Assembly (NCBI GenBank): GCA_016744415.1
Contig: JADGEL010000002.1
Location: 62,001-126,000, forward strand
Direction: 5' to 3'
DNA: 64,000 bases
DNA from: Flavobacteriaceae bacterium
GTDB taxonomy: Bacteria > Bacteroidota > Bacteroidia > Flavobacteriales > Flavobacteriaceae
Under the pieces are notes generated by a model. It searched no databases. It saw only the letters and a program-made list of their open reading frames with translations, and had not been told where the DNA came from. A program made the translations under genes and the position numbers. Below, piece by piece: positions 1 through 64,000 of this stretch. Position 1 is the first letter of the stretch, and every line of letters begins with the position of its first letter.

Positions 1-867
1 TTTTGGCCATCCTTCAGACTTTGAAATAAATACCAAAAAATGATTGTTTTGGTAAGCTTTCATCACTGTTTTTTTATCAACATTTCCATGTAACTTAATA
101 ATTGATGAAATTTTATTCTCTGCAACATAGTCTTCAATCCACTCTCTTTCAACACCATCTCCATACATATCTAAACGCACATTATAACCTTTCTTTTTAA
201 GCTCATTAACAACTTGAACACTTTTTAAAGGTTGTTTCCCTATTGTTAATCCTCCAACAAATATAAATCGTATTTCTTCGATTAAATTTTTCTTCGGAAT
301 TTCTTTTATTATACTTTTAGAATAGGATGCTGTAAAAAACGAGGTGATATTTTTTGATTGGTTTTTCCACTCGCCATATACCAATACTTTTACATTTTTA
401 GTAAGGGTCATATTTGATAATATCCATTTTTGAAGTCTATAGCTCAAAGGCTGTTTAGACTTTGGATCCCAATTACCTGCATACTTTACGGTTTTTGGTT
501 TCGATGGAAACAGCATTTGAACAAAACACCCTAAAAGCCCTACATTTCCAGGACACCTTAAATGAATATGATCTGCCCATTTCATTGCTTTATAAATTTT
601 ATAACAATTAACTGGAACTATCGCTATCGATTTTATAGCATTAGCAATTGAAGTAATATCAAATGAAGGAATCTCATTTAACTCAATATTTCGATGTGAG
701 TATTCACTATCAATAGTTGATTTTTTTTCAAAAGAAAATGGTGCTACAATTTGAACTTCATCTACATATTTTAACCATAAATTCATTTCACGCACATAGG
801 GTTCATAAGCAACAAATTGTTGCTTATCTTTTTTATGAACTACATGTGTTATAATTGTAAATTTCAT
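1..867 (-). CDS. Glycosyltransferase, GT4-like (C-terminus cut by window edge)
   Basis: This gene is absent from the ORF track because it runs off the left edge. Reverse translation from the ATG at 867 gives 289 open codons beginning MKFTIITHVVHKKDKQQF. The second half has the look of a GT-B C-terminal donor domain: 'IRFIFVGGLTIGKQPL', then 'VRLDMYGDGVERE', then 'FISKSEGWP' at the edge, which matches the glycine-rich strand and the S-E-G/S-F region of GT4 enzymes. It probably transfers a sugar from a nucleotide donor during cell-surface glycan assembly in the cytoplasm. The start overlaps the stop of the next upstream gene by four bases (ATGA), so the two are translationally coupled. Donor and acceptor are unknown; the catalytic E-x7-E region lies outside the window. 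Confidence 0.8.
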   Translation of the reverse strand, partial: MKFTIITHVVHKKDKQQFVAYEPYVREMNLWLKYVDEVQIVAPFSFEKKSTIDSEYSHRNIELNEIPSFDITSIANAIKSIAIVPVNCYKIYKAMKWADHIHLRCPGNVGLLGCFVQMLFPSKPKTVKYAGNWDPKSKQPLSYRLQKWILSNMTLTKNVKVLVYGEWKNQSKNITSFFTASYSKSIIKEIPKKNLIEEIRFIFVGGLTIGKQPLKSVQVVNELKKKGYNVRLDMYGDGVEREWIEDYVAENKISSIIKLHGNVDKKTVMKAYQNNHFLVFISKSEGWPK

Positions 868-1859
868 TTGCTCATCTTTGGTTTATTAAACACCAATGAC
901 CACCAGCCAATTTTTCTACCAACCATTTCAGTAAATGTTTCCCATTTTTTGTTGGCGCTAAAAATATTTAATCCTCTTATTAAAATTTGAATAAAGACAA
1001 TTGTATTCCATTGCATTCTAGCTTTAAAATTTGGGTTTGGGTATTTAACCCTCCATACATACCAACCATTCCGCACTACCATTTTTCCATACTGATATTT
1101 ATTGGGTCTCCCTTTTTCTTCGTGATGATGCTCTAGTTTTGCAGCAGTATTAACATATAACTTCCCTAGTTTTGATACTCGTAAACAAAAATCTAAATCT
1201 TCATACAAACCATATCCTTCAAAGTAATTTGAAAATGAAATTTGATTAAACACTTCTCTTTTATAAGATGATACGCCACCCATAAAATATTCTACTTCAT
1301 ATACTTTGTTAGTTGGTGGTAAAAAACTTATCGAAAAACCATTGGAAAACTCTGGCATGATTCCTGGTGATTTATTACTCAGCAAACCTAAACGTTTTCT
1401 GAACACATTTCTTTGCCCCATTTTGCGAACAAATCCATCTTGTTCATATTTATCGTACAAAACTTCATCTTCTACTTTCTTCCAATTAACTTCATTGGTG
1501 ATATAGCCACCAACTGCAATTGCTTTAGGATATGTTGAATATGTTTTAATTAATTTTTCAAAATAAGTGGGACTTAAAATTGTATCATCATCCAAAAAAC
1601 AAATAATGTCTATATCATCAGTAAGCTTTGAAATACCAACATTCCGTTGTTTTGTAAGTCCTCTTTGAGATGCCTCAACTTTATAATAACTTAAGTTATC
1701 GATTGGTTTTTTCTTCAGCAACAAATTCGTTTCATCATTTGTTGAACCATCAATAATTAAAATTCTATTTGGATATAACGCTTGTTTCTCAACAGAATTG
1801 AGTAAAACCATCAAAGCTTGTGGACGCATATATGTACAAATAATGAGGCTAAATTTCAT
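864..1859 (-). CDS. Glycosyltransferase family 2
   Basis: The protein of 331 residues opens with the GT2 signature 'FSLIICTYMRPQAL' and has a nucleotide-sugar metal-binding run 'CFLDDDTIL' near residue 90. Near residue 215 it has 'YEDLDFCLRV', the acidic acceptor-side motif typical of rhamnosyl- and galactofuranosyl-like GT2 enzymes. There is no clear multi-span membrane domain, so it is probably a cytoplasmic, membrane-associated enzyme. It sits in the polysaccharide operon and overlaps the downstream GT4 gene by four bases. The exact sugar linkage cannot be told from the sequence. Confidence 0.88.
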   Translation of the reverse strand: MKFSLIICTYMRPQALMVLLNSVEKQALYPNRILIIDGSTNDETNLLLKKKPIDNLSYYKVEASQRGLTKQRNVGISKLTDDIDIICFLDDDTILSPTYFEKLIKTYSTYPKAIAVGGYITNEVNWKKVEDEVLYDKYEQDGFVRKMGQRNVFRKRLGLLSNKSPGIMPEFSNGFSISFLPPTNKVYEVEYFMGGVSSYKREVFNQISFSNYFEGYGLYEDLDFCLRVSKLGKLYVNTAAKLEHHHEEKGRPNKYQYGKMVVRNGWYVWRVKYPNPNFKARMQWNTIVFIQILIRGLNIFSANKKWETFTEMVGRKIGWWSLVFNKPKMSK

Positions 1860-1909
1860 AATAATAATGATAATATATGAGGTCTCAACTACGTTCGACC
1901 AGAAAATTA

Positions 1910-3466
1910 CTATTTATATCGAGTTCCTAAATTAATTAATCGTTTGGCATATCCCAAAGATTTACTAAACTGTAACTGCTTGTATGGATATTTAAGTAAC
2001 CGTACTAAAATCTCTTTTTTAGGTGCTTTAAATATATAAATAAAAAAATGCTTATTCCTCCATTCTCTAATTTGATGTGGCTTAAAATGCTTTATCAGAC
2101 CATAGGTAATTGTTGGGCTAGGAACAGGGCGAATAAACTCTACAGGGTGATTCAACTCCCATGGTTGCTGCTTTCGTTTTTTCCCTATAACTTTAGACTG
2201 CATTCCCCAAAAACGATAGCCCCCAACTGGAGGTTTTAAATGTAAATTAGCAGAAAATGGATTGAAAAGAACTGAAGCACCTTCTTTTAACAATCTAAGA
2301 CCATAGTCACTATCTTCACCATAACCTCCATCAAAATTAATATCGTTACCTATAATTTTTTCTACCCAATCTTTTTGAACACAAGAGTTGGCATTGCTAA
2401 ACAATGCAGTCGCCCCAACCTTCCATCTTTTATTACTAGTTTCTAATTTTTCCAAGCGCTTTGATAAATCATCTAAATTCTGATGAATATTTTCTGCCAT
2501 AATATCCAATCCGTTACAAGCATCAGCATTATATGTTTGCAAAAAGCGAATGTGATTTTCTACAAAGCTTGGTTGTATTCTAATATCATCATCAGCAAAA
2601 ATAATGTAATCTCCTGTACATAAATCAATAGCTTCATTTCTAGCACGACAACTTCCTTTTGTAGTTTGCCATTTTACATCAACCTTAAAATCAAAATCTT
2701 CTTGCTTGTAATACTTTTCATCTCGCTCTTTTTTTGGAGTAGCATCTACAATAACCACCTGTGAAATTTTATAGGTCTGCTTTTTATGATCTTCTAATAA
2801 TAACTGAGTGTATTCTTGACGTTTCATTGTTGGGATCACCAAACTAACTGTAGGTTTACCAACTATTTCTTTTAATACTCTTGGTGCAACTGTTTTGTAT
2901 TCATACAGTTTTTTATATGCCTTTTTTGATTGATTAAAAGCAGCCAGCTCTTTTCCGAAGTTTAAAACGCCTTTTTTATTCATCATATAATAACTATGAT
3001 GAATTTTAAAATACTTTCTATAAAACACATAGCGATCAAAGCGACTCACTTTAACAGAATTCTTTGTTGGCTCAAAGAGTCCTTTAATATGTAAGGGTAT
3101 GCCGCTTAAATTTCTTAATAAGTTATAGCCAATTTCAATTCCTTTGATAAAATCACCTTTATAATTGGTGTCAAATCCTTTTATATTTTGTTCCCAAACC
3201 TCTTTTCTAACCACAAATGCATTCGGATTTACTCTCCAACTCACACATGAATCTAATCCATCAAAATCATTCAAATACCACCAATATACAGCGGTTTGAT
3301 AAATAACATCTTCAAAAGTATTTTTAAAACCCTGGTCTAATGAGCTATGCCATAAATCACCCGAACCATTGACTAGTTCCTCTAATTTGGAGAAATTTGG
3401 AGCCCCAATATATAAAAGTCTAACTCCTGAGTTTGTCGTATATTCTTTAAGCAATTTCACTATCAA
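1910..3466 (-). CDS. GT2 glycosyltransferase with a degenerate N-terminal GT2-like half
   Basis: The protein has 518 residues. A complete GT2 domain starts near residue 205 ('TVSLVIPTMKRQEY'), carries 'IIFADDDIRIQ' and later 'YGEDSDYGLRLL'. The first ~180 residues resemble only the back half of a GT2 fold ('NPNAFVVRKEVWEQNIKGFD') and lack any DxD-type donor site. The N-terminal part may therefore be a non-catalytic acceptor-binding or scaffolding region, or the relic of a fused enzyme whose front half was lost. The start overlaps the end of the upstream GT4 gene by 20 bases. It belongs to the polysaccharide operon; the specificity is unknown. Confidence 0.85.
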   Translation of the reverse strand: MIVKLLKEYTTNSGVRLLYIGAPNFSKLEELVNGSGDLWHSSLDQGFKNTFEDVIYQTAVYWWYLNDFDGLDSCVSWRVNPNAFVVRKEVWEQNIKGFDTNYKGDFIKGIEIGYNLLRNLSGIPLHIKGLFEPTKNSVKVSRFDRYVFYRKYFKIHHSYYMMNKKGVLNFGKELAAFNQSKKAYKKLYEYKTVAPRVLKEIVGKPTVSLVIPTMKRQEYTQLLLEDHKKQTYKISQVVIVDATPKKERDEKYYKQEDFDFKVDVKWQTTKGSCRARNEAIDLCTGDYIIFADDDIRIQPSFVENHIRFLQTYNADACNGLDIMAENIHQNLDDLSKRLEKLETSNKRWKVGATALFSNANSCVQKDWVEKIIGNDINFDGGYGEDSDYGLRLLKEGASVLFNPFSANLHLKPPVGGYRFWGMQSKVIGKKRKQQPWELNHPVEFIRPVPSPTITYGLIKHFKPHQIREWRNKHFFIYIFKAPKKEILVRLLKYPYKQLQFSKSLGYAKRLINLGTRYK

Positions 3467-4595
3467 TTATTTTTTTATAAAACACTATATTTTGCTTTGT
3501 CATTTTTTGTTGCGAAAAATTTTGCTCGATATGCTTTCTTGCATTCATCCCCATCGAATTATTTAATGTTGAATCATTTAATAATTGTAAAATCTTATTT
3601 GCATACAATTGATGGTTTATCGGGTCTTCAATAAAACCTGTTTCCCCATCAATCATCAATTCTGTTGCCCAACCAATATTAGAAGTCACCAATGCTTTCC
3701 CCATCGCCATAGCCTCTAACCAAGTCATAGGAAATGCTTCTGCAAAACTTGGGAGCACTACAACACTTGCCGTTTCTATATGTTCTTTAACTTCATTATA
3801 CGGAACTTCAGAAACATGTATAACTTGTTGTTTTGCTTTATCGGAAAGCAATCCTCTAAACAAAGTTAAGGTAGATTGATTTTCAAAAATATCTATTACA
3901 TCTTTTCCTAATAAGGTTAGTTGTGCATCAGGATTTTCATCAACTATAAAGTTAAATATCCTCGCTAATTCTAATACACCTTTTTTACGAATTATAGAAC
4001 CAAAATAAAGCAAGTTCTTATTTTCATTTGGCAATTTAGAAACTGAAAAATTTTCAATATCAATTCCGTTGTGTATCACTTCAATTTTTTTTTGAAGTCT
4101 AAAAATAGATATTGTTTTTTGTGCTGTAAATTCACTCACTGAAACAATTTCATCAGCAGATTTTAACCCCTTCATTTCAAAGAAATAATTCTTCTTTTTT
4201 TGTTTACGATTTTCTAAATGACAAAAATATGCATCCGAACCATGGAGTCTAATTACTAAGGGACACCTGAATTTCATAAAGGCTGTAATACCTGTCCAAT
4301 CTGGGGCTTCAAGTAATTGAATATTTTCATTTTGAATAATTTTGTTTATATACTCCTGAATGTCTTTTCTATAGAAATACCAACTTAAAATTGTATGTTT
4401 TTTATAGGCTGTTTTATGAATTGTAATTCCGTTATTGTCAAATACTTCAGTAACATCTTGACTATATACAAATACTGAAACTTTATGTTTTAATTTTGTC
4501 AATTCAGTTGCCAAATTTTTAATACTCGTGCCCAAACCAGCACTTTGATTAATTTTTGGATGTGGATATTCAGATGTTAAAAAGGCTATATGCAT
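3447..4595 (-). CDS. Glycosyltransferase family 4
   Basis: This is a 382-residue GT-B enzyme. The N-terminus 'MHIAFLTSEYPHPKINQSAGLGTSIKNLA' is the usual GT4 acceptor-side opening with a glycine-rich loop. The C-terminal half has 'NLLYFGSIIRKKGVLELA' and 'VVLPSFAEAFPMTWLEAMAMGKALV', which contains the conserved E-x7-E donor-binding stretch. GT4 enzymes of this type add hexoses or amino sugars to lipid-linked glycans on the cytoplasmic face. The start overlaps the end of the upstream GT4 gene by ten bases. Length and motifs look intact, so it should be active; its sugar cannot be predicted. Confidence 0.9.
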   Translation of the reverse strand: MHIAFLTSEYPHPKINQSAGLGTSIKNLATELTKLKHKVSVFVYSQDVTEVFDNNGITIHKTAYKKHTILSWYFYRKDIQEYINKIIQNENIQLLEAPDWTGITAFMKFRCPLVIRLHGSDAYFCHLENRKQKKKNYFFEMKGLKSADEIVSVSEFTAQKTISIFRLQKKIEVIHNGIDIENFSVSKLPNENKNLLYFGSIIRKKGVLELARIFNFIVDENPDAQLTLLGKDVIDIFENQSTLTLFRGLLSDKAKQQVIHVSEVPYNEVKEHIETASVVVLPSFAEAFPMTWLEAMAMGKALVTSNIGWATELMIDGETGFIEDPINHQLYANKILQLLNDSTLNNSMGMNARKHIEQNFSQQKMTKQNIVFYKKIIDSEIA

Positions 4596-5671
4596 TCTAA
4601 CAGTTTTAGGTGGTTATTAACCATGGTTGAAATACTAAATTTATTTTCAATTTCTTTATAAAAAATTTCTCCTTCAATTTGTTCTTTTGCTATTACTATT
4701 TTTTTTAAAACACTTGACAACTCAATAACATCACCAATATCAAAAGTATAACCGTTCTCTTTATCAATTACTAAATTCAATACGTTTCCAGCTTTATTAG
4801 TTGTTATTACTGGTAAGTTGGACATTAAACTCTCAACTACAGTAAAACAAAAAGTTTCTCCGTAAGAAGGATGAATTAAATAATCATATTGATAATATAT
4901 AGATTCCAATTGGTCTGTATTCCCCTTAAATACAATCCGATTTTCTAAATTATTGTCTCTTACTTTTTGTTTTAATACATTTTCATAAGGTCCTTCGCCA
5001 TATATGGTTATTTTAATTTTTTCCAGCAAATCATTTGGTAAAATATTTACAGCTTCTATTATATCCTGAACTCCTTTTTCTTTTCTTAAGTGACATGCCA
5101 CTATAAAATTATTATGAGTATTAAAATTTGCTTTTTGAATATATTTTTGAGTTTCAATTCCATTAAAAATAATTTTTATTTTGGATGTAATTTGTGCGCC
5201 AAAATCTTTTATTAAATTTTCTTTAGAATATTCTGACACTGCAATAAACGCATCAATATATTTGTGATACAATTTTCCTTTAATTTTATTTTTTAATTGC
5301 TTTTTAATCGTAAATCCATCCATAGGCCTAGGATTATGGTCAACGGCAATAATATAGACATCATTCATTAATTTCTTTATTCTTTTGTATGATTTAGTAC
5401 ACAGTTCTGTAAAATGAGTGTTAACTACATCATACTTCAAATTATTTTTGGAACAATAATTTATAAAGAATGAGCTTACTTCTATATTATTTGTATCAAT
5501 AATTGTCAAATTTTTATAAAAATCAAACTTAACAGCATTCTTAAAAAACCATGTTACTTCATAGCCTTTCTCTTTTAGAGATTTATCATATGCAACAAAA
5601 AAGCGATCCATCCCACCTATTCTTTCAGGAATTAAAATATACTCGCATATGATAGCTATTGATTTTTTCAT
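4586..5671 (-). CDS. Glycosyltransferase family 4
   Basis: The 361-residue product begins 'MKKSIAIICEYILIPERIGGMDRF', a GT4 N-terminal loop. Its donor half has 'FIVACHLRKEKGVQDIIEAV', 'IYGEGPY' and 'HPSYGETFCFTVVESLMSNLPVI', which includes the E-x7-E motif. It is a predicted retaining glycosyltransferase of surface-polysaccharide assembly. The start overlaps the 3' end of the next upstream gene by four bases (ATGA), and its own 3' end overlaps the following GT4 gene, so the block is translationally coupled. No donor specificity is visible. Confidence 0.9.
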   Translation of the reverse strand: MKKSIAIICEYILIPERIGGMDRFFVAYDKSLKEKGYEVTWFFKNAVKFDFYKNLTIIDTNNIEVSSFFINYCSKNNLKYDVVNTHFTELCTKSYKRIKKLMNDVYIIAVDHNPRPMDGFTIKKQLKNKIKGKLYHKYIDAFIAVSEYSKENLIKDFGAQITSKIKIIFNGIETQKYIQKANFNTHNNFIVACHLRKEKGVQDIIEAVNILPNDLLEKIKITIYGEGPYENVLKQKVRDNNLENRIVFKGNTDQLESIYYQYDYLIHPSYGETFCFTVVESLMSNLPVITTNKAGNVLNLVIDKENGYTFDIGDVIELSSVLKKIVIAKEQIEGEIFYKEIENKFSISTMVNNHLKLLECI

Positions 5672-7071
5672 TCACTCAATTCAATTAAAGCATCAACAAT
5701 TCTTTTACTTGTACCTTCTAATGGCTTACTTATTTCCAATTCAATTAATTTCTTTCTAAATCCTGTTCTCAATTTTGGCTGATTCAAAGCTTCTTCTAAT
5801 TGTTCATAAAGTTCATCTTTATTTTTAGCAACAGTAACGGCCTTACTATCAATTACATATTTATAGTGCTCAAAATTTAAAAAGCGTTGATCATCATATA
5901 AACCATTGGTTTTATTTCCAAAAACAGTATTAATTACAGGTTTATCAAATAGCATAAAATCTAAACTCATTGTTGAACACATATTTATACTCATCGCTGA
6001 AAAACTTAAAATAGATTTTAGATCTAAAACATCTTCATTATTAGGTACTCGCTGCGACCACCCCTCAACATGGTTATCCCTAGTCAGGTTCCATTTTGGA
6101 AAATTCCAACAAATTTCTGGGAACTCGTTTCTTAATAATTCAAATCTTTTTCCATCTTCTGCAGGTGAGGTCCTAACCAATAATTGTAATTCTTTAGATG
6201 ATTTTTTTATAAAACTTAAAATTGCTCGGATATGAATTTCATCATTTCTACCAATATCAGCATCAGCACAACTATAACAAACAATTCTTTTATCAATATT
6301 TAAATTAAACTTATGATAAAAAAAATCCTTATCAACTTGATATTTATCCATTACATAAGGCTCAAATTGTGGAGTACCAACAATCTTGACATTCTCCTCT
6401 TTAGAATGTGGATAAAAATATAATAATTCTCTTTTCATTAAATCACTCCAAACCAAATAAGAATCAAAATTCCCTAACATTCTTCCTTTAGAAGCTAAAT
6501 TGTCCCAACTAAATATAAACGAACTCGTTTTGATTTTTAAAGATTTCGCTGCAAATAGTAATGGTGTCAAATATGGTGGCCTTTGATGTGTAAAAAACAA
6601 TATATCTAAATTATTTTTTTCTAGCTCAGCAATACATTCTTTTGTTACCCTATGATTTTTAAAAGATTTGAATTGCAATTTTTCAAACCTTTTAATACTT
6701 TTTTCAGAATGAAAAAAGCGAGCTATTGCATAAATAACTCTAATTAATATTGCTCTCTTTGTATAAGTTTTAGGGTATCCTTTTTGTAAATTATCGTTAA
6801 TACCATAATGTGTTTTATGCAACACCATATGGGCAACTTCTTTAAGTTTTCTAAAAAACCATGTTCTTTTAGGTTCAATGAAAATTGCTAATTCTAGTAT
6901 TCTAACATTTTTTAAACCTTGTAATTGACTTTCGTTTTCATAAGTGCTTTTTGGCAAACCTGAATAAATATTTACCTCATCAAATTTTAATGAACTTTCC
7001 TGTAAGAAATTACTCATTATAAAATTCCGATAACCAACACCATCTGTAATTACAATCCCTATACTTCTCAT
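5668..7071 (-). CDS. GT-B-like surface-glycan biosynthesis protein, specificity unknown
   Basis: The 467-residue protein has no family signature I can name with certainty. The layout suggests a GT-B fold: an N-terminal 'IGIVITDGVGYRNFIMSN' loop, a middle segment 'LDILFFTHQRPPYLTPLLFAA' followed by 'SSFIFSWDNLASKGR', and a C-terminal half with 'CSTMSLDFMLFDKPVINTVFG'. This recalls capsule-synthesis and CDP-glycerol-transferase-like proteins, in which a serine-rich loop precedes a 'fixed possession' strand. It lies between the GT4 pair and the asparagine-synthase gene, so a role in the same glycan is likely. It could be an unassigned glycosyltransferase (possibly a nonulosonic acid transferase, given the neu genes next door), but that is inference only. 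Confidence 0.6.
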   Translation of the reverse strand: MRSIGIVITDGVGYRNFIMSNFLQESSLKFDEVNIYSGLPKSTYENESQLQGLKNVRILELAIFIEPKRTWFFRKLKEVAHMVLHKTHYGINDNLQKGYPKTYTKRAILIRVIYAIARFFHSEKSIKRFEKLQFKSFKNHRVTKECIAELEKNNLDILFFTHQRPPYLTPLLFAAKSLKIKTSSFIFSWDNLASKGRMLGNFDSYLVWSDLMKRELLYFYPHSKEENVKIVGTPQFEPYVMDKYQVDKDFFYHKFNLNIDKRIVCYSCADADIGRNDEIHIRAILSFIKKSSKELQLLVRTSPAEDGKRFELLRNEFPEICWNFPKWNLTRDNHVEGWSQRVPNNEDVLDLKSILSFSAMSINMCSTMSLDFMLFDKPVINTVFGNKTNGLYDDQRFLNFEHYKYVIDSKAVTVAKNKDELYEQLEEALNQPKLRTGFRKKLIELEISKPLEGTSKRIVDALIELSE

Positions 7072-7079
7072 TTCTTTTA

Positions 7080-8774
7080 TTATACTAATAAACCTAAACT
7101 AACCCATTGCCAAATATGAAAACTAGATTCATTATCACCATCCAAATAATTTTCCCATTCTTTATTTAACTCGTCAAAGTTAAACCAGGTTTTTACTTCA
7201 GATTTTTTTATTTTATCAAGTTGAGTTTTTACAAACTCTTTCAGTTCTTCACCTAGCCATTCTCTTTGCGGTGTTTGCAACGCTCGTTTTGGAGCATACG
7301 AAATAAAATCACCTAATTGTTCAGAAACAATTTCTCGCAACATATATTTTTGAATGTTTTTTTTTATTTTATATTCTCTTGGCTGCGCAAATGCATATTC
7401 TACCAATCTGTAATCTAAAAAAGGCTCTCTTAATTCTGTACTACTGCCCATTGATACTCTATCATTAAACCTAAGTGCTCTTGGTATTTTAGTATAAAAT
7501 AAATCTCTATATTGTTTGTTTAAAAGTGCATCATCAAAGGGAGTTGGATATATTGGTTTTTCTGCAAGCTCCAACATTTCTTTTGATATTACATTTGCTT
7601 TAAAAGGTGATGAGTTTATTCCCTGTACAATTCTTTGATCATCATTTAAATAATAATCATATCCTGCCCATTGCTCATCCATACCTTGCCCATCTAATAA
7701 AACTATTGTCCCCTTTCCTCTTGCCTCACTAAATATTTTAGCATAAGCCAATGTTGGAATACCACCAAAGGGCTCATCTTGATAATTAGCAACATTAGAA
7801 GATAAGTTTTCAATATCATTTGATGAAATCAGTACTTTGTTTAAAGGATTCTTGGTTTGAGAAATCATATCTTCTACCCAAGGCAATTCATCATACTTAT
7901 CACTATTTGCATAAAAAGTAAAAGCCTCAATCGAGTCAGTTTTACCTTTATTAAGTTGGTTGACAAAAGTTAATAAAATAGAACTATCAACTCCACCACT
8001 AATATTAAATCCGACAGGAACATCAGACCTAAAACGCAATTTAATACTACTTCTTAGCAATTCTGTATATTTTTCTTTGACCTTTTCAAAAGACTCAATC
8101 TCAGTATATTTCTTCACTTCATCTTCAAAAACATACCACTTTTTAACAACCAATTCACCTCCTTTATATTCTAAATAATGGCCTCCTGCTAATTGCTGAA
8201 TATTCTTCCAAAATGTTTGATTTGGCATACCATAGCTACCATAAACAAAATAATTTGCCCAAACTTTTTTATCCATTTCTTTTTTTATCCCTGATGCAAA
8301 TAATGTCTTGATTTCTGATGCAAAAGAAAAAGTATCTTCTGTGTTGCAATAGTAAAATGGTTTCACTCCAAAACGATCTCTAGCAGCAAACAAGCTATTA
8401 TTTTTCTTGTCCCAAATCGCAAATGAAAACATCCCATTTAAGTATTGCAAACACTCTGAACCCCAATTTTCGTATGCAGCTAATAAAACTTCTGTGTCTG
8501 ACGTAGTTTTAAAGTTGAATAACTTTTTTAAATCTTCTTTTAACTCTATATAATTATAGATTTCGCCATTAAATACTAAAACATAATTTTCTGTTTCGAA
8601 AGGTTGGTTTGCTTGTTCAGACAAATCAATAATAGACAATCTATTATGTCCTAATTTTATATCTTCCCCTTCCCAAATTGATGTGTTATCAGGACCTCTA
8701 TGAGACTGAGTGGCTAACATTTTTTCTAGTTGCTTAATACTACTTTTACCAATAATTCCAGAAATTCCGCACAT
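7080..8774 (-). CDS. asnB: Asparagine synthase (glutamine-hydrolysing) family amidotransferase
   Basis: The 564-residue product starts MCGISGIIG, so after Met removal Cys2 is the N-terminal glutaminase nucleophile. The Ntn domain motifs 'SHRGPDNTS', 'LGHNRLSIIDLS' and 'NGEIYNY' follow. The ATP-pyrophosphatase domain has 'FNISGGVDSSILL' (PP-loop SGGxDSS). Both half-reactions are therefore intact. In surface-polysaccharide loci such enzymes often amidate a sugar carboxyl rather than make free asparagine. The gene ends against the GT-B-like gene and its start overlaps the neuA-like stop by one base (TAATG type). I favour a glycan-modification role from context, but ordinary asparagine synthesis cannot be excluded. 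Confidence 0.88.
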   Translation of the reverse strand: MCGISGIIGKSSIKQLEKMLATQSHRGPDNTSIWEGEDIKLGHNRLSIIDLSEQANQPFETENYVLVFNGEIYNYIELKEDLKKLFNFKTTSDTEVLLAAYENWGSECLQYLNGMFSFAIWDKKNNSLFAARDRFGVKPFYYCNTEDTFSFASEIKTLFASGIKKEMDKKVWANYFVYGSYGMPNQTFWKNIQQLAGGHYLEYKGGELVVKKWYVFEDEVKKYTEIESFEKVKEKYTELLRSSIKLRFRSDVPVGFNISGGVDSSILLTFVNQLNKGKTDSIEAFTFYANSDKYDELPWVEDMISQTKNPLNKVLISSNDIENLSSNVANYQDEPFGGIPTLAYAKIFSEARGKGTIVLLDGQGMDEQWAGYDYYLNDDQRIVQGINSSPFKANVISKEMLELAEKPIYPTPFDDALLNKQYRDLFYTKIPRALRFNDRVSMGSSTELREPFLDYRLVEYAFAQPREYKIKKNIQKYMLREIVSEQLGDFISYAPKRALQTPQREWLGEELKEFVKTQLDKIKKSEVKTWFNFDELNKEWENYLDGDNESSFHIWQWVSLGLLV

Positions 8775-9475
8775 TAAATCTCACCTTTATTGTTTATCAT
8801 TTCTTCTGCCTTTTTCCAATCTTCCATAGTATCAATATTCACATATGTTTCTTTTGAAGATTCAATATAAGAGATTGAATTTCCATATAAAGATTTTTGA
8901 TTTAGAATTACATCAACTTTTGTAAGATAAATTGATCCGTCTCGAAAATAAGATTTTGGTAACTCTTGTCTTCTTGAAATGATTTCTGATTCTCCAGTAC
9001 TGATTTTAAGATTTTCTTCATTGTTCTTTTCAAAAACCCAATGTGGATTATACTCATGAGGTACTTCTAACACAGATATTAACGAATCTGTATTTTTTAA
9101 AATAAATTTTTCGATTGCAGCATCTAAAAAACCAGAAGTTCTAAACGGGCTCGTAACTTGCAATAAACAAACCGCATCAAATTCAATTCCTTTTGATTTA
9201 AAATATTCCAGCGCATGAATAATGGTATCTATTGTTGGGCTCTCATCTGTAGCCAAATGATCTGGTCGCTTAAAAGGCACATCTAAACCCAATTGTTTTC
9301 CAACATTTATAATTTCATCAGAATCAGAGCTCAAAATCACTTTTGTTAGGTATTTCGATTGCAGCACTATTTCAGAAGTATATTGCAGCAATGGCTTTTC
9401 AACTAGCAACTTGATATTCTTATTTGGTACTCCTTTAGAGCCACCACGTGCAGGTATGATACCGAGAACTTTCAT
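8774..9475 (-). CDS. neuA: CMP-nonulosonate (N-acylneuraminate) cytidylyltransferase
   Basis: The protein of 233 residues starts with 'GIIPARGGSKGVPNKNI', the CTP-binding P-loop-like signature of NeuA/KdsB-type cytidylyltransferases. It later shows 'VCLLQVTSPFRTSGFLD', the conserved LQ-x-TSPxR motif, and 'YFRDGSIYLT'. It activates a nine-carbon sialic-type sugar with CTP to give the CMP-sugar donor for glycosyl transfer. It is the third gene of a neuB-neuC-neuA cassette with one-base overlaps on both sides. The single-domain length is usual. Whether the sugar is Neu5Ac, legionaminic or another nonulosonic acid is not resolved by the sequence. Confidence 0.9.
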   Translation of the reverse strand: MKVLGIIPARGGSKGVPNKNIKLLVEKPLLQYTSEIVLQSKYLTKVILSSDSDEIINVGKQLGLDVPFKRPDHLATDESPTIDTIIHALEYFKSKGIEFDAVCLLQVTSPFRTSGFLDAAIEKFILKNTDSLISVLEVPHEYNPHWVFEKNNEENLKISTGESEIISRRQELPKSYFRDGSIYLTKVDVILNQKSLYGNSISYIESSKETYVNIDTMEDWKKAEEMINNKGEI

Positions 9476-10632
9476 TAATACGAAATTGTTTTATGAAATG
9501 TCAATGGGATGTCTGCTAATACATTTGCAATTTTTGCACCAGATTCACCAAACCCATAAATATGCTCTGATTTAAAATATTTTTGTTGTAATCTGTTATT
9601 TATTGCCTTTATAATTTCCTCTTTTTGATACATCACATCTATCACATTTTCACCTCTCATTCTTCTATTTTGGCGTGTACCTATATTAACTACTGGCACT
9701 CCTAAATAAGCGCATTCTCTAATTCCTACGCTTGAATTACCAATTAAACATTTCGAATTTTTCAATAGCCTTAAAAAATCATTTGGCTCCATATTTTTAA
9801 AAAAATGAATGTTTTTTGGTTGATGTAATTCTCTAAAAGTTCTTATTCCGCTTGATGTCCCATCTGAACCTGCATCAACATTTGGCCAAAACCAAAAAGT
9901 AGGAATATTTATTTCCTTTATTGCTTGTAAAGTTGCTGTTACATCTTTTCTAGCTTCATCATATTCTGTAGTTACAGGATGTTGCATCACAACCAAATAA
10001 CCATTTTCCCAATCAATTTCTAGCCCAACACCTCCATATTTATGGATTGGATTAAAATCTAAGTTTGGGCTCTCAAGAATTTCTTTTGCAAGATCTATAG
10101 AAGGGCAACCAGTATTCTTAACCATTTCTGGGTTTTCTCCTAATTTGATTACTCTTTCTCTAGCATCCTCAGAAGCTACTAAATGAATATCAGCCAATTT
10201 TGTATTGGCATGCCGCACTTTTTCATCAATGTTTCCAGTAACTTCTCCTCCTTGAATATGTATTAACGGAATATTTTGATACGATGCAGCAATTGAGGTT
10301 GCAATAGTTTCAAATCGGTCGGCAATTGTAACAACAGCATCTGGCTGTAATTTGTAAAAGACATTCGACAATTCCATGACACCCAATCCTGTTGTCTTTG
10401 CCATGGCTGTAGGGTTTTCACCTTCCAATACCATAAACACTTTTTCATCAACTTTAAATCCGTCCTCTTCAATATAATCAACAGCATTGCCATATCTTCC
10501 TAACAAAGCAGAGCCTGCAACAACTAATTGCAATTCTAATTTAGGGTGATTTTTTATAGCTGTTAATGCTGATTTTATTCTGCTATATGATGGACGTGCA
10601 GTGATAACTACACAAATCTTTCTTACTGACAT
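9475..10632 (-). CDS. neuC: UDP-GlcNAc 2-epimerase (hydrolysing) NeuC/LegG type
   Basis: The 385-residue protein has the NeuC-type opening 'KICVVITARPSYSRIKSAL', the central 'PLIHIQGGEVTGNIDEKVRHA' (the GGE and RHA residues of the active site) and the UDP-binding 'LIGNSSVGIRECAYLGVPVVNIGTRQ'. Enzymes of this family hydrolyse and epimerise a UDP-HexNAc to release ManNAc or a related 2-epimer for nonulosonic acid synthesis. The neighbouring NeuB and NeuA homologues fix the pathway. It differs from the WecB-like gene at 15020, which has the GTRPEAIKMAP signature of the non-hydrolysing class. The substrate (UDP-GlcNAc or UDP-diNAcBac) is undecided. Confidence 0.88.
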   Translation of the reverse strand: MSVRKICVVITARPSYSRIKSALTAIKNHPKLELQLVVAGSALLGRYGNAVDYIEEDGFKVDEKVFMVLEGENPTAMAKTTGLGVMELSNVFYKLQPDAVVTIADRFETIATSIAASYQNIPLIHIQGGEVTGNIDEKVRHANTKLADIHLVASEDARERVIKLGENPEMVKNTGCPSIDLAKEILESPNLDFNPIHKYGGVGLEIDWENGYLVVMQHPVTTEYDEARKDVTATLQAIKEINIPTFWFWPNVDAGSDGTSSGIRTFRELHQPKNIHFFKNMEPNDFLRLLKNSKCLIGNSSVGIRECAYLGVPVVNIGTRQNRRMRGENVIDVMYQKEEIIKAINNRLQQKYFKSEHIYGFGESGAKIANVLADIPLTFHKTISY

Positions 10633-10633
10633 A

Positions 10634-11638
10634 TTATAAATTTATATCATCAAAATTTAAAAAATCCCATTTTGACAAATCTCTCTTTAGAGATTTACCC
10701 AAAACAGATTTATATTCACTTGCTAAAATACCATATCCCTTTGGTTTTTTTGTTTCCAAATCTAAAAAAGTAAGAACATCACCTTTCTTCAAATTTTTGT
10801 TTACAGCCAATGATTTTTCAAAAATTTGTTTCAATTCTTTAAATTGTGAATTATCATTCTTATTAATAGGATGCTGCATTGCCAATTCAATATTTTTGAC
10901 TGACTGTACAAGTTTACTCGTTTCTTTAATTGTTAATGATGATTTTGCATCAGGCCCATTAGATTCTTTATCAAATACCACATGAAACTCTAAAATTTCT
11001 GCACCTAATGTTGTTGCTGCAATACAAGCTTCGATTGATGAAGAATGATCAGAAAACCCAATAGGCACTCCGTATCTCTCTTTTAATTCTTGAATAACAT
11101 TTAATCCAAGTTGTTTAGGTTTTGTTGGATAAGATGTTGTGCATTGCAAAATTGAATACTCAACATTTCTATCATTTAAAAATTGCGTTGTCTTATCTAA
11201 TTCTTCAAAAGAACTCATGCCTGAAGATATAATGATTGGTTTACCTGTTTGAATTATTCTTTCCAATAACACAAAGTTATTGACTTCACCAGACCCAACT
11301 TTGTATCGATTTACGCTTACTTCTTCTAATAAATCAATAGCAGCATTACTAAATGGTGAGCTCATAAACTCAAGATCAACATCATCGCAATGCTTTTTAA
11401 TCTCTTTCCATTCATCTAAAGAAAACTCCATTCGTTTCCAATAATCAAAACGTGTTTTATCATCAGAAAATCGGACTCTAAAAGGCTCGTGTATGCTACT
11501 TTCTGCTTCAGCAATATGTGTTTGAAATTTTATAGCATTAACACCTGTTTTGGAAATAGCATCTATATATTCATGTACAATTTTTATATTACCATCATGT
11601 GCCTGCGCAATTTCTGCTATGATAAATGCTCTTCTCAT
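10634..11638 (-). CDS. neuB: Nonulosonic acid (N-acetylneuraminate-type) synthase
   Basis: The 334-residue protein shows the NeuB TIM-barrel sequence 'FIIAEIAQAHDGNIKI', 'AIKFQTHIAE', 'KVGSGEVNNF', 'PIIISSGMSS' and 'GFSDHSSSIEA'. The last ~65 residues ('SLAVNKNLKKGDVLTFLDLETKKPKGYG') form the SAF/antifreeze-like cap. It condenses phosphoenolpyruvate with ManNAc or a related amino sugar to give a nine-carbon acid. It is separated from neuC by one base, and the upstream methyltransferase stop overlaps its start. The 'SGEVNN' loop differs from what I remember of classical Neu5Ac synthases, so the exact product is uncertain. Confidence 0.9.
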   Translation of the reverse strand: MRRAFIIAEIAQAHDGNIKIVHEYIDAISKTGVNAIKFQTHIAEAESSIHEPFRVRFSDDKTRFDYWKRMEFSLDEWKEIKKHCDDVDLEFMSSPFSNAAIDLLEEVSVNRYKVGSGEVNNFVLLERIIQTGKPIIISSGMSSFEELDKTTQFLNDRNVEYSILQCTTSYPTKPKQLGLNVIQELKERYGVPIGFSDHSSSIEACIAATTLGAEILEFHVVFDKESNGPDAKSSLTIKETSKLVQSVKNIELAMQHPINKNDNSQFKELKQIFEKSLAVNKNLKKGDVLTFLDLETKKPKGYGILASEYKSVLGKSLKRDLSKWDFLNFDDINL

Positions 11639-12288
11639 TACTTTTTTTTTCTTGCTACTAACCCATAGCTCATTCCAACTGCTAAAGGGTTTCTTCGTTC
11701 AATTACTTTTTCTACTTGTAATTTGAACCAATCCTTTATCGATGTCGCTTTTCTCTCTTGATAAGTTGTATCAATAATTGCATATTCTAATACTTCAAAA
11801 CCAACAGATTCTAAAAAATGTTGTACAATATGTTCCCAAGGTGTAAAAACATGATACTCTTCTAAATGCTTTTTTTGAAAAGCATATAGTGTTCCTTTTA
11901 AAAGTAAATGAATTCTATTCTTACTCGACTGTGGATTTGGAGTCGTTAAAATTAAAACACCATTGCTTTCTATATGATTTGCAATATTTTGAAGTGATAG
12001 TAAAGGGTTTGGCAAATGCTCTAATACTTCTAAAAAAATAGCAACTCCTGCTTTATTAGAATTTTCTGGAACAGGATTATTCAAATTCCATTCAATTGAA
12101 ATATCCATTTTTTTATAGTAATCAAATGGCTGCCAATGAGCTCCAAGGCTTTCAATTTTATCTTTCATGTGCCCATATCCACTACCAATATCACTAACTA
12201 TGGTATTTGGAGAATTTGGGTAGTACTTATCCAGCATTTCATTTGCAAAAGATGCCCTATCAATGTATGTGTTTACTCTGGTTTCCAA
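11638..12288 (-). CDS. Class I SAM-dependent methyltransferase
   Basis: The 216-residue protein has SAM motif I 'TIVSDIGSGYGHMKDKI', then 'VAIFLEVLEHLPNPLLSL' (motif IV region) and 'NGVLILTTPNPQSSKN', as in UbiE/COQ5-like methyltransferases. It probably methylates a sugar or a nucleotide-linked intermediate of the neighbouring polysaccharide. The track's first Met is a TTG at 12288; the segment just after it (TYIDRASFANEML) looks genuine and the first in-frame ATG is 18 codons in, so I keep the TTG, which overlaps the previous gene by 16 bases. It sits directly upstream of neuB, so it may act on the nonulosonic acid product. Confidence 0.83.
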   Translation of the reverse strand: METRVNTYIDRASFANEMLDKYYPNSPNTIVSDIGSGYGHMKDKIESLGAHWQPFDYYKKMDISIEWNLNNPVPENSNKAGVAIFLEVLEHLPNPLLSLQNIANHIESNGVLILTTPNPQSSKNRIHLLLKGTLYAFQKKHLEEYHVFTPWEHIVQHFLESVGFEVLEYAIIDTTYQERKATSIKDWFKLQVEKVIERRNPLAVGMSYGLVARKKK

Positions 12289-13172
12289 TATATTTTGGGG
12301 TTATTTATTTTTTCAAAAGCAATGAACTCTTTAAAGCTTAGCGCCTTTCTACTATTACTAATTCTTGGCAAATTAATCAACAAATCAAATATAGCCAAAA
12401 ATATTGCCAATGTTGCTTTAAAATTTCCTTTAAAAACCTTTGATTTTAATTGTATCCAAAGAGAATATAAAAATCGTTTTGGCACTACTTTTAATGGATA
12501 AAACAGTAAATACAAATACCATCCAGAGCGCAATGATCTTCGCAATCTTTGTACATAATCAGTTTTGTTTTTTCTTTCTTTAACTTCTACTCTATGCTGT
12601 ACAAATAGTTGTGGGTGATATTGTATCTTCCAATCCTTTTTAAACAATTTAAAAGATGCAAACTCTTCTTCTCCATAAAACACAAACCAATCTGGGTAAT
12701 TTGGAATATCATTCCAAGCCTTCATATTCCATATATGACCACAACCAACAAAGCCATTCACTTGCTCAATTTTTTCATTTGTTTCAGTTTGTTTTGGCAA
12801 TTGTTTTCCCCAAAATATTCTGCAAGCTATCACTCCACAATTTGGGTTTTCAATAAAATGACTTTCAATAATTTCTAAAGGATGCTCTGTTATAAAATGC
12901 GCATCATCATCTAAAGAAATTGCATATTTAGCAGTTGTTAAATTTAGTAACCGATTTCTGCTATAAATTAAACCTTTACTTTTTGGATTTGAAATTAGTT
13001 GAATACTTGGATAATTTTCTTTAATAAATTTTGAAGTCTTATCAATAGACCCATCATCACAAATAATACATTCTACATCTTTATGCTGAATTAAATGATT
13101 GATTTTTTGAAGTGTAAACTTCAAATCTTCTATTCTATTTTTTGTAGTTATGAGTATGGAAAATGTCTTCAT
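12273..13172 (-). CDS. Glycosyltransferase family 2
   Basis: The 299-residue protein opens 'FSILITTKNRIEDLKFTL' and carries 'AISLDDDAHFI' as its donor-metal motif near residue 90, with 'VFYGEEEFASFKLFKKDW' later as the acidic acceptor motif. This is a standard inverting GT2 architecture with no large membrane domain. The start overlaps the end of the upstream GT-B gene by four bases (ATGA). It is part of the polysaccharide operon, between a GT-B enzyme and a methyltransferase; the linkage made is unknown. Confidence 0.88.
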   Translation of the reverse strand: MKTFSILITTKNRIEDLKFTLQKINHLIQHKDVECIICDDGSIDKTSKFIKENYPSIQLISNPKSKGLIYSRNRLLNLTTAKYAISLDDDAHFITEHPLEIIESHFIENPNCGVIACRIFWGKQLPKQTETNEKIEQVNGFVGCGHIWNMKAWNDIPNYPDWFVFYGEEEFASFKLFKKDWKIQYHPQLFVQHRVEVKERKNKTDYVQRLRRSLRSGWYLYLLFYPLKVVPKRFLYSLWIQLKSKVFKGNFKATLAIFLAIFDLLINLPRISNSRKALSFKEFIAFEKINNPKIYWKPE

Positions 13173-14410
13173 AAACTTAAAGAATTAATTATCTCTTCTA
13201 AATGAGAAGGTGAAACATAATGCTCTAAATCTTTTCTGCCTAATTTTAAATTTTTTGATTTTTTTAACCAACTCTCATATAAATTTTGAATGAGTTCTGC
13301 AATTTCATTTACATTATCTACATCTGTATGATATAAATAATCGATACCCAACAACCGTTTTACTTCACTATTTTCTGGTGACAGTAATAAAATTGGTTTG
13401 TTTGCCATAACACAATGTGGGAATTTTCCTGGTAAAAATGGACTTACATCTGCTTTAGATTCTAAAATAATATTTACTGAGGTGTTCTTTTGTAGATGAT
13501 AAACTTCATCAAAAGGAACATTTTCATTACTAATATATAATTCTGTAAGTTGCTTATTGTATGAAAATAACATTTCTTTATGGTAGCTCGCATTACCTAA
13601 CAATATCAATTTGGCATCTTTCTTTGCTATAGGGTTATTTGTTATAAATAACTGAAATCCATCAATCAATCCTTTGGGCGATCGTTGTTTCATCAAATTA
13701 CCTGCGTGTAACAGGTTAAACTTATTTTCATTAAAATAAGAAGGAAAAGGCTTCATATCATATTCTACCTCAAAATTTTGATGCGGAATTACAACTCCAG
13801 TTTTTAAAAAATTAGGGAAATAACCGCCCATCCATTCTTTTAATAATTGGCTAGGAAATCCTGAATACTTCGCTTTTTCTGAGACATTTTTAAAAAATAA
13901 TTCTTTTTTCTTATGCCCAGGCTCAAACCAATCATATGGTTTTGGGTAGCAATGGAATGGATAAGGATCGTGCACATACGCTAACCACTTCTTATGCAAT
14001 TGTGGTAATTTAAACAGTGCATAGTGCGGTCTAAAACTAGCACCTTTACTTAATGTGATAACCAAGTTAACATCTGAAAATTCATCTTTGACAAATGATT
14101 TAATACTATATATATCGTTGAAAAAAGTAAAAGAAAATCCAAATATATTTTCTAACGGTTTGGAAAAATTAATTTTAAATATTCGCTGAGTCACACGTTG
14201 TAATCTGCTTAAAAAATACAAAATCCCTTTTTTTTCTTTGATTGAAAAGCAATCAATATTTTCTATTTGAATTTCTTTTCTTGTGTAATGATAAACTGAA
14301 ATTTGATATCCTATCTTATGCAAATTTTGGATCAAAGCAACATTGGCCTTAGAGCCACTACTATCATCTACATCAATAGACTCAACAATTATTACTATCT
14401 TTTTTGACAT
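13169..14410 (-). CDS. GT-B glycosyltransferase (GT4-like)
   Basis: The track starts this ORF at 14425, but that codon is TTG; the ATG at 14410 gives MSKKIVIIVESIDVDDSSGSKAN and is preferred (413 residues). The N-terminal 'SSGSKANVALIQNL' loop and the C-terminal 'FNLLHAGNLMKQRSPKGLIDGF', 'KLILLGNAS' and 'LPGKFPHCVMANKPILLLSPENSEV' match a GT4-type GT-B fold. The usual E-x7-E helix is weakly conserved, being replaced around 'PGKFPHCVMANKP', so this is a diverged member. It lies between a hexapeptide acyltransferase and a GT2 gene in the same operon. Confidence 0.78.
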   Translation of the reverse strand: MSKKIVIIVESIDVDDSSGSKANVALIQNLHKIGYQISVYHYTRKEIQIENIDCFSIKEKKGILYFLSRLQRVTQRIFKINFSKPLENIFGFSFTFFNDIYSIKSFVKDEFSDVNLVITLSKGASFRPHYALFKLPQLHKKWLAYVHDPYPFHCYPKPYDWFEPGHKKKELFFKNVSEKAKYSGFPSQLLKEWMGGYFPNFLKTGVVIPHQNFEVEYDMKPFPSYFNENKFNLLHAGNLMKQRSPKGLIDGFQLFITNNPIAKKDAKLILLGNASYHKEMLFSYNKQLTELYISNENVPFDEVYHLQKNTSVNIILESKADVSPFLPGKFPHCVMANKPILLLSPENSEVKRLLGIDYLYHTDVDNVNEIAELIQNLYESWLKKSKNLKLGRKDLEHYVSPSHLEEIINSLSL

Positions 14411-14418
14411 TATTAAAC

Positions 14419-15018
14419 TTACCAATTAGTTCTCCAATCAATATCCTTTTTAATTACTTTCGAAGGGTTTCCGAGAATTATTGTTTTAGATTCGTTAAAC
14501 TGACCCATAACTACACTTCCTAAACCTACTAAATTTATAGATTCTATTTTTACTCCTGGTGCAATTTTAGTAGACGAACCAATATAGATATTATCTTTAA
14601 TTACAATTGACAAATCTTTTTTTGTCTTTGTCTGAATTGAACCATGAGTCCAAAATTGACTCTCTTTTCCTGCAATCCAAGTGTTATTTCCTATTGATAT
14701 ATCATTCCATAGATCAAAATAATGGTTATTGATAATTCGTGAATTATTTCCAATTTTAAAATTTCCCTTTCCTAAAAAAGAATTTTCCGAATGAATTTTA
14801 GTGCTATTTCCTATATTAATCTGATTGCAAGAAAAGTTATTCCTATCAGCAATAAATACATCATCACCAATAAAAACATTCTTACAATTTATCATTGCTT
14901 TCCCAATTTTAACATTTTTACCGATTTTATAACCAAATAGATTTTTAAAAAGAAGTACTTTCAAAAAAGAACTTGGAATGTATTTAATAATTTTTAAACA
15001 ATAAACCTTTACTTTCAT
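14419..15018 (-). CDS. Left-handed beta-helix (hexapeptide) acyltransferase
   Basis: The 199-residue protein is built of hexapeptide-like turns such as 'IGKNVKIGKAMI', 'VFIGDDVFIADR', 'ISIGNNTWIAGK' and 'IYIGSSTKIAPGVKI', and ends with the 'LGNPSKVIKKDI' sequence common in WbbJ/LacA-type O-acetyltransferases. A candidate catalytic histidine sits in 'FWTHGS'. Such trimeric enzymes transfer acetyl groups from acetyl-CoA to sugars. It ends two bases from the wecB-like gene and just before the GT-B gene, so it probably O- or N-acetylates a unit of the same glycan. The substrate is unknown. Confidence 0.85.
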   Translation of the reverse strand: MKVKVYCLKIIKYIPSSFLKVLLFKNLFGYKIGKNVKIGKAMINCKNVFIGDDVFIADRNNFSCNQINIGNSTKIHSENSFLGKGNFKIGNNSRIINNHYFDLWNDISIGNNTWIAGKESQFWTHGSIQTKTKKDLSIVIKDNIYIGSSTKIAPGVKIESINLVGLGSVVMGQFNESKTIILGNPSKVIKKDIDWRTNW

Positions 15019-15019
15019 A

Positions 15020-16123
15020 TCACTCTAAAGATTCAATAAAATTAATGATTTGCGTTGAAGCGTCTCCATTTCCGTAAGGGTTTGTATTATGCAACAAATC
15101 AACATTTGGGTTTAATAATTCAGTAGTCTTCTCAACAATTTTAGACGTATCTGTTCCTACTAAAAATGAACAACCAGATTGAATTCCTTCATCACGCTCA
15201 GTCGTATTTCTTGTAACCAATACCGGAATATGTAATGATGGCGCTTCTTCTTGAATTCCACCAGAATCTGAAATAATTAAAGATGATTTACTCATCAACC
15301 AAACAAAAGATGGATAGTCTAATGGAGCAATCAAGTGAATGTTATCAATGCCTGATAGCATCTCATACACTACCTTTTGTACATTCGGATTCAAATGAAC
15401 TGGATATATAATTTCTATTTCCTTATTTCTAGAAATTTCTAAAATTGCAGTACATATACTTTTAAAACCTTGACCAAAGCTTTCACGCCGATGCCCCGTA
15501 ACCAATAATACTTTTTTATTAAAATTAAATTGTTGCTTTAAATTTTCAATTGTTGTATTTGTAAAACCAGTCTTTATTTTATCTAGGGTAATAAACAATG
15601 CATCAATTACTGTATTTCCTGTAACAACAACTTTAGCAGCATCTACATCTTCATTCAATAAGTTTTGTCTTGCTTTGTGTGTTGGCGCAAAATGATAATC
15701 TGCAATTCTACCTGTGATTTGCCTATTTAACTCTTCTGGAAATGGTGAAAGCTTGTTATATGTTCGTAAACCTGCTTCTATATGTGCAACTTTAATATTT
15801 CTATGAAATGCTGCCAAAGCAACCATAGATGATGTTGTAGTATCTCCATGTACCAAAACCAAATCGAAATTTTCTTCGTCAAAAACTTTATCAATTTCGT
15901 TTAAGATACTTGCACTCAATCCATTTAACCCTTGATTTGGCTTCATTAAATCTAAATCATAATCTGGAAATAATTGAAAAAAATTCAATACTTGATCTAG
16001 CATTTCACGATGCTGTGCTGTAACACATAGTTTATACGGAATGTTTCGCTTTTTTAATTCCAAACAAATTGGAGCCATTTTAATAGCTTCAGGTCTTGTG
16101 CCAAAACATATGAGGAGTTTCAA
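15020..16123 (-). CDS. wecB: UDP-N-acetylglucosamine 2-epimerase, non-hydrolysing
   Basis: The 367-residue protein starts 'KLLICFGTRPEAIKMAPI', the hallmark of WecB/MnaA. It continues with 'VHGDTTTSSMVALAAF', 'HIEAGLRTYNKLSPFPEE', 'VTGHRRESFGQGF' and 'ISDSGGIQEEAPSL', which are the allosteric- and active-site segments of this family. It interconverts UDP-GlcNAc and UDP-ManNAc in the cytoplasm. The length is normal. This gene and the hydrolysing NeuC-type gene provide two separate ManNAc branches in one locus: UDP-ManNAc as a direct donor here, free ManNAc-type sugar for nonulosonate there. Confidence 0.93.
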   Translation of the reverse strand: MKLLICFGTRPEAIKMAPICLELKKRNIPYKLCVTAQHREMLDQVLNFFQLFPDYDLDLMKPNQGLNGLSASILNEIDKVFDEENFDLVLVHGDTTTSSMVALAAFHRNIKVAHIEAGLRTYNKLSPFPEELNRQITGRIADYHFAPTHKARQNLLNEDVDAAKVVVTGNTVIDALFITLDKIKTGFTNTTIENLKQQFNFNKKVLLVTGHRRESFGQGFKSICTAILEISRNKEIEIIYPVHLNPNVQKVVYEMLSGIDNIHLIAPLDYPSFVWLMSKSSLIISDSGGIQEEAPSLHIPVLVTRNTTERDEGIQSGCSFLVGTDTSKIVEKTTELLNPNVDLLHNTNPYGNGDASTQIINFIESLE

Positions 16124-16128
16124 TATTT

Positions 16129-17052
16129 TTATTTTTTAATTATATTTTTATAAATCTTCCAAACAGGAAATAGCATAAATCTGAATTGTAAATATAACGC
16201 TTCAGAAAAACTTATTTCTCTTTTTTCTAAAATATGATTTAATAATTTTTTATCTCTAAAATGTATAGATAAACCTACAAAATAATTAAATAAATATTTT
16301 GATAATAAATTTTTTGATGTCAAATTATCTACAATCAACCTTATAGCATCTTTTTTAGAATTTACTCGTACTGGATTTGCTTTCCAAAACTCTCCTGTAT
16401 TGGAATTTAGGTGTTTTTTATTATAGTATAAAACTTTATCTATATGTGCACCATTAACATTCGTGCTTAATATTCGTTGATACAGTTCCCATTCTTCTGC
16501 ATATTGCAAATTTTCATTAAATGTATTCTTTTCAAAACATTTCTTTTTCCACATTACGGTACAAGATGCCAAAGAATATGCTCCTGTAATCATATCTTCT
16601 AGCGTATTGTTTCTATTTGATGTTATTGCATAATCCTTACTAAAATCAAAACTATCTGTATTAAAGTCTCCTTCAAAAGACTTTTTAACATATGAGCAGT
16701 AATCAACATTACTATTAGTAATAGTACTTGTACAAATTTTTAAATTATCTGGATGCACCAGATCATCATCATCAAAAAAAATGATGGTATCTCCTGTAGC
16801 TAAAGACAAACCATAATTTCTACTTCCAGGCAATCCCTTTTTATAATTGTCTGTTCTAGAATAATATTTAAATCTAAAATCTTTATCTAAAATTGGTAAG
16901 ATGACTTCTTTGGTATTGTCTGTTCCTCCATCATCAACTATAATACACTCCCAATTGGTATGCGTTTGGTTTTGGATAGAAAGTAACGACTCTACAATAA
17001 AATGTGCTCTATTGTAGGTTGCCATGATTATAGATATTTTCAACTCGCTCAT
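16129..17052 (-). CDS. Glycosyltransferase family 2
   Basis: The 307-residue protein begins 'KISIIMATYNRAHFI' and has 'CIIVDDGGTDNT' and 'TIIFFDDDDLVHPDNL', the nucleotide- and metal-binding parts of a GT2 domain. 'YAEEWELYQRIL' supplies the later acidic motif. The C-terminal ~80 residues are basic and aromatic-rich ('LYLQFRFMLFPVWKIY'), suggesting membrane association. Its start overlaps the upstream GT2 gene by four bases. It looks intact; donor and acceptor are unknown. Confidence 0.88.
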   Translation of the reverse strand: MSELKISIIMATYNRAHFIVESLLSIQNQTHTNWECIIVDDGGTDNTKEVILPILDKDFRFKYYSRTDNYKKGLPGSRNYGLSLATGDTIIFFDDDDLVHPDNLKICTSTITNSNVDYCSYVKKSFEGDFNTDSFDFSKDYAITSNRNNTLEDMITGAYSLASCTVMWKKKCFEKNTFNENLQYAEEWELYQRILSTNVNGAHIDKVLYYNKKHLNSNTGEFWKANPVRVNSKKDAIRLIVDNLTSKNLLSKYLFNYFVGLSIHFRDKKLLNHILEKREISFSEALYLQFRFMLFPVWKIYKNIIKK

Positions 17053-18056
17053 ACTAGGAGGCAGTTTTTAATATAATTTAGAGTTGTTTTTTTACTAAAT
17101 AATTTGTGAAATAATAACGATTTATCCTTCATTATTACTTCTACTAAAGTTTTAATATTGTGATTTTCACAATCATTAATTAATTGATTTCTAACAATTA
17201 AACGCAAACCTGATTTTAATTCATTTAATTCTCTATTACCTACAAATTTCGTTAAATCGTTCATTAATATATTCTTATTTTTAAAATACTCAAACACCGA
17301 AATATTTTTACCGAGTAAGTTTTCTACACAAAAAGATTTTGTTATTTTATTCCAAGACATTTCAATAGATAACTTATCAAACATTTCTATTGCGGCTAGC
17401 TTATATTTATTTCTTTGTGATATATCTTTAGCAATTTTTGAAGTTAAACTATTATGATGCAGCCTATATTTATAAAGGCTTTCTTTTAAGTGAAAAAAAT
17501 TGAACTTTAAACTTGCTCTCAACCAAAAATCATAATCTTCTAATAAAAACAAAGAAGTATCAAAACCTTTGAGAGTTTCAAATACCATTTTTTTATACAT
17601 AAATGATGCTCCAATTTTATTACCAAACAGTAAATGTTCTGTTGGTCCAGCAGTATGCATTCTTTTTAAACTACTATCAGTATGAATAATATCATAGTTA
17701 GAATAAACCACATCTGCTTTATTCTTTTTTAGGCTTTGTAGATGTCTTTCAAGAAAATCATTTTTTAAAATGTTGTCATCAGATGTCCATGTAATATAGT
17801 TTCCTTTAGCAGCATTATGGCCTATATTTAAACTTGCTGGTAATTTCTTATTCTCTTTATTATCTATGACAATTATTCTTGAGTCTTTTAAAGCATAACT
17901 ATTAGCAATATTCAATGACTCATCTGTTGAACAATCATTTACTACTATTAATTCATAGTTTTTATACGACTGATTTAAACAGCTTTCTATTGCTTCTGCT
18001 AAAAAAGGCTCTCCATTGTACACGGGTAATATGATGCTAATTAATTCATTAGTCAT
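17049..18056 (-). CDS. Glycosyltransferase family 2
   Basis: The 335-residue protein has 'LISIILPVYNGEPFL', 'LIVVNDCSTDESL' and 'ITWTSDDNILKNDFLERH', followed by 'LLEDYDFWLRASL'. These are the donor and acceptor motifs of a WcaA/RfbN-like GT2. The last 100 residues are lysine-rich and show no recognisable domain. It lies four bases from the upstream GT2 gene and overlaps the downstream GT2. It is one of a run of related GT2 genes from 16129 to 20792 that may have arisen by duplication and divergence. Confidence 0.88.
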   Translation of the reverse strand: MTNELISIILPVYNGEPFLAEAIESCLNQSYKNYELIVVNDCSTDESLNIANSYALKDSRIIVIDNKENKKLPASLNIGHNAAKGNYITWTSDDNILKNDFLERHLQSLKKNKADVVYSNYDIIHTDSSLKRMHTAGPTEHLLFGNKIGASFMYKKMVFETLKGFDTSLFLLEDYDFWLRASLKFNFFHLKESLYKYRLHHNSLTSKIAKDISQRNKYKLAAIEMFDKLSIEMSWNKITKSFCVENLLGKNISVFEYFKNKNILMNDLTKFVGNRELNELKSGLRLIVRNQLINDCENHNIKTLVEVIMKDKSLLFHKLFSKKTTLNYIKNCLLV

Positions 18057-18060
18057 TAAT

Positions 18061-18984
18061 TCAAAACTTAGATTTAATCTTACTTAATATATTATAATAA
18101 AAAGCGATGACTGGTAAATTTCTCCAAATTTGTCGGTTAAAAAACAATCTATTTTCATCAATAAGCTCTGGGTATTTGAACTTTGTTTTAATATACATCT
18201 GCTCTTTAGCTCTTTTTACGAACAATGAATCATCTTCTGCTATTCTGTTTACTAAATAGCTATTTATCATTTTCCAACTTTCTATTGCTGCTTTATTTTT
18301 TGCATAACTATCAAAAGTACTTGTATTATCACCATTATTAAATCTGTAATAGGCAACTGCTTTAGGCTCATACATTATTGATGAACAATTTAATAATACT
18401 CTACAAAAAAACTCTCCATCTTGGTTTATTATTAAGTCTTCATTCCAAAAGCCTGCTTCAATTATCACCTCTCTTTTCGTTAAGTATACATGAGAAGGAA
18501 AATAACCTCCATGTTTTCCAAAACTATCAAATAAACTTTTAGCACTATTATAATTATTATAATAGTGTTGATTTTCTTTAACTACTGCATCATTTAAATT
18601 CTTTTCAAATCTCCCCCATTTACAAGTAGCAATATCTCCATTATTTTGTGCTAACAATAAAACCTGATCTTCTAACTTGTTTTTAGAGATTAAATCGTCC
18701 GAATCAATAAATTGAATATATTTTCCTTTGCACAGCTCAAAACCAAAATTACGACATGCATTGGCTCCTTTTGGTCTATCATCTGGTCTGTGATAAAATT
18801 TAAATCGACTATCCTTATTACAAAACTCAGCTAAAACTTTAGATGTATTGTCAGTAGAACGATCATCCACCACAATACATTCCCAATTTGTATAGGCTTG
18901 CGTCAAAACAGAATCTAAGGTTTCCTTGATTAAGTGTGCTCTGTTATATACTGGAATTATGATAGAAATTAATGGGGTTTTCAT
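18061..18984 (-). CDS. Glycosyltransferase family 2
   Basis: The 307-residue protein has the opening 'LISIIIPVYNRAHLIKETL', 'CIVVDDRSTDNT' and 'YIQFIDSDDLISKNKL', with 'INQDGEFFCRVLL' as the second acidic motif. Its N-terminal half closely resembles the GT2 at 16129 ('TNWECIVVDD' versus 'TNWECIIVDD'), so the two are probably paralogues. It is an intact GT2 of the polysaccharide operon. An 80-base gap separates it from the upstream GT2 gene, one of the larger internal gaps in this part of the operon. Confidence 0.88.
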   Translation of the reverse strand: MKTPLISIIIPVYNRAHLIKETLDSVLTQAYTNWECIVVDDRSTDNTSKVLAEFCNKDSRFKFYHRPDDRPKGANACRNFGFELCKGKYIQFIDSDDLISKNKLEDQVLLLAQNNGDIATCKWGRFEKNLNDAVVKENQHYYNNYNSAKSLFDSFGKHGGYFPSHVYLTKREVIIEAGFWNEDLIINQDGEFFCRVLLNCSSIMYEPKAVAYYRFNNGDNTSTFDSYAKNKAAIESWKMINSYLVNRIAEDDSLFVKRAKEQMYIKTKFKYPELIDENRLFFNRQIWRNLPVIAFYYNILSKIKSKF

Positions 18985-19064
18985 AATTAAAATGGTGCTT
19001 TTTTGTAAAAATACTATTTTACAATGGTTATAAAAAACATCTCTTGCTTGTCAATTATAACTTT

Positions 19065-20009
19065 TCATTTAAAAGTCAATTTTAGTATTCTTTTAATTGA
19101 ATAATAGGGTTGAATCACAACAAAACTATATTTTAATAAAAGTGGATTGCTAATAATTTCTTTTAAAGTAAAAAATATTAGTTTTAACTCCCCTTTTCTA
19201 TCAGGACAAGTTTTTTTAAAACAGGCAGTTTTTTTATTCCAAATTAGTTTTAATCTATTTGAAGGTATGTTATTTCTAACACCCCATTTAAATAATGATT
19301 GATACATCATCAAAATATTATTTTTATATAGATCCTTTTTATCAAAAACATTATTACCATGTACTCCTCTTACTGCAACTGGTGTTTCAATAATGCCACT
19401 AACAAGCTTCCCTTTCATTGCCATCTTACACCACAACTCAGTATCTTCTGCTACTTTTAAATCTTCATTAAACAAACCAATCTGTTTAAATAAACCTCTT
19501 TTAACAGTTAATCCATCTCCCGAAAACCAACCTTTTTCACCAAATGGAGCCATGTTTTCAAAAAGTTTTTCAGGCTCTACAAACTCTTTAATTGTTGTTA
19601 AATTTAACCATTCTGCCCTTTCTCCTACATAATCTTCATAGTAGCAAGCTCCTATTGCATTATAAACCCCATCAATAAAATTATCGTTTTCTAAAATAAC
19701 TAAATCATTGTTAAATCTATTGGAGAGATAAAAATCATCTGCATCTAAAAATGCAATATACTTTTGTTTTGCATTATTTAACCCTAAATTTCGTGTTGCG
19801 GAACGACCTTGATTTTTATTATCCGAATGTTGTAATGCTATTATTCTTTTATCTTTTTTTTTCCACTCTAAAATTATTTGCCAAGAATCATCATCACTCC
19901 CATCATCAATTAAAATATATTCTTTAACCTCTTTTTGTGACAAAACTGATTCAATCGTTTTATTAAGAAAACGAGAAGCATTAAAAACTGGTGTTATTAC
20001 AGAAATCAT
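19065..20009 (-). CDS. Glycosyltransferase family 2
   Basis: The 314-residue protein begins 'MISVITPVFNASRFL', has 'YILIDDGSDDDS', 'YIAFLDADDFYLSNRF' and 'VAEDTELWCKMA', and thus contains every usual GT2 element. The C-terminal ~80 residues are basic and hydrophobic and may sit on the membrane. Its ATG directly follows the stop of the upstream GT2 gene. Activity is likely; the sugar is unknown. Confidence 0.88.
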   Translation of the reverse strand: MISVITPVFNASRFLNKTIESVLSQKEVKEYILIDDGSDDDSWQIILEWKKKDKRIIALQHSDNKNQGRSATRNLGLNNAKQKYIAFLDADDFYLSNRFNNDLVILENDNFIDGVYNAIGACYYEDYVGERAEWLNLTTIKEFVEPEKLFENMAPFGEKGWFSGDGLTVKRGLFKQIGLFNEDLKVAEDTELWCKMAMKGKLVSGIIETPVAVRGVHGNNVFDKKDLYKNNILMMYQSLFKWGVRNNIPSNRLKLIWNKKTACFKKTCPDRKGELKLIFFTLKEIISNPLLLKYSFVVIQPYYSIKRILKLTFK

Positions 20010-20792
20010 TTAGATACCTAATTTTATTAAAATGTTATCAATTTTATTTGCTAACCTTATAATTAATCTTTTAGATTGTCTAAAATCTATATGAATTTCT
20101 TTCTCAATCAATAATTCTTTAATAACGAAAGGTGCAATTTTCATATAAAATTGGCTTCTCTCATTCTCTCTTTTCTTAATAAATTTATTGTCTGAAGATA
20201 TACCTGTGCCATCGTATAAAACTATTGGGAAATTTAAATGTCTATAACTAGCTTTATCAATTAGAATTGCTTTATTATAAAAAACCCAATCCGAAATTAT
20301 TGAATAACTTTCATCAAATTTCATGTTTTTAAATAAAATTTTTTTATGAAAGATCGCTTGATGTGTTATTGTAAATTGCAAACATTTTTTTGCATCAAGC
20401 ACATTAGGCATTTTTTTATAAATAGGTTTTTCTTCACGTCCTGTTATCCAAGCATCTCCATAAACAATATCTTCTATTGGGTTAGATGAGATAAAATCAT
20501 TCAACACACTTTCATTATTTAAGCTATCTCCACTATTTAAGAATAATAAATATTCTCCTTTTGCTTTTTCAACACCCTTATTCATTGCATTATAAACCCC
20601 TTTGTCAGGTTCACTTATCCAATAACTAAAATCATTATTATATTTTGCTATTATCTCTTTACTACCATCTCTACTATCACCATCAATTATAATGTACTCA
20701 AAGTTTTTATAGGTTTGTGACAATACACTTTTAATGGTGTCTTCTAAACCAATTACATTATTTAAGTTAATTGTGATAATTGTTATTTTCAT
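20010..20792 (-). CDS. Glycosyltransferase family 2 (WcaE-like)
   Basis: The 260-residue protein has 'KITIITINLNNVIGLEDTI', 'YIIIDGDSRDGS', 'EPDKGVYNAMNKGVEKA' and 'YLLFLNSGDSLNNE'. The EPDxGxYxAMNKG segment is characteristic of the colanic-acid WcaE-type subgroup. The usual DxD triad is represented by N-S-G-D, which is normal for that subgroup. It abuts the next downstream GT2 without a gap. It is probably a hexosyl- or fucosyltransferase-like enzyme, but the specificity cannot be read. Confidence 0.88.
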   Translation of the reverse strand: MKITIITINLNNVIGLEDTIKSVLSQTYKNFEYIIIDGDSRDGSKEIIAKYNNDFSYWISEPDKGVYNAMNKGVEKAKGEYLLFLNSGDSLNNESVLNDFISSNPIEDIVYGDAWITGREEKPIYKKMPNVLDAKKCLQFTITHQAIFHKKILFKNMKFDESYSIISDWVFYNKAILIDKASYRHLNFPIVLYDGTGISSDNKFIKKRENERSQFYMKIAPFVIKELLIEKEIHIDFRQSKRLIIRLANKIDNILIKLGI

Positions 20793-20806
20793 TTAAATAA
20801 AAAAAA

Positions 20807-21619
20807 TTATTTTGTTTTCCATTTATTTACAAAATCCACAATCTCTTTTTCTGAATAAAAGTGAGTTAGAAATTGGGTTGAATATATTTCATTGAGTCTG
20901 TTTTCTGACAAATTAAACTCATCTTTAATTTTTTTATATAGATCGGCTCCTTCTTTTTCTAGAGAAACGTTTCGGATATTATTTTTTATATTTTTAACTC
21001 CTAAAAACAAGTCAGTTGCTTCATCAAATACTTTATTTAACATTTCAAGTTTTAAACAAAGTATATCACATTCTTTAAAATTATAAATTGAATACCCTTT
21101 TTGTTTATCAAATGGCATATCCAAAATATTTATTCCTGTATATTCTTTAAATTCAGTATCAAACCAAGTTTCAGTCTGATTAAATTTACTTTCAGATAAA
21201 TAATTTTGAACATCTATCTCTTTTAATTCATCAATTTTATTAATTTCAAAAATTGTTTTCCAATTTTGGAATATATCAGAAACATCTCTTGCAATCGGAT
21301 CTCTAACCAATGTAATAATTTTAACCTTTTTATTTGGGTTTTGACTCAGTGTTTTGGAAACAATTTGAGCTTTACCTATATTACTTAACCATTTTCCCGA
21401 TTCCCTAAATGACTTTAACCAAGTCTCACTCAAAAAATGAACATGAAGCACGCTAGTATTTGGCATGCAGTTTTTTAAATTATAATAAACCGTTGACGAC
21501 CCAACTTTGCCACCAGTATAAATTAAAACACAAATATTCCTCGTCCTCCAATAATTAGTACTTAAAAATAATCTTGTTTTACTAACAACTCTCCTGAAAA
21601 GTTTAATTACTCTTATCAT
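20807..21619 (-). CDS. Sulfotransferase-like protein of capsule loci
   Basis: The track start at 21622 is a TTG; the ATG one codon downstream (21619) gives MIRVIKLFRRVV and 270 residues. The motif 'CVLIYTGGKVGSSTVYYNL' has the shape of a sulfotransferase 5'-phosphosulfate-binding loop, and 'IITLVRDPIARDVSDIF' matches the 3'-phosphate-binding R-D-P-x3-R-x2-S region. PAPS-dependent sulfation of a sugar hydroxyl is the likely reaction. The family resembles sulfotransferase-like proteins annotated as capsular polysaccharide synthesis proteins. It lies between two GT2 genes, supporting modification of the same glycan. It is more diverged than the other two sulfotransferases in the locus. Confidence 0.72.
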   Translation of the reverse strand: MIRVIKLFRRVVSKTRLFLSTNYWRTRNICVLIYTGGKVGSSTVYYNLKNCMPNTSVLHVHFLSETWLKSFRESGKWLSNIGKAQIVSKTLSQNPNKKVKIITLVRDPIARDVSDIFQNWKTIFEINKIDELKEIDVQNYLSESKFNQTETWFDTEFKEYTGINILDMPFDKQKGYSIYNFKECDILCLKLEMLNKVFDEATDLFLGVKNIKNNIRNVSLEKEGADLYKKIKDEFNLSENRLNEIYSTQFLTHFYSEKEIVDFVNKWKTK

Positions 21620-21629
21620 CAATTAGTAT

Positions 21630-22508
21630 TTATAATACAAAAGTCTGTTTGTTTCTATCAAAACCTATTACAGGAGGAAACTCATAATGTTTTTTATATA
21701 TCTTCTCTAACTTAAAATTAGATAGATATGAGAGGTACTTATTTTTTAGGCTTAATTTTTTATAAAATTCTATTTTTTTCAGAATCTTTCTTTCTTTAGA
21801 AGATAAATTACACGATACTTCGTGGTCAATTAATTTAAGCACTTCATCATTATAATCATCAAAATGCTCGAGAGAAATTTGATTTTTTGACCTCATTCTA
21901 AACCCTCCTAATAATGCATGTGTAACAAACAATTTATCATGCCTAAAAAAACGTAGCCACAATTCAAAATCACCCGCATATTTTAATGCTACATCTATTT
22001 TCTTTCCTGCTTTTTCCCATAAACCTCTTCTCCAAAATATCGATTCTTGCTGAATCCATTTATAATCTCTAGTATAATAATTATATTTTGACCACCTTTT
22101 AAATGGACCTACTGAAATAGTTCGTCCTTGTTCATCATAACAAGATGGAATACCTTGTAACCAATTTATTTTTTTGTATTTTGAAAAAAATTCTGAAACA
22201 ATAAAAAATGCCTTTTCCGCATACATGTCGTCAGAATTTATCCATGCCATAATTTCACCTGTAGATTTATCAAACCCCTTTTGTATGGCATCATACAAAC
22301 CGTTATCCGGCTCAGAAACCCAATAAGATAGCTTAGCTTCATATCTTTTAATAATATCTATTGAACCATCTGTACTACCTCCATCAATAATAATATATTC
22401 TAAATTAGGATAGTTTTGATTTAAAACAGACAAAATAGTTTGCTCTAAATATTTTACACCATTATAATTTGGTGTTATGATTGAAATTTTTGGATAATTA
22501 TTTTGCAT
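21630..22508 (-). CDS. Glycosyltransferase family 2 (WcaA/WcaE-like)
   Basis: The 292-residue protein has 'KISIITPNYNGVKYLEQTI', 'YIIIDGGSTDGSIDII', 'EPDNGLYDAIQKGFDKS' and 'IMAWINSDDMYAEKAF', followed by 'YAGDFELWLRFFRH'. It is a complete GT2 of the EPDxGxYDAIxKG subgroup, paralogous to the gene at 20010. It ends eight bases before the sulfotransferase-like gene on the same strand. Its specificity is unknown. Confidence 0.89.
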   Translation of the reverse strand: MQNNYPKISIITPNYNGVKYLEQTILSVLNQNYPNLEYIIIDGGSTDGSIDIIKRYEAKLSYWVSEPDNGLYDAIQKGFDKSTGEIMAWINSDDMYAEKAFFIVSEFFSKYKKINWLQGIPSCYDEQGRTISVGPFKRWSKYNYYTRDYKWIQQESIFWRRGLWEKAGKKIDVALKYAGDFELWLRFFRHDKLFVTHALLGGFRMRSKNQISLEHFDDYNDEVLKLIDHEVSCNLSSKERKILKKIEFYKKLSLKNKYLSYLSNFKLEKIYKKHYEFPPVIGFDRNKQTFVL

Positions 22509-22523
22509 TACATTTTGTTTCGA

Positions 22524-23480
22524 CTAATAAAAATGTTTTGAAACTCTAATTTTATAATAATACTTTTTCAACAAGTTAACCAAATCTTTACTAAAGCTAT
22601 CGCTTTTAATGTTACACCTATTCAAATGCATAAAATATTTGAAAGAAACTGTTTCACAAGGTTTATTATCAAAATTGTAATTTCCATATTCTTTTAAAAA
22701 AGGGCTACCAAAATAGTTAACATAACCATTCAGAAAGTCTTCAAAATTTTCTATTTTATTTTTCAACTCTTGTCTATCCTTTAACCTGTTAGCTCCATCA
22801 CTATTTGAATTTTGATATGGATCACCATACTTTCCTTTATATTTCTGGTTCATACTTGTATCAAGAATTGATTCATCATATTCTATTCCAATCCACTCAT
22901 ATAAATTTTTAATCTTATTTGTAGTATCACTAACTAAATCTTCATATTTTAATGAATAAACATTCGTGTTATTTTCTTGTTCAATACAAAAGGAATGCAT
23001 TTTTTTTGGAGCAATTAGCAAATCTCTTTTATAGTCATACATTTTTTCTAAGGATGTAATACCCCATGTCTTAATCATAGATTTCAAAACATTTATAGGA
23101 TTTCTTTTTAGAATAATTATTTTACTTTTAGGAAATAATACAACTATTTCATCTAATATTTCCCAATAACGAGGTGTCTTATCAATAACAAAATTATAAT
23201 CTTTAAACATCGGTTCATATAAACTTAATAAAAACTGTTTCTGATTTTCTTTGAAATTGAAATCTGAATATTTATTCTGATAATGTTTATATGCATTTAC
23301 CGTCAATCTAATATCAAACGTGGCTTGCAATAATTCTGGTTTTAATTGATTTGCAAAATTTAAAAGAATCCATGGTTCACTACACGTGTTCGTTTCAACA
23401 TTATTTGAAAGCAAATTTTGCAAATAAGTTGAACCACTTCTAGGTTGTGAGATTATAAATATGAGGTTTTCTTCTTTCAT
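22524..23480 (-). CDS. PAPS-dependent sulfotransferase
   Basis: The 318-residue protein has 'LIFIISQPRSGSTYLQNLL', an unmistakable sulfotransferase phosphosulfate-binding loop (PRSGST). It also has 'KIIILKRNPINVLKSMI', the 3'-phosphate-binding element (R-N-P-x4-K-S), and a downstream 'YSLKYEDLVSDTTNKI' with the Y/F-E-D-L motif of the family. It should transfer sulfate from PAPS to a sugar hydroxyl in the cytoplasm. It overlaps the upstream GT2 gene by four bases. Sulfated surface glycans are common in marine flavobacteria. Confidence 0.88.
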   Translation of the reverse strand: MKEENLIFIISQPRSGSTYLQNLLSNNVETNTCSEPWILLNFANQLKPELLQATFDIRLTVNAYKHYQNKYSDFNFKENQKQFLLSLYEPMFKDYNFVIDKTPRYWEILDEIVVLFPKSKIIILKRNPINVLKSMIKTWGITSLEKMYDYKRDLLIAPKKMHSFCIEQENNTNVYSLKYEDLVSDTTNKIKNLYEWIGIEYDESILDTSMNQKYKGKYGDPYQNSNSDGANRLKDRQELKNKIENFEDFLNGYVNYFGSPFLKEYGNYNFDNKPCETVSFKYFMHLNRCNIKSDSFSKDLVNLLKKYYYKIRVSKHFY

Positions 23481-24523
23481 TTAAACAATAATTTCCCTTT
23501 TACTTTACTACTAATCAATTTACCATAAAATAACAAAATCAACTTTGTTTGTGGTAATGTTCTAAAAATTGATAATTTTCTTTCAAAAAGGTTATACCAT
23601 AACAAACTAATAAATGATTTAAAAGATGCAGGTAAATTTGAGAAAATTATTTTATAAAATCTTGTAACAGTATTTACAGCTTCTTTATGATATTCAAATC
23701 CATAATGTTTATCTGCGAAATCCCAAATCTCAATATAGTTTTTAAAATGCTCCACCCTAAATGCTTTCAATCCCAATTCTTTCAATCCAGACTTAGATAA
23801 CCCGTCTGATCCTTGTCTATAAACAGCCATTTCTTCTTTAAGGAAATAAAATTTACCATGCTTCCCTAATAAAAATGATAATGAAATATCTGCAAATGAT
23901 ACATTACTAAACCAATTAGGCAGAAAATCACCTGCAACAATATTTCTGAACATCACGGTTCTAGCCTTAATTCTCATTTCATTTTTGAAAATATCTTTAA
24001 CTTCTCCAATAATTTTTTCTTGATATCCAAATCCGTATGTCATTGGGGACTTTTTTTCCTTCCATTTGTTATTTTCAAATATTGCATTTTTTTGCCAATG
24101 ATGGGTTGCAACTATTTCTGGATTAATTTCAAGTATATTATACTGAAGTTGAAGTTTATTTGAATTTATCCAATAATCATCACCATCACAAAGTGCAATA
24201 TATTTACCTTTTGCAGCATTCAAGTTCGCTATAAAATTATACCTACTTGTTTTTCTCCCTTTATGATAAATTTTATTCTTTTCATCACGAAGAAATAACC
24301 TAATCTTATCTTGATTTTTTCCTGCCAACTCTTTACAAATAGCCCTTGTGTCATCTGTACTATCATCTTCACCAATTATTATTTCATAGGTAAAATTAGT
24401 GATTTGATTTAAAGCATTGCGTATGCATTTTTCAATGAATTCTTCATTATTATATACTTGAATACAAACAGACACAACAGGTTGAATAGAATTAACCAGC
24501 TTATTTTCTCCTAAATATTCCAT
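23477..24523 (-). CDS. Glycosyltransferase family 2
   Basis: The 348-residue protein has 'VVSVCIQVYNNEEFIEKCI', 'EIIIGEDDSTDDT' and 'YIALCDGDDYWINSNKLQ'. The G-D-D-Y-W form is typical of a GT2 subgroup common in capsule and O-antigen loci. The C-terminal ~100 residues are hydrophobic and basic ('LPASFKSFISLLWYNLFERK'), possibly an amphipathic membrane anchor. Its stop overlaps the sulfotransferase start, so the two may act in succession. Confidence 0.88.
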   Translation of the reverse strand: MEYLGENKLVNSIQPVVSVCIQVYNNEEFIEKCIRNALNQITNFTYEIIIGEDDSTDDTRAICKELAGKNQDKIRLFLRDEKNKIYHKGRKTSRYNFIANLNAAKGKYIALCDGDDYWINSNKLQLQYNILEINPEIVATHHWQKNAIFENNKWKEKKSPMTYGFGYQEKIIGEVKDIFKNEMRIKARTVMFRNIVAGDFLPNWFSNVSFADISLSFLLGKHGKFYFLKEEMAVYRQGSDGLSKSGLKELGLKAFRVEHFKNYIEIWDFADKHYGFEYHKEAVNTVTRFYKIIFSNLPASFKSFISLLWYNLFERKLSIFRTLPQTKLILLFYGKLISSKVKGKLLFK

Positions 24524-24524
24524 A

Positions 24525-25232
24525 TCATTTTTTCTTAGTCAATTTATAGAAAATTTGACCTCTCCAACTAGAATCAACTTCAGCACCAGTTTCATAATTA
24601 AAATACTTTTTTTCTATAATTTGAAAACCCGCCAAATTTATCAATTTATCAAATTCATTTGGTTTATGTATGTAAACTTTTGAAATTAAACCATTTGATG
24701 CTTTTAGATTATAACTTCCAACATTTTTTACTCCTAAAATATTTTTTACAATATTTAAAAACACATTTTTAAAACCATAATAATCAATATTATACCTATT
24801 ATTAATATCAATAAATAATACACCATTGTTGCTCATTAAAGAATGTATTTTAATTAAAAAATTCAAGCGTTGATTTTTATCCACTAAATGACCAAATACA
24901 TTCCAAAGGCATGTAATCATGTCAAACGTAATTTTTGAATGATAATCAAAAAAATCCATGTTAACTAACTCTAAATCAAGATTTTTTTTAAATCTAGCTC
25001 TTTCTATCATATGTTTACTTTCGTCAATTAACACTACTTTATCTGGTTTAATCACTTCAACAATTCTAAGGCTTCTAGTTGCATCACCACAAGCAATATC
25101 AAGATAACTTTTTATATTATCTGTTTTACAAATTTCTCTCTCCACAGCCCTTAAATACAAATCTTTATCAATTAAAAAATTATTATAATTAGACGCTATG
25201 TCATTGTAATATTCCTCACTATTGATATCCAT
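24525..25232 (-). CDS. Class I SAM-dependent methyltransferase
   Basis: The 235-residue protein has SAM motif I 'SYLDIACGDATRSLRIV', motif II 'KVVLIDESKHMIERA', and 'MITCLWNVFGHLVDKNQRL' with 'NGVLFIDINNRYN', an arrangement typical of small-molecule methyltransferases. Its start overlaps the upstream sulfotransferase by 14 bases and it ends one base before the GT2 gene. It probably methylates a sugar hydroxyl or amine of the locus glycan; a free-metabolite substrate is possible. Confidence 0.83.
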   Translation of the reverse strand: MDINSEEYYNDIASNYNNFLIDKDLYLRAVEREICKTDNIKSYLDIACGDATRSLRIVEVIKPDKVVLIDESKHMIERARFKKNLDLELVNMDFFDYHSKITFDMITCLWNVFGHLVDKNQRLNFLIKIHSLMSNNGVLFIDINNRYNIDYYGFKNVFLNIVKNILGVKNVGSYNLKASNGLISKVYIHKPNEFDKLINLAGFQIIEKKYFNYETGAEVDSSWRGQIFYKLTKKK

Positions 25233-26079
25233 ATTTTTTTAATAATTTTTTATTAAATTCTTCAAATATTTTTATTTGACGTTTAGTAAGATCATCAGTA
25301 TATCTTCCAATAATATTTTTATCTGGAAGTTCATTTAATTTATCCTTCCATGGCATAAAAGCTTTTGGTTCATATTCCTCAATATTGTTTATTGCCCTAT
25401 AATTCAACATCTCAGAATCATATGGAATATTCAAAAATTCAGAAATTCTTAATAATTCACTTTTGGGGTTTAATACTAAATCTTCAAACTTTATTATTAA
25501 TTTATTTTCGTTACTAATCCTACCGAGAAAAGTTTCAATTGCAATAATATTATCATTCCATCTTTTTGAAATTTCTGTAATTTCATGAGGTAACTTCGGA
25601 GCGTATAAAGATTGGATTTTTCTCCTATGCAAACGCAAAAAAGAACTGGCTACATCTCTACCATCTCTAACAATATGAATATACTTCCCTTTTGGGAAAT
25701 AATTTGGGATAGTATTTAATTTTTCTTTCCAAAGCTTATTTTTATCTCCCCAAACTTTAATATTCTTTTTATTATGTTGCAATCCATAAAATAGGTAAAT
25801 AGATTGAATTAAATCTGAATAGGTTTTACAGTTCATTTTCATTAAATATTCCTTTAATTCTTGATAAGGAACCTTCCATGTTTCAAATTTAGTCGAAGCA
25901 AACAAATCAATTAAAAATTGATCAAGCCCTTCTTTTTCATTCCAATTACAATAAGTTTGCTCAAGCCATAAAAAAAAATGACTTTCAGGTGGAATAATTA
26001 TATTTTTATGACAAGTCAACATAAGTCTCAACAATGAAGTTCCTGAACGTGGGTTTCCAATAATAAATAGCTGGGTCAT
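25219..26079 (-). CDS. PAPS-dependent sulfotransferase
   Basis: The 286-residue protein has 'LFIIGNPRSGTSLLRLML' as its phosphosulfate loop and 'YIHIVRDGRDVASSFLRLH' as the 3'-phosphate-binding element, both textbook for the Sulfotransfer family. 'LIIKFEDLVLNPKSELLRI' gives the later F-E-D-L motif. It is the third sulfotransferase of the locus and follows the aminotransferase gene with a four-base overlap. It most likely sulfates the exported polysaccharide. Confidence 0.9.
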   Translation of the reverse strand: MTQLFIIGNPRSGTSLLRLMLTCHKNIIIPPESHFFLWLEQTYCNWNEKEGLDQFLIDLFASTKFETWKVPYQELKEYLMKMNCKTYSDLIQSIYLFYGLQHNKKNIKVWGDKNKLWKEKLNTIPNYFPKGKYIHIVRDGRDVASSFLRLHRRKIQSLYAPKLPHEITEISKRWNDNIIAIETFLGRISNENKLIIKFEDLVLNPKSELLRISEFLNIPYDSEMLNYRAINNIEEYEPKAFMPWKDKLNELPDKNIIGRYTDDLTKRQIKIFEEFNKKLLKKYGYQ

Positions 26080-27155
26080 GCAATAACTCTTTTAACAATA
26101 TCTAAAATTAAATTTTGATTTTCAAAACTTAAATCGTGTGACAATGGAAGACACAAAATTCTAGAGGCAATATCATCAGAATGTGGAGTATCAAAAGATG
26201 AAACGTAATTTAATTTACTTAAACTGGGGTAAAAGTATCTTCTAGGAAAAATTGATTCTTTATTAAATAATTTTAAAATAATTTGTAACTGATCTTCGCT
26301 CTTAAATATTATTGGAAAATAACAATAGTTCCAATTTGTTCCTTCTCTAATTTTTAAGACTTTAAGATTTGTGAATTCTTCTATATTCATATTATAATAA
26401 TCAACAACTCTTTTTCTACCTTGTATAATTGTTTTCATATATGGCAATACAGATAAACCCATAGCAGCTTGCAATTCAGACATTTTAGCATTAATTCCAA
26501 CCCTACTAAATTCCCCAGGTTCTTTATGACCAAAATTATGGCTATCAAAAAGTATTTCATTTAATGAATCATCATTAGCCATCATACACCCTCCTTCACC
26601 AGTATGAAACAATTTAGTTGCATGAAAACTACAAGTGCTTATATCTCCATAATTAAAAATAGAATGCTTTTTATACTTTACCCCAAAACAATGAGCAGCA
26701 TCATAAATTACTTTCAGATTGTGTTTTTTTGCAATAATTTCTATTTCTTCTACGGCGCAAGGGTTACCAAAGACATGAGTAGCTAATATGGCTGTAGTTT
26801 TAAGAGTAATCGCTGCTTCAATTTTGGTTTCATCTATAGTTAAATATTCTGGATGAATGTCAACAAAAACAGGAGAGCACCCTTCCCATACAATACTAGA
26901 AGTTGAAGCTACATAAGAGAACGGAGTGGTTATAATTTCACCTGTCAAACCCAGAGATTTAATCGCTATTTGTAAAGGTAAAGTACCATTGGTCGTTGCT
27001 ATAATATTTGGAACACCTAAATATTTTTTTAATTTCTCTTCTAATTCTTGTACCAAAGGTCCTCTATTGGTCATCCAATTTTTATCCCAAGACTTTTTAA
27101 GAATAGCATTGTATTCATCTTGTGGTGGTAAAAATGTTTTAGTAACGTTAATCAT
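26076..27155 (-). CDS. DegT/DnrJ/EryC1/StrS aminotransferase (sugar 4- or 3-aminotransferase)
   Basis: The 359-residue PLP enzyme has 'WMTNRGPLVQELEEKL' at its N-terminus, 'ATTNGTLPLQIAI', 'VIYDAAHCFGVKY' (the Asp and aromatic that hold PLP) and 'CSFHATKLFHTGEGG', in which the lysine forms the Schiff base. Family members transaminate keto-deoxy sugars bound to dTDP, GDP or UDP. The closest look is to VioA/FdtB-like enzymes making dideoxyamino sugars, but no matching dehydratase (RmlB or Gmd type) is in the window, so the nucleotide sugar is unknown. The gene lies directly downstream of the ABC transporter ATPase. Confidence 0.88.
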   Translation of the reverse strand: MINVTKTFLPPQDEYNAILKKSWDKNWMTNRGPLVQELEEKLKKYLGVPNIIATTNGTLPLQIAIKSLGLTGEIITTPFSYVASTSSIVWEGCSPVFVDIHPEYLTIDETKIEAAITLKTTAILATHVFGNPCAVEEIEIIAKKHNLKVIYDAAHCFGVKYKKHSIFNYGDISTCSFHATKLFHTGEGGCMMANDDSLNEILFDSHNFGHKEPGEFSRVGINAKMSELQAAMGLSVLPYMKTIIQGRKRVVDYYNMNIEEFTNLKVLKIREGTNWNYCYFPIIFKSEDQLQIILKLFNKESIFPRRYFYPSLSKLNYVSSFDTPHSDDIASRILCLPLSHDLSFENQNLILDIVKRVIA

Positions 27156-27170
27156 TATAAAATAACAAGG

Positions 27171-28376
27171 TTAAACATAATTATAAGTTGTTTTTAATAA
27201 AAATGGTTGCCAATTTTCATCATTATGAATTATTTGAAAGGATAATACATTATTAACTCGGAGTAATGGTTCCAAACTTGTAGGTTTTAATGCGGCTATA
27301 CTAATAGAATAAATTCCTTTTGATAATTGTACATTTTCATGGGTAACAAAAAATTCAATTTCATTTTGAGATCCACTAATCATATATTCCTTGTTATTCC
27401 TTTCTAATAATGCAACAGGTCTTTGCTCTTTATCCATTACAATAATATTAAACAAAGGAGAATTCATAGGTTGCTTTATTTTAAACTTAAAATAAAATTT
27501 AAGGCTACTATCCCAATTCAACTCTTTTATTCTTACATTCGTTTTAGCATCAATCATATCAACTTTTTGCAACTCTATACTACCATCATCAAATACCACA
27601 TTACTTTCATTTTGTGCAAAACGTTTATAATATTTATCTATTGCGGCAGCAACACCTTTACCCTGTAATTTAGAGACACCATTTTCCATTAATATTATCT
27701 TGTTACATATACGTGATATCATTGGCATATTATGCGATACAAAAACAATCGCTGTATTTGGCAAAATGGTATCTATAGTTTTAAAACATTTTAATACAAA
27801 GCCTAAATCCCCTACCGCCAAAACCTCATCAATAATCAAAACATCTGGTTCCATTTGTGCAGCTACTGCAAAACCTAAGCGCACCTTCATCCCACTACTA
27901 TAATTTTGTACAGGCATATCTATAAACTCCCGTATTTCTGCAAAGTCAATAATCTCTTCAACTTTGGCATCGATTTCTGCTTTAGTAAAACCTAAAACTG
28001 CACCATTGTTATAAATATTTTCTCTACCACTTAATATTGGGTTAAAACCAGCTCCGAGTTCTATCAATGCTCCTACTCTTCCTTTTATGGTAACTTTACC
28101 TTCATCTGGGTTTATAAGTCCATTCAATATTTTTAAAAGTGTAGATTTTCCTGCGCCGTTATGACCAATTAAACCTAAACATTCGCCACGTCGTAATTCG
28201 AAATTAATATCTTTTACTGCCCAGAACTCTTTGGGGCGTAAACCTTGTTGTTTAGATTTCCCCAACACATTCGAAGTTAAATCTTTGACTCCATACCACA
28301 AGCTTGTCTTTAAGTCTTTACAAAACTTTTTTGAAAGCCCTTCTACTTTTACTAATATGTCGCTTTGGTTGTTCAC
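27171..28376 (-). CDS. wzt: ABC transporter ATP-binding protein of polysaccharide export (Wzt-like)
   Basis: The 401-residue protein starts with GTG. The ATPase domain (about 1-245) has Walker A 'GHNGAGKSTLLKIL', signature 'YSSGMKVRLGFAV', Walker B 'VLIIDEVLAVGD' and the switch 'FVSHNM'. Residues ~255-401 form the extra beta-rich domain that, in Wzt of ABC-exported O-antigens, recognises the modified non-reducing end of the glycan. Together with the permease gene 203 bases upstream it should export lipid-linked polysaccharide across the inner membrane. The presence of this pair, and the lack of Wzx or Wzy in the window, argue for the ABC-dependent assembly route. Confidence 0.93.
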   Translation of the reverse strand: MNNQSDILVKVEGLSKKFCKDLKTSLWYGVKDLTSNVLGKSKQQGLRPKEFWAVKDINFELRRGECLGLIGHNGAGKSTLLKILNGLINPDEGKVTIKGRVGALIELGAGFNPILSGRENIYNNGAVLGFTKAEIDAKVEEIIDFAEIREFIDMPVQNYSSGMKVRLGFAVAAQMEPDVLIIDEVLAVGDLGFVLKCFKTIDTILPNTAIVFVSHNMPMISRICNKIILMENGVSKLQGKGVAAAIDKYYKRFAQNESNVVFDDGSIELQKVDMIDAKTNVRIKELNWDSSLKFYFKFKIKQPMNSPLFNIIVMDKEQRPVALLERNNKEYMISGSQNEIEFFVTHENVQLSKGIYSISIAALKPTSLEPLLRVNNVLSFQIIHNDENWQPFLLKTTYNYV

Positions 28377-28579
28377 TTAATTATTTATTCATTTCTATTT
28401 TGAAATCGCTTCACGCTGTTCGCGAAGACGTCATTGCGAGCATAGCGTGGTAACCTTTATTAAACTTACTTCTTCACTTCTTGAGATCGCTACGGCTTTC
28501 GTTCCTCACTCCTCGCTAAGGCGTATCATTTTATTTTCACTTCTAACTTCTAATCTCTCACTTCTAAAATCTACCTTCA
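28377..28579. repeat. Intergenic repeat-like insert between wzt and wzm
   Basis: A 203-base non-coding spacer interrupts an otherwise tight operon. Its first part contains an imperfect inverted pair around 'CGCTTCACGCTGTTCGCGAAG' and the string 'GTCATTGCGAGCATAGCG'. The GTCATTGCGAG core occurs, to my memory, as a dispersed intergenic repeat in many Bacteroidota. The second part, near the permease stop, has short direct repeats of the type ACTTCTAA. Local GC is visibly higher than its surroundings in the first half. It looks like a REP-type element or a decayed insertion, not a gene. No long ORF crosses it. Confidence 0.5.
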
Positions 28580-29425
28580 TTAGGCACTCATTCGTTCTAC
28601 TAGTATTGGTATTGAAATTCTATAAAACAACAACCCTAAAAAGAATAATGGAATACATACTAAAACAATTCCTAAATAATAGGTGATATATTCTGGTGTA
28701 GCTCCTGTTATAAAATCTCTTGCTGTTAAAATTAATGGTGTAAATGGGTTCAATTCCATCAATTGTTTCATAATCCCTTCTTTGGGTATTGCATAGACTA
28801 CTGGCGTTACATACATCAATAGGCTTAATCCCATAGAAATTATTTTTGCAATGTCTTTATAGAGCATCCCAATTGGTGTAATAAATAATCCTATTGTCGT
28901 TCCAAATAAAATTGCTCCAGTTATTGCCAATGGAAACAGTAATAATGACCAATGAAAACCAACACCATACAGAAAGACAAATACTAATAATATTATTATT
29001 TTAATAAGGCTATTAAATAGCAGCTTATAAATTCCAGAAATGATTAAAGCTTCTTTCGGAAAATTAATTTTAGATAAAATCCCTCTTGCAGCATTAGTAC
29101 TTGCTGTTGGAGAATTAATAGCCTCTACAATAATGGACCATATCAAGGTGCCAGAAAAAGCATACACAGGATACGGGATTCCTGTATCACTTAAACGAAT
29201 TGTATCTGTGCTATTCAAAAATATCCAAACAAAGGCAGTTGTTAGTGGTGTAATAAACGCCCATAAAATTCCTAAATAAGATTGTCTGTATTGTGCTTTG
29301 ATATCACGTACCGCCAATTGTTTTGCTAAAAATCGAGAAGAATAAATATCACCCAAACTGTCTTTTAACAATTTGCCAATTCTAATATTATTTTCTTTTT
29401 GATATATGCGTGTTTCTAATTCCAT
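28580..29425 (-). CDS. wzm: ABC transporter permease of polysaccharide export (Wzm-like)
   Basis: The 281-residue protein has about six hydrophobic spans, for example 'LGILWAFITPLTTAFVWIFL', 'IIILLVFVFLYGVG', 'LLFPLAITGAILFGTTIGLF' and 'YLGIVLVCIPLFFLGLLF'. The cytoplasmic N-terminus contains 'AVRDIKAQYRQSYLGILW', the conserved R-x3-R-Y-x2-S-x-LG-x-x-W motif of the ABC-2 polysaccharide exporters. It forms the membrane channel partner of the Wzt-like ATPase downstream. It follows the epimerase gene by 14 bases. The spacer between it and wzt is unusual and is listed separately. Confidence 0.93.
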   Translation of the reverse strand: MELETRIYQKENNIRIGKLLKDSLGDIYSSRFLAKQLAVRDIKAQYRQSYLGILWAFITPLTTAFVWIFLNSTDTIRLSDTGIPYPVYAFSGTLIWSIIVEAINSPTASTNAARGILSKINFPKEALIISGIYKLLFNSLIKIIILLVFVFLYGVGFHWSLLLFPLAITGAILFGTTIGLFITPIGMLYKDIAKIISMGLSLLMYVTPVVYAIPKEGIMKQLMELNPFTPLILTARDFITGATPEYITYYLGIVLVCIPLFFLGLLFYRISIPILVERMSA

Positions 29426-29439
29426 TGGGGCTTCTAGAA

Positions 29440-30489
29440 TTAATTATTTTTTTGATATTTCTTGTAAAAATCAACAAACGCTTTAATTCCATCTTCTAGC
29501 TTTGTCTCTGGCTTAAAACCGATATACTCAAACAAACTCTCAACATTTGCGTATGTAGAAGAAACGTCTCCAGGTTGCATAGGCTTAAAAACAATCTTTC
29601 CTTTAATATCTAATTCCTTTTCTAGGGCACGTACAAAATCCATCAATGCCACAGGGCTATTATTCCCAATATTAAATAGTTGATACGGCGCTACACTTTT
29701 TGAAGGCGTAGGTTTCTTTTTATCAAACTTCGGGTTTCCTCTTTTTGGCGCTAATGGAATCAATCGTTTTACACTTTCAACAATATCATCTACATAGGTA
29801 AAATCACGACTCATTTCTCCGTTATTAAACACTTCAAACTTCTTATCTTCTAACATCGCTTTGGTAAAGATATACAAAGCCATATCTGGTCTGCCCCATG
29901 GCCCATAAACTGTAAAAAATCGTAGCCCTGTACACGGAATATTATATAAATGTGCATATGAATGTGCCATCATTTCATTAGCTTTCTTACTTGCTGCGTA
30001 CATGGCTAGTGGGTGGTCTGCAGAATTCTCTTCGTGAAAAGGAATTTCTTCACTTAAACCATATACCGAACTAGATGATGCAAATACCAAGTGACCTACC
30101 GGATAAGCTCTACAAGATTCTAATAAATTTAAAAAACCAGTAATATTGTTATCTACATATGAATGTGGGTTGATTAAAGAATACCTCACCCCTGCTTGTG
30201 CCGCCAAATTCACAACAAAATCAAAATGATTAACTTTAAACAAATCCTTTAGTTCTGATAAATTTTTTAAATCTAATTTAATATATGTGACTTCTCCTTT
30301 TAAAGGTTCATTATCTTTAATATCCGAAGTATCAATACTCAATTCTCGCAAACGAGCCAATTTTAAATTGACATCATAATAATCATTCAGATTATCGATT
30401 CCAAAAACCTCATACCCTTCAGCAACTAATTTCTTTGCCAAATGAAACCCTATAAAACCTGCTACTCCTGTTATAAGAACCTTTTTCAT
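29440..30489 (-). CDS. NAD-dependent epimerase, UDP-glucuronate 4-epimerase-like
   Basis: The 349-residue extended short-chain dehydrogenase starts with the Rossmann motif 'VLITGVAGFIGFHLAKKL', continues 'VFGIDNLNDYYDVNLKLARL' (the sequence pattern of UDP-glucuronate 4-epimerases), has 'FASSSSVYGLSEE' and the catalytic 'YAASKKANE' tyrosine-lysine pair, and ends with 'KPGD/ MQPGDVSSTYANV'-type sequence. It would interconvert UDP-GlcA and UDP-GalA, supplying acidic residues for the glycan. It is the first gene of the long minus-strand operon in the window and has two candidate promoters upstream. A UDP-GlcNAc or UDP-Glc epimerase is the alternative. Confidence 0.87.
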   Translation of the reverse strand: MKKVLITGVAGFIGFHLAKKLVAEGYEVFGIDNLNDYYDVNLKLARLRELSIDTSDIKDNEPLKGEVTYIKLDLKNLSELKDLFKVNHFDFVVNLAAQAGVRYSLINPHSYVDNNITGFLNLLESCRAYPVGHLVFASSSSVYGLSEEIPFHEENSADHPLAMYAASKKANEMMAHSYAHLYNIPCTGLRFFTVYGPWGRPDMALYIFTKAMLEDKKFEVFNNGEMSRDFTYVDDIVESVKRLIPLAPKRGNPKFDKKKPTPSKSVAPYQLFNIGNNSPVALMDFVRALEKELDIKGKIVFKPMQPGDVSSTYANVESLFEYIGFKPETKLEDGIKAFVDFYKKYQKNN

Positions 30490-30580
30490 TGATTACTTTT
30501 TTTTTACTTATTTTATGTCACTTCTAAGAAAGATGAAGTTCAAACAATCCTTTTCATTTTTTCTATCTTTCATTTAAAAT

Positions 30581-30598
30581 CAAAAGTACACAAATATA
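30581..30598 (-). promoter_or_regulatory. Candidate promoter of the polysaccharide operon
   Basis: Two perfect Bacteroidota -7 boxes (TAnnTTTG) lie head to tail on the minus strand: TATATTTG at 30598-30591 and TACTTTTG at 30588-30581. Neither has an obvious TTG at the expected -33 distance, so the choice between them is open. Transcription would begin about 90-100 bases before the epimerase ATG. Confidence 0.4.
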
Positions 30599-30709
30599 AA
30601 TTTTAATCCGCTGTTGACTTTATTATTTTGTTGAAGTTTTTAACATAGTATTGATAAGATTATTGTGATTATCATGGTAAAACTTTTTAAATTTGATGCA
30701 TAAAATTTT

Positions 30710-30780
30710 CACATGAAACAAGCATGTAAAATGTTTATCACCTAAGGGGATGACATAGCAAACAGCATGTGACCTTAAAA
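30710..30780 (+). promoter_or_regulatory. Conserved two-block leader of ftcD (shared with aroQ)
   Basis: The leader contains block 1, CACATGAAACAAGCATGTAA (from 30710), and block 2, AGCAAACAGCATGTGACC (from 30757). The same blocks, with G to A at matching points, precede aroQ (34216-34289, minus strand) at nearly the same distance from the start codon (84 and 90 bases). Both blocks contain a short direct repeat AGCATRT. In this copy TCACATG of block 1 can pair with CATGTGA of block 2, closing a possible stem. Known riboswitch classes do not come to mind; it may be an operator, an RNA element or a dispersed repeat. Confidence 0.6.
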
Positions 30781-30793
30781 AAAATATAGACAC

Positions 30794-32488
30794 ATGAAAA
30801 AACAATTGATAGAATGCGTACCTAATATTAGTGAAGGACGCGATTTAGATAAAATTAATACCATTGCAAATGTTGTTGAAACTGTTGATGGCATTAAACT
30901 ACTTGATGTTGATCCTGGTGCTGCTACCAACAGAACCGTAATTACTTTTGTAGGCGAACCCGAACAAGTGATTAAAGCGGCTTTTAAATTGATTCAAAAA
31001 GCAGCTGAATTAATTGATATGAGCAAACACTCAGGTGAGCATCCTCGCTTTGGTGCTACAGATGTTTGTCCATTGGTTCCAATTTCAGGAATTTCTTTAG
31101 ATGAAACTGCAAGTTATGCTCACAAACTAGGTGAGCGTGTTGGGAAAGAATTGGGCATACCAGGATATTTTTATGAGAACGCAGCTAAAATAGAACGACG
31201 TAAAAACTTAGCCAATTGTAGATCTGGTGAATACGAAGGGTTAAAAGAAAAATTATCTACTACTGACTGGAAACCTGATTTTGGCCCTGCAGAATTTAAT
31301 TCTAGTGTTTCAAAAACTGGTGTAACGGCTATTTCATCACGAGACTTCTTGATCGCATATAATGTCAATTTAAATACTACTTCTACAAGGCGTGCTAATG
31401 CAATTGCATTTGATATTCGAGAAGCAGGGAGAGTGAAACGAGAAGGAAATCTTACTACTGGTAAAAAAGTGTTGGGTGCCAATGGCGAGCCTGTTCGTAT
31501 CCCCGGAAAATTAAAAGCAATAAAAGGAATTGGTTGGTATATAGACGAATATGGAATTGCACAAATCTCTTATAACCTCACCAATATTAGTATCACTTCG
31601 ATGCATATTGCTTTTGACGAAACTGTTAAATCAGCTATCGGTAGAGGGCTTCGAGTTACAGGGTCAGAATTAATTGGTTTGATTCCTTTGAAGGCAATGT
31701 TAGATGCAGGTGACTACTTTCTTAAAAAGCAAGAACGCTCATTGGGGATTTCGGAAACTGAAAAAATAAAGATTGCTGTAAAATCTTTGGGACTGGATGA
31801 TTTAAAGCCATTTAATCCACAAGAAAAAATTATTGAATATGTTATGGCTAATGCTGATAAAAAATTATTAATTGATTTATCAGTAAGTGAATTTGCCGAA
31901 GAAACTGCAAGTGAATCAATGGCACCAGGAGGTGGATCAATCTCAGCTTATGTAGGTGCTTTGGGCGTTTCATTAGGAACTATGGTTGCAAATTTATCTG
32001 CTCATAAAGCTGGATGGGATGATAAATGGGAGTTTTATTCTGAATGGGCAGTAAAAGGACAAGCCTATAAAAACAGGTTGCTTTATTTGGTTGATGAAGA
32101 CACCAATGCGTTTAATAAAATTATTGATGGATTTAGAATGCCTAAAGGAACAGTTGAAGAAAAACAAATAAGACAACAAGCAATTCAAGATGCTACAAAA
32201 TATGCAACTGAGATTCCGTTTCAAGTAATGGAAACTGCTTATAAATCTACCGAGGTGATGCAGGCCATGTTAAAAGATGGATTACAAAGTTCTTTGTCTG
32301 ATACCGCTGTTGGAATTCTATGTGCAAAGACCGCAGTGACTGGTGCATATTTTAATGTTCGTATCAATGCTAAAGATATTATGGATCGTGACTATGCTGA
32401 TGACATTATTGCAAAATCTGAAAAAATTTATCAAGCAATGATTCAGATTGAAAAAAACACTATTGAATTTATAGATAGTAAAATGTAG
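30794..32488 (+). CDS. ftcD: Glutamate formimidoyltransferase / formimidoyltetrahydrofolate cyclodeaminase
   Basis: The 564-residue bifunctional enzyme has the formiminotransferase half (about 1-325: 'IECVPNISEGRDLDKI', 'LLDVDPGAATNRTVITFVG', 'HSGEHPRFGATDVCPLVP') and the cyclodeaminase half (about 365-550: 'SESMAPGGGSISAYVGALG'). It moves the formimino group of formiminoglutamate to tetrahydrofolate and then deaminates it to 5,10-methenyl-THF, the last step of one histidine-degradation route. The length is as expected for the Bacteroidota fusion. No other hut gene is in the window. Its leader shares an unassigned element with aroQ. Confidence 0.95.
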   Translation: MKKQLIECVPNISEGRDLDKINTIANVVETVDGIKLLDVDPGAATNRTVITFVGEPEQVIKAAFKLIQKAAELIDMSKHSGEHPRFGATDVCPLVPISGISLDETASYAHKLGERVGKELGIPGYFYENAAKIERRKNLANCRSGEYEGLKEKLSTTDWKPDFGPAEFNSSVSKTGVTAISSRDFLIAYNVNLNTTSTRRANAIAFDIREAGRVKREGNLTTGKKVLGANGEPVRIPGKLKAIKGIGWYIDEYGIAQISYNLTNISITSMHIAFDETVKSAIGRGLRVTGSELIGLIPLKAMLDAGDYFLKKQERSLGISETEKIKIAVKSLGLDDLKPFNPQEKIIEYVMANADKKLLIDLSVSEFAEETASESMAPGGGSISAYVGALGVSLGTMVANLSAHKAGWDDKWEFYSEWAVKGQAYKNRLLYLVDEDTNAFNKIIDGFRMPKGTVEEKQIRQQAIQDATKYATEIPFQVMETAYKSTEVMQAMLKDGLQSSLSDTAVGILCAKTAVTGAYFNVRINAKDIMDRDYADDIIAKSEKIYQAMIQIEKNTIEFIDSKM

Positions 32489-32585
32489 GATAAAAAAACG
32501 GAGGAAAAAAGATTCTTCAAGTAATGACTAACTATATCGTAATCTGTATTGAGTGAAGTTATCAGTGTTCTAACTAAAAATTATC

Positions 32586-33074
32586 ATGAAAGAAAAACTT
32601 AATATTATTCCCTTTGAGCCAAAACATACAACTCAATTCCATGATTTAAATATCGTATGGCTAGAAAAGTATTTTTATGTTGAAGATCATGATCGAGAAG
32701 TACTGGAAAACCCACAGAATTATATTATTGATAATGACGGCTATATTTTTATGGCCGAATATCAAAATAAAATTATTGGAACTGTTGCTCTCATAAACGA
32801 AAAAGAAGGCTTTGAATTAAGTAAAATGGCTATTAACCCCAAGTTTCAAGGATTGAAATTTGGGCAGCAATTAATGACTTATTGTATTTCATTTGCTAAA
32901 GAAAAAGGGCGGAATGGGCTATTACTTTATTCAAATACTAGCTTGGAAAATGCTATTTATATTTATAGAAAATTTGGTTTTATAGAAGTCCCTTTTGGAG
33001 GCTCTCCATATTCTAGAGGGGATATTAAAATGGTGCTAAATTTAAAATCGCATAAAAAAAGCGAAAGTGATTAA
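32586..33074 (+). CDS. GNAT family N-acetyltransferase
   Basis: The 162-residue protein has the GNAT core: 'YIFMAEYQNKIIGTVALI' (beta strand 4), 'LSKMAINPKFQGLKFGQQLMTYC' with the acetyl-CoA-binding Q-G-x-x-x-G, and 'NGLLLYSNTSLENAIYIYRKFGF'. It transfers an acetyl group from acetyl-CoA to an amine of unknown identity. It is single-gene, follows ftcD by 97 bases, and its stop codon lies in the loop of a convergent terminator. Confidence 0.88.
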   Translation: MKEKLNIIPFEPKHTTQFHDLNIVWLEKYFYVEDHDREVLENPQNYIIDNDGYIFMAEYQNKIIGTVALINEKEGFELSKMAINPKFQGLKFGQQLMTYCISFAKEKGRNGLLLYSNTSLENAIYIYRKFGFIEVPFGGSPYSRGDIKMVLNLKSHKKSESD

Positions 33075-33093
33075 CCTTTCGCTTCAGTTTTTT
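33059..33093 (+). terminator. Terminator between the GNAT gene and the outer-membrane lipoprotein gene
   Basis: The inverted repeat AAGCGAAAG / CTTTCGCTT (33059-33067 and 33076-33084) is followed by a T-run on the plus strand. The GNAT stop codon sits in the loop. The A-run on the left side lets it work for the convergent lipoprotein gene too. Confidence 0.8.
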
Positions 33094-33099
33094 AAGTTT

Positions 33100-33660
33100 C
33101 TATTTTCCAAATTTGTAAGCAGCTCCAATTTGAAAATGACTGAACTTTACTTCAACAAAGTCTGTATCACTATAATCAGTTAGGCCATAATCATATCTCG
33201 CTTCAACTTTAAAGTTTTCAAAAATTTCGTATGAAACTCCAGCATCCAGACCAAAACCAAAGGAGTTTAAACCATCTGGTGTGTCAACTAATAAAGTTAG
33301 ATTAGGACCTGCATACCCTTTAAATCCTTCAAAAAATTCGTAATTCAGCAATATTGGTGCCTGGAACATTTTCCAATCAGAAAAGTAAACAAAATCAACT
33401 TCTGGCTGAACACCCATTTTTTCGCCTATATCAATATCTTCAAATTCAACCCCAACATAAAACCCAGTAATATTCTGAGTTTCAGAGAAACTTAATTTCG
33501 AATTCGAAGTTGCTTCAGCTGATCTGCTTGCAGAACGGGCGGTAGTAGAATTTGAATAACTCACTTTTTCACTTCCAAAAGCGGCACCTGCTCTAGGCAC
33601 TGCACAAGAAAAAAGCATCATAGCACAAGCTATAAATGCCAAATAAAATACATTTTTCAT
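33100..33660 (-). CDS. Outer-membrane beta-barrel protein with lipoprotein signal
   Basis: The 186-residue protein has a type II signal peptide: 'VFYLAFIACAMMLFSC' with the lipobox LFSC, then a serine-rich linker. The rest has alternating hydrophobic strands and glycine ('ITGFYVGVEFEDI', 'GFGLDAGVSYEIFENFKVEARYDYGLTD', ending 'FQIGAAYKFGK'), as in small outer-membrane beta-barrel (OmpX/porin-like) proteins. The final residues 'AAYKFG' resemble the C-terminal insertion signal. A lipid anchor together with a beta barrel is unusual, so the lipobox cysteine could instead belong to a type I signal ending near 'AVPRAGA'. The function is unknown. Confidence 0.7.
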   Translation of the reverse strand: MKNVFYLAFIACAMMLFSCAVPRAGAAFGSEKVSYSNSTTARSASRSAEATSNSKLSFSETQNITGFYVGVEFEDIDIGEKMGVQPEVDFVYFSDWKMFQAPILLNYEFFEGFKGYAGPNLTLLVDTPDGLNSFGFGLDAGVSYEIFENFKVEARYDYGLTDYSDTDFVEVKFSHFQIGAAYKFGK

Positions 33661-33785
33661 AATAGTAGAATTTTGATTAGTTCTGCTAATATACTAAATA
33701 ATCATTTAATTATCAATGAGATAATCTTTTGAAAAAAGTATAAAAGTTAAATAATGAAAATAAAATTAATAAAATAACTTACGTT

Positions 33786-34199
33786 TTACAAAAAGCTCTG
33801 AATAGCTAACTCATAACTTTTAAGTCCAAATCCAGCGATAATTCCTTTTACATTTGGAGCTATAAAAGAAGTGTGTCTAAACTCTTCGCGTGCATGCACA
33901 TTTGAGATGTGTACTTCAATAACGGGAGTTTCAATTGCCTTTACTGCGTCTGCAATACCGACAGAAGTATGTGTATATGCAGCAGCGTTTAAGACAACAC
34001 CATCATACAAAAAACCTACTTCATGCAATTTGTCTATAAGCTCCCCTTCTATATTCGATTGAAAATAAAACAATTCAATACCTGTATGTTTTTTTTGTAA
34101 TGTTTTAAAATAATCTTCAAAAGAATCAGAACCATAAATAGCGGGTTCTCTTTTACCGAGTAAATTTAGATTGGGACCGTTGAGAATTAGAAGTTTCAT
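33786..34199 (-). CDS. aroQ: 3-dehydroquinate dehydratase, type II
   Basis: The 137-residue protein has the AroQ signature 'LLILNGPNLNLLGKREPAIYG' with the catalytic Tyr near residue 23, 'FYFQSNIEGELIDKLHEV', 'VLNAAAYTHTSVGIADAV' and 'VIEVHISNVHAREEFRHTSF'. It dehydrates 3-dehydroquinate to 3-dehydroshikimate in the shikimate pathway as a dodecamer. The length is normal. It diverges from xerD and shares a leader element with ftcD. Confidence 0.95.
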   Translation of the reverse strand: MKLLILNGPNLNLLGKREPAIYGSDSFEDYFKTLQKKHTGIELFYFQSNIEGELIDKLHEVGFLYDGVVLNAAAYTHTSVGIADAVKAIETPVIEVHISNVHAREEFRHTSFIAPNVKGIIAGFGLKSYELAIQSFL

Positions 34200-34215
34200 T
34201 TGTCTTTTTTATTAC

Positions 34216-34289
34216 TTTTTAACGGTCATATGCTGTTCGCTATTAATCTTTCTCATAAAAATAAAAAAATTATATGCTCGTTTCATGTG
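34216..34289 (-). promoter_or_regulatory. Conserved two-block leader of aroQ (shared with ftcD)
   Basis: Reading the minus strand, block 1 is CACATGAAACGAGCATATAA (34289 down) and block 2 is AGCGAACAGCATATGACC (34241 down), followed by GTTAAAAA. These match the ftcD leader at about 18 of 20 and 17 of 18 positions respectively. The intervening ~30 bases do not match. A -7-like box TATTTTTG (34299-34292) lies just upstream, so block 1 would be near the RNA 5' end. Confidence 0.6.
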
Positions 34290-34291
34290 TT

Positions 34292-34299
34292 CAAAAATA
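34292..34299 (-). promoter_or_regulatory. Candidate -7 promoter box of aroQ
   Basis: TATTTTTG fits TAnnTTTG on the minus strand 93 bases before the aroQ ATG, immediately upstream of the conserved leader block. No clear -33 TTG is present at the usual spacing. Confidence 0.35.
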
Positions 34300-34361
34300 G
34301 AATAAAAAACTTTATACACACTAATGATATTGAAAATTATTGAATTTGATATATTTACAAA

Positions 34362-35258
34362 ATGAAGTGGCAACTGGCATTAAATGATTACCAACTCTAT
34401 TTAAAAATAGAACGAGGGCTCTCTGAAAATTCGGTGGATAGTTATGTACGTGATGTTAAAAAGCTAACCTTGTATTTAGAAGATAACAGGATTGTCATAT
34501 CGCCTATCAAAATTGATAATGATTTAATTCAGCAATTTATTTATGAAGTATCAAAAAGCATCAATCCACGTTCACAATCACGACTAATATCTGGATTAAG
34601 AAGTTTTTTTGACTACTTGATTTTTGAAAAATATAGAGAAACCAATCCAACCGATTTAATCGAATCTCCTAAAATTCGACGAAAACTTCCTGACACTTTA
34701 TCAATTGATGAAATTGATAAAGTAATTGCAAGTATAGATTTAAGCAAACAACAAGGTGAACGTAACAGAACGATTCTGGAAACTTTATATAGTTGTGGAT
34801 TAAGAGTTACAGAGTTAATCACTCTACAAATTTCTGATTTATTTTTTGACGAAGGATTTATTCGTGTGGTTGGAAAAGGTGATAAACAACGATTTATCCC
34901 GATCAATACACAAACCCAAAAATTTATTAACTTTTATATAAGGGATATTCGAAGTAGTATAAAAGTGCAGAAAGGATTTGAAGATACGCTGTTTTTAAAT
35001 AGACGAGGTAAACAACTGACACGAGTCATGATATTTACGATTGTAAAAGATCTAGCAATTGTAGCTGGAATAAAAAAGAAAATCAGTCCACACACTTTTA
35101 GGCATTCTTTTGCAACTCACCTACTAGAGCGGGGTGCTGACTTACGTGCAATTCAACAAATGTTAGGGCATGAAAGCATTACTACAACAGAGATTTATAT
35201 GCACTTAGACAGAAGTCATTTACAAAAAGTAATGGAGCAATTTCATCCAAGAAAATAA
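34362..35258 (+). CDS. xerD: Site-specific tyrosine recombinase (XerD-like)
   Basis: The 298-residue protein has an N-terminal SAM-like DNA-binding domain ('YQLYLKIERGLSENSVDSYVRDVKKL') and a C-terminal catalytic domain with 'LYSCGLRVTELITL' (catalytic Arg), 'VVGKGDKQRFIPI' (Lys), 'SPHTFRHSFATHLLERGADL' (His-Arg), 'LGHESITTTEIYMHL' (His and nucleophilic Tyr). Its length and the HTFRHSFATHLLERGADLR sequence are those of housekeeping XerC/XerD, which resolve chromosome dimers at dif. There is no sign that it is an island integrase. A -7-like TATATTTA lies only five bases before the ATG, so the transcript may be nearly leaderless. Confidence 0.9.
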   Translation: MKWQLALNDYQLYLKIERGLSENSVDSYVRDVKKLTLYLEDNRIVISPIKIDNDLIQQFIYEVSKSINPRSQSRLISGLRSFFDYLIFEKYRETNPTDLIESPKIRRKLPDTLSIDEIDKVIASIDLSKQQGERNRTILETLYSCGLRVTELITLQISDLFFDEGFIRVVGKGDKQRFIPINTQTQKFINFYIRDIRSSIKVQKGFEDTLFLNRRGKQLTRVMIFTIVKDLAIVAGIKKKISPHTFRHSFATHLLERGADLRAIQQMLGHESITTTEIYMHLDRSHLQKVMEQFHPRK

Positions 35259-35263
35259 CCAAT

Positions 35264-35770
35264 CTACTCTTCCTCGTCTCCTTTATTCAATTCAACGTTA
35301 TCAATTAAATCATCTGCTTGTTTCTTTAAATCAGTTGCTTTAAGAAAAAGGCTTATTTTACTTCTTACAAAATAAAGAATCGTTAAAATTAGTAATGTAA
35401 AAGGAAGTGAATATACAAATTCAAATTCATCATTAAATTCTACATCATCATTAACAACACTTATAAATTGAAAAACGTATACTGAAATTGGTATTACAAT
35501 TGCATGATACCACCAATGTTTACAAGTAGTAAACCATAATATCAATAGAGATAGAGGGATAAGTTTAGCAAAAACATTATACATAAAATACCTTACGCTT
35601 TCATAATAATTACTTGTAAAGGTTACTCCAAAAATTTCATAAGTTGAAGTTGCTGGAAAGCTCTGATACAAATAGAAAGCATAAGGTATAAATAGCATAA
35701 ATGCTATAATCAAGCTACCCGTTAGTAGGTATCTTGCACTTGGCTTTTTCGACTGATTGGTTGTTGTCAT
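35264..35770 (-). CDS. Hypothetical multi-pass membrane protein
   Basis: I do not recognise this protein. The track starts it at 35791, but three ATGs are close together; the third (35770, MTTTNQSKKPSARYLL) puts a short basic cytoplasmic tail before the first hydrophobic span and is preferred. About four hydrophobic segments are visible ('YLLTGSLIIAFMLFIPYAFYL', 'LIPLSLLILWFTTC', 'AIVIPISVYVFQFISV', 'LPFTLLILTILYFV'), followed by an acidic, charged C-terminus. It converges on xerD with a five-base gap and overlaps the small ORF upstream. Confidence 0.6.
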   Translation of the reverse strand: MTTTNQSKKPSARYLLTGSLIIAFMLFIPYAFYLYQSFPATSTYEIFGVTFTSNYYESVRYFMYNVFAKLIPLSLLILWFTTCKHWWYHAIVIPISVYVFQFISVVNDDVEFNDEFEFVYSLPFTLLILTILYFVRSKISLFLKATDLKKQADDLIDNVELNKGDEEE

Positions 35771-35858
35771 TGTCTGCATTTGAATTATCATTCATCACGA
35801 AAGATAATGAAAAAACAGCTAACATCAGCAATCCGAAAACTAATTTTGCTTTTTTCAT
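35715..35858 (-). CDS. Small exported hypothetical protein
   Basis: The track places the start at 35903, but an internal ATG at 35858 gives MKKAKLVFGLLMLAVFSLSFVMND, a classic short signal peptide, followed by an Asn/Asp-rich mature part (47 residues in total). Small signal-peptide proteins of this sort are frequent in flavobacteria. Its 3' end overlaps the membrane-protein ORF by about 56 bases in another frame. The leader carries an inverted repeat described separately. No function can be given. Confidence 0.5.
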   Translation of the reverse strand: MKKAKLVFGLLMLAVFSLSFVMNDNSNADNDNNQSVEKAKCKIPTNG

Positions 35859-35879
35859 TTTAGTAAGATTTAAATTAAA

Positions 35880-35907
35880 GTAAGTGGCTAATATATGCGG
35901 CACTTAC
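35880..35907. promoter_or_regulatory. Inverted repeat in the leader of the small exported protein
   Basis: GTAAGTG and CACTTAC form a perfect seven-base inverted repeat around a 14-base centre, directly upstream of the small exported protein. About 50 bases further upstream on the minus strand are a CCCC...GGG pair and a TTTATTTG box close to TAnnTTTG. It could be an operator or a leader hairpin; the type is unknown. Confidence 0.4.
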
Positions 35908-36253
35908 GATATAAGCAAATAAATCCCTATCTATTTTCGGGGTTAAATGAAAATAAACGAACTAAAATGGTTGGACTGCTAATACACATCAAGGTTTGGG
36001 GCCTTTGAAAGATGTATAAATTTTTTCAGAATCTTTTCTTTTTTTCTTTCTTTTGTGGGGTTAATGGTTTATAATAACTAAATTTTTGCACATAATTATT
36101 TATTAATTCATGTGCATTTACTTGAACTATAAAACAATTTCTCGATAAAAAGGGAGTAATTGCAGGGACGTTCACTAGCTCCAAATGTACATATTTATTT
36201 CAATTGGGCAACTAAATTCTGGCTTTTATGAAAAATATTTTTGATTTGTTCTC
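35908..36253. other. Intergenic region between the small exported gene and fdhD
   Basis: About 350 bases hold no credible ORF. The left third carries the probable promoter of the minus-strand small gene (TTTATTTG, a near match to TAnnTTTG, and the CCCC...GGG motif). The rest is AT-rich with pyrimidine runs; the sequence after the fdhD stop shows no strong terminator hairpin that I can see. Confidence 0.6.
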
Positions 36254-37030
36254 TTATAATGTATAATAGGTATGGTTACTACCTCTAGCAAAGCCTATTA
36301 GATGGATACCAAATTCTTTGCAAAAATCTATTGCTAATGAAGAGCAACCTGAAACAGCAATAATGGTTGGGATTTTAGCTATAAAAGCTTTCGTAACAAT
36401 TTCATAAGAAACTCTTCCACTCACTAATAAGTAATTGGAGTTAGATAATTTTTTTTGAGTGATAAGGTCTCCTATCGCTTTATCAACAGCGTTGTGCCTT
36501 CCAATATCTTCTTTAATTGAAAGAAGTTGATAATTTGAATCAAATATTGCAGCAGCATGAGAAGCTCCTGTTTCATTGAAAACAATTTGCTGTTTGCTCA
36601 TTATAGAAAACATCCTTTCTATATTAAACGAAGCGGTTTTAGATGCTGAATGTAGCTTATCACCACTTTTTTTAATAGCGTCTAAAGTCTGTGCACCACA
36701 AACTCCACATGATGAAACAGATAATAAAGTTCGCTTGTTTAAATATCCTTTACCTAAAGCTTTTTTTGATATTTCAATATTTACAATCGAAAAATGATAC
36801 TCAGAATTTTCAATAATTTCAATATCGATATTTTCTTCTCCTTTATAGATATCTTCAGCAAACAAAAGTCCACGAATTAAGTTTTCATCATCACCTGGAG
36901 TACGCATAACAACCGTATAGGGTTGATCATTGATATTTATTTGAATAGGTGCCTCAACAACTATATCATCTTCAATAAAAGATTGCTTATTGTTTGAAAC
37001 TTTTAGAGCTTCATATTTTAAAGATTTCAT
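36254..37030 (-). CDS. fdhD: Formate dehydrogenase accessory sulfurtransferase
   Basis: The 258-residue protein has the FdhD signature 'LLSVSSCGVCGAQTL' with the paired cysteines that carry the persulfide, 'TGASHAAAIFD', 'EDIGRHNAVDKAIGDLI' and 'LLVSGRVSYEIVTKAF'. It transfers sulfur from a cysteine desulfurase to the Mo-bis-PGD cofactor of formate dehydrogenase. It lies 11 bases downstream of the catalytic-subunit gene, which is its client. Confidence 0.95.
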   Translation of the reverse strand: MKSLKYEALKVSNNKQSFIEDDIVVEAPIQININDQPYTVVMRTPGDDENLIRGLLFAEDIYKGEENIDIEIIENSEYHFSIVNIEISKKALGKGYLNKRTLLSVSSCGVCGAQTLDAIKKSGDKLHSASKTASFNIERMFSIMSKQQIVFNETGASHAAAIFDSNYQLLSIKEDIGRHNAVDKAIGDLITQKKLSNSNYLLVSGRVSYEIVTKAFIAKIPTIIAVSGCSSLAIDFCKEFGIHLIGFARGSNHTYYTL

Positions 37031-37040
37031 CTGAGTAGAA

Positions 37041-39755
37041 TTAAATGCGCTTAAAATCTACAGCAACAACTTTATATTCTGGAGTCATCGTTTCTTTGTC
37101 ACCAACACTACCTGTTATCAAATTGATAAAAACTTCAGGTTGATGAAAAGTTGTTCTCAAAATACCCTTTTTAACTTTTTTTGAATATTTGATTGGAATT
37201 TTAACCTCTCCTCTATCAGAGAATAATATAACCATTTCATTGTCTTTGATTCCTTTTTTGATAGCATCTTTTGGATGCACTTCTAATACATCTTTACCTA
37301 AAATAGTTTGATTATCTGTTCTACGAGTCATCGTCCCAGAATTGTAATGTTCCAATTCACGTCCTGTTGTTAAAATGAATGGATATTTATTTCCATGCTC
37401 AACAATCTCTGGAGTTTCTTCAAAATCAAAATTGTGGAAAGTCCCAATTCCTTTTTTAAATGCACCATCAATATGTAACATTTGGGTATCGGTTCCATCT
37501 TCTTTAATTGGCCATTGTAATCCATTTTCTCCTAATCTATCCCAAGACAACCCATTCATAAAAGGAATAACATCAGCTATTTCTTCAATTACATTTGCTG
37601 CATCATACGTCAACCCTGTTGGCTGGTCATAACCCAATTTACTCATGATGTCAATAATAATTTGACCATCTGGTTTGGTGTTTCCAATTGATTCAACCAC
37701 CTTATTTACACGTTGAACCCTACGCTCTCCATTTGTAAAAGTTCCGTTTTTTTCAAAATATGATGATGCTGGCAATACAACATCAGCCATTTCTGTAGTA
37801 GCAGTCATAAATAATTCTTGAACCACTATCAATTCCAATTTTTCAAATGCTTTGATACTATGATTTGTATTTGGGTCAGTCATAATTGTATCTTCACCCA
37901 TAATATACAGGGCCTTTAGTTTTCCATCAATAGCAGCATCGAGCATTTCTGGAATTTTAAGCCCCTCATGTATTGGCATTTTATCTACACCATATTTATC
38001 AGCATAATATTGTTGTATTTCTGGCTTATTAATATCCATATATCCAGCACCTTGGTGTGGCTGCACACCCATATCTGCTGCTCCTTGTACATTATTTTGC
38101 CCACGAAGTGGGTTTAATCCCACCCCCTTTTTTCCAATATTACCCGTCATCATCGCTAAGTTAGACAACAACATCACAGTTTTACTTCCTTGAAAATGTT
38201 CAGTAACTCCCAACCCATGAAACTCCATTGCACGTTCTGACTTTGCATAAGCAACTGCCGCAGCTTTTACTTTTTCTTTAGATACTCCGGTGATTATTTC
38301 TAATTCATCCATATCTAAATCAGCAATGTGGTTTTTAAATTCTATATATTTTTCTGTATAAGATTCTATGAAATGCTCATTCACTAAATTTTCAGTGATA
38401 ATATAGTAGGATATCATATTAAGGACAGCAACATTGGTTCCTGGTCTTATTTGTAAAAAGTGTGTTGCTAAATCGGCTAATTTTGTTTGAATAGGATCAA
38501 CCACAATAGAGGTAACACCTTTCATAAATGCTTGCTTTATCTTTGCACCTGTAACTGGATGTCCTTTTATTGGGTTTGCGCCAAATAAGAAAATGGCATC
38601 AGTTTGTTTTAAATCTTCAATAGAGTTTGTTGCAGCTCCAGTACCAAAAGATTTTTGCATACCCCATGCGGTTGGTGCATGACAAACACGTGCACAACCA
38701 TCAATATTATTTGTACCTACAGCAACACGAATCATTTTTTGCATCAAATAGTTCTCTTCATTTGTAGCTCTAGATGATGAGATTCCACCAATACTATCTG
38801 CGCCATATTTATTTTTGATATCAATCATTCTTGTGGTAATAAAATCATAGGCTTCATCCCAAGATACAATTTCAAATTCACCTTTTTTCTTAATCATCGG
38901 TTCACGCAATCTATCTGGATGATCGTAAAATTGGAATGCGAAACGTCCTTTTAAACAGGTATGCCCTTCATTAACTTCGGCAGTTTCTGGAGCTTGAATC
39001 CCTCTAATTTTCCCATCAATTACTGACACATCCAATTGACAACCAACTCCACAATAGGTACAAGTTGTGCGTACAGTTTTATCAGCAATCAACGTTTTGG
39101 TTTCAAATTTATCCGTCAAAGCTTCTGTAGGGCAAGTTTGTACACAAGCTCCACAAGACACACATGCTGACTCATCAAAAGTAGTATCAAACCCTTTAAT
39201 GATATTGGTTGCAAATCCTCGACCAGTCATTCCTAAAATCATTTCACCTTGAATTTCTTCACAAACTCTCACACATCGATAGCAATTTATACATTGCGAT
39301 AAATCTGACTTTATATACGGATGCGCTCTATCCGTTTCAATATCTAAATGATTTTTACCTTTTGGGTATCGCACATTTGGGATTCCAATTTGAGCAATAG
39401 TCTCCTGAAAAGGAGTTGCTTTTTTATTATTAGCAGGTAATACTTTATCAGCAGGATAATCAGTTAAAACCAATTCAACAATATTTTTTCTAAGGCGTTT
39501 AATTTTTTCTGTGTTGTGATACACGTATAAACCTTCACTAATTGGTGTATGGCAAGATGCCATTGTTTTGGTTGGACCATTTTCGATTCTAGCAACCTCG
39601 ACAGAGCAAACTCTACACGATCCAAAGTTTTCTAACCGATTGTCTTGGCACATTGTCGGAATTGAATTTTCATTTACTTCTATTCTTCTAACAAATTCTA
39701 AGATGGTTTCACCTTGTTTATATTCGTGTGCTATATTGTTTATATATGCTTCCAT
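37041..39755 (-). CDS. fdhA: Formate dehydrogenase catalytic (alpha) subunit, NAD-linked type
   Basis: The 904-residue protein has an N-terminal 2Fe-2S domain (C36, C47, C50, C68), two ferredoxin-like 4Fe-4S motifs (C155/158/161/165 and C198/201/204/208), a further 4Fe-4S near the cofactor (C232/235/239/267), and the molybdopterin domain with 'DGCARVCHAPTAWG', where Cys358 is the probable Mo ligand (no in-frame TGA, so a cysteine not a selenocysteine enzyme). It oxidises formate to CO2 and passes electrons to the NuoEF-like subunit encoded one base upstream (overlap). The NuoG-type His/Cys3 cluster motif expected around residues 99-113 is missing. Confidence 0.93.
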   Translation of the reverse strand: MEAYINNIAHEYKQGETILEFVRRIEVNENSIPTMCQDNRLENFGSCRVCSVEVARIENGPTKTMASCHTPISEGLYVYHNTEKIKRLRKNIVELVLTDYPADKVLPANNKKATPFQETIAQIGIPNVRYPKGKNHLDIETDRAHPYIKSDLSQCINCYRCVRVCEEIQGEMILGMTGRGFATNIIKGFDTTFDESACVSCGACVQTCPTEALTDKFETKTLIADKTVRTTCTYCGVGCQLDVSVIDGKIRGIQAPETAEVNEGHTCLKGRFAFQFYDHPDRLREPMIKKKGEFEIVSWDEAYDFITTRMIDIKNKYGADSIGGISSSRATNEENYLMQKMIRVAVGTNNIDGCARVCHAPTAWGMQKSFGTGAATNSIEDLKQTDAIFLFGANPIKGHPVTGAKIKQAFMKGVTSIVVDPIQTKLADLATHFLQIRPGTNVAVLNMISYYIITENLVNEHFIESYTEKYIEFKNHIADLDMDELEIITGVSKEKVKAAAVAYAKSERAMEFHGLGVTEHFQGSKTVMLLSNLAMMTGNIGKKGVGLNPLRGQNNVQGAADMGVQPHQGAGYMDINKPEIQQYYADKYGVDKMPIHEGLKIPEMLDAAIDGKLKALYIMGEDTIMTDPNTNHSIKAFEKLELIVVQELFMTATTEMADVVLPASSYFEKNGTFTNGERRVQRVNKVVESIGNTKPDGQIIIDIMSKLGYDQPTGLTYDAANVIEEIADVIPFMNGLSWDRLGENGLQWPIKEDGTDTQMLHIDGAFKKGIGTFHNFDFEETPEIVEHGNKYPFILTTGRELEHYNSGTMTRRTDNQTILGKDVLEVHPKDAIKKGIKDNEMVILFSDRGEVKIPIKYSKKVKKGILRTTFHQPEVFINLITGSVGDKETMTPEYKVVAVDFKRI

Positions 39756-41389
39756 CAGTTCGATTTAAAATATTGGTTCAACTCATCATTAAAATAATTC
39801 AATGCGTTTTTTATTGGTAATGGTATTCCTCCACCCAATCCACACAATGAACCAATTTCTAAAGTTTCTAATAAATCATCAAACAATTGACGATCAATTT
39901 TATAATCTTCTTTCTGCGCTTTTTGTAGCATTTCTTTTCCTCTAAAAGAACCTATTCTACACGGATAACATTTGCCACAAGATTCATCTGCTGTAAATTC
40001 CATGAGATGTTCTAAAAACTGAATCATAGGAAAATCTATTGGAATAGAAACCACACTTGCATGTCCTAATAAAAAGTTGTTTTCTCCAAAGGATTCAAAA
40101 TCTAAGTCTAAATCAGAAAATTTTTGAATTGGAACAATTCCTCCTAAAGGTCCTCCTATTTGTACTGCTTTGATGTCCGATTTAAACCCTTGTCCAAAAT
40201 CATCAAAAATGATTTGCAAAGGAGTGCCCATTTCAATTTCATACATTCCTGGTCTGTTGAAAAAACTATCTAAAGAAACTAATTTTGTTCCGCTAGATTT
40301 TTCAGTTCCTAAATCTGCATAAGCTTCTCCTCCATTATCTAAAATCCAATGAATGTTTGCAAAAGTTTCTACATTGCTCAACACCGTTGGTTTTCCATAC
40401 AATCCATATTGTGCTGGATAAGGAGGGCGCACTCTAACTTCTGGTCTCAAACCTTCAATAGAATTTAACAAAGCTGTCTCTTCACCACAAATATAGGCCC
40501 CTTGACCACGAATAATCTTGAATTTAAAATCTTGAGCAATTCCTAATTCTTTTAATTCTTCAATCGCATTTTGGATGATTTTAATAGAATCTGGATATTC
40601 ACCACGAATATACAAGACACCAGTAGCAGCACCTACAATCAGTCCAGAAATATACATTCCAAACAATACCTTGTGTGGTTGCTGTTCCATTAAATACATG
40701 TCAGAATATGCCCCAGGATCTCCTTCATCAGCATTACAAACAATATATTTTTGTTCATTAATTTCTTTAGAAACTGCATCTAATTTTATCCAATATGGAA
40801 AACCTGCTCCACCTCGACCACGAATATTTGAAACCTTAATTTCATCAATAGCCTCTTTTTGTTTTGTTCTATATTTCTTAGACAAACTGTAAAACTCAGC
40901 AACATCTTTAACTTTAGATGTTAAGATTGGAGTGGTATTACACCCTACATAATAGGAGTTCTCTACAGCACTCGAACTAATATTTTTAATAACGATATTC
41001 TCAATATTTTCTTTTGTAGATGCCGAGTATGTTTTATCATTAAACATAAAAGCCGCATTGGTATGACAATGACCAACACAAGCCGCATGACCAATTTCTT
41101 CGTCCTTAAAATGATCTTTTAATAGATTGTTAACTTTGGATTGTGATTTGGCAACCATACACGCTGTTCCGCTGCAAACATGCACTTTTTTATTTCTATT
41201 TTCTTCTTTAGTAAAATCATAGAAAGAAGTAGTACCTGCAACTACAGAATCGTCGATTAAAAAGCGTTTTGCTAATTCTTTAAAATCTTCTTTTGTGCCA
41301 TCAGAATTTGATAGATCAGCAATATTTTCAAGTAGATTATCGTCTAATCCTTTACGGTAAGAAAGCGAACGGATATTTTTATTTGCCAT
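39755..41389 (-). CDS. NAD-reducing subunit, NuoE-NuoF fusion of formate dehydrogenase
   Basis: The 544-residue protein has a thioredoxin-like 2Fe-2S domain (C72, C77, C104, C108 in 'VCSGTACM' and 'AACVGHCH') fused to a NuoF-like flavoprotein: 'IRGRGGAGFPYWIKLDAV' (NADH/FMN loop), 'CNADEGDPGAYSDMYLME', 'ICGEETALLNSIEG' and 'ESCGKCYPCRIGS...LCGLGG', the 4Fe-4S site. It should transfer electrons from the formate dehydrogenase catalytic subunit to NAD+. The one-base overlap with the catalytic gene supports a shared complex. The fused arrangement is known in FdsB-like and HoxF-like proteins. Confidence 0.92.
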   Translation of the reverse strand: MANKNIRSLSYRKGLDDNLLENIADLSNSDGTKEDFKELAKRFLIDDSVVAGTTSFYDFTKEENRNKKVHVCSGTACMVAKSQSKVNNLLKDHFKDEEIGHAACVGHCHTNAAFMFNDKTYSASTKENIENIVIKNISSSAVENSYYVGCNTTPILTSKVKDVAEFYSLSKKYRTKQKEAIDEIKVSNIRGRGGAGFPYWIKLDAVSKEINEQKYIVCNADEGDPGAYSDMYLMEQQPHKVLFGMYISGLIVGAATGVLYIRGEYPDSIKIIQNAIEELKELGIAQDFKFKIIRGQGAYICGEETALLNSIEGLRPEVRVRPPYPAQYGLYGKPTVLSNVETFANIHWILDNGGEAYADLGTEKSSGTKLVSLDSFFNRPGMYEIEMGTPLQIIFDDFGQGFKSDIKAVQIGGPLGGIVPIQKFSDLDLDFESFGENNFLLGHASVVSIPIDFPMIQFLEHLMEFTADESCGKCYPCRIGSFRGKEMLQKAQKEDYKIDRQLFDDLLETLEIGSLCGLGGGIPLPIKNALNYFNDELNQYFKSN

Positions 41390-41417
41390 AGGTGTTTAAA
41401 ATAATCGATAAAATTAC

Positions 41418-42593
41418 TCAAACCTTTTCGCAAATTAAAACAATGTGTTTATTATTTATACCTGTTGTAAAAAACAAGTATTGATTTCCTCCATCTTTAA
41501 TTCCTGTTTTTTTTCTAATCTGTTCAACTGATTGCGGAAAGTTACGTGTAGTGATGTTTGCTTTTTTACTAGGAATTAGTTTTTTGAGTTGTTTTTTGTC
41601 GAATGAAATATTGTGTTTTAATTCAAATTTCCGTCCAGGGAAATCAATTAAAAGATTAGAAGTATATAAATGTGAGTGTTGATGCAGTTTTTCTATATCT
41701 AATTGATTTGCAATTTCTGTAAACCCTCCTGATTTTAAAATAGCAGCATTGGGTTCGTAAATGTATTTTTTTGGCAATCCATAATTTGGTGTTTTAGATT
41801 TATCAAAAACAAATTCAAAAAGTTGACGCTGCTCTTTTTGTAGGTTAATTGTTTTAATTTTGATGGACTCCAAAAACCCTTTTTTAAGTATAAACAACAG
41901 TTCCTTCACTTCATTATTTACTGCAACTACATGAATGTTTTTTACAAATTTCAATTCACCAATAGCACTAGAGATATCAAGTATTGGAGAAACTTTGATT
42001 AAAATATTATTAGAATGATTAAAAAGAGAATTTAAATTTTTTGGCACATTCGGTAAGCAATCATCCAATAAAAATACTTTTTCTTTCATATCATTTCTTC
42101 GAGATGGATCTATATAAATCCAATCAAACTTTGAACTATTTCTTTGTAAATAGTCTAATCCATTAGTAGCAACAGTTGCTATATTTGTTTTCTTTAACTG
42201 TTGATAATTATGAGTAACAACCTCAGATAATTCTTGATTAATTTCGCAATGTGTTACCTTTTTAAATTGTTTTGAGAAGTAATAACAATCTATTCCAAAG
42301 CCACCCGTTAAGTCTATAATAGAATCTCCAGAAATCAATTCAGTTTTATATTTAGCAGTAACTTCTGATGATGTTTGCTCAATATTTAATTTGTTAGGGT
42401 AATAAATATTCTCTGTGACAAACCAAGTTGGCAATTTCTTTTGACATCTTTTTTTAGCTTCAATTTGCTCAGCTATTTCTTTGGTTGATGCATTTGAAAA
42501 AGAAGTACCCTTAAGTAGAACTTTAGCAATATCCTCATTGATATTATCATTGACAAATTGTTGGATATTGGTATGTAAGAGATTTATATTCAC
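41418..42593 (-). CDS. Class I SAM methyltransferase with THUMP-like/ferredoxin-like C-terminal domain
   Basis: The track starts at a TTG (42602); the GTG at 42593 (VNINLLHTN) is an alternative and is used here. The protein has ~391 residues, with 'DSIIDLTGGFGIDCYYFSKQF' (SAM motif I), 'VTHCEINQELSEVV' and 'FDWIYIDPSRRND' (D-P-S-R, catalytic-type motif IV). The C-terminal part ('LIPSKKANITTRNFPQSVEQIRKKTGIKDGG') fits the small THUMP-like domain seen in a Bacteroidota family. It probably methylates RNA, but the target is not known. It is just upstream of the formate dehydrogenase genes, without obvious functional relation. Confidence 0.8.
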   Translation of the reverse strand: MNINLLHTNIQQFVNDNINEDIAKVLLKGTSFSNASTKEIAEQIEAKKRCQKKLPTWFVTENIYYPNKLNIEQTSSEVTAKYKTELISGDSIIDLTGGFGIDCYYFSKQFKKVTHCEINQELSEVVTHNYQQLKKTNIATVATNGLDYLQRNSSKFDWIYIDPSRRNDMKEKVFLLDDCLPNVPKNLNSLFNHSNNILIKVSPILDISSAIGELKFVKNIHVVAVNNEVKELLFILKKGFLESIKIKTINLQKEQRQLFEFVFDKSKTPNYGLPKKYIYEPNAAILKSGGFTEIANQLDIEKLHQHSHLYTSNLLIDFPGRKFELKHNISFDKKQLKKLIPSKKANITTRNFPQSVEQIRKKTGIKDGGNQYLFFTTGINNKHIVLICEKV

Positions 42594-42680
42594 AAAAAGC
42601 AATTGTTCTTTAAAACAGAAATCTAGACTTTACTTAATTTTGAATTTCACCTTTTTCAGGAATAACAATTAGGGCGTTCT

Positions 42681-43769
42681 TTATAGATTCTTAGTCAATG
42701 ATTGTACAATTTTATTATCGGCTAAAAATTCTTTTAAAATCACTTTTAGTGCAGTGTAACTTGGCACAGCTATCACCATCCCAATTACGCCAAACAGTAA
42801 TCCGCCAATAATAATAATTAAGAATATTTCTAGAGGATGCGATTTTACACTTTTAGAAAATATGTATGGCTGGCTAATAAAATTATCTATCAACTGCGCA
42901 ATTACATAGCCAATTAATACGTATAAAGTAGTTGGTAAAATTACAGTTTTAAAGTCGTGTCCAATATTGGTTGTCATTGTTAAAAACAAAATTAATATCC
43001 CGCCAATTAATGGCCCTATATATGGTATTAAATTTAACAAGGCACATAAAAAAGCAATAACGATGGCATTATCTACTCCAAATATTGCTAGTGTTACCGA
43101 ATATAAAATAAATAAAATGGTAATTTGAAATACCAAACCAATAAAATATCTAGATAATAAATCTTTAATAGTATTCATTGATTTTTCAATTCTTTTTTCA
43201 TTTTTATTCGGAATCAAAACTAAAATACCCTTATGCATTAATCCACTATCTTTCATTAAAAAGAAAGTAATAAATAATACTGAAAATAAACCAATGCTCA
43301 AACTACCAACAGTTCCTAAAATAGAATTTAACAATACTGGAATCTCACTAAATCCAGACATAACATCTATATCTTTAAATTGCTCTACTAGATCAAAGTT
43401 TTTATTTAAAAAATGATTGCTAACTTGCTCAGCAATATGTGCATAATTTTTTTTAAGCGCATCAAAATTTAATAGAGATAAATTTTTTCCTTGCTGGGTT
43501 ATTAATGGGATAAACATTCTAATAAGACCATAAATAAGGCTAATAAAAATGAATAAGGTTAATACAACTGCCAGCGTATTTGGAAATTTAAGCTTACTAT
43601 TTAAAAACTTAATAATAGGACGCGCTATCAATGAGAGCACACCAGCAATTATTATGTAAACTAATACAGCTTGAATTTTCCAAAGAAAAAAGAGAAGAAT
43701 AGCGATCCCAACCAAAGTGCCAATTGCTTTTAAAATTCCAGCGGAGATATCATTTGATTTTGTATGCAT
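42681..43769 (-). CDS. AI-2E family transporter
   Basis: The 362-residue protein has seven to eight hydrophobic spans, including 'LVGIAILLFFLWKIQAVLVYIIIAGVL', and the family sequence 'NAIVIAFLCALLNLIPYIGPLIGGILILFL' followed by 'IDNFISQPYIFSKSVKSHPLEIFLIIIIGG'. These are typical of the AI-2E/PerM permease superfamily, whose members move small solutes, autoinducer-2 or ions. The substrate of this one is unknown. It lies in a tightly packed minus-strand gene run with rluA-like and ggt genes. Confidence 0.92.
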   Translation of the reverse strand: MHTKSNDISAGILKAIGTLVGIAILLFFLWKIQAVLVYIIIAGVLSLIARPIIKFLNSKLKFPNTLAVVLTLFIFISLIYGLIRMFIPLITQQGKNLSLLNFDALKKNYAHIAEQVSNHFLNKNFDLVEQFKDIDVMSGFSEIPVLLNSILGTVGSLSIGLFSVLFITFFLMKDSGLMHKGILVLIPNKNEKRIEKSMNTIKDLLSRYFIGLVFQITILFILYSVTLAIFGVDNAIVIAFLCALLNLIPYIGPLIGGILILFLTMTTNIGHDFKTVILPTTLYVLIGYVIAQLIDNFISQPYIFSKSVKSHPLEIFLIIIIGGLLFGVIGMVIAVPSYTALKVILKEFLADNKIVQSLTKNL

Positions 43770-43815
43770 AGCTTTTTATTTAAAGTGTAAATGTAAATTA
43801 TTTAATTCAAAAATT

Positions 43816-44676
43816 TTATGTTGCAAATATTTTTCTGAATCTATTTGGAATTTCATTTTTGATATCGATAAATTGCTTTGTAATAGGATGTATAAATTGC
43901 AATCTCGATGCATGTAAATAAAGCCCTTTGCCTTTTAAAATTAAATTTTCTAACCCATATTCTACATCTCCCAAAATTGGGTTTCCAATTAAGGATAAAT
44001 GCTTTCGTAATTGATGTCTTCGCCCAGTTTTAGGAAATAACTTTACCAAATTTAAAACCTCAAATCGTTCAGAAAAAACTGTATCAATGACTTCATAATG
44101 CGAATAGGATTTTTTACCATCAATAGGAAAATCAACACTTTCAGAAGCTTTCATTTTACCGATAGCCACTGCAATATATTCTTTCTGAATTTCTTTATTT
44201 TCAAATAATTTATTCATAGCAAGAATCGATGTACTTGTTTTACCAATCAACAACAAACCAGTTGTTGGATAATCTAAACGATGAACTGGTTGCGGAATTA
44301 CAGCATCGCTCTGCGAACTTGGAATAAGGTTTTGTGGCAATCCATTAGCAATGGTTTTGAATTTATTTCCACTAACTAAAATACCCGCAGGTTTATTGAT
44401 AATTGCTAAATAATCATCTTCATAAATAACTCCCAAAGACAGTTTAAGTTTCTTCAGACTTTTACTATCTTTAAGTTGATATAGCGTGATTTCTTCACCA
44501 CCTTTAATAAAGTTTGCTGTACTGCAAATTTTACCATCAATTTTTAGCAATCCTTTTTTAATAGCTTTTTTTAAGGAAGATTTCGTTTTACACAATTCAA
44601 AAACTCCAACAGCATATTCTTGAATTCTAATTTGATTTTCTTGCTTTGGAACGATATGAGTTTCGGCAAGTACCAA
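43816..44676 (-). CDS. RluA-family pseudouridine synthase
   Basis: The 286-residue protein has an S4-like N-terminal region ('SSLKKAIKKGLLKIDGKI'), then 'DDYLAIINKPAGILVSG', 'PVHRLDYPTTGLLLIGKT' (the catalytic HRLDxxTxG motif with the Asp) and 'LFPKTGRRHQLRKHLSLIGNPILGD'. It isomerises uridines in rRNA or tRNA. The first codon is TTG immediately after the ggt stop and no ATG occurs for many residues, so a TTG start coupled to ggt translation is likely. The target uridine is unknown. Confidence 0.9.
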   Translation of the reverse strand: MVLAETHIVPKQENQIRIQEYAVGVFELCKTKSSLKKAIKKGLLKIDGKICSTANFIKGGEEITLYQLKDSKSLKKLKLSLGVIYEDDYLAIINKPAGILVSGNKFKTIANGLPQNLIPSSQSDAVIPQPVHRLDYPTTGLLLIGKTSTSILAMNKLFENKEIQKEYIAVAIGKMKASESVDFPIDGKKSYSHYEVIDTVFSERFEVLNLVKLFPKTGRRHQLRKHLSLIGNPILGDVEYGLENLILKGKGLYLHASRLQFIHPITKQFIDIKNEIPNRFRKIFAT

Positions 44677-46362
44677 TTAATAACCAACTGCAGTTTCATC
44701 ACCTCTAGGATCAGCACCTCCTTCTAATTGTCCGCTGTCTAAAACCAATATTGCATTGACTTTACCAATCACAACCGAATTAGAAATATCAATCTCATAA
44801 CCCAAGTCTTTCAATTTTTGTATAGTAACTTCATCAAATCCATTTGGCTCCATTTTAATAACATCTGGCAACCATTGGTGGTGAAATCTTGGAACAGCAA
44901 CGGCTTCTTGCATGCCCATTTCAAACTCGGTTACATTCAATATAGTTTGCAAAACCGAGGTAATAATAGTTGATCCTCCTGGTGATCCAATTACCATTTT
45001 TAAATCACCTTTTTTGGTAACAATAGTTGGTGTCATAGAACTCAACATGCGTTTTTCGGGTCTAATAGAATTTGCTTCAGCACCAACCAAACCAAACATA
45101 TTCGGAGTTCCTGGTTTTGCACTAAAATCATCCATTTCATTATTTAAGAAAAAACCTAATTCGTCAATAAATACTTTTGATCCGAAACCTCCATTTAATG
45201 TAGTGGTAACCGAAACGGCATTTCCATATGTATCTACAATCGAGTAATGTGTAGTCTCGTCACTTTCATATCCGTTCAGGTTTCCATGATTGAGATCTGA
45301 AGATTTTGTTGCTTTGTTCCAATCAAAACTAGCCATTCTTTGGGCGATGTAATTATTATCCGTTAAACTATCAATAGGTACATTTACAAAATCAATATCT
45401 CCTAAAAAATGGGCTCTATCAGCATAAGATCTTCTTTCAGCTTCGGTTAATAATTGAATGTACTTTGTAGAATTATGTTCTAATTCTTGTGCATTATATG
45501 GCTCAATCGATTTTAAAATTTGCGCTAAACATATACCACCGCTAGAAGGTAATGTCATCGAAATAATTTCTAAATCTTTGTATTGAAAAGTAATTGGTTT
45601 TCGCCATTTGGCTTCATATTTTTCTAAATCTAACAACGTTAAATTACCTCCACGTTTATTTAATTCATTAACAAGAATATTTGCAGTTTCACCATTATAA
45701 AAATCATCTTTACCAAAATCACGTAATCGCTCTAGCGTTTTTGCCAATTGTGGGAATTTAATGGTATCTCCCACTTCATATTCTAAACTCAAAACAATAT
45801 CTTTTCCATTAACTTCTTTAAATACTTCTTGATAATGCTCTAGTCTGTTAGCTTGCTTTTCAGTAACTACAATGCCTCTTTTTGCTAAATCAATTGATGG
45901 CTGTATAAGCTCACTCATAGGCAATGACCCAAACTTTTTATGGGTTGCAAACATACCTGCAACGGTTCCTGGAACACCAATTGCCAAGGCGCCTTTTTGG
46001 CTTAAATCCGAATCGGCATTACCAAGAGAATCTAAATACATATTTCTACTTGCCGCCAATGGTGCTTTTTCTCTAAAATCTAATGCCCCAGAATCTCCTT
46101 TATCAGTTCTATACACCATAAAACCTCCTCCTCCAAGGTTTCCTGCAAATTGGTAAGAAACTGCTAATGCTAACTCAGTTGCTACCATTGCATCAAATGC
46201 ATTACCTCCCTTTTTTAAAATATTAATCCCAATAGTTGATGCTTCTTCTCGAGCACTTACCACAATGGCATTATCGGCAATTAACCCTTGAATTTTAGAT
46301 TCTTCTTTTACACATTGAATAAATAATACGGATGCTAATACAATTAAAAAAAGTTGTCTCAT
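44677..46362 (-). CDS. ggt: Gamma-glutamyltransferase (glutathione hydrolase), lipoprotein-type
   Basis: The 561-residue protein begins 'MRQLFLIVLASVLFIQC', a type II signal peptide with lipobox FIQC, so it is probably anchored in the outer or inner membrane facing the periplasm. The Ntn-hydrolase cleavage site is 'DETTHYSIVDTYGNAVS', with the nucleophilic threonine opening the small subunit. Others are 'NLGGGGFMVYR', 'PLAASRNMY' and 'GSPGGSTIITSVLQ'. It removes gamma-glutamyl groups from glutathione and related peptides. Its start overlaps the acpH stop by four bases. Confidence 0.93.
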   Translation of the reverse strand: MRQLFLIVLASVLFIQCVKEESKIQGLIADNAIVVSAREEASTIGINILKKGGNAFDAMVATELALAVSYQFAGNLGGGGFMVYRTDKGDSGALDFREKAPLAASRNMYLDSLGNADSDLSQKGALAIGVPGTVAGMFATHKKFGSLPMSELIQPSIDLAKRGIVVTEKQANRLEHYQEVFKEVNGKDIVLSLEYEVGDTIKFPQLAKTLERLRDFGKDDFYNGETANILVNELNKRGGNLTLLDLEKYEAKWRKPITFQYKDLEIISMTLPSSGGICLAQILKSIEPYNAQELEHNSTKYIQLLTEAERRSYADRAHFLGDIDFVNVPIDSLTDNNYIAQRMASFDWNKATKSSDLNHGNLNGYESDETTHYSIVDTYGNAVSVTTTLNGGFGSKVFIDELGFFLNNEMDDFSAKPGTPNMFGLVGAEANSIRPEKRMLSSMTPTIVTKKGDLKMVIGSPGGSTIITSVLQTILNVTEFEMGMQEAVAVPRFHHQWLPDVIKMEPNGFDEVTIQKLKDLGYEIDISNSVVIGKVNAILVLDSGQLEGGADPRGDETAVGY

Positions 46363-46943
46363 AAAGTAGCTGTTTTATTTTTTGCAAATATAATTAAGTC
46401 TTTGAAAAAAAGTGTAAAGTCATTTTCAAAATCTTGGTAATGCTCATTTAAATCTTCGATAGATAAATGCATTTGTGATTTCATTTTAGTCCTACGATTC
46501 ATTCCTTTTAACACCTGCTGCATTCCCTCTAAAAACTGATAATTATACAACCAATTATATTGCTCTAAGTAAGGAAGCATATCTTTGATTTTTTCTGGCA
46601 GAATTTCATAATGTTCATGCAATAAACTATAAAAATTTTGAGCATATATATCTAATGGAATCTTACAATAGTCTTCCCAGTTTTTTGCTAAGAAATGATC
46701 ATAAAACAAATCGATGATGACACCATTATAATGTCCGTATCGTTCATGCAGTCGCCTTTTGCTTTTTCTAACAATAGGGTGTTGGTCTGTAAAAGTATCA
46801 ATATGGCGATGTAAAATAATTCCTTTTTGAATTTCTGAAGGAAAATGTTTGTATTTGTTTCCCCTAATAGCATCAGCAATAAAATTACCAATCATAATGT
46901 CTTGATTGTTCTTGGATAAGTAGAGGTGGGCCAAAAAATTCAT
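46359..46943 (-). CDS. acpH: Acyl carrier protein phosphodiesterase
   Basis: The track starts at 47000, but the ATG at 46943 (MNFLAHLYLSKNN) matches the family N-terminus and is preferred (194 residues). 'IMIGNFIADAIRGNKY', 'GIILHRHIDTFTDQHPIV' and 'VIIDLFYDHFLAKNW' are AcpH signatures, with the His and Asp residues that bind the metal. The enzyme removes the 4'-phosphopantetheine group from holo-ACP. It overlaps ggt by four bases. Confidence 0.9.
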   Translation of the reverse strand: MNFLAHLYLSKNNQDIMIGNFIADAIRGNKYKHFPSEIQKGIILHRHIDTFTDQHPIVRKSKRRLHERYGHYNGVIIDLFYDHFLAKNWEDYCKIPLDIYAQNFYSLLHEHYEILPEKIKDMLPYLEQYNWLYNYQFLEGMQQVLKGMNRRTKMKSQMHLSIEDLNEHYQDFENDFTLFFKDLIIFAKNKTATL

Positions 46944-47006
46944 TCTGTGAAAGTAGTAAAATGAATTTTGAATGAATAAAAAACAGGTAGTTAATAGCAA
47001 AATAAA

Positions 47007-47038
47007 AAATCCACAAGTTAAAATAAACTTGTGGATTT
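47007..47038 (-). terminator. Terminator of the LRR protein gene
   Basis: AAATCCACAAGTT pairs with AACTTGTGGATTT over a six-base loop, with a T-run following on the minus strand. It lies just past the LRR stop codon. Confidence 0.85.
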
Positions 47039-47063
47039 CTATTTTGATTAAAACTAGTATTGA

Positions 47064-47981
47064 TTAGTCAGAAACTATAGTGCTATTAACACTCATAGTA
47101 GCTTTAATCTTTGGGGACGATATAAATTTAAAATCAACAAGCGTAGGGATATTTGCAATTGCTTCGTCGATATTTGAGTCAAAGTTATTATTGTTTAACA
47201 TTAATGTTACTAAGTTGTTTAATTGAGCAATTTCTGAAGGTACTTCACCATCAAAAGAATTGTTTGCCAATGAAAGTTCTGTCAATTTGTTTAGGTTTCC
47301 AATCTCAGTAGGAATTTGACCAATCATTTTATTATCAAAAACACTTAACAACTCTAATTGACTTAAGTTAGAAATTTGTAAAGGTAAAACACCCTCAATA
47401 TTGTTACTACTTAAGTGCAATATTCTCAAGTTTTTTAAATCTCCTATACTATTAGGCAAAAATCCAGTAATGTTATTGTTGAATAGTGTTAACTCCTCTA
47501 AATTATTTAGGTTTCCAATATTAGCAGGAATTGTACCATCTAATTGATTCATAAAAAGCACAATACTTTTAAGTGATTCTATTTCACAAATTGTAGTTGG
47601 AATTTCACCATTTATTTGATTAAACGATAAATTCAAATTTTCTAAAGTCGTAAAATCACCAATATTTTTCGGTATTGAACCCTCAATTGAGTTCATATGT
47701 AGATTTAAAACTCTTAAGTTAGGTAAGTTTACTATTTCAGAAGTAATCACTCCTGATAAGTTATTAAAACTTAAATTGATTTCTACAACATGATTGTTTT
47801 CAACTGTAATTCCGAACCAGTTATTTACTGGCTCACTCAAATCCCAAGTTTGGTTCCAATTAGATCCATTAGTTGCTTCATAAAAAGAAATTAAGATATC
47901 CTTTTCACATTTATTAACATTAGCAAAACTTACAGAAGTAAATATTAGGAATACTGGGATTAGTAGCTTTAAAGTTCTCAT
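47064..47981 (-). CDS. Secreted leucine-rich-repeat protein (plant-type LRR)
   Basis: The 305-residue protein starts with a signal peptide ('LKLLIPVFLIFTSVSFA') and an N-cap 'NKCEKDILISFYEATNGSNWNQTWDL', then has about eight 23-24-residue repeats of the form LxxLxxLxLxxNxLxGxIPxxIGxL, e.g. 'LNLHMNSIEGSIPKNIGDF'. Such bacterial LRRs are usually extracellular or surface adhesion/recognition proteins. There is no T9SS-type C-terminal domain that I can recognise, so the route to the surface is unclear. It has its own promoter and terminator. Confidence 0.85.
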   Translation of the reverse strand: MRTLKLLIPVFLIFTSVSFANVNKCEKDILISFYEATNGSNWNQTWDLSEPVNNWFGITVENNHVVEINLSFNNLSGVITSEIVNLPNLRVLNLHMNSIEGSIPKNIGDFTTLENLNLSFNQINGEIPTTICEIESLKSIVLFMNQLDGTIPANIGNLNNLEELTLFNNNITGFLPNSIGDLKNLRILHLSSNNIEGVLPLQISNLSQLELLSVFDNKMIGQIPTEIGNLNKLTELSLANNSFDGEVPSEIAQLNNLVTLMLNNNNFDSNIDEAIANIPTLVDFKFISSPKIKATMSVNSTIVSD

Positions 47982-48021
47982 CGTTGTGGGGATTTAATTA
48001 AAATGTAAACTTATTACACAT

Positions 48022-48052
48022 CAAATGTAGAACAAATATATTACAATTCAAA
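48022..48052 (-). promoter_or_regulatory. Promoter of the LRR protein gene
   Basis: On the minus strand TTTG (48052-48049), 19 bases, then TACATTTG (48029-48022) match the Bacteroidota consensus exactly. The start site would lie ~30 bases before the LRR ATG. Confidence 0.65.
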
Positions 48053-48137
48053 TTTATTTTTAATAAAACACACCATTCATTAAAAAAAACTTACAATTTA
48101 TTATACTTTATAGCATGTTGGTAGAGTTAAAAATAAA

Positions 48138-48167
48138 TTCGAAAAATCACTAATTTTAGTATCTTTG
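48138..48167 (+). promoter_or_regulatory. Promoter of bshB1
   Basis: A perfect -7 box TATCTTTG (48160-48167) follows a weak -33 (TTCG at 48138) at about 18-19 bases. It lies 40 bases before the bshB1 ATG. Confidence 0.5.
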
Positions 48168-48206
48168 TTTAAAAAATGAGATATAATCATTTATTAATAT
48201 TTAATT

Positions 48207-48923
48207 ATGAAGCTAGACATATTAGCAATTGGGGCACACCCAGATGATGTCGAACTAAGTTGTTCTGCAACTATTTCAAAAGAAATATCATTAGGAAAAA
48301 AAGTTGGTATTCTAGATTTAACTAGAGGAGAACTAGGGACTCGAGGGTCAGCCGAAATTAGAACAAAAGAAGCGACTGAAGCTGCAAAAATTATAGGAGT
48401 ATCAATAAGAGAGAACCTTGATTTTGCTGATGGTTTTTTTACAAATGACAAAAATCACCAATTAGAAATAATAAAAATTATACGAAAATATCGGCCTGAA
48501 ATAGTTTTGTGCAATGCTATTGATGATAGACATATTGATCATCCAAAAGGGAGTAAGTTAACTTCTGATGCTTGTTTCTTATCTGGATTAAGGAGAGTAG
48601 AAACTGATTTGAATGGCATTACTCAAGAAGCATGGAGACCTAAAAAAGTGTATCATTACATTCAATGGAAAAATATTGAGCCAGACTTTGTGGTTGATGT
48701 AACTGGTTTTATGGATATTAAAATAGCATCAGTCAAAGCTTATAAATCTCAGTTTCATGATCCAAATAGCAAAGAGCCAATATCTCCCATTACAAGTAAA
48801 AACTTTATTGATAGTGTGTTGTATCGAGCAAAAGATTTAGGGAGGTTAATTGGCACTGAATATGCCGAAGGCTATACTGTTGAACGTCCCATAGCTATTA
48901 AAAATTTAGACAATTTAATTTAA
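48207..48923 (+). CDS. bshB1: Bacillithiol biosynthesis deacetylase
   Basis: The 238-residue protein has the LmbE/PIG-L zinc motif 'AIGAHPDDVELSCSATI', then 'LDLTRGELGTRGSAEIRTKEA' and 'DDRHIDHPKGSKLTSDACFLSGL'. These match BshB1, which hydrolyses GlcNAc-malate to GlcN-malate in the second step of bacillithiol synthesis. The length is as expected. Bacteroidota commonly make bacillithiol in place of glutathione. The gene stands alone upstream of tRNA-His. Confidence 0.95.
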   Translation: MKLDILAIGAHPDDVELSCSATISKEISLGKKVGILDLTRGELGTRGSAEIRTKEATEAAKIIGVSIRENLDFADGFFTNDKNHQLEIIKIIRKYRPEIVLCNAIDDRHIDHPKGSKLTSDACFLSGLRRVETDLNGITQEAWRPKKVYHYIQWKNIEPDFVVDVTGFMDIKIASVKAYKSQFHDPNSKEPISPITSKNFIDSVLYRAKDLGRLIGTEYAEGYTVERPIAIKNLDNLI

Positions 48924-48943
48924 AATAATTCATTAAAAAATAC

Positions 48944-48973
48944 TTGCAAAATGTGATAAATAACTTACATTTG
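48944..48973 (+). promoter_or_regulatory. Promoter of tRNA-His
   Basis: TTG (48944-48946), 19 bases, then TACATTTG (48966-48973) match the Bacteroidota consensus. The tRNA begins 17 bases downstream. Confidence 0.65.
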
Positions 48974-48989
48974 CACCCGCAAGTTATAC

Positions 48990-49064
48990 GGTGGTTGTAG
49001 CTCAGTTGGTTAGAGCATCGGTTTGTGGTACCGAGGGTCGTGGGTTCGAGCCCCATCTTCCACC
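48990..49064 (+). tRNA. tRNA-His (anticodon GTG)
   Basis: The cloverleaf reads GTGGTTG (acceptor), GCTC/GAGC D-stem, TCGGT-TTGTGGT-ACCGA anticodon stem-loop with GTG, and GTGGG-TTCGAGC-CCCAT T-arm. A G at 48990 and a C at 49064 give the extra G-1:C73 pair typical of tRNA-His. CCA is not encoded as such. The acceptor 3' strand is CTTCCAC, which leaves apparent U-U juxtapositions at positions 5:68 and 6:67; see findings. Confidence 0.9.
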
Positions 49065-49065
49065 C

Positions 49066-49103
49066 AAGAGAGTTGATTCATAAGAATCAACTCTCTTTTT
49101 TTT
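49066..49103 (+). terminator. Rho-independent terminator of tRNA-His
   Basis: AAGAGAGTTGATTC pairs perfectly with GAATCAACTCTCTT over a four-base loop and is followed by a run of T. It starts two bases after the tRNA. Confidence 0.92.
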
Positions 49104-49457
49104 GCGTAATTAACTTATAGATTCTCTAAAAAGTCTGTAACCCATCTTGTTTAAAAAAACACCTGTTTTGTTTATAAAAAAAAGCCCTTACAACCAAATG
49201 ATTATAAGGACTCTTGCGGAGAAAGAGGCACATCACCCGCCGCTCATAATCCTATATACAGAAAGGGATACGTGAATTTACTAACTCCTTGGTGACACAT
49301 AGGTAACGCTCTTAAAATTCATTTTATCGACTGCAATTTTAACAAAATTTTAACATTTATGCAGTTCAATATCCACAATAAATCTATCCTAAGCTGTCCA
49401 ACTTTTGAGTGCAGTACAAATCTAAATACTAACATATTTTTCTCTCATTTTTAAAAA
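49104..49457. other. Intergenic region at the left border of the defence island
   Basis: These 354 bases separate the tRNA-His terminator from the end of the HEPN-motif gene. They hold the tRNA-Ser 3' fragment with a terminator (see separate entry) and the string 'GGTGACACATAGGTAAC', which has a short direct repeat (GGTGACA / GGTAAC). No ORF is credible. The region reads as a junction between core chromosome and accessory DNA. Confidence 0.6.
49179..49228 (-). mobile_element. Candidate attachment-site remnant: 3' end of a tRNA-Ser gene plus terminator
   Basis: On the minus strand CCTCTTTCTCCGCA (49228-49215) equals the 3' end of a typical Bacteroidota tRNA-Ser, and is followed by CCTTATAA...TTGTAAGG (one G-U pair), GC and a T-run, a rho-independent terminator. 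The rest of the tRNA is absent: the base after the fragment diverges from any T-loop. This is the pattern left at the distal border when an integrative element inserts into a tRNA 3' end. By orientation the element would extend to the right, toward an intact tRNA-Ser outside the window. Confidence 0.55.
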
Positions 49458-50861
49458 TTACACTTTTAAATAATATCCTTCTTCTACAGGGTAACCAGTA
49501 CTCATTTCATTTATTTTCGAAAAATTAAGAACATAATTATCATACCCAACATGTTTAAGAATTACCATATTCAGGAGTGTATATAATCTTACAGAAGCAT
49601 AATACAAATCTTTATCCTTATCATTAATTGAGCGGTCATCACCCAATTCTCTGTAGTCTGGAACACGACCATGAAGAAAGTCATTTCGAGAGGCTATCAC
49701 TTTTAAATCTTCTTCAGATAGGTAAATATTTAATATTTTAAAAGGTAGTTTTAGCCTTTCTTTATTAGTCACTTGATTAATTCTTCCTCTCAATGTTTCT
49801 ATATCCTTAAAACATTCTTTTCCTGAGTACTTGTCTAAAACTTTGTTCAAATCTTTTCTAAAGTTTTTATTTTCAGTTTTGGAAGTTATTGGTGATAATT
49901 TCTCTTTTCTATCTCCAATAACAATATCTGAAAGTGTCTCAAGAGCAATGGAATATCCACTAGGTCTAAAAATTAGGCTCGCATCACTAGATTCAATAAT
50001 TAATAGTAGCATAGCAAGAAAATCATCATTTTTAAAAACAGTTTGACATAATTTTGAAAACTCATTGATTGTCAAGCCCCTCAATTCTTTTCTTTTATAT
50101 ATTTTATTAGCCTCACTTTTAACTCTTGTCCAAGAATAAGGATTAGAATTAACAGGGTGCATTAAAGTTTTTATAGTTTCTCTTAATGTAAGAAAAACAA
50201 ACCCTATGAAATGTTTTCTATTTTTGTTATTGTATGCGAAATAATATGCTTTACCTCCTATAAAATTACCTAGTATATATCCTAAAGATACTCTTATTGC
50301 AAACATTTTGTCTGCAAATTCTTCAAATGATTGTTTCTTATTGGATTCAATTATTAAATAGCCTTTACTTTTTGTTTCATCTTTTTCTTGTAAAATATAA
50401 ATTTCTTCATCTTCAAAGTTTATGATTGTTCCATTTGTTGACCATTTCCAATTTTCACTGGCATAAATGAATTTACTAAGTTGAAAATTAAAATTAATTT
50501 TTTTCTTTAATGGAATTACAATTTTATAATACTTTAGTTTGTCTTTTTTTAAAGAAGAACTTATAATGGAGTTAATTATTCCAGTATTGAATGAGTCTAA
50601 ATATATTTGTTGAATTTTTAATGTTTCATCCTCAGTATTAAATGAAACATCTTTGATAATTTTCCCTAATATAGTTTTGTTATTTTTAGATGTTAAAATG
50701 TCTTTAAAACTAATTTTGAATAAGTTTTTGTTAGATTCAAAAGATATATTTTTCAAACCATTTAAATAATTTGAACGACATTTAAGACTTCCATTTTTGG
50801 GTAGTTCAAATTCTTCTATAAACTTGATTGGTTCTTTATTATAAAAATATTTCGCTTTCAT
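49458..50861 (-). CDS. HEPN-motif protein of a candidate defence operon
   Basis: The 467-residue protein is not a family I can name. Near its C-terminus 'ASRNDFLHGR' (R392-H397) gives the R-x4-H active-site motif of HEPN ribonucleases, set between helices 'LNIYLSEEDLKVIAS' and 'LYYASVRLYTLLNMVILKHV', as in Apea-like HEPN proteins. The N-terminal ~200 residues are beta-rich and may sense a ligand or protein. As last gene of the operon, overlapping the CoiA-like gene by four bases (ATGA), it may be the RNA-cleaving effector. The alternative is a structural HEPN fold with no catalysis. Confidence 0.65.
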   Translation of the reverse strand: MKAKYFYNKEPIKFIEEFELPKNGSLKCRSNYLNGLKNISFESNKNLFKISFKDILTSKNNKTILGKIIKDVSFNTEDETLKIQQIYLDSFNTGIINSIISSSLKKDKLKYYKIVIPLKKKINFNFQLSKFIYASENWKWSTNGTIINFEDEEIYILQEKDETKSKGYLIIESNKKQSFEEFADKMFAIRVSLGYILGNFIGGKAYYFAYNNKNRKHFIGFVFLTLRETIKTLMHPVNSNPYSWTRVKSEANKIYKRKELRGLTINEFSKLCQTVFKNDDFLAMLLLIIESSDASLIFRPSGYSIALETLSDIVIGDRKEKLSPITSKTENKNFRKDLNKVLDKYSGKECFKDIETLRGRINQVTNKERLKLPFKILNIYLSEEDLKVIASRNDFLHGRVPDYRELGDDRSINDKDKDLYYASVRLYTLLNMVILKHVGYDNYVLNFSKINEMSTGYPVEEGYYLKV

Positions 50862-52525
50862 AGATATAGAAAATAATCAATTTTTGGAAAAATTATACTA
50901 ATCAACATAGATAGTTCTTTTTCTTTTTTCATATAATTAACCCCTTCTTGCCAACTATTTTCTAAGTAGTTCTCAATTTTTTTTCTTAAGCCTCCTTTTT
51001 TATCTTCTTTTCTATAAAACTCATCTAACCCACCTTTATAGTAGTTCTGAATTCCAAAAACGATAATAGCTTGGTAATTAAAATATTTACTTTTTTCGTT
51101 AAAATACAGGTTAGCTATTTGAGATAACTTCACATAATTAAACCCTATTACTCTATTAAATTTTAGTGAAAGAATAGTAAATAAATATTTTTCATATTTC
51201 ACTATACACCCTAAATTATAATCTGAAAAAGAAACACCATTTTGCCCCTCAATGTATTTGGCATAAAATGTAGCTTGAGCTAAATAATAAATTATTGAAT
51301 CACTCCCTGTTGATTTAGTATTTTTAAGTTCATTTCTAAATTCATTTTGTAAGAATCTCTTATCATTTGAATTTAACCTTGAAAAGACATTAAAGTACCT
51401 GTATAAATTAATTTCAATTTCAAGTTTTGTGGAACGAAATACTCCTTGAAACTTTGTAAGGTCTAAATGGTTAGAATATAACCTATTAAAAAAATCAATG
51501 TTAATTTTTTCATACTCATCTTCCTCTTGTAAAATATGACTCCTTCTTTCTTTATTATGATCTCCAGAATATGTTCTATTTATATATTTAATATTATCAC
51601 TCTTTAGATCTTCCCTTTTTTCTGCTAAACTGATTTTATTTAATTCGTTATTTACTTTTTCTTCTTCTTTTTGATAGTCAAAATAATATACTTTGTAATT
51701 ATTAGAATCAAATGTCAAATCTGCTAAGCTTACATAAGCTTCGCACCAAGTCAACTCTATAACTCCATTAGTTATTTCAGGTTTTTGCCAATGACATAAT
51801 AAGATTAGTTCTTCTCTTTCTTTAGATAATGAAATTGCTTTACTGTCTAATACAAACGCATTTCTGTTATTAGAGTAGAATATATCTTTATCTGTAAATC
51901 TTTGTTTGAATTTTTCAAGCTCAAAGTTTTTAAATATCCAAATGATATAAGTATTGTTTTCTTTGTAAAAATGTTCTCTATCAACAATTACACTTAAAAA
52001 TGTAGTTGAAAGTTGTATTTCAAACACTACGTCTAAATCTTTATAAACTGAGGTAACATCAGGTTTTTTCCAATTTAAATAATCTACCTTGCTTTTTTTT
52101 ACTTTTTCGGTTGCAACAAAGGAAACGTTTCCATGAACTTCCTTATCTAAAAGCAGAAAATCTCTGATTAGATTTTTAGTTTTTTTATGCAAGGGGCTTT
52201 CCTTAGCTCCATTATATTTCGCCCTTAATAAGTCTTTTTTATTTATTTTCGAGTCAATCTTTAATGGGCAATCATCACTATCTTTAAAATGTGAAAAGTG
52301 GAGAATTTTATTAGTTCCAATACCTCCATTTATTTTTATTTTTTGACCGCATATATAACATACAAATAATGGAGAGCGTATACCTTTGATTGCTTCTTGC
52401 AATTTTCTTCTGTAACTAAATATTTCACCCTCTTTTTTATTAAAAAAACCATCCGCAATTATTTCCTTTCCTGTTTCTTTATTTAAAACAGTTTTAATTG
52501 TTCTAATGTTTCTTCTAACCCCCAT
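50858..52525 (-). CDS. CoiA-like Zn-finger / PD-(D/E)XK nuclease-like protein (DUF6035-like)
   Basis: The 555-residue protein has a zinc-ribbon pattern (C56, C59, H76, H79, C86: 'FVCYICGQ', 'LHFSHFKD') followed by a nuclease core: 'AKESPLHKKTK' (E109, H113), 'WKKPDV' (D156) and 'VFEIQLS' (E169, Q171). That order is the E-x3-H, K-x-D-V, E-x-Q pattern of CoiA competence proteins and related restriction-like nucleases. From memory it resembles proteins annotated DUF6035. The remaining ~350 residues are helical with no domain I recognise. It is fourth in the operon and overlaps the micro-ORF upstream by 11 bases and the HEPN gene downstream by four. Confidence 0.7.
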   Translation of the reverse strand: MGVRRNIRTIKTVLNKETGKEIIADGFFNKKEGEIFSYRRKLQEAIKGIRSPLFVCYICGQKIKINGGIGTNKILHFSHFKDSDDCPLKIDSKINKKDLLRAKYNGAKESPLHKKTKNLIRDFLLLDKEVHGNVSFVATEKVKKSKVDYLNWKKPDVTSVYKDLDVVFEIQLSTTFLSVIVDREHFYKENNTYIIWIFKNFELEKFKQRFTDKDIFYSNNRNAFVLDSKAISLSKEREELILLCHWQKPEITNGVIELTWCEAYVSLADLTFDSNNYKVYYFDYQKEEEKVNNELNKISLAEKREDLKSDNIKYINRTYSGDHNKERRSHILQEEDEYEKINIDFFNRLYSNHLDLTKFQGVFRSTKLEIEINLYRYFNVFSRLNSNDKRFLQNEFRNELKNTKSTGSDSIIYYLAQATFYAKYIEGQNGVSFSDYNLGCIVKYEKYLFTILSLKFNRVIGFNYVKLSQIANLYFNEKSKYFNYQAIIVFGIQNYYKGGLDEFYRKEDKKGGLRKKIENYLENSWQEGVNYMKKEKELSMLISIIFPKIDYFLYL

Positions 52526-52619
52526 GTTCTATAAATTCTTTTCGAACCCAATATTCAATTGAATGATTCGAATCATAGGTAAGGCTTTCTACATTTTTAT
52601 ATTTACTAAACTCTATCAT
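52515..52619 (-). CDS. 34-residue micro-ORF between helicase and CoiA-like gene
   Basis: This ORF is too short for the track. The ATG at 52619 overlaps the helicase stop by one base (TAATG) and the TAG at 52515 overlaps the start of the CoiA-like gene by 11 bases. It encodes MIEFSKYKNVESLTYDSN... ending EFIEHGG, charged and without a signal peptide or membrane span. It fills exactly the only gap in an otherwise overlapping operon, which favours translation and coupling over chance. Possible roles are a small regulator, an antitoxin-like inhibitor, or only a coupling leader peptide. Confidence 0.5.
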   Translation of the reverse strand: MIEFSKYKNVESLTYDSNHSIEYWVRKEFIEHGG

Positions 52620-54649
52620 TATACAATTTTTGGTAAATTAACATTTAACACTTCCCACTTTTCAGTGTCAATATCGCTTAAGTTAGCATTAAATCTATCT
52701 TGATGAATTGCTATACATAATAAATCGGTTGGTCTAGATAAACCAACATAAGCCATCTTTAATGTCTGTTTTACAATCTTTGTTGTGCTACTTATACATA
52801 CAAAAGGTGTATGTTTTAACTGATTTGAGAGTCTTTGCCATTCATAATTTCCACCACCTCCAATTTTATGAAAAGTTTCTAAATACAATGTGCAAGTGTG
52901 TGTCTGTCCTTTTGCAGAATGGATAGTTCCTATATTAATATCAAACCCATGATGATTAACTGTGTTACGTGATTGATTATTACTATCAACTTCAATAACT
53001 ATTTCATCACTAGGATTATTGACAAAATCACTTGAATTAATTATATGTTTTTCAAAAATCAATAAGAAATCAGTAATATAATTCTTCACTTCTTGATAAA
53101 CATTTTCAAACCCGCCTTTAATCAAGGTAATAGACCAATTATATAAATTAAGCTTTAGCAATTCATATTCATCAAAGAAGTTTTCTTTAAGATATGACAT
53201 TAGATTCTTTTTGGTATAGGGTCTACTAGTTATTAAGTTAGTAACATCTTCATATCTGAGAGTTTTGATTAGAGCGTTTAATATGTTCTTTCTATAGGGC
53301 TCTAGTGTACCTTTAGATTTATCACATAATTTTAGATATGTATCTAAATTCAAATAATCAATTCTTTGAACTGACCTACTTACCTCAAATTCATTACAAT
53401 AATCTTTTATACTGGTTTTGTTTTCCTCAGGATGTTTTTTTATCCATCCAATAACATTATAATTATTATCCTCTTTGTCTTTAATTACACCAGAATTAAT
53501 ATGCTCATTAACTATTTTAGAATATGAAGGAATTACTTCTCCAATACTATCATCTGTATAAACCAATACATGAGGCTTAATAGTTCCTGAATTTAACCCA
53601 ATCACCTCGTAATCCTCATCTCTTTCTAATATTAAGCAATTGACTACTTCAGCATTTACTTGAGTAAGTCTATGGCTTCCTTTTAACTTTAAAATAGTAT
53701 CTCTATCACTCCAAATTTCATCTAAAGAAACTCTTCCATTAAAAATAGCTTGGTTTTTATCTCCTACTCTTTGGTAAATTGATTTACTATTTCCTTCATC
53801 AAAAAATATTTCTTCTAAAAGCTCGTATTGATGCTTGTCCATATCTTGCATTTCATCAACAAAAACAAACTTAAATCGTTCTTGAACTATTTCTTTTGTC
53901 CTTGGAAATCTACTCAAGTAGCTTTCAGCAAAAAAGTATGCATCATCATAATTTAAAACTCCTAATTCAAAAATTTTAAGTTTAAAATCAATTAGCCAAT
54001 TTTTAATAATGCTCTTTTCATTTGTTGAAAAATCTACCCAATTTGCTCCTCTACTTCTTGGTTTAGCAATATTTAATTCACTTCCATTAATTCCGTTTAA
54101 AACTTTCAATTCTTCATTATCATATTTTAATCTATATGAATATTCCAATTTATTAGTCTTCAAATAGTATTTTGCTTTACTTCCTAGTTGATATGTATAA
54201 TCTAACAAATTAAACCTTAATTGCTTCTCTACCTTTTCAATATATATATCATTGTCTATTCTATAAGGCTTTGTTTTATATTTATGCAAATAATATGGAA
54301 CAGCTAAGAATTGGTCTACAAAGCTTTGAATAGTTCCCACAAAATTTGGATAAGAAAATAGTTTGGGACAATACTTCCCTATTCTTTCAGTTATTTCATC
54401 TATAGCAACATTTGTATGCGATAGAACTAATACACCCCTGTTTTTTGTTAAAGGCAAATACCTTTCAACAATAAGTAATTTAGCAAGTAAAACAGTGGTT
54501 TTCCCACTTCCTGGAACAGCTTGTAAATCAAGTGTGTCAAGATTTTTAATAAAAGCTATTCTTTCATCATCAAATGTTTCACCATCGTTTAACAATATGC
54601 TTTCTGAATAAGCAATATCTTCGTTGGTAATATTAATTATTGCAGACAT
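52619..54649 (-). CDS. UvrD/Rep-like superfamily 1 helicase (GajB-like)
   Basis: The track starts at a TTG (54655); the ATG at 54649 (MSAIINITNEDIAYS) is preferred, giving 676 residues and a 17-base overlap with the OLD gene. All SF1A motifs are visible: Walker A 'AVPGSGKTTVLL', Ia 'LVLSHTNVAIDEI', II 'VFVDEMQDMDKHQ', III 'RVGDKNQAIF', IV 'KGSHRLTQVN', V 'GTIHSAKGQTHT' and VI 'AYVGLSRPTDLL'. It should translocate on or unwind DNA with ATP. Paired with an OLD-family nuclease it matches the two-gene Gabija layout, though it is longer than typical GajB as I recall it. Confidence 0.88.
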   Translation of the reverse strand: MSAIINITNEDIAYSESILLNDGETFDDERIAFIKNLDTLDLQAVPGSGKTTVLLAKLLIVERYLPLTKNRGVLVLSHTNVAIDEITERIGKYCPKLFSYPNFVGTIQSFVDQFLAVPYYLHKYKTKPYRIDNDIYIEKVEKQLRFNLLDYTYQLGSKAKYYLKTNKLEYSYRLKYDNEELKVLNGINGSELNIAKPRSRGANWVDFSTNEKSIIKNWLIDFKLKIFELGVLNYDDAYFFAESYLSRFPRTKEIVQERFKFVFVDEMQDMDKHQYELLEEIFFDEGNSKSIYQRVGDKNQAIFNGRVSLDEIWSDRDTILKLKGSHRLTQVNAEVVNCLILERDEDYEVIGLNSGTIKPHVLVYTDDSIGEVIPSYSKIVNEHINSGVIKDKEDNNYNVIGWIKKHPEENKTSIKDYCNEFEVSRSVQRIDYLNLDTYLKLCDKSKGTLEPYRKNILNALIKTLRYEDVTNLITSRPYTKKNLMSYLKENFFDEYELLKLNLYNWSITLIKGGFENVYQEVKNYITDFLLIFEKHIINSSDFVNNPSDEIVIEVDSNNQSRNTVNHHGFDINIGTIHSAKGQTHTCTLYLETFHKIGGGGNYEWQRLSNQLKHTPFVCISSTTKIVKQTLKMAYVGLSRPTDLLCIAIHQDRFNANLSDIDTEKWEVLNVNLPKIV

Positions 54650-56474
54650 ATACAATAGCTTTTAATAGTGTATGAATAGAATCTGTATCATATAATACAA
54701 TTTGACTATCGTTTGACACAATATCTTCTTCAATCTTTTGAGCAATTTGATATGCGATTTCAGATTTTTTTAAGCCTTTATTGATTAATTTTTTTGCTAA
54801 CTCCATTTCTGGGTCAGTATCCCAATCAGTTCCTGAATGAATTGAATTAACTACTTCTATAAATATATCTTTCAATCCCTCAGATTTAAAGAGGTTATAT
54901 TCTAAAGTCCAATTTCCTGAAATAAAGGCTTTAATGTTTTGACTATCATAATTTGATTCTAAAGCAATCTTTTTCTCAATTTCTTTTGGTTCAATAAGAT
55001 CACTATCTAACTTGTTGAAGTCATAGATTGTTTTTCCTTGAGCATTTTTTAGAACAGTACCATCACCGTTTGTTGAAGGTTCTTTTTCATAATGTCTGAC
55101 ATCTAAATCCGTAATTACCGAAATAGGAATATCAATATATGGCTCAACTATTCTAGCAAAAATATTTGAATATCTTAATAATGCTGTACTTCCGACATTA
55201 ACTATCGAAACCCCAGCTTCAGTCAAATCTTTATCTATTTTTCCCATTGATTTCATTTTTTTAGCCAAGACAGGAATTAATATTTCTTCAGACCAACCTT
55301 CAACTATTATTACCCCTCTAGCAAAGAACAAATTAGCTTTGGTAACATCTAGAAATCTTTCTAAGAATTTATAATCATCTCCATTTAGCTTAGTGTAATT
55401 TTCCCCCATTGGAAATGCACTATTTTTAGAACAGAGGATTATATCTTCCAACTTTACTTTTGAAGCAAGATTAGGGCTATGAGTAGTGAGAATAAGTTGA
55501 ACCTTATCTTGTCTTTGTAGTGATTCAATAACTTTCATTTGAGCCTGAGGATGAAGATGAGCTTCTAACTCTTCTATTAAGCCTAACCTTATTCCTGACC
55601 AACCCTGCTTATTAAGATGTAGTAATTCCGAAGCCATAAAAAGTCGATTAAGGGTTCCTAGCCCAATGTTAACTTCATCTTTTACAAGTAACTCAAGTTT
55701 CTCTAATATTTGCCTTAAACGAGCTTCTACAACCCCAATTTTAGTTTCTTTAGTAGAATCATAAAATGACTTTAAATACTTATCTATTTCATCTTTCAAA
55801 TCTTTTCCATTCTGGTCATCAGCTAAGGTGTTACCAGTCCCATCATTACCTTCAAAATATTCTTCAATTGCGCTATTAAAATCTTGAAAAATAGAAATTA
55901 GATGATGGTCATCTTCATTTCCTTTAAAAGCTTTGTGTTCTTGAAATATTTGAGAGAGTCTAGAGTTTTTTTTAGGAATTAATTCATTTTTAGCATCTCT
56001 CAGGGGTTTTAAATATGTTGATTTTAAATATTCTTTTGCTTCAAAAGTTAATTGATACCCTTCGTCATCTACCCCAGCTTTTATGTCTGAGTTAAAGACT
56101 CTACTATTTACTTTAGACACATCATATATAAGTCTTAAATATGGCTTAGTATTTTCTCCTTCTCTATACCATCCTAACCATTCAGTAAAATTCTTTGCTT
56201 CATTATTACTCAAGCCGTCAAAAATAATTTCTATTCTAAATCTATCTGTTCCACTAAAAAAGTCTTGTTCATCAATTCTAATCCATTCATAGCTATGAGT
56301 TTTTAAAACAGTTTTTATTGAATCTATTATTGCTGATTTACCAGAATCATTTTCTCCAATTAAAACATTTAGTCCATTGGTAAAATCCAAATTTAAGTCT
56401 GGCTTTTGTAAATCAATTTCTTCAAGATTACCATATTTCCTGAAGTTCCATAATTTTAAGTTCCTTATATACAT
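54633..56474 (-). CDS. OLD-family ATP-dependent endonuclease (ATPase + TOPRIM, GajA-like)
   Basis: The 613-residue protein has an SMC/ABC-type ATPase: Walker A 'GENDSGKSAI' (40-47), a signature-like 'LGTLNRLFMASELL', Walker B 'LGLIEELEAHLHPQ' (298-309) and H-loop 'LTTHSPN'. The C-terminal TOPRIM has 'GVIIVEGWSEEILIP' (E392) and 'VITDLDVRH' (D456, D458), the metal-binding acids. OLD nucleases nick or cut DNA, and GajA of this class degrades phage DNA when nucleotides fall. It is the first gene of the operon and has a candidate promoter upstream. Confidence 0.88.
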   Translation of the reverse strand: MYIRNLKLWNFRKYGNLEEIDLQKPDLNLDFTNGLNVLIGENDSGKSAIIDSIKTVLKTHSYEWIRIDEQDFFSGTDRFRIEIIFDGLSNNEAKNFTEWLGWYREGENTKPYLRLIYDVSKVNSRVFNSDIKAGVDDEGYQLTFEAKEYLKSTYLKPLRDAKNELIPKKNSRLSQIFQEHKAFKGNEDDHHLISIFQDFNSAIEEYFEGNDGTGNTLADDQNGKDLKDEIDKYLKSFYDSTKETKIGVVEARLRQILEKLELLVKDEVNIGLGTLNRLFMASELLHLNKQGWSGIRLGLIEELEAHLHPQAQMKVIESLQRQDKVQLILTTHSPNLASKVKLEDIILCSKNSAFPMGENYTKLNGDDYKFLERFLDVTKANLFFARGVIIVEGWSEEILIPVLAKKMKSMGKIDKDLTEAGVSIVNVGSTALLRYSNIFARIVEPYIDIPISVITDLDVRHYEKEPSTNGDGTVLKNAQGKTIYDFNKLDSDLIEPKEIEKKIALESNYDSQNIKAFISGNWTLEYNLFKSEGLKDIFIEVVNSIHSGTDWDTDPEMELAKKLINKGLKKSEIAYQIAQKIEEDIVSNDSQIVLYDTDSIHTLLKAIVYVCNN

Positions 56475-56508
56475 ATCATGATTTTTTAACCCAATAGAAA
56501 TATTTTTA

Positions 56509-56536
56509 CAAATAAAACTTTAATACGAAAAGCAAA
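56509..56536 (-). promoter_or_regulatory. Candidate promoter of the OLD/helicase/nuclease operon
   Basis: Minus strand TTTG (56536-56533) and TTTATTTG (56516-56509, seven of eight matches to TAnnTTTG) are about 16 bases apart, shorter than ideal. It lies 35 bases before the OLD ATG. Confidence 0.35.
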
Positions 56537-56860
56537 GTTTTAAAGTATCAATAAATTAAAAATATAGCTGAGTCTAGCAATTTAGATCAATGTATAAATA
56601 TAACAATATTATTTGTTTCTTATACTTTAATGCATTTACATTCATTCTTTAAATAGAATATATGATTATAACCTAGAAGGAATATTAATATAATTATATC
56701 ATTAACATTAAATGGAATTATTTGGTGCACACCGCTAACAATATTTCTGAATTTAACACCTATCATTTTGAAAAAAGAGGAAGAAGATAAGTGGCAGTAA
56801 AGTGATTAAGAAAAAAGTAGGTGATGAGGTTTTGAGGTTAGAAGGGAAGCTGTAAAAACA

Positions 56861-56890
56861 AAAACCACAACTTTTACATTGTGGTTTTAT
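56861..56890 (-). terminator. Terminator of the RHS/lipoprotein operon
   Basis: AAAACCACAA and TTGTGGTTTT form a perfect ten-base stem around an eight-base loop, with T-rich flanks on both strands. It lies about 85 bases past the lipoprotein stop. Confidence 0.8.
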
Positions 56891-56973
56891 TTCCCTTATA
56901 TGGGACGTTTTATTATGAATTTATTGCGGATGTTGCATTGGATTCTTTTACAATATTTTATGATATTACTTTT

Positions 56974-58014
56974 TTACTGAGTTATTTTATTATCTCTTAC
57001 ATATAAATTTATAATATTTGGTTTAGATATTTGTATTTTTAAAGTGTCACTTGTAATTTCTAGTACTTTAAAATATAATTGTTCTTCCTCGAAAAAAAGT
57101 CCTCTGGATTTTGAAAAATCATCTATAAATAAATATTTTGTATTTTTATTATAGCTAATTTTATTTTTTAAAAACAATTTATCTTTTTCAAAAAGGATTA
57201 TTCTATTAAGAAACCCGTCATCAGTAAATTTTAAATTTGAAAAATCAATAAATTTTTTATATTTTCTCTTAGATTCTGAAGAAGAATCTAAGAGAAAATT
57301 ATAGTGATTTTCCGCTATTTTATTTTTACTATCCTCTTTAATTTTAATCCAATCTCCTATTAAGTTTTGATCAATTTCATTTGCATTAATCTTTTTATAT
57401 TTTTTCTCAACCCACTTATTATTATACAAATACTGAATGATTAATTTGTCCTGATCATAATACGAAAGAAAGAAATACTTAGTGTCACTAAATAAATAAA
57501 ATTTATTGAACAACTTGTTTTCATAATAACTAAAAAAATTTAACTCTCCATAATTCTCTTCTTTTCGTTTGTAAAAATTATAAATTCCTTTATTTTCAAC
57601 TACCCTAATATAAAAATTAACACTATCATTCTTTTCCTCTAATTCCCATTCAGTATTATTAAGATTTTCAATATTAAAATTATTGTAACTAAATCTCTTA
57701 AGGTAAATATTATTACCATCCCCATCCCCATTTAGCGAAGAGTCAAATAAAATAGAGTCTTTAGATTTTTTTTTATATGAATACAGTTTATCACCTACTT
57801 TTAGATATCCTTTTTCATAAGTTAACTTATATTTTTTGACAACAGAATCTTGTAGTTTGAAAACTTTTAAGCTATCTGAGGTAAATTCATAGAAATTCTC
57901 ATGGTTAGAAAAAATACCAATAATTTCATCATTTTTCCTTTGAACACAACTTATTACAATCAAAAGAAAAAATAAAGCCCAAGTCTTATTTTTTTTACTT
58001 CTTACTAATCTCAT
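56974..58014 (-). CDS. Hypothetical lipoprotein overlapping the RHS gene; candidate partner or immunity protein
   Basis: I do not recognise this 346-residue protein. It has a basic N-terminus and hydrophobic segment 'TWALFFLLIVISC', a type II signal with lipobox VISC, so it should be a membrane lipoprotein. The rest is charged, Lys/Asn/Tyr-rich and predicted beta, with repeated 'LNNTEWELEEKND'-like and 'LIGDWIKIKEDS'-like segments reminiscent of lipocalin-type domains. It starts 20 bases inside the RHS gene end, so both are co-translated. Position after the RHS variable C-terminus is where immunity genes of polymorphic toxins lie, but a lipoprotein immunity protein is only a suggestion. Confidence 0.6.
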   Translation of the reverse strand: MRLVRSKKNKTWALFFLLIVISCVQRKNDEIIGIFSNHENFYEFTSDSLKVFKLQDSVVKKYKLTYEKGYLKVGDKLYSYKKKSKDSILFDSSLNGDGDGNNIYLKRFSYNNFNIENLNNTEWELEEKNDSVNFYIRVVENKGIYNFYKRKEENYGELNFFSYYENKLFNKFYLFSDTKYFFLSYYDQDKLIIQYLYNNKWVEKKYKKINANEIDQNLIGDWIKIKEDSKNKIAENHYNFLLDSSSESKRKYKKFIDFSNLKFTDDGFLNRIILFEKDKLFLKNKISYNKNTKYLFIDDFSKSRGLFFEEEQLYFKVLEITSDTLKIQISKPNIINLYVRDNKITQ

Positions 58015-61000
58015 TTTTATGAAATTCTATTCTATTCTTCCAAAAATCTAAATAATTCTGCCTCGCTTCATTTGTTCTCCAAGATATAAAACCTCCTGTG
58101 AAGTGCATTCCATATGGATAAGTGGTAGTTATAATATTATCATTAAAGTGGTCAACCACATTAGGTGTATTTGGATTATCACCAATTCTTCCATTACCAT
58201 TTCTTAACCTTAAATTAGTGGCATTTTTACTTATTGTTAAGTATGTTGATTTTCCAATTGTATAATGAATACTCCCTTTTACAACTTTCATTGTTTTAGG
58301 ATCTAAATCAAATGACGCTCCAAGAGCAGGATCGAGGCTCCACCATTTTAGATAATTCTTAATATCATAACTAATTTGACTAATATCTATTCCATCATAC
58401 CAAAGTTTAATGTTTTCTTTAATGAAATTTTGATCATTTGACACTGATTTTAATGCCGCATTATAAGCCTTTCTATCGTGAATCTCATTAACTACATCGA
58501 CAACATTACTGATAATAGTTCCAAGTGCAACTTTCATCTCATTTGAAATATCTTCACCTGCTTGATGGGTAACAGTATGTACATCTTTTGATTCTGAAGA
58601 AAGAGTAGAAGTATAAGAGGAGCCATCACTATACATAGTTGTTAATTTATTTTTTAAAGTTTGTGTTGTAGTTGTTTCATACATATCATTTCCGACACCA
58701 ATTATCCAAGCTACTTTATCTGAATATTGACTATCTGCTCCTGAAGGGTCAGCCCAATAAACAGGATTATTATCAAAAGCATTGTATGTACTCATAGAGT
58801 GATGTGTCACAGGGTCTATAGATGTCCATCTTGCAATGGTTGGATCATAAGAACGCATGTCCATTTCATACATATTATAGCCAAGGCTTTCTTCAAATTC
58901 TTTACCGTTGAACTTAAACTTTTGCGCAATATTAGTAGATGTTACAATATTGTTATATCCCTTTTGTTTCAATCCAAATGGGTAGTAGTTTGACTCCTCT
59001 ATAATTTCAGACTGAGCTATAGTTCCATTATTATCAGCATCAGAGTATGATAATCGCACGTTCCCTAAGTGGTCTTTATATTGATAGATATAATCAAACC
59101 CTATGATAGTTTGTGAAATAGGATCTCTTTCAGGTTCAATATACCCTTCAGAGTGATTAAATGATTGCAAAACATACGGAGCATTACCTGAAGATTTTGA
59201 ATATATAAAACTACCAGAATATCCTTGACCGTTAACAGTTTCAGACAAATTAGGGTAACTTTCACCTTTATTAATTTTAACGCCATTTGCGTCATAACGA
59301 AAAGCAATAATTCCTGCACCTGGAATATTAATATCGTTATCATAAAAAGTAACTTGAGTAGGTAAATTTAAATGATTGTATTGGATGTCTGTAATCCCTT
59401 TATTTTTATCTTTCTTCATATTGCCATTTACATCATACGAATAATCATCACCTGTATTGACACCATCTTTAAACCCATATGTACTATTCCCTAAATCATC
59501 AACTTTTGTTAATTGATTTCCGGTATAACTATAGTTTAAATTATCCATCACACCAAAATCTGCAGGCACAGCTAAATCAGGATTTAATACAATATGACCA
59601 TTTCTTTTTAGTTCTAAAATATTGCCATTTTTATCATAGCCTGTAAATACCAAATTAAACTTGTCATCATTACTTTCTCCTGAAATTATTCTATTTAAAG
59701 CATCATACTCATAGGTATATGTTTTTATACTTTTATCTGTATTTAGTGTATTCCAACTAGTTTGGCTTATGTTACCATTAAATAATGCAGTACCAGAAGT
59801 TGGGTTGTTATACATAAGGGTAAAGTTAAACAAATCATTATCGCTTATTGCATCTTCATTAATATTTTTTAACCAACCTCTAATATTGTATGCGTAATCA
59901 ACATTTTGTAACCCCATACCAGAATTTATAACTACAAAGTTTTGTATACTACTATCTTCATGGTAGAAATAAATATCACCTCTTAAAGAAGTAGATACGC
60001 TAGTTGCTAAAGAAGTATAAAAAACTTCATTGTTTTTTATATATTCAATTTTAGTACCTGTACGTTTGACTGAAAATACATCATTAGGAAGATATGTTGA
60101 TTTATCTCCAAGATTTGTTGAACCTTCATAAATACGAACTTTACCATTAAATTGCAGAGATATTGCAAAATCTATTGTACTTGATGCACTTACAGAAGAA
60201 TCATTTAAGCCAAACTTTAACGTTCTACCTGTTTGATTAATTTTAACCCTAACAATACCATCACTAGATATTGTCTCAACTGTAGAAACACCATGATTCC
60301 AAGACGAGCCACCAGTTTGTTTGGTAATTGTATTGTTTGTTATGGAAATTTCTACAGGGCTATGGTTATTATAAGTGCTTAAATTAGGAATTGTTCCTCC
60401 AACATTTTTTCTTGATAATTGCCCTAATTCATCATATTCATTAAGCACAATTGTTTCTGTACCTCCTGAATTAATTTGTTTTTGATGTTCTAATAATCTA
60501 TTGGCATGATCATATAAAAATAAATCTTCAGTTACAATAACATTATTAGTTGTTTCAAATGCTGGGATTCCATCATCTTTAATATGAGTACTATGTGCTT
60601 CTAATACTTTACCATCAAAACCAAGTTTGCTAGTAATCACTTCAGAAGTACTTAAAGAAGTAATAGTATGATTCATTTGAATTGAACTACCTTTTTCATC
60701 GTAATAGAATGTTGATGATGTTTCCCATATTGAACCTGAATTTTCTGTAAATGATGGTAACTCTTTAGCAAAACTTCCTGTTAATAAACCTATAACATTA
60801 TTATTGAGTTCTTGTCCAAAAGCAGAGTGTCCTATATGTATGCTTGTTGCGGCTGTTCCTATATTACGAAGACTGCCATCTCCTTTAAGCACACCAATAG
60901 ATTCAGAAGATGATACATAAAATATATCGCCATTTTTTTTGTATACTATTTGACTTCCTAAGCGTTCAATCTTAAAAACATCACCATTATTTGCATAAGT

Positions 61001-62584
61001 TGTTGGAGGTGTAATACTAACCCCTTCTTCATATATATATACTTTTTTGGTTGAGGTACCAGTTAAAATAGCATGGTCTATTGAGGTATAATCTTCTTCT
61101 AAATAGTCCTCATTTGTATCAATTGTAATATTAGAAAGTCCAATTATAGCACGTTTATCATCTTCATTAATGGTATATTGAATATAGCCATCTCCTTGAA
61201 TTTCAGATTCAGTTAAAAATCCAGAATCATATAAATTATCAGAACCATTAATTTTAGCAATTCCAGCACTAGCAGTTACTCTTACGTTTTGGGCAGGAGA
61301 TACATTAGTAAAGTTGTAAGAAGCTTCAATACCTGCTGTTGGAGACCAAGAATAGTCATCGTAATAATTTACGGTTAGAATATCCAAAGCACCATTTTCA
61401 TTAGGGAATGCACTATTGGAATAATATGATTCTGTTCCATCAATTAGTATTGGTGATGAAATTCTAGATTCGTGATTTATTGCTGAATCTGTATATGCTC
61501 TATCTTGCATATTTATTCGAGAATCCACATCATTCAAAACCCCTGTATATGCAATTCTATTAAGAGCATCATATTTTGTAAAGAGCCATTGACCATAACT
61601 TCTTAGTAAGGCATCTTGAGTTAAAACAGGTCTGTTTAAGTTATCGTATATTATGAATTCCCATCCTTTACCTGGGATTTTCTTTTCTACAATTCTGTTG
61701 CGTTCATCATATTTGTATTGATAACAAAGGTTATCTAATTCAACTGCAATGACATCATTATTTGAATCAAGAATTCTATCTACAGCTAGAGGAGGGATAA
61801 CAAAAGAAAGGTTTCCAAAGTCATCATAAATATAGTAGGTGTCATGAGAAGTTGAAACTCCATTGATATCAGCATAGGCTCTGCTTAAAACAACTCTTCC
61901 AAGCTTATCTTTAAATTCTTCTTTAGTTCGGTTAGTTCCATCAGAAACCACCCAATTTTCATCTTTAACTATATTTTTAAGTAGCGAGTTTTGTAAGTAG
62001 TTTTGGATGTATAGTAATTCTGGATTTTCAAAATCGTCATTTGTAAATTTTACGTCAAACATTAAAACTTCATTGGTGCTATTCGTTTGGTAATCTAATT
62101 TAATAGTATGATTGTTTGCCATTTTCCAATCCTCGCCAGGTGCTGCTTGTTCAAAAACTCTATTTAATGGAGAAGATTCAACAAATTTTTCAGCAAATGG
62201 ATTTAACGTATTTTCATATTTAGACGTATTATAAAAAGAAGCTATACCGTTAAAAGCATCTGATCGAAAATCACCATTGTTAGTAATTTCAGCATAAGGT
62301 AAATATTCTTTTATTTGTCTACCCAGATTGTCATATTCAAAATAGCTTATAATGTCTTCTTTGTTCCCACCAGCTCTTTGATTAACTGATTGTATTGGTC
62401 TGCCTAATCCATCATAATAGGTAACTGTTTCAATTTTGTGATTTTCTGGTATGTTAGAAGGAGTTGCTGTTTCACTAATACTATACTCTTTGGTATAGAT
62501 AGTGTTTTTCACATAATTTTGATCTGTACTTTGCCCTACAATAACTAAAGGTAAAACAAGTAATATATAAAGTAAATTTTTCAT
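57995..62584 (-). CDS. RHS-repeat protein with DUF6443-like N-terminus and variable C-terminal region
   Basis: The 1529-residue secreted protein has a signal peptide ('LLYILLVLPLVIVGQ'), an N-terminal DUF6443-like domain ('ETVTYYDGLGRPIQSV', 'YLPYAE'), YD/RHS repeats ('YIYDDFGNLSFVIPP', 'YDALNRIISG', 'YDVNGNMKKDKNKG'), two inserted beta domains with 'IHIGHSAFGQ'-type text, and the RHS core near 1200-1283 ('YYPFGLKQKGYN', 'NGKEFEESLGYNMYEMDMR', 'NPVYWADPSG'). After the core, 246 residues form a variable tail with no toxin family I recognise. RHS shells encapsulate such tails. The gene follows a second YD-repeat gene by six bases. Confidence 0.85.
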   Translation of the reverse strand: MKNLLYILLVLPLVIVGQSTDQNYVKNTIYTKEYSISETATPSNIPENHKIETVTYYDGLGRPIQSVNQRAGGNKEDIISYFEYDNLGRQIKEYLPYAEITNNGDFRSDAFNGIASFYNTSKYENTLNPFAEKFVESSPLNRVFEQAAPGEDWKMANNHTIKLDYQTNSTNEVLMFDVKFTNDDFENPELLYIQNYLQNSLLKNIVKDENWVVSDGTNRTKEEFKDKLGRVVLSRAYADINGVSTSHDTYYIYDDFGNLSFVIPPLAVDRILDSNNDVIAVELDNLCYQYKYDERNRIVEKKIPGKGWEFIIYDNLNRPVLTQDALLRSYGQWLFTKYDALNRIAYTGVLNDVDSRINMQDRAYTDSAINHESRISSPILIDGTESYYSNSAFPNENGALDILTVNYYDDYSWSPTAGIEASYNFTNVSPAQNVRVTASAGIAKINGSDNLYDSGFLTESEIQGDGYIQYTINEDDKRAIIGLSNITIDTNEDYLEEDYTSIDHAILTGTSTKKVYIYEEGVSITPPTTYANNGDVFKIERLGSQIVYKKNGDIFYVSSSESIGVLKGDGSLRNIGTAATSIHIGHSAFGQELNNNVIGLLTGSFAKELPSFTENSGSIWETSSTFYYDEKGSSIQMNHTITSLSTSEVITSKLGFDGKVLEAHSTHIKDDGIPAFETTNNVIVTEDLFLYDHANRLLEHQKQINSGGTETIVLNEYDELGQLSRKNVGGTIPNLSTYNNHSPVEISITNNTITKQTGGSSWNHGVSTVETISSDGIVRVKINQTGRTLKFGLNDSSVSASSTIDFAISLQFNGKVRIYEGSTNLGDKSTYLPNDVFSVKRTGTKIEYIKNNEVFYTSLATSVSTSLRGDIYFYHEDSSIQNFVVINSGMGLQNVDYAYNIRGWLKNINEDAISDNDLFNFTLMYNNPTSGTALFNGNISQTSWNTLNTDKSIKTYTYEYDALNRIISGESNDDKFNLVFTGYDKNGNILELKRNGHIVLNPDLAVPADFGVMDNLNYSYTGNQLTKVDDLGNSTYGFKDGVNTGDDYSYDVNGNMKKDKNKGITDIQYNHLNLPTQVTFYDNDINIPGAGIIAFRYDANGVKINKGESYPNLSETVNGQGYSGSFIYSKSSGNAPYVLQSFNHSEGYIEPERDPISQTIIGFDYIYQYKDHLGNVRLSYSDADNNGTIAQSEIIEESNYYPFGLKQKGYNNIVTSTNIAQKFKFNGKEFEESLGYNMYEMDMRSYDPTIARWTSIDPVTHHSMSTYNAFDNNPVYWADPSGADSQYSDKVAWIIGVGNDMYETTTTQTLKNKLTTMYSDGSSYTSTLSSESKDVHTVTHQAGEDISNEMKVALGTIISNVVDVVNEIHDRKAYNAALKSVSNDQNFIKENIKLWYDGIDISQISYDIKNYLKWWSLDPALGASFDLDPKTMKVVKGSIHYTIGKSTYLTISKNATNLRLRNGNGRIGDNPNTPNVVDHFNDNIITTTYPYGMHFTGGFISWRTNEARQNYLDFWKNRIEFHKNEISKK

Positions 62585-62590
62585 GTCTTA

Positions 62591-64000
62591 TTAGTTTTGA
62601 GGTTTAAAGTTGTATTCGTTTTCTGTCAACACATTTCCATCATGGTCTGTAACATGCTCCAATCTATTAAATTCATCATAATGATAGAAAACTACTCTAG
62701 CACGAGGGTCAGTAGAACTGGTAACTCCAATTAATGGATCGTAGGTGTATGTTGTTAATTGAGCAGTATCTACAAAATAAGTGTCAGATACGAGTGCATT
62801 TAATCTGTCCCTAATTTCAGCTTCTACTGTAATGGAATTTTCACTATTTGATAAGGTCTTTATAGCAGCAATTTCACCTCCTAATAAGGGCGGCATTCCA
62901 AAAAGAGTTGCATTTTCAATTTTACCAATTAAATGTTCATTGCCATATCCCCAAATTAAAATAGTATGTGAGCTATTAATTTGTTCAGAGATTTCTCGTG
63001 GTTTTCCATTTGAATTATATTGATGTATTATATATTTAGTATGATCGCTAGTTAGGTCACATAGGTCTTGTGGGTCTTGATTTGGATCTAGGATTCCACC
63101 TGTATCTTTTGGGAGTATATTTAATATAGGAGTTTTGCCAATAATCTCTTTTTCTAGAAAAGGACTTTCAGAAATAAAATTAGTTCCAATCGGCACACCT
63201 TGACTATCGTATTTTTCATAAAATTTTTTGAAGACCATTAATGAGTTGCCAGTTAGAGTGGAAGCTCTATAGGTATTAATCAGTATTGGAGTTGAAATTC
63301 TATTTTGAGCGATTAAATCATCTAAGTATTCAAATTGAGGACAAATTACAGTTGTTACTTCAGGATAATCATAATCGCTATTATAAGGATAAATGAATTC
63401 TGTTTTATGTACATCTCCATCAGAGTTTTGAACAGATTTTTCTTTGATGAAAGGGTAATCATCTTCATAGGTGAATGTTGAACTAACTGAATGTGTTTGA
63501 CCATTGAAATAACTATAATCAATAGTTGTTTTAACAGGGTTTCTAGCAATTTGTATATAAGCACCTTCAGAAAGATAAGCATGAGGGTCGCAACCATCAC
63601 TATTAGGGTCTACATATGGAATACCACCACCTACGCCTATGCTTTCATATTCTTTATAGTGATAAGTGTATTCTGACTTTTTAAGCAAACCGTCAGTTTC
63701 ATTAAAATGAGATATTTTAGTTAAAGTGCCTCTTAACAAATCTCTATCAGTAACAATAGAAGGAAAACATCCATTTGCAACTTTCTGTGTAATAATACCA
63801 GTTGGCATATCCCATTGGTCTCCATTTGGAGGTGGTGACCCATTTATATTTGGGAGTGTCATATTCCAAGAACCTTGCAAGTTCGGATAATCATTTGGAG
63901 TTGTATACTCCTTAATAGTATAACCATTTCCAGATTCACTTATTTTTACTCTCTCATAACCTATAAATGAAGCATTGGTAATTTTTTGGTTAGACATGTC
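62591..64000 (-). CDS. RHS/YD-repeat partner protein (5' end beyond window)
   Basis: The track calls a start at 63997, but the frame is open to the right edge, so the gene continues outside the window. The visible 470 codons contain YD-like sequences ('YTYDPLIGVTSSTDPRARVVFYHYDEFNRLEHVTD') and end 'LTENEYNFKP'. In Bacteroidota, a protein with this C-terminal sequence commonly precedes the DUF6443-RHS protein, and the spacing here is six bases. It is probably secreted or surface exposed like its neighbour. Its N-terminal domains cannot be seen. Confidence 0.75.
   Translation of the reverse strand, partial: DMSNQKITNASFIGYERVKISESGNGYTIKEYTTPNDYPNLQGSWNMTLPNINGSPPPNGDQWDMPTGIITQKVANGCFPSIVTDRDLLRGTLTKISHFNETDGLLKKSEYTYHYKEYESIGVGGGIPYVDPNSDGCDPHAYLSEGAYIQIARNPVKTTIDYSYFNGQTHSVSSTFTYEDDYPFIKEKSVQNSDGDVHKTEFIYPYNSDYDYPEVTTVICPQFEYLDDLIAQNRISTPILINTYRASTLTGNSLMVFKKFYEKYDSQGVPIGTNFISESPFLEKEIIGKTPILNILPKDTGGILDPNQDPQDLCDLTSDHTKYIIHQYNSNGKPREISEQINSSHTILIWGYGNEHLIGKIENATLFGMPPLLGGEIAAIKTLSNSENSITVEAEIRDRLNALVSDTYFVDTAQLTTYTYDPLIGVTSSTDPRARVVFYHYDEFNRLEHVTDHDGNVLTENEYNFKPQN

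Follow-up and report, generated by a model that had tools for sequence, protein, structure and literature searches.

Left edge of about 183 kb of acquired DNA at a tRNA-Ser(UGA) gene in a marine member of the Flavobacteriaceae, apparently inserted in two back-to-back steps

Islander-type tRNA islands combine an intact tRNA gene, a displaced 3' fragment oriented like it, an inner tyrosine integrase and foreign cargo (PMC4383910), and a tandem array is accepted if a separate fragment and integrase belong to each of its members (PMC4383910). The IntCTnDOT subgroup of tyrosine recombinases has Arm-DNA-bind_5, SAM-like and catalytic domains; loss of the first catalytic arginine (Arg I) has been described in it for CTnDOT and ERL, and in CTnDOT another arginine takes over (PMC8138268). 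In the Gabija system, GajA and GajB are adjacent. The locus described here has features of all three. In a marine bacterium, we found that a leftover tRNA-gene piece bounds on the left some 183,000 bases of acquired DNA with phage-defence and sugar-degradation genes, which apparently entered a single tRNA gene in two back-to-back steps. The kind of insertion is known, nothing in principle separating it from the Islander islands except that it is long (182.7 kb) and lies in the Flavobacteriaceae, and it is mapped precisely here.

The window, that is, the whole analysed stretch of 64,000 nucleotides, corresponds to positions 62001-126000 of contig C4 in a 3.13-Mb draft genome of 6 contigs. On its minus strand CCTCTTTCTCCGCA is read at 49228-49215, followed on the 3' side by AGTCCTTATAATC-ATTT-GGTTGTAAGGGCT and then TTTTTTTT, an intrinsic terminator consisting of a hairpin and eight T. 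No tRNA was called at 49215-49228, and the sole tRNA in the window is a tRNA-His at 48991-49065. The features of this border are as follows, G007 being Urechidicola sp. MAG6 (JAQRMW010000262.1), the closest congener searched.

48207-48923, plus strand: PIG-L/BshB1-like deacetylase (called bshB1, a name from sequence resemblance), chromosomal flank; present in 35 of 40 relatives, 91% identical in G007
48991-49065, plus strand: tRNA-His (tRNA call), chromosomal flank; same neighbour at the empty site
About 49180-49213, minus strand: native terminator of the tRNA-Ser(UGA) gene, which stayed with the fragment; aligns with the terminator 3' of the intact tRNA-Ser in G007
49215-49228, minus strand: displaced 3' end of tRNA-Ser(UGA), CCTCTTTCTCCGCA, serving as the island's left attachment site; matches the tRNA-Ser 3' end of G007 base for base, and similarity to the empty site ends exactly here
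49215-64000, no strand: window part of the 182.7-kb island, delimited by the repeats, the intact tRNA and the integrases

The exact 14-mer has two copies in the whole 3.13-Mb genome, at C4:111215-111228 (window 49215-49228) and C4:134450-134463, both on the minus strand, and a reversed-pattern control has none. No tRNA gene was called at either copy, so the second was rejected as an intact tRNA. A third site, found with mismatches allowed at C4:293961-293974 (CCTCTTTCTCCGCT), forms the 3' end of an intact tRNA-Ser gene (C4:293962-294047, anticodon TGA), on the same strand as both fragments and 168 kb beyond the window end. Its end has 13 of the 14 bases of the fragments and differs at base 14 (CCGCT versus CCGCA), and the 13-mer CCTCTTTCTCCGC has three genome copies, namely the two fragments and the intact end, on one contig and one strand. 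Within 195 kb of the locus scanned for tRNA ends with at most two mismatches, C4:111215, 134450 and 293962 were the only sites. Upstream of the intact gene is aroC (chorismate synthase, named from sequence), while 239 bp downstream is Int419, a 419-aa tyrosine recombinase (C4:292464-293723). All three repeat sites and Int419 are on one 834-kb contig, and therefore no contig join is involved.

From left to right the locus thus reads terminator and fragment, element 1 with Int402, second fragment, element 2 with Int419, intact tRNA-Ser and aroC, the second fragment dividing the 182.7 kb of inserted DNA into 23.2 kb (element 1) and 159.5 kb (element 2). An intact tRNA stands at one end and a displaced fragment, pointing the same way, at the other; a tyrosine integrase gene inside adjoins the intact tRNA. 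A preliminary description of the window had proposed a tRNA-Ser 3' fragment with terminator at the border of an element extending rightward, and an intact tRNA-Ser with a tyrosine-recombinase gene beyond the window; all of this agrees with what we found, except that the same end was expected in all 14 bases and is shared in 13. Its minimum extent of about 14.7 kb holds as a lower limit, the actual length being about twelve times greater. The part outside the window contains Int417, a DUF5906 primase-helicase-like gene, Int402, the second fragment, element 2, Int419 and the intact tRNA-Ser(UGA). We consider it very probable that the fragment is an attR left by integrative elements recombining into the end of tRNA-Ser(UGA), apparently at least twice.

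Element 2 carries SusC/SusD genes, a secretin, T2SS E and F homologues and cytosine methylases, together with sulfatase-like genes and RHS-like giant genes (both assigned by eye). Beside Int419, a candidate defence cluster (C4:276039-292281; loci L019, L020 and L007) comprises a metallo-beta-lactamase/Lamassu-like gene, PDC-S06 with HNH, an AbiE pair, PDC-S54 and AbiH. It is also seen that the start of a secreted protein (MKVTRVLPLILLLSFISYAQ...) is near-identical at C4:274529-275599 and C4:287981-288292, the second copy being truncated, which is a duplication inside the island.

The 159.5-kb part might itself be a patchwork of several elements and of transposed segments with decayed inner borders, a reading of element 2 only, compatible with integration into tRNA-Ser(UGA), and one to which we give an even chance. 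It is favoured by content of mixed kinds, by a G+C that varies from 0.29 to 0.34 per 10 kb, by two secretion-like clusters and by three further Xer-like recombinases at C4:212-217 kb, which would allow for earlier insertions into element 2; the lack of any further tRNA-end copy with at most two mismatches within it speaks against this reading.

The division into two elements follows from the second fragment (C4:134450-134463) and Int402, a 402-aa tyrosine recombinase (C4:133035-134243) 207 bp to its left, an arrangement that matches Int419 beside the intact tRNA (239 bp). Each member of the array therefore has its own fragment and integrase, and applying the published rule (PMC4383910) to this pair gives 23.2 kb and 159.5 kb as two units, as in the Islander tandem arrays. 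The preliminary description had a single element ending at the intact tRNA; because the next fragment rightward is a displaced one with its own integrase, 23.2 kb away, there appear to be at least two tandem islands instead. All of the DNA does lie between one fragment with its native terminator and one intact tRNA, as it would if Int419 had carried a single 182.7-kb island in which the middle fragment and Int402 are an older, separate element, trapped or carried inside. We regard this as unlikely, since the middle fragment matches exactly and is accompanied, at the customary spacing, by an integrase of its own, the feature by which published work recognises a tandem array. Under the tandem reading, element 1 consists, from its integrase end, of Int402, a 300-aa protein of no named family, small proteins (one a possible DNA-binding regulator), a DUF5906/VapE-like primase-helicase, Int417, RHS-type proteins, and finally Gabija with a CoiA-like nuclease and a 467-aa protein. 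No phage structural gene was assigned among the 10 proteins scanned in it. Its features in the window, and Int417 beyond, are:

49458-50861, minus strand: 467-aa protein, distal end of element 1; no Pfam match, no PADLOC match
50858-52525, minus strand: DUF6035/DUF7830 protein with a CoiA-nuclease-like domain, from family search
52619-54655, minus strand: GajB, UvrD-type helicase of the Gabija system; E 6.4e-251
54633-56474, minus strand: GajA, ATPase and TOPRIM nuclease of the Gabija system; E 1.6e-220, no orthologue in 13 congeners
57995-62584, minus strand: RHS/DUF6443 protein, element 1 cargo
C4:127993-129246: Int417, second integrase of element 1; 43% identical to Int402

As in known Gabija systems, GajA and GajB are adjacent, with very strong matches; the difference is that they are flanked here by the CoiA-like protein and the 467-aa protein. 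These two genes (window 49458-52525) form one run with GajA and GajB, and their products may be accessory to Gabija.

An uninterrupted site was found in one relative, G007, where a single contig carries the end of bshB1, tRNA-His, 162 bp, a complete tRNA-Ser(UGA) and aroC; the start of this contig repeats the end of the contig with the whole bshB1. Alignment of the window to G007 covers tRNA-His, is taken up again in the tRNA-Ser terminator and ends exactly after GCGGAGAAAGAGG; at the right border it extends over the complete tRNA-Ser and the flank with aroC as far as the same 13-mer. Because the alignments to the empty site break at the 13-mer at both borders, the 14-mer at 49215-49228 is the displaced 3' end of tRNA-Ser(UGA), and the 182.7 kb between it and the intact gene were inserted. 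The case in which a relative without the defence genes keeps the same fragment did not occur, as G007 keeps the whole tRNA-Ser. A conserved adjacency of tRNA-His and tRNA-Ser across the genus was rejected: the two adjoin in G007 alone, and in the other congeners they are apart, each with its own gene neighbour.

This variable gene order around both tRNAs would also suit a tRNA-Ser copy that decayed in place or was cut by rearrangement, with no integration at all; the integrases at the expected ends, the direct orientation of the repeats and the exact break at the 13-mer on both sides make that very improbable. That the 14-mer, short and next to a terminator ordinary by itself, arose by chance or belongs to an unrelated terminator can be dismissed, since the 13-mer, present once in the window, occurs in 0 of 100 dinucleotide shuffles and the empty site of G007 has a complete tRNA-Ser in the same place.

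Integration into the last 13-14 bp of tRNA-Ser(UGA) would leave such an attR, made of the displaced 3' end and the native terminator. The attP of each element would bring a copy of the tRNA 3' end, and the element's tyrosine recombinase would exchange strands within CCTCTTTCTCCGC, so that a complete tRNA gene is restored next to the integrase and the former end is displaced to the opposite side of the element. Repeated at least once, as was apparently the case, this would give the array of elements 1 and 2. Excision is predicted to yield the circle junctions GGGTGATGTG-CCTCTTTCTCCGC-AGAGTTTTTT for element 1 and AGTTTTAGTT-CCTCTTTCTCCGC-TTAGAGATT for element 2. We infer which recombinase served which junction (Int402 by its position), in what order the elements were inserted, and the present or former unity of element 2. 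As tRNA-targeted integration the locus is clear-cut but ordinary, and the island is composite.

The cargo appears foreign from the three genes compared. GajA has no orthologue in G007 or the other congeners (13 searched), and the island's SusC and GspE are at most 34% and 60% identical in congeners, respectively; aroC is 85-95% identical among congeners where found. The boundaries of this large acquisition are now fixed exactly, and inherited and imported genes can therefore be separated in this genome.

Relatives of Int419 (E at most 1e-80) are present in 143 of 400 Flavobacteriaceae genomes. Among the best 30 Int419-type loci of the family, own genome included, tRNA-Ser(TGA) directly adjoins the gene in 25, while the other five have tRNA-Ser(GGA) (2), tRNA-Asp (2) or none (1). 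These 25 loci make tRNA-Ser(UGA) a recurrent target and entry point in the family, and offer a simple way to locate defence-gene islands in its other genomes. In all 56 Int419-type sequences, Int419 among them (C4:292464-293723, L007:7464-8723), Arg I is replaced by A or S, and the other residues examined (HxxR, H, Y) are kept. With its Arm-DNA-bind_5, SAM-like and catalytic domains and HxxR-H-Y, Int419 falls within the IntCTnDOT subgroup, in which Arg I loss is allowed, and since the same loss is described there (PMC8138268) it does not imply an inactive enzyme. Int419 resembles CTnDOT and ERL in lacking Arg I and differs from the subgroup in targeting a tRNA-Ser 3' end, whereas Int402 and Int417 keep the arginine. 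No relative of Int402 was found beside tRNA-Ser(UGA); the family has distant ones only (at most 37% identical), at tRNA-Asp, Pro, Arg and others, and the specificity of Int402 is hence read from its position.

Neither the MOBP relaxase PF03432 nor the TraG-type coupling protein (TraG-D_C, PF12696) is present anywhere in the genome. Within these two families, the relaxase and coupling protein of integrative conjugative or mobilizable elements were thus not found, and conjugative self-transfer is unsupported. Somewhat short of an even chance, we tentatively suggest that Int419 represents a lineage of recombinases without Arg I that are specialised for tRNA-Ser(UGA) throughout the Flavobacteriaceae, the tRNA being a family-wide port for exchanging defence genes and polysaccharide-utilisation clusters, with 183 kb stacked here without the two conjugation gene types tested.

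Two congeners (G005 and G008) have an Int419-type integrase at the same tRNA-Ser(UGA). In another (G010; contig G010:C59, L032:9787), the intact tRNA-Ser(UGA) is followed after 126 bp by a further tRNA-Ser 3' end that has a terminator of its own, perhaps the remnant of an element since lost. On the bshB1 side, one related genome (G006:C1:351890-353942, L029) has 34 codons from the start of bshB1 repeated at a distance of 1.2 kb upstream of its complete copy, as if something had inserted at the bshB1 5' end.
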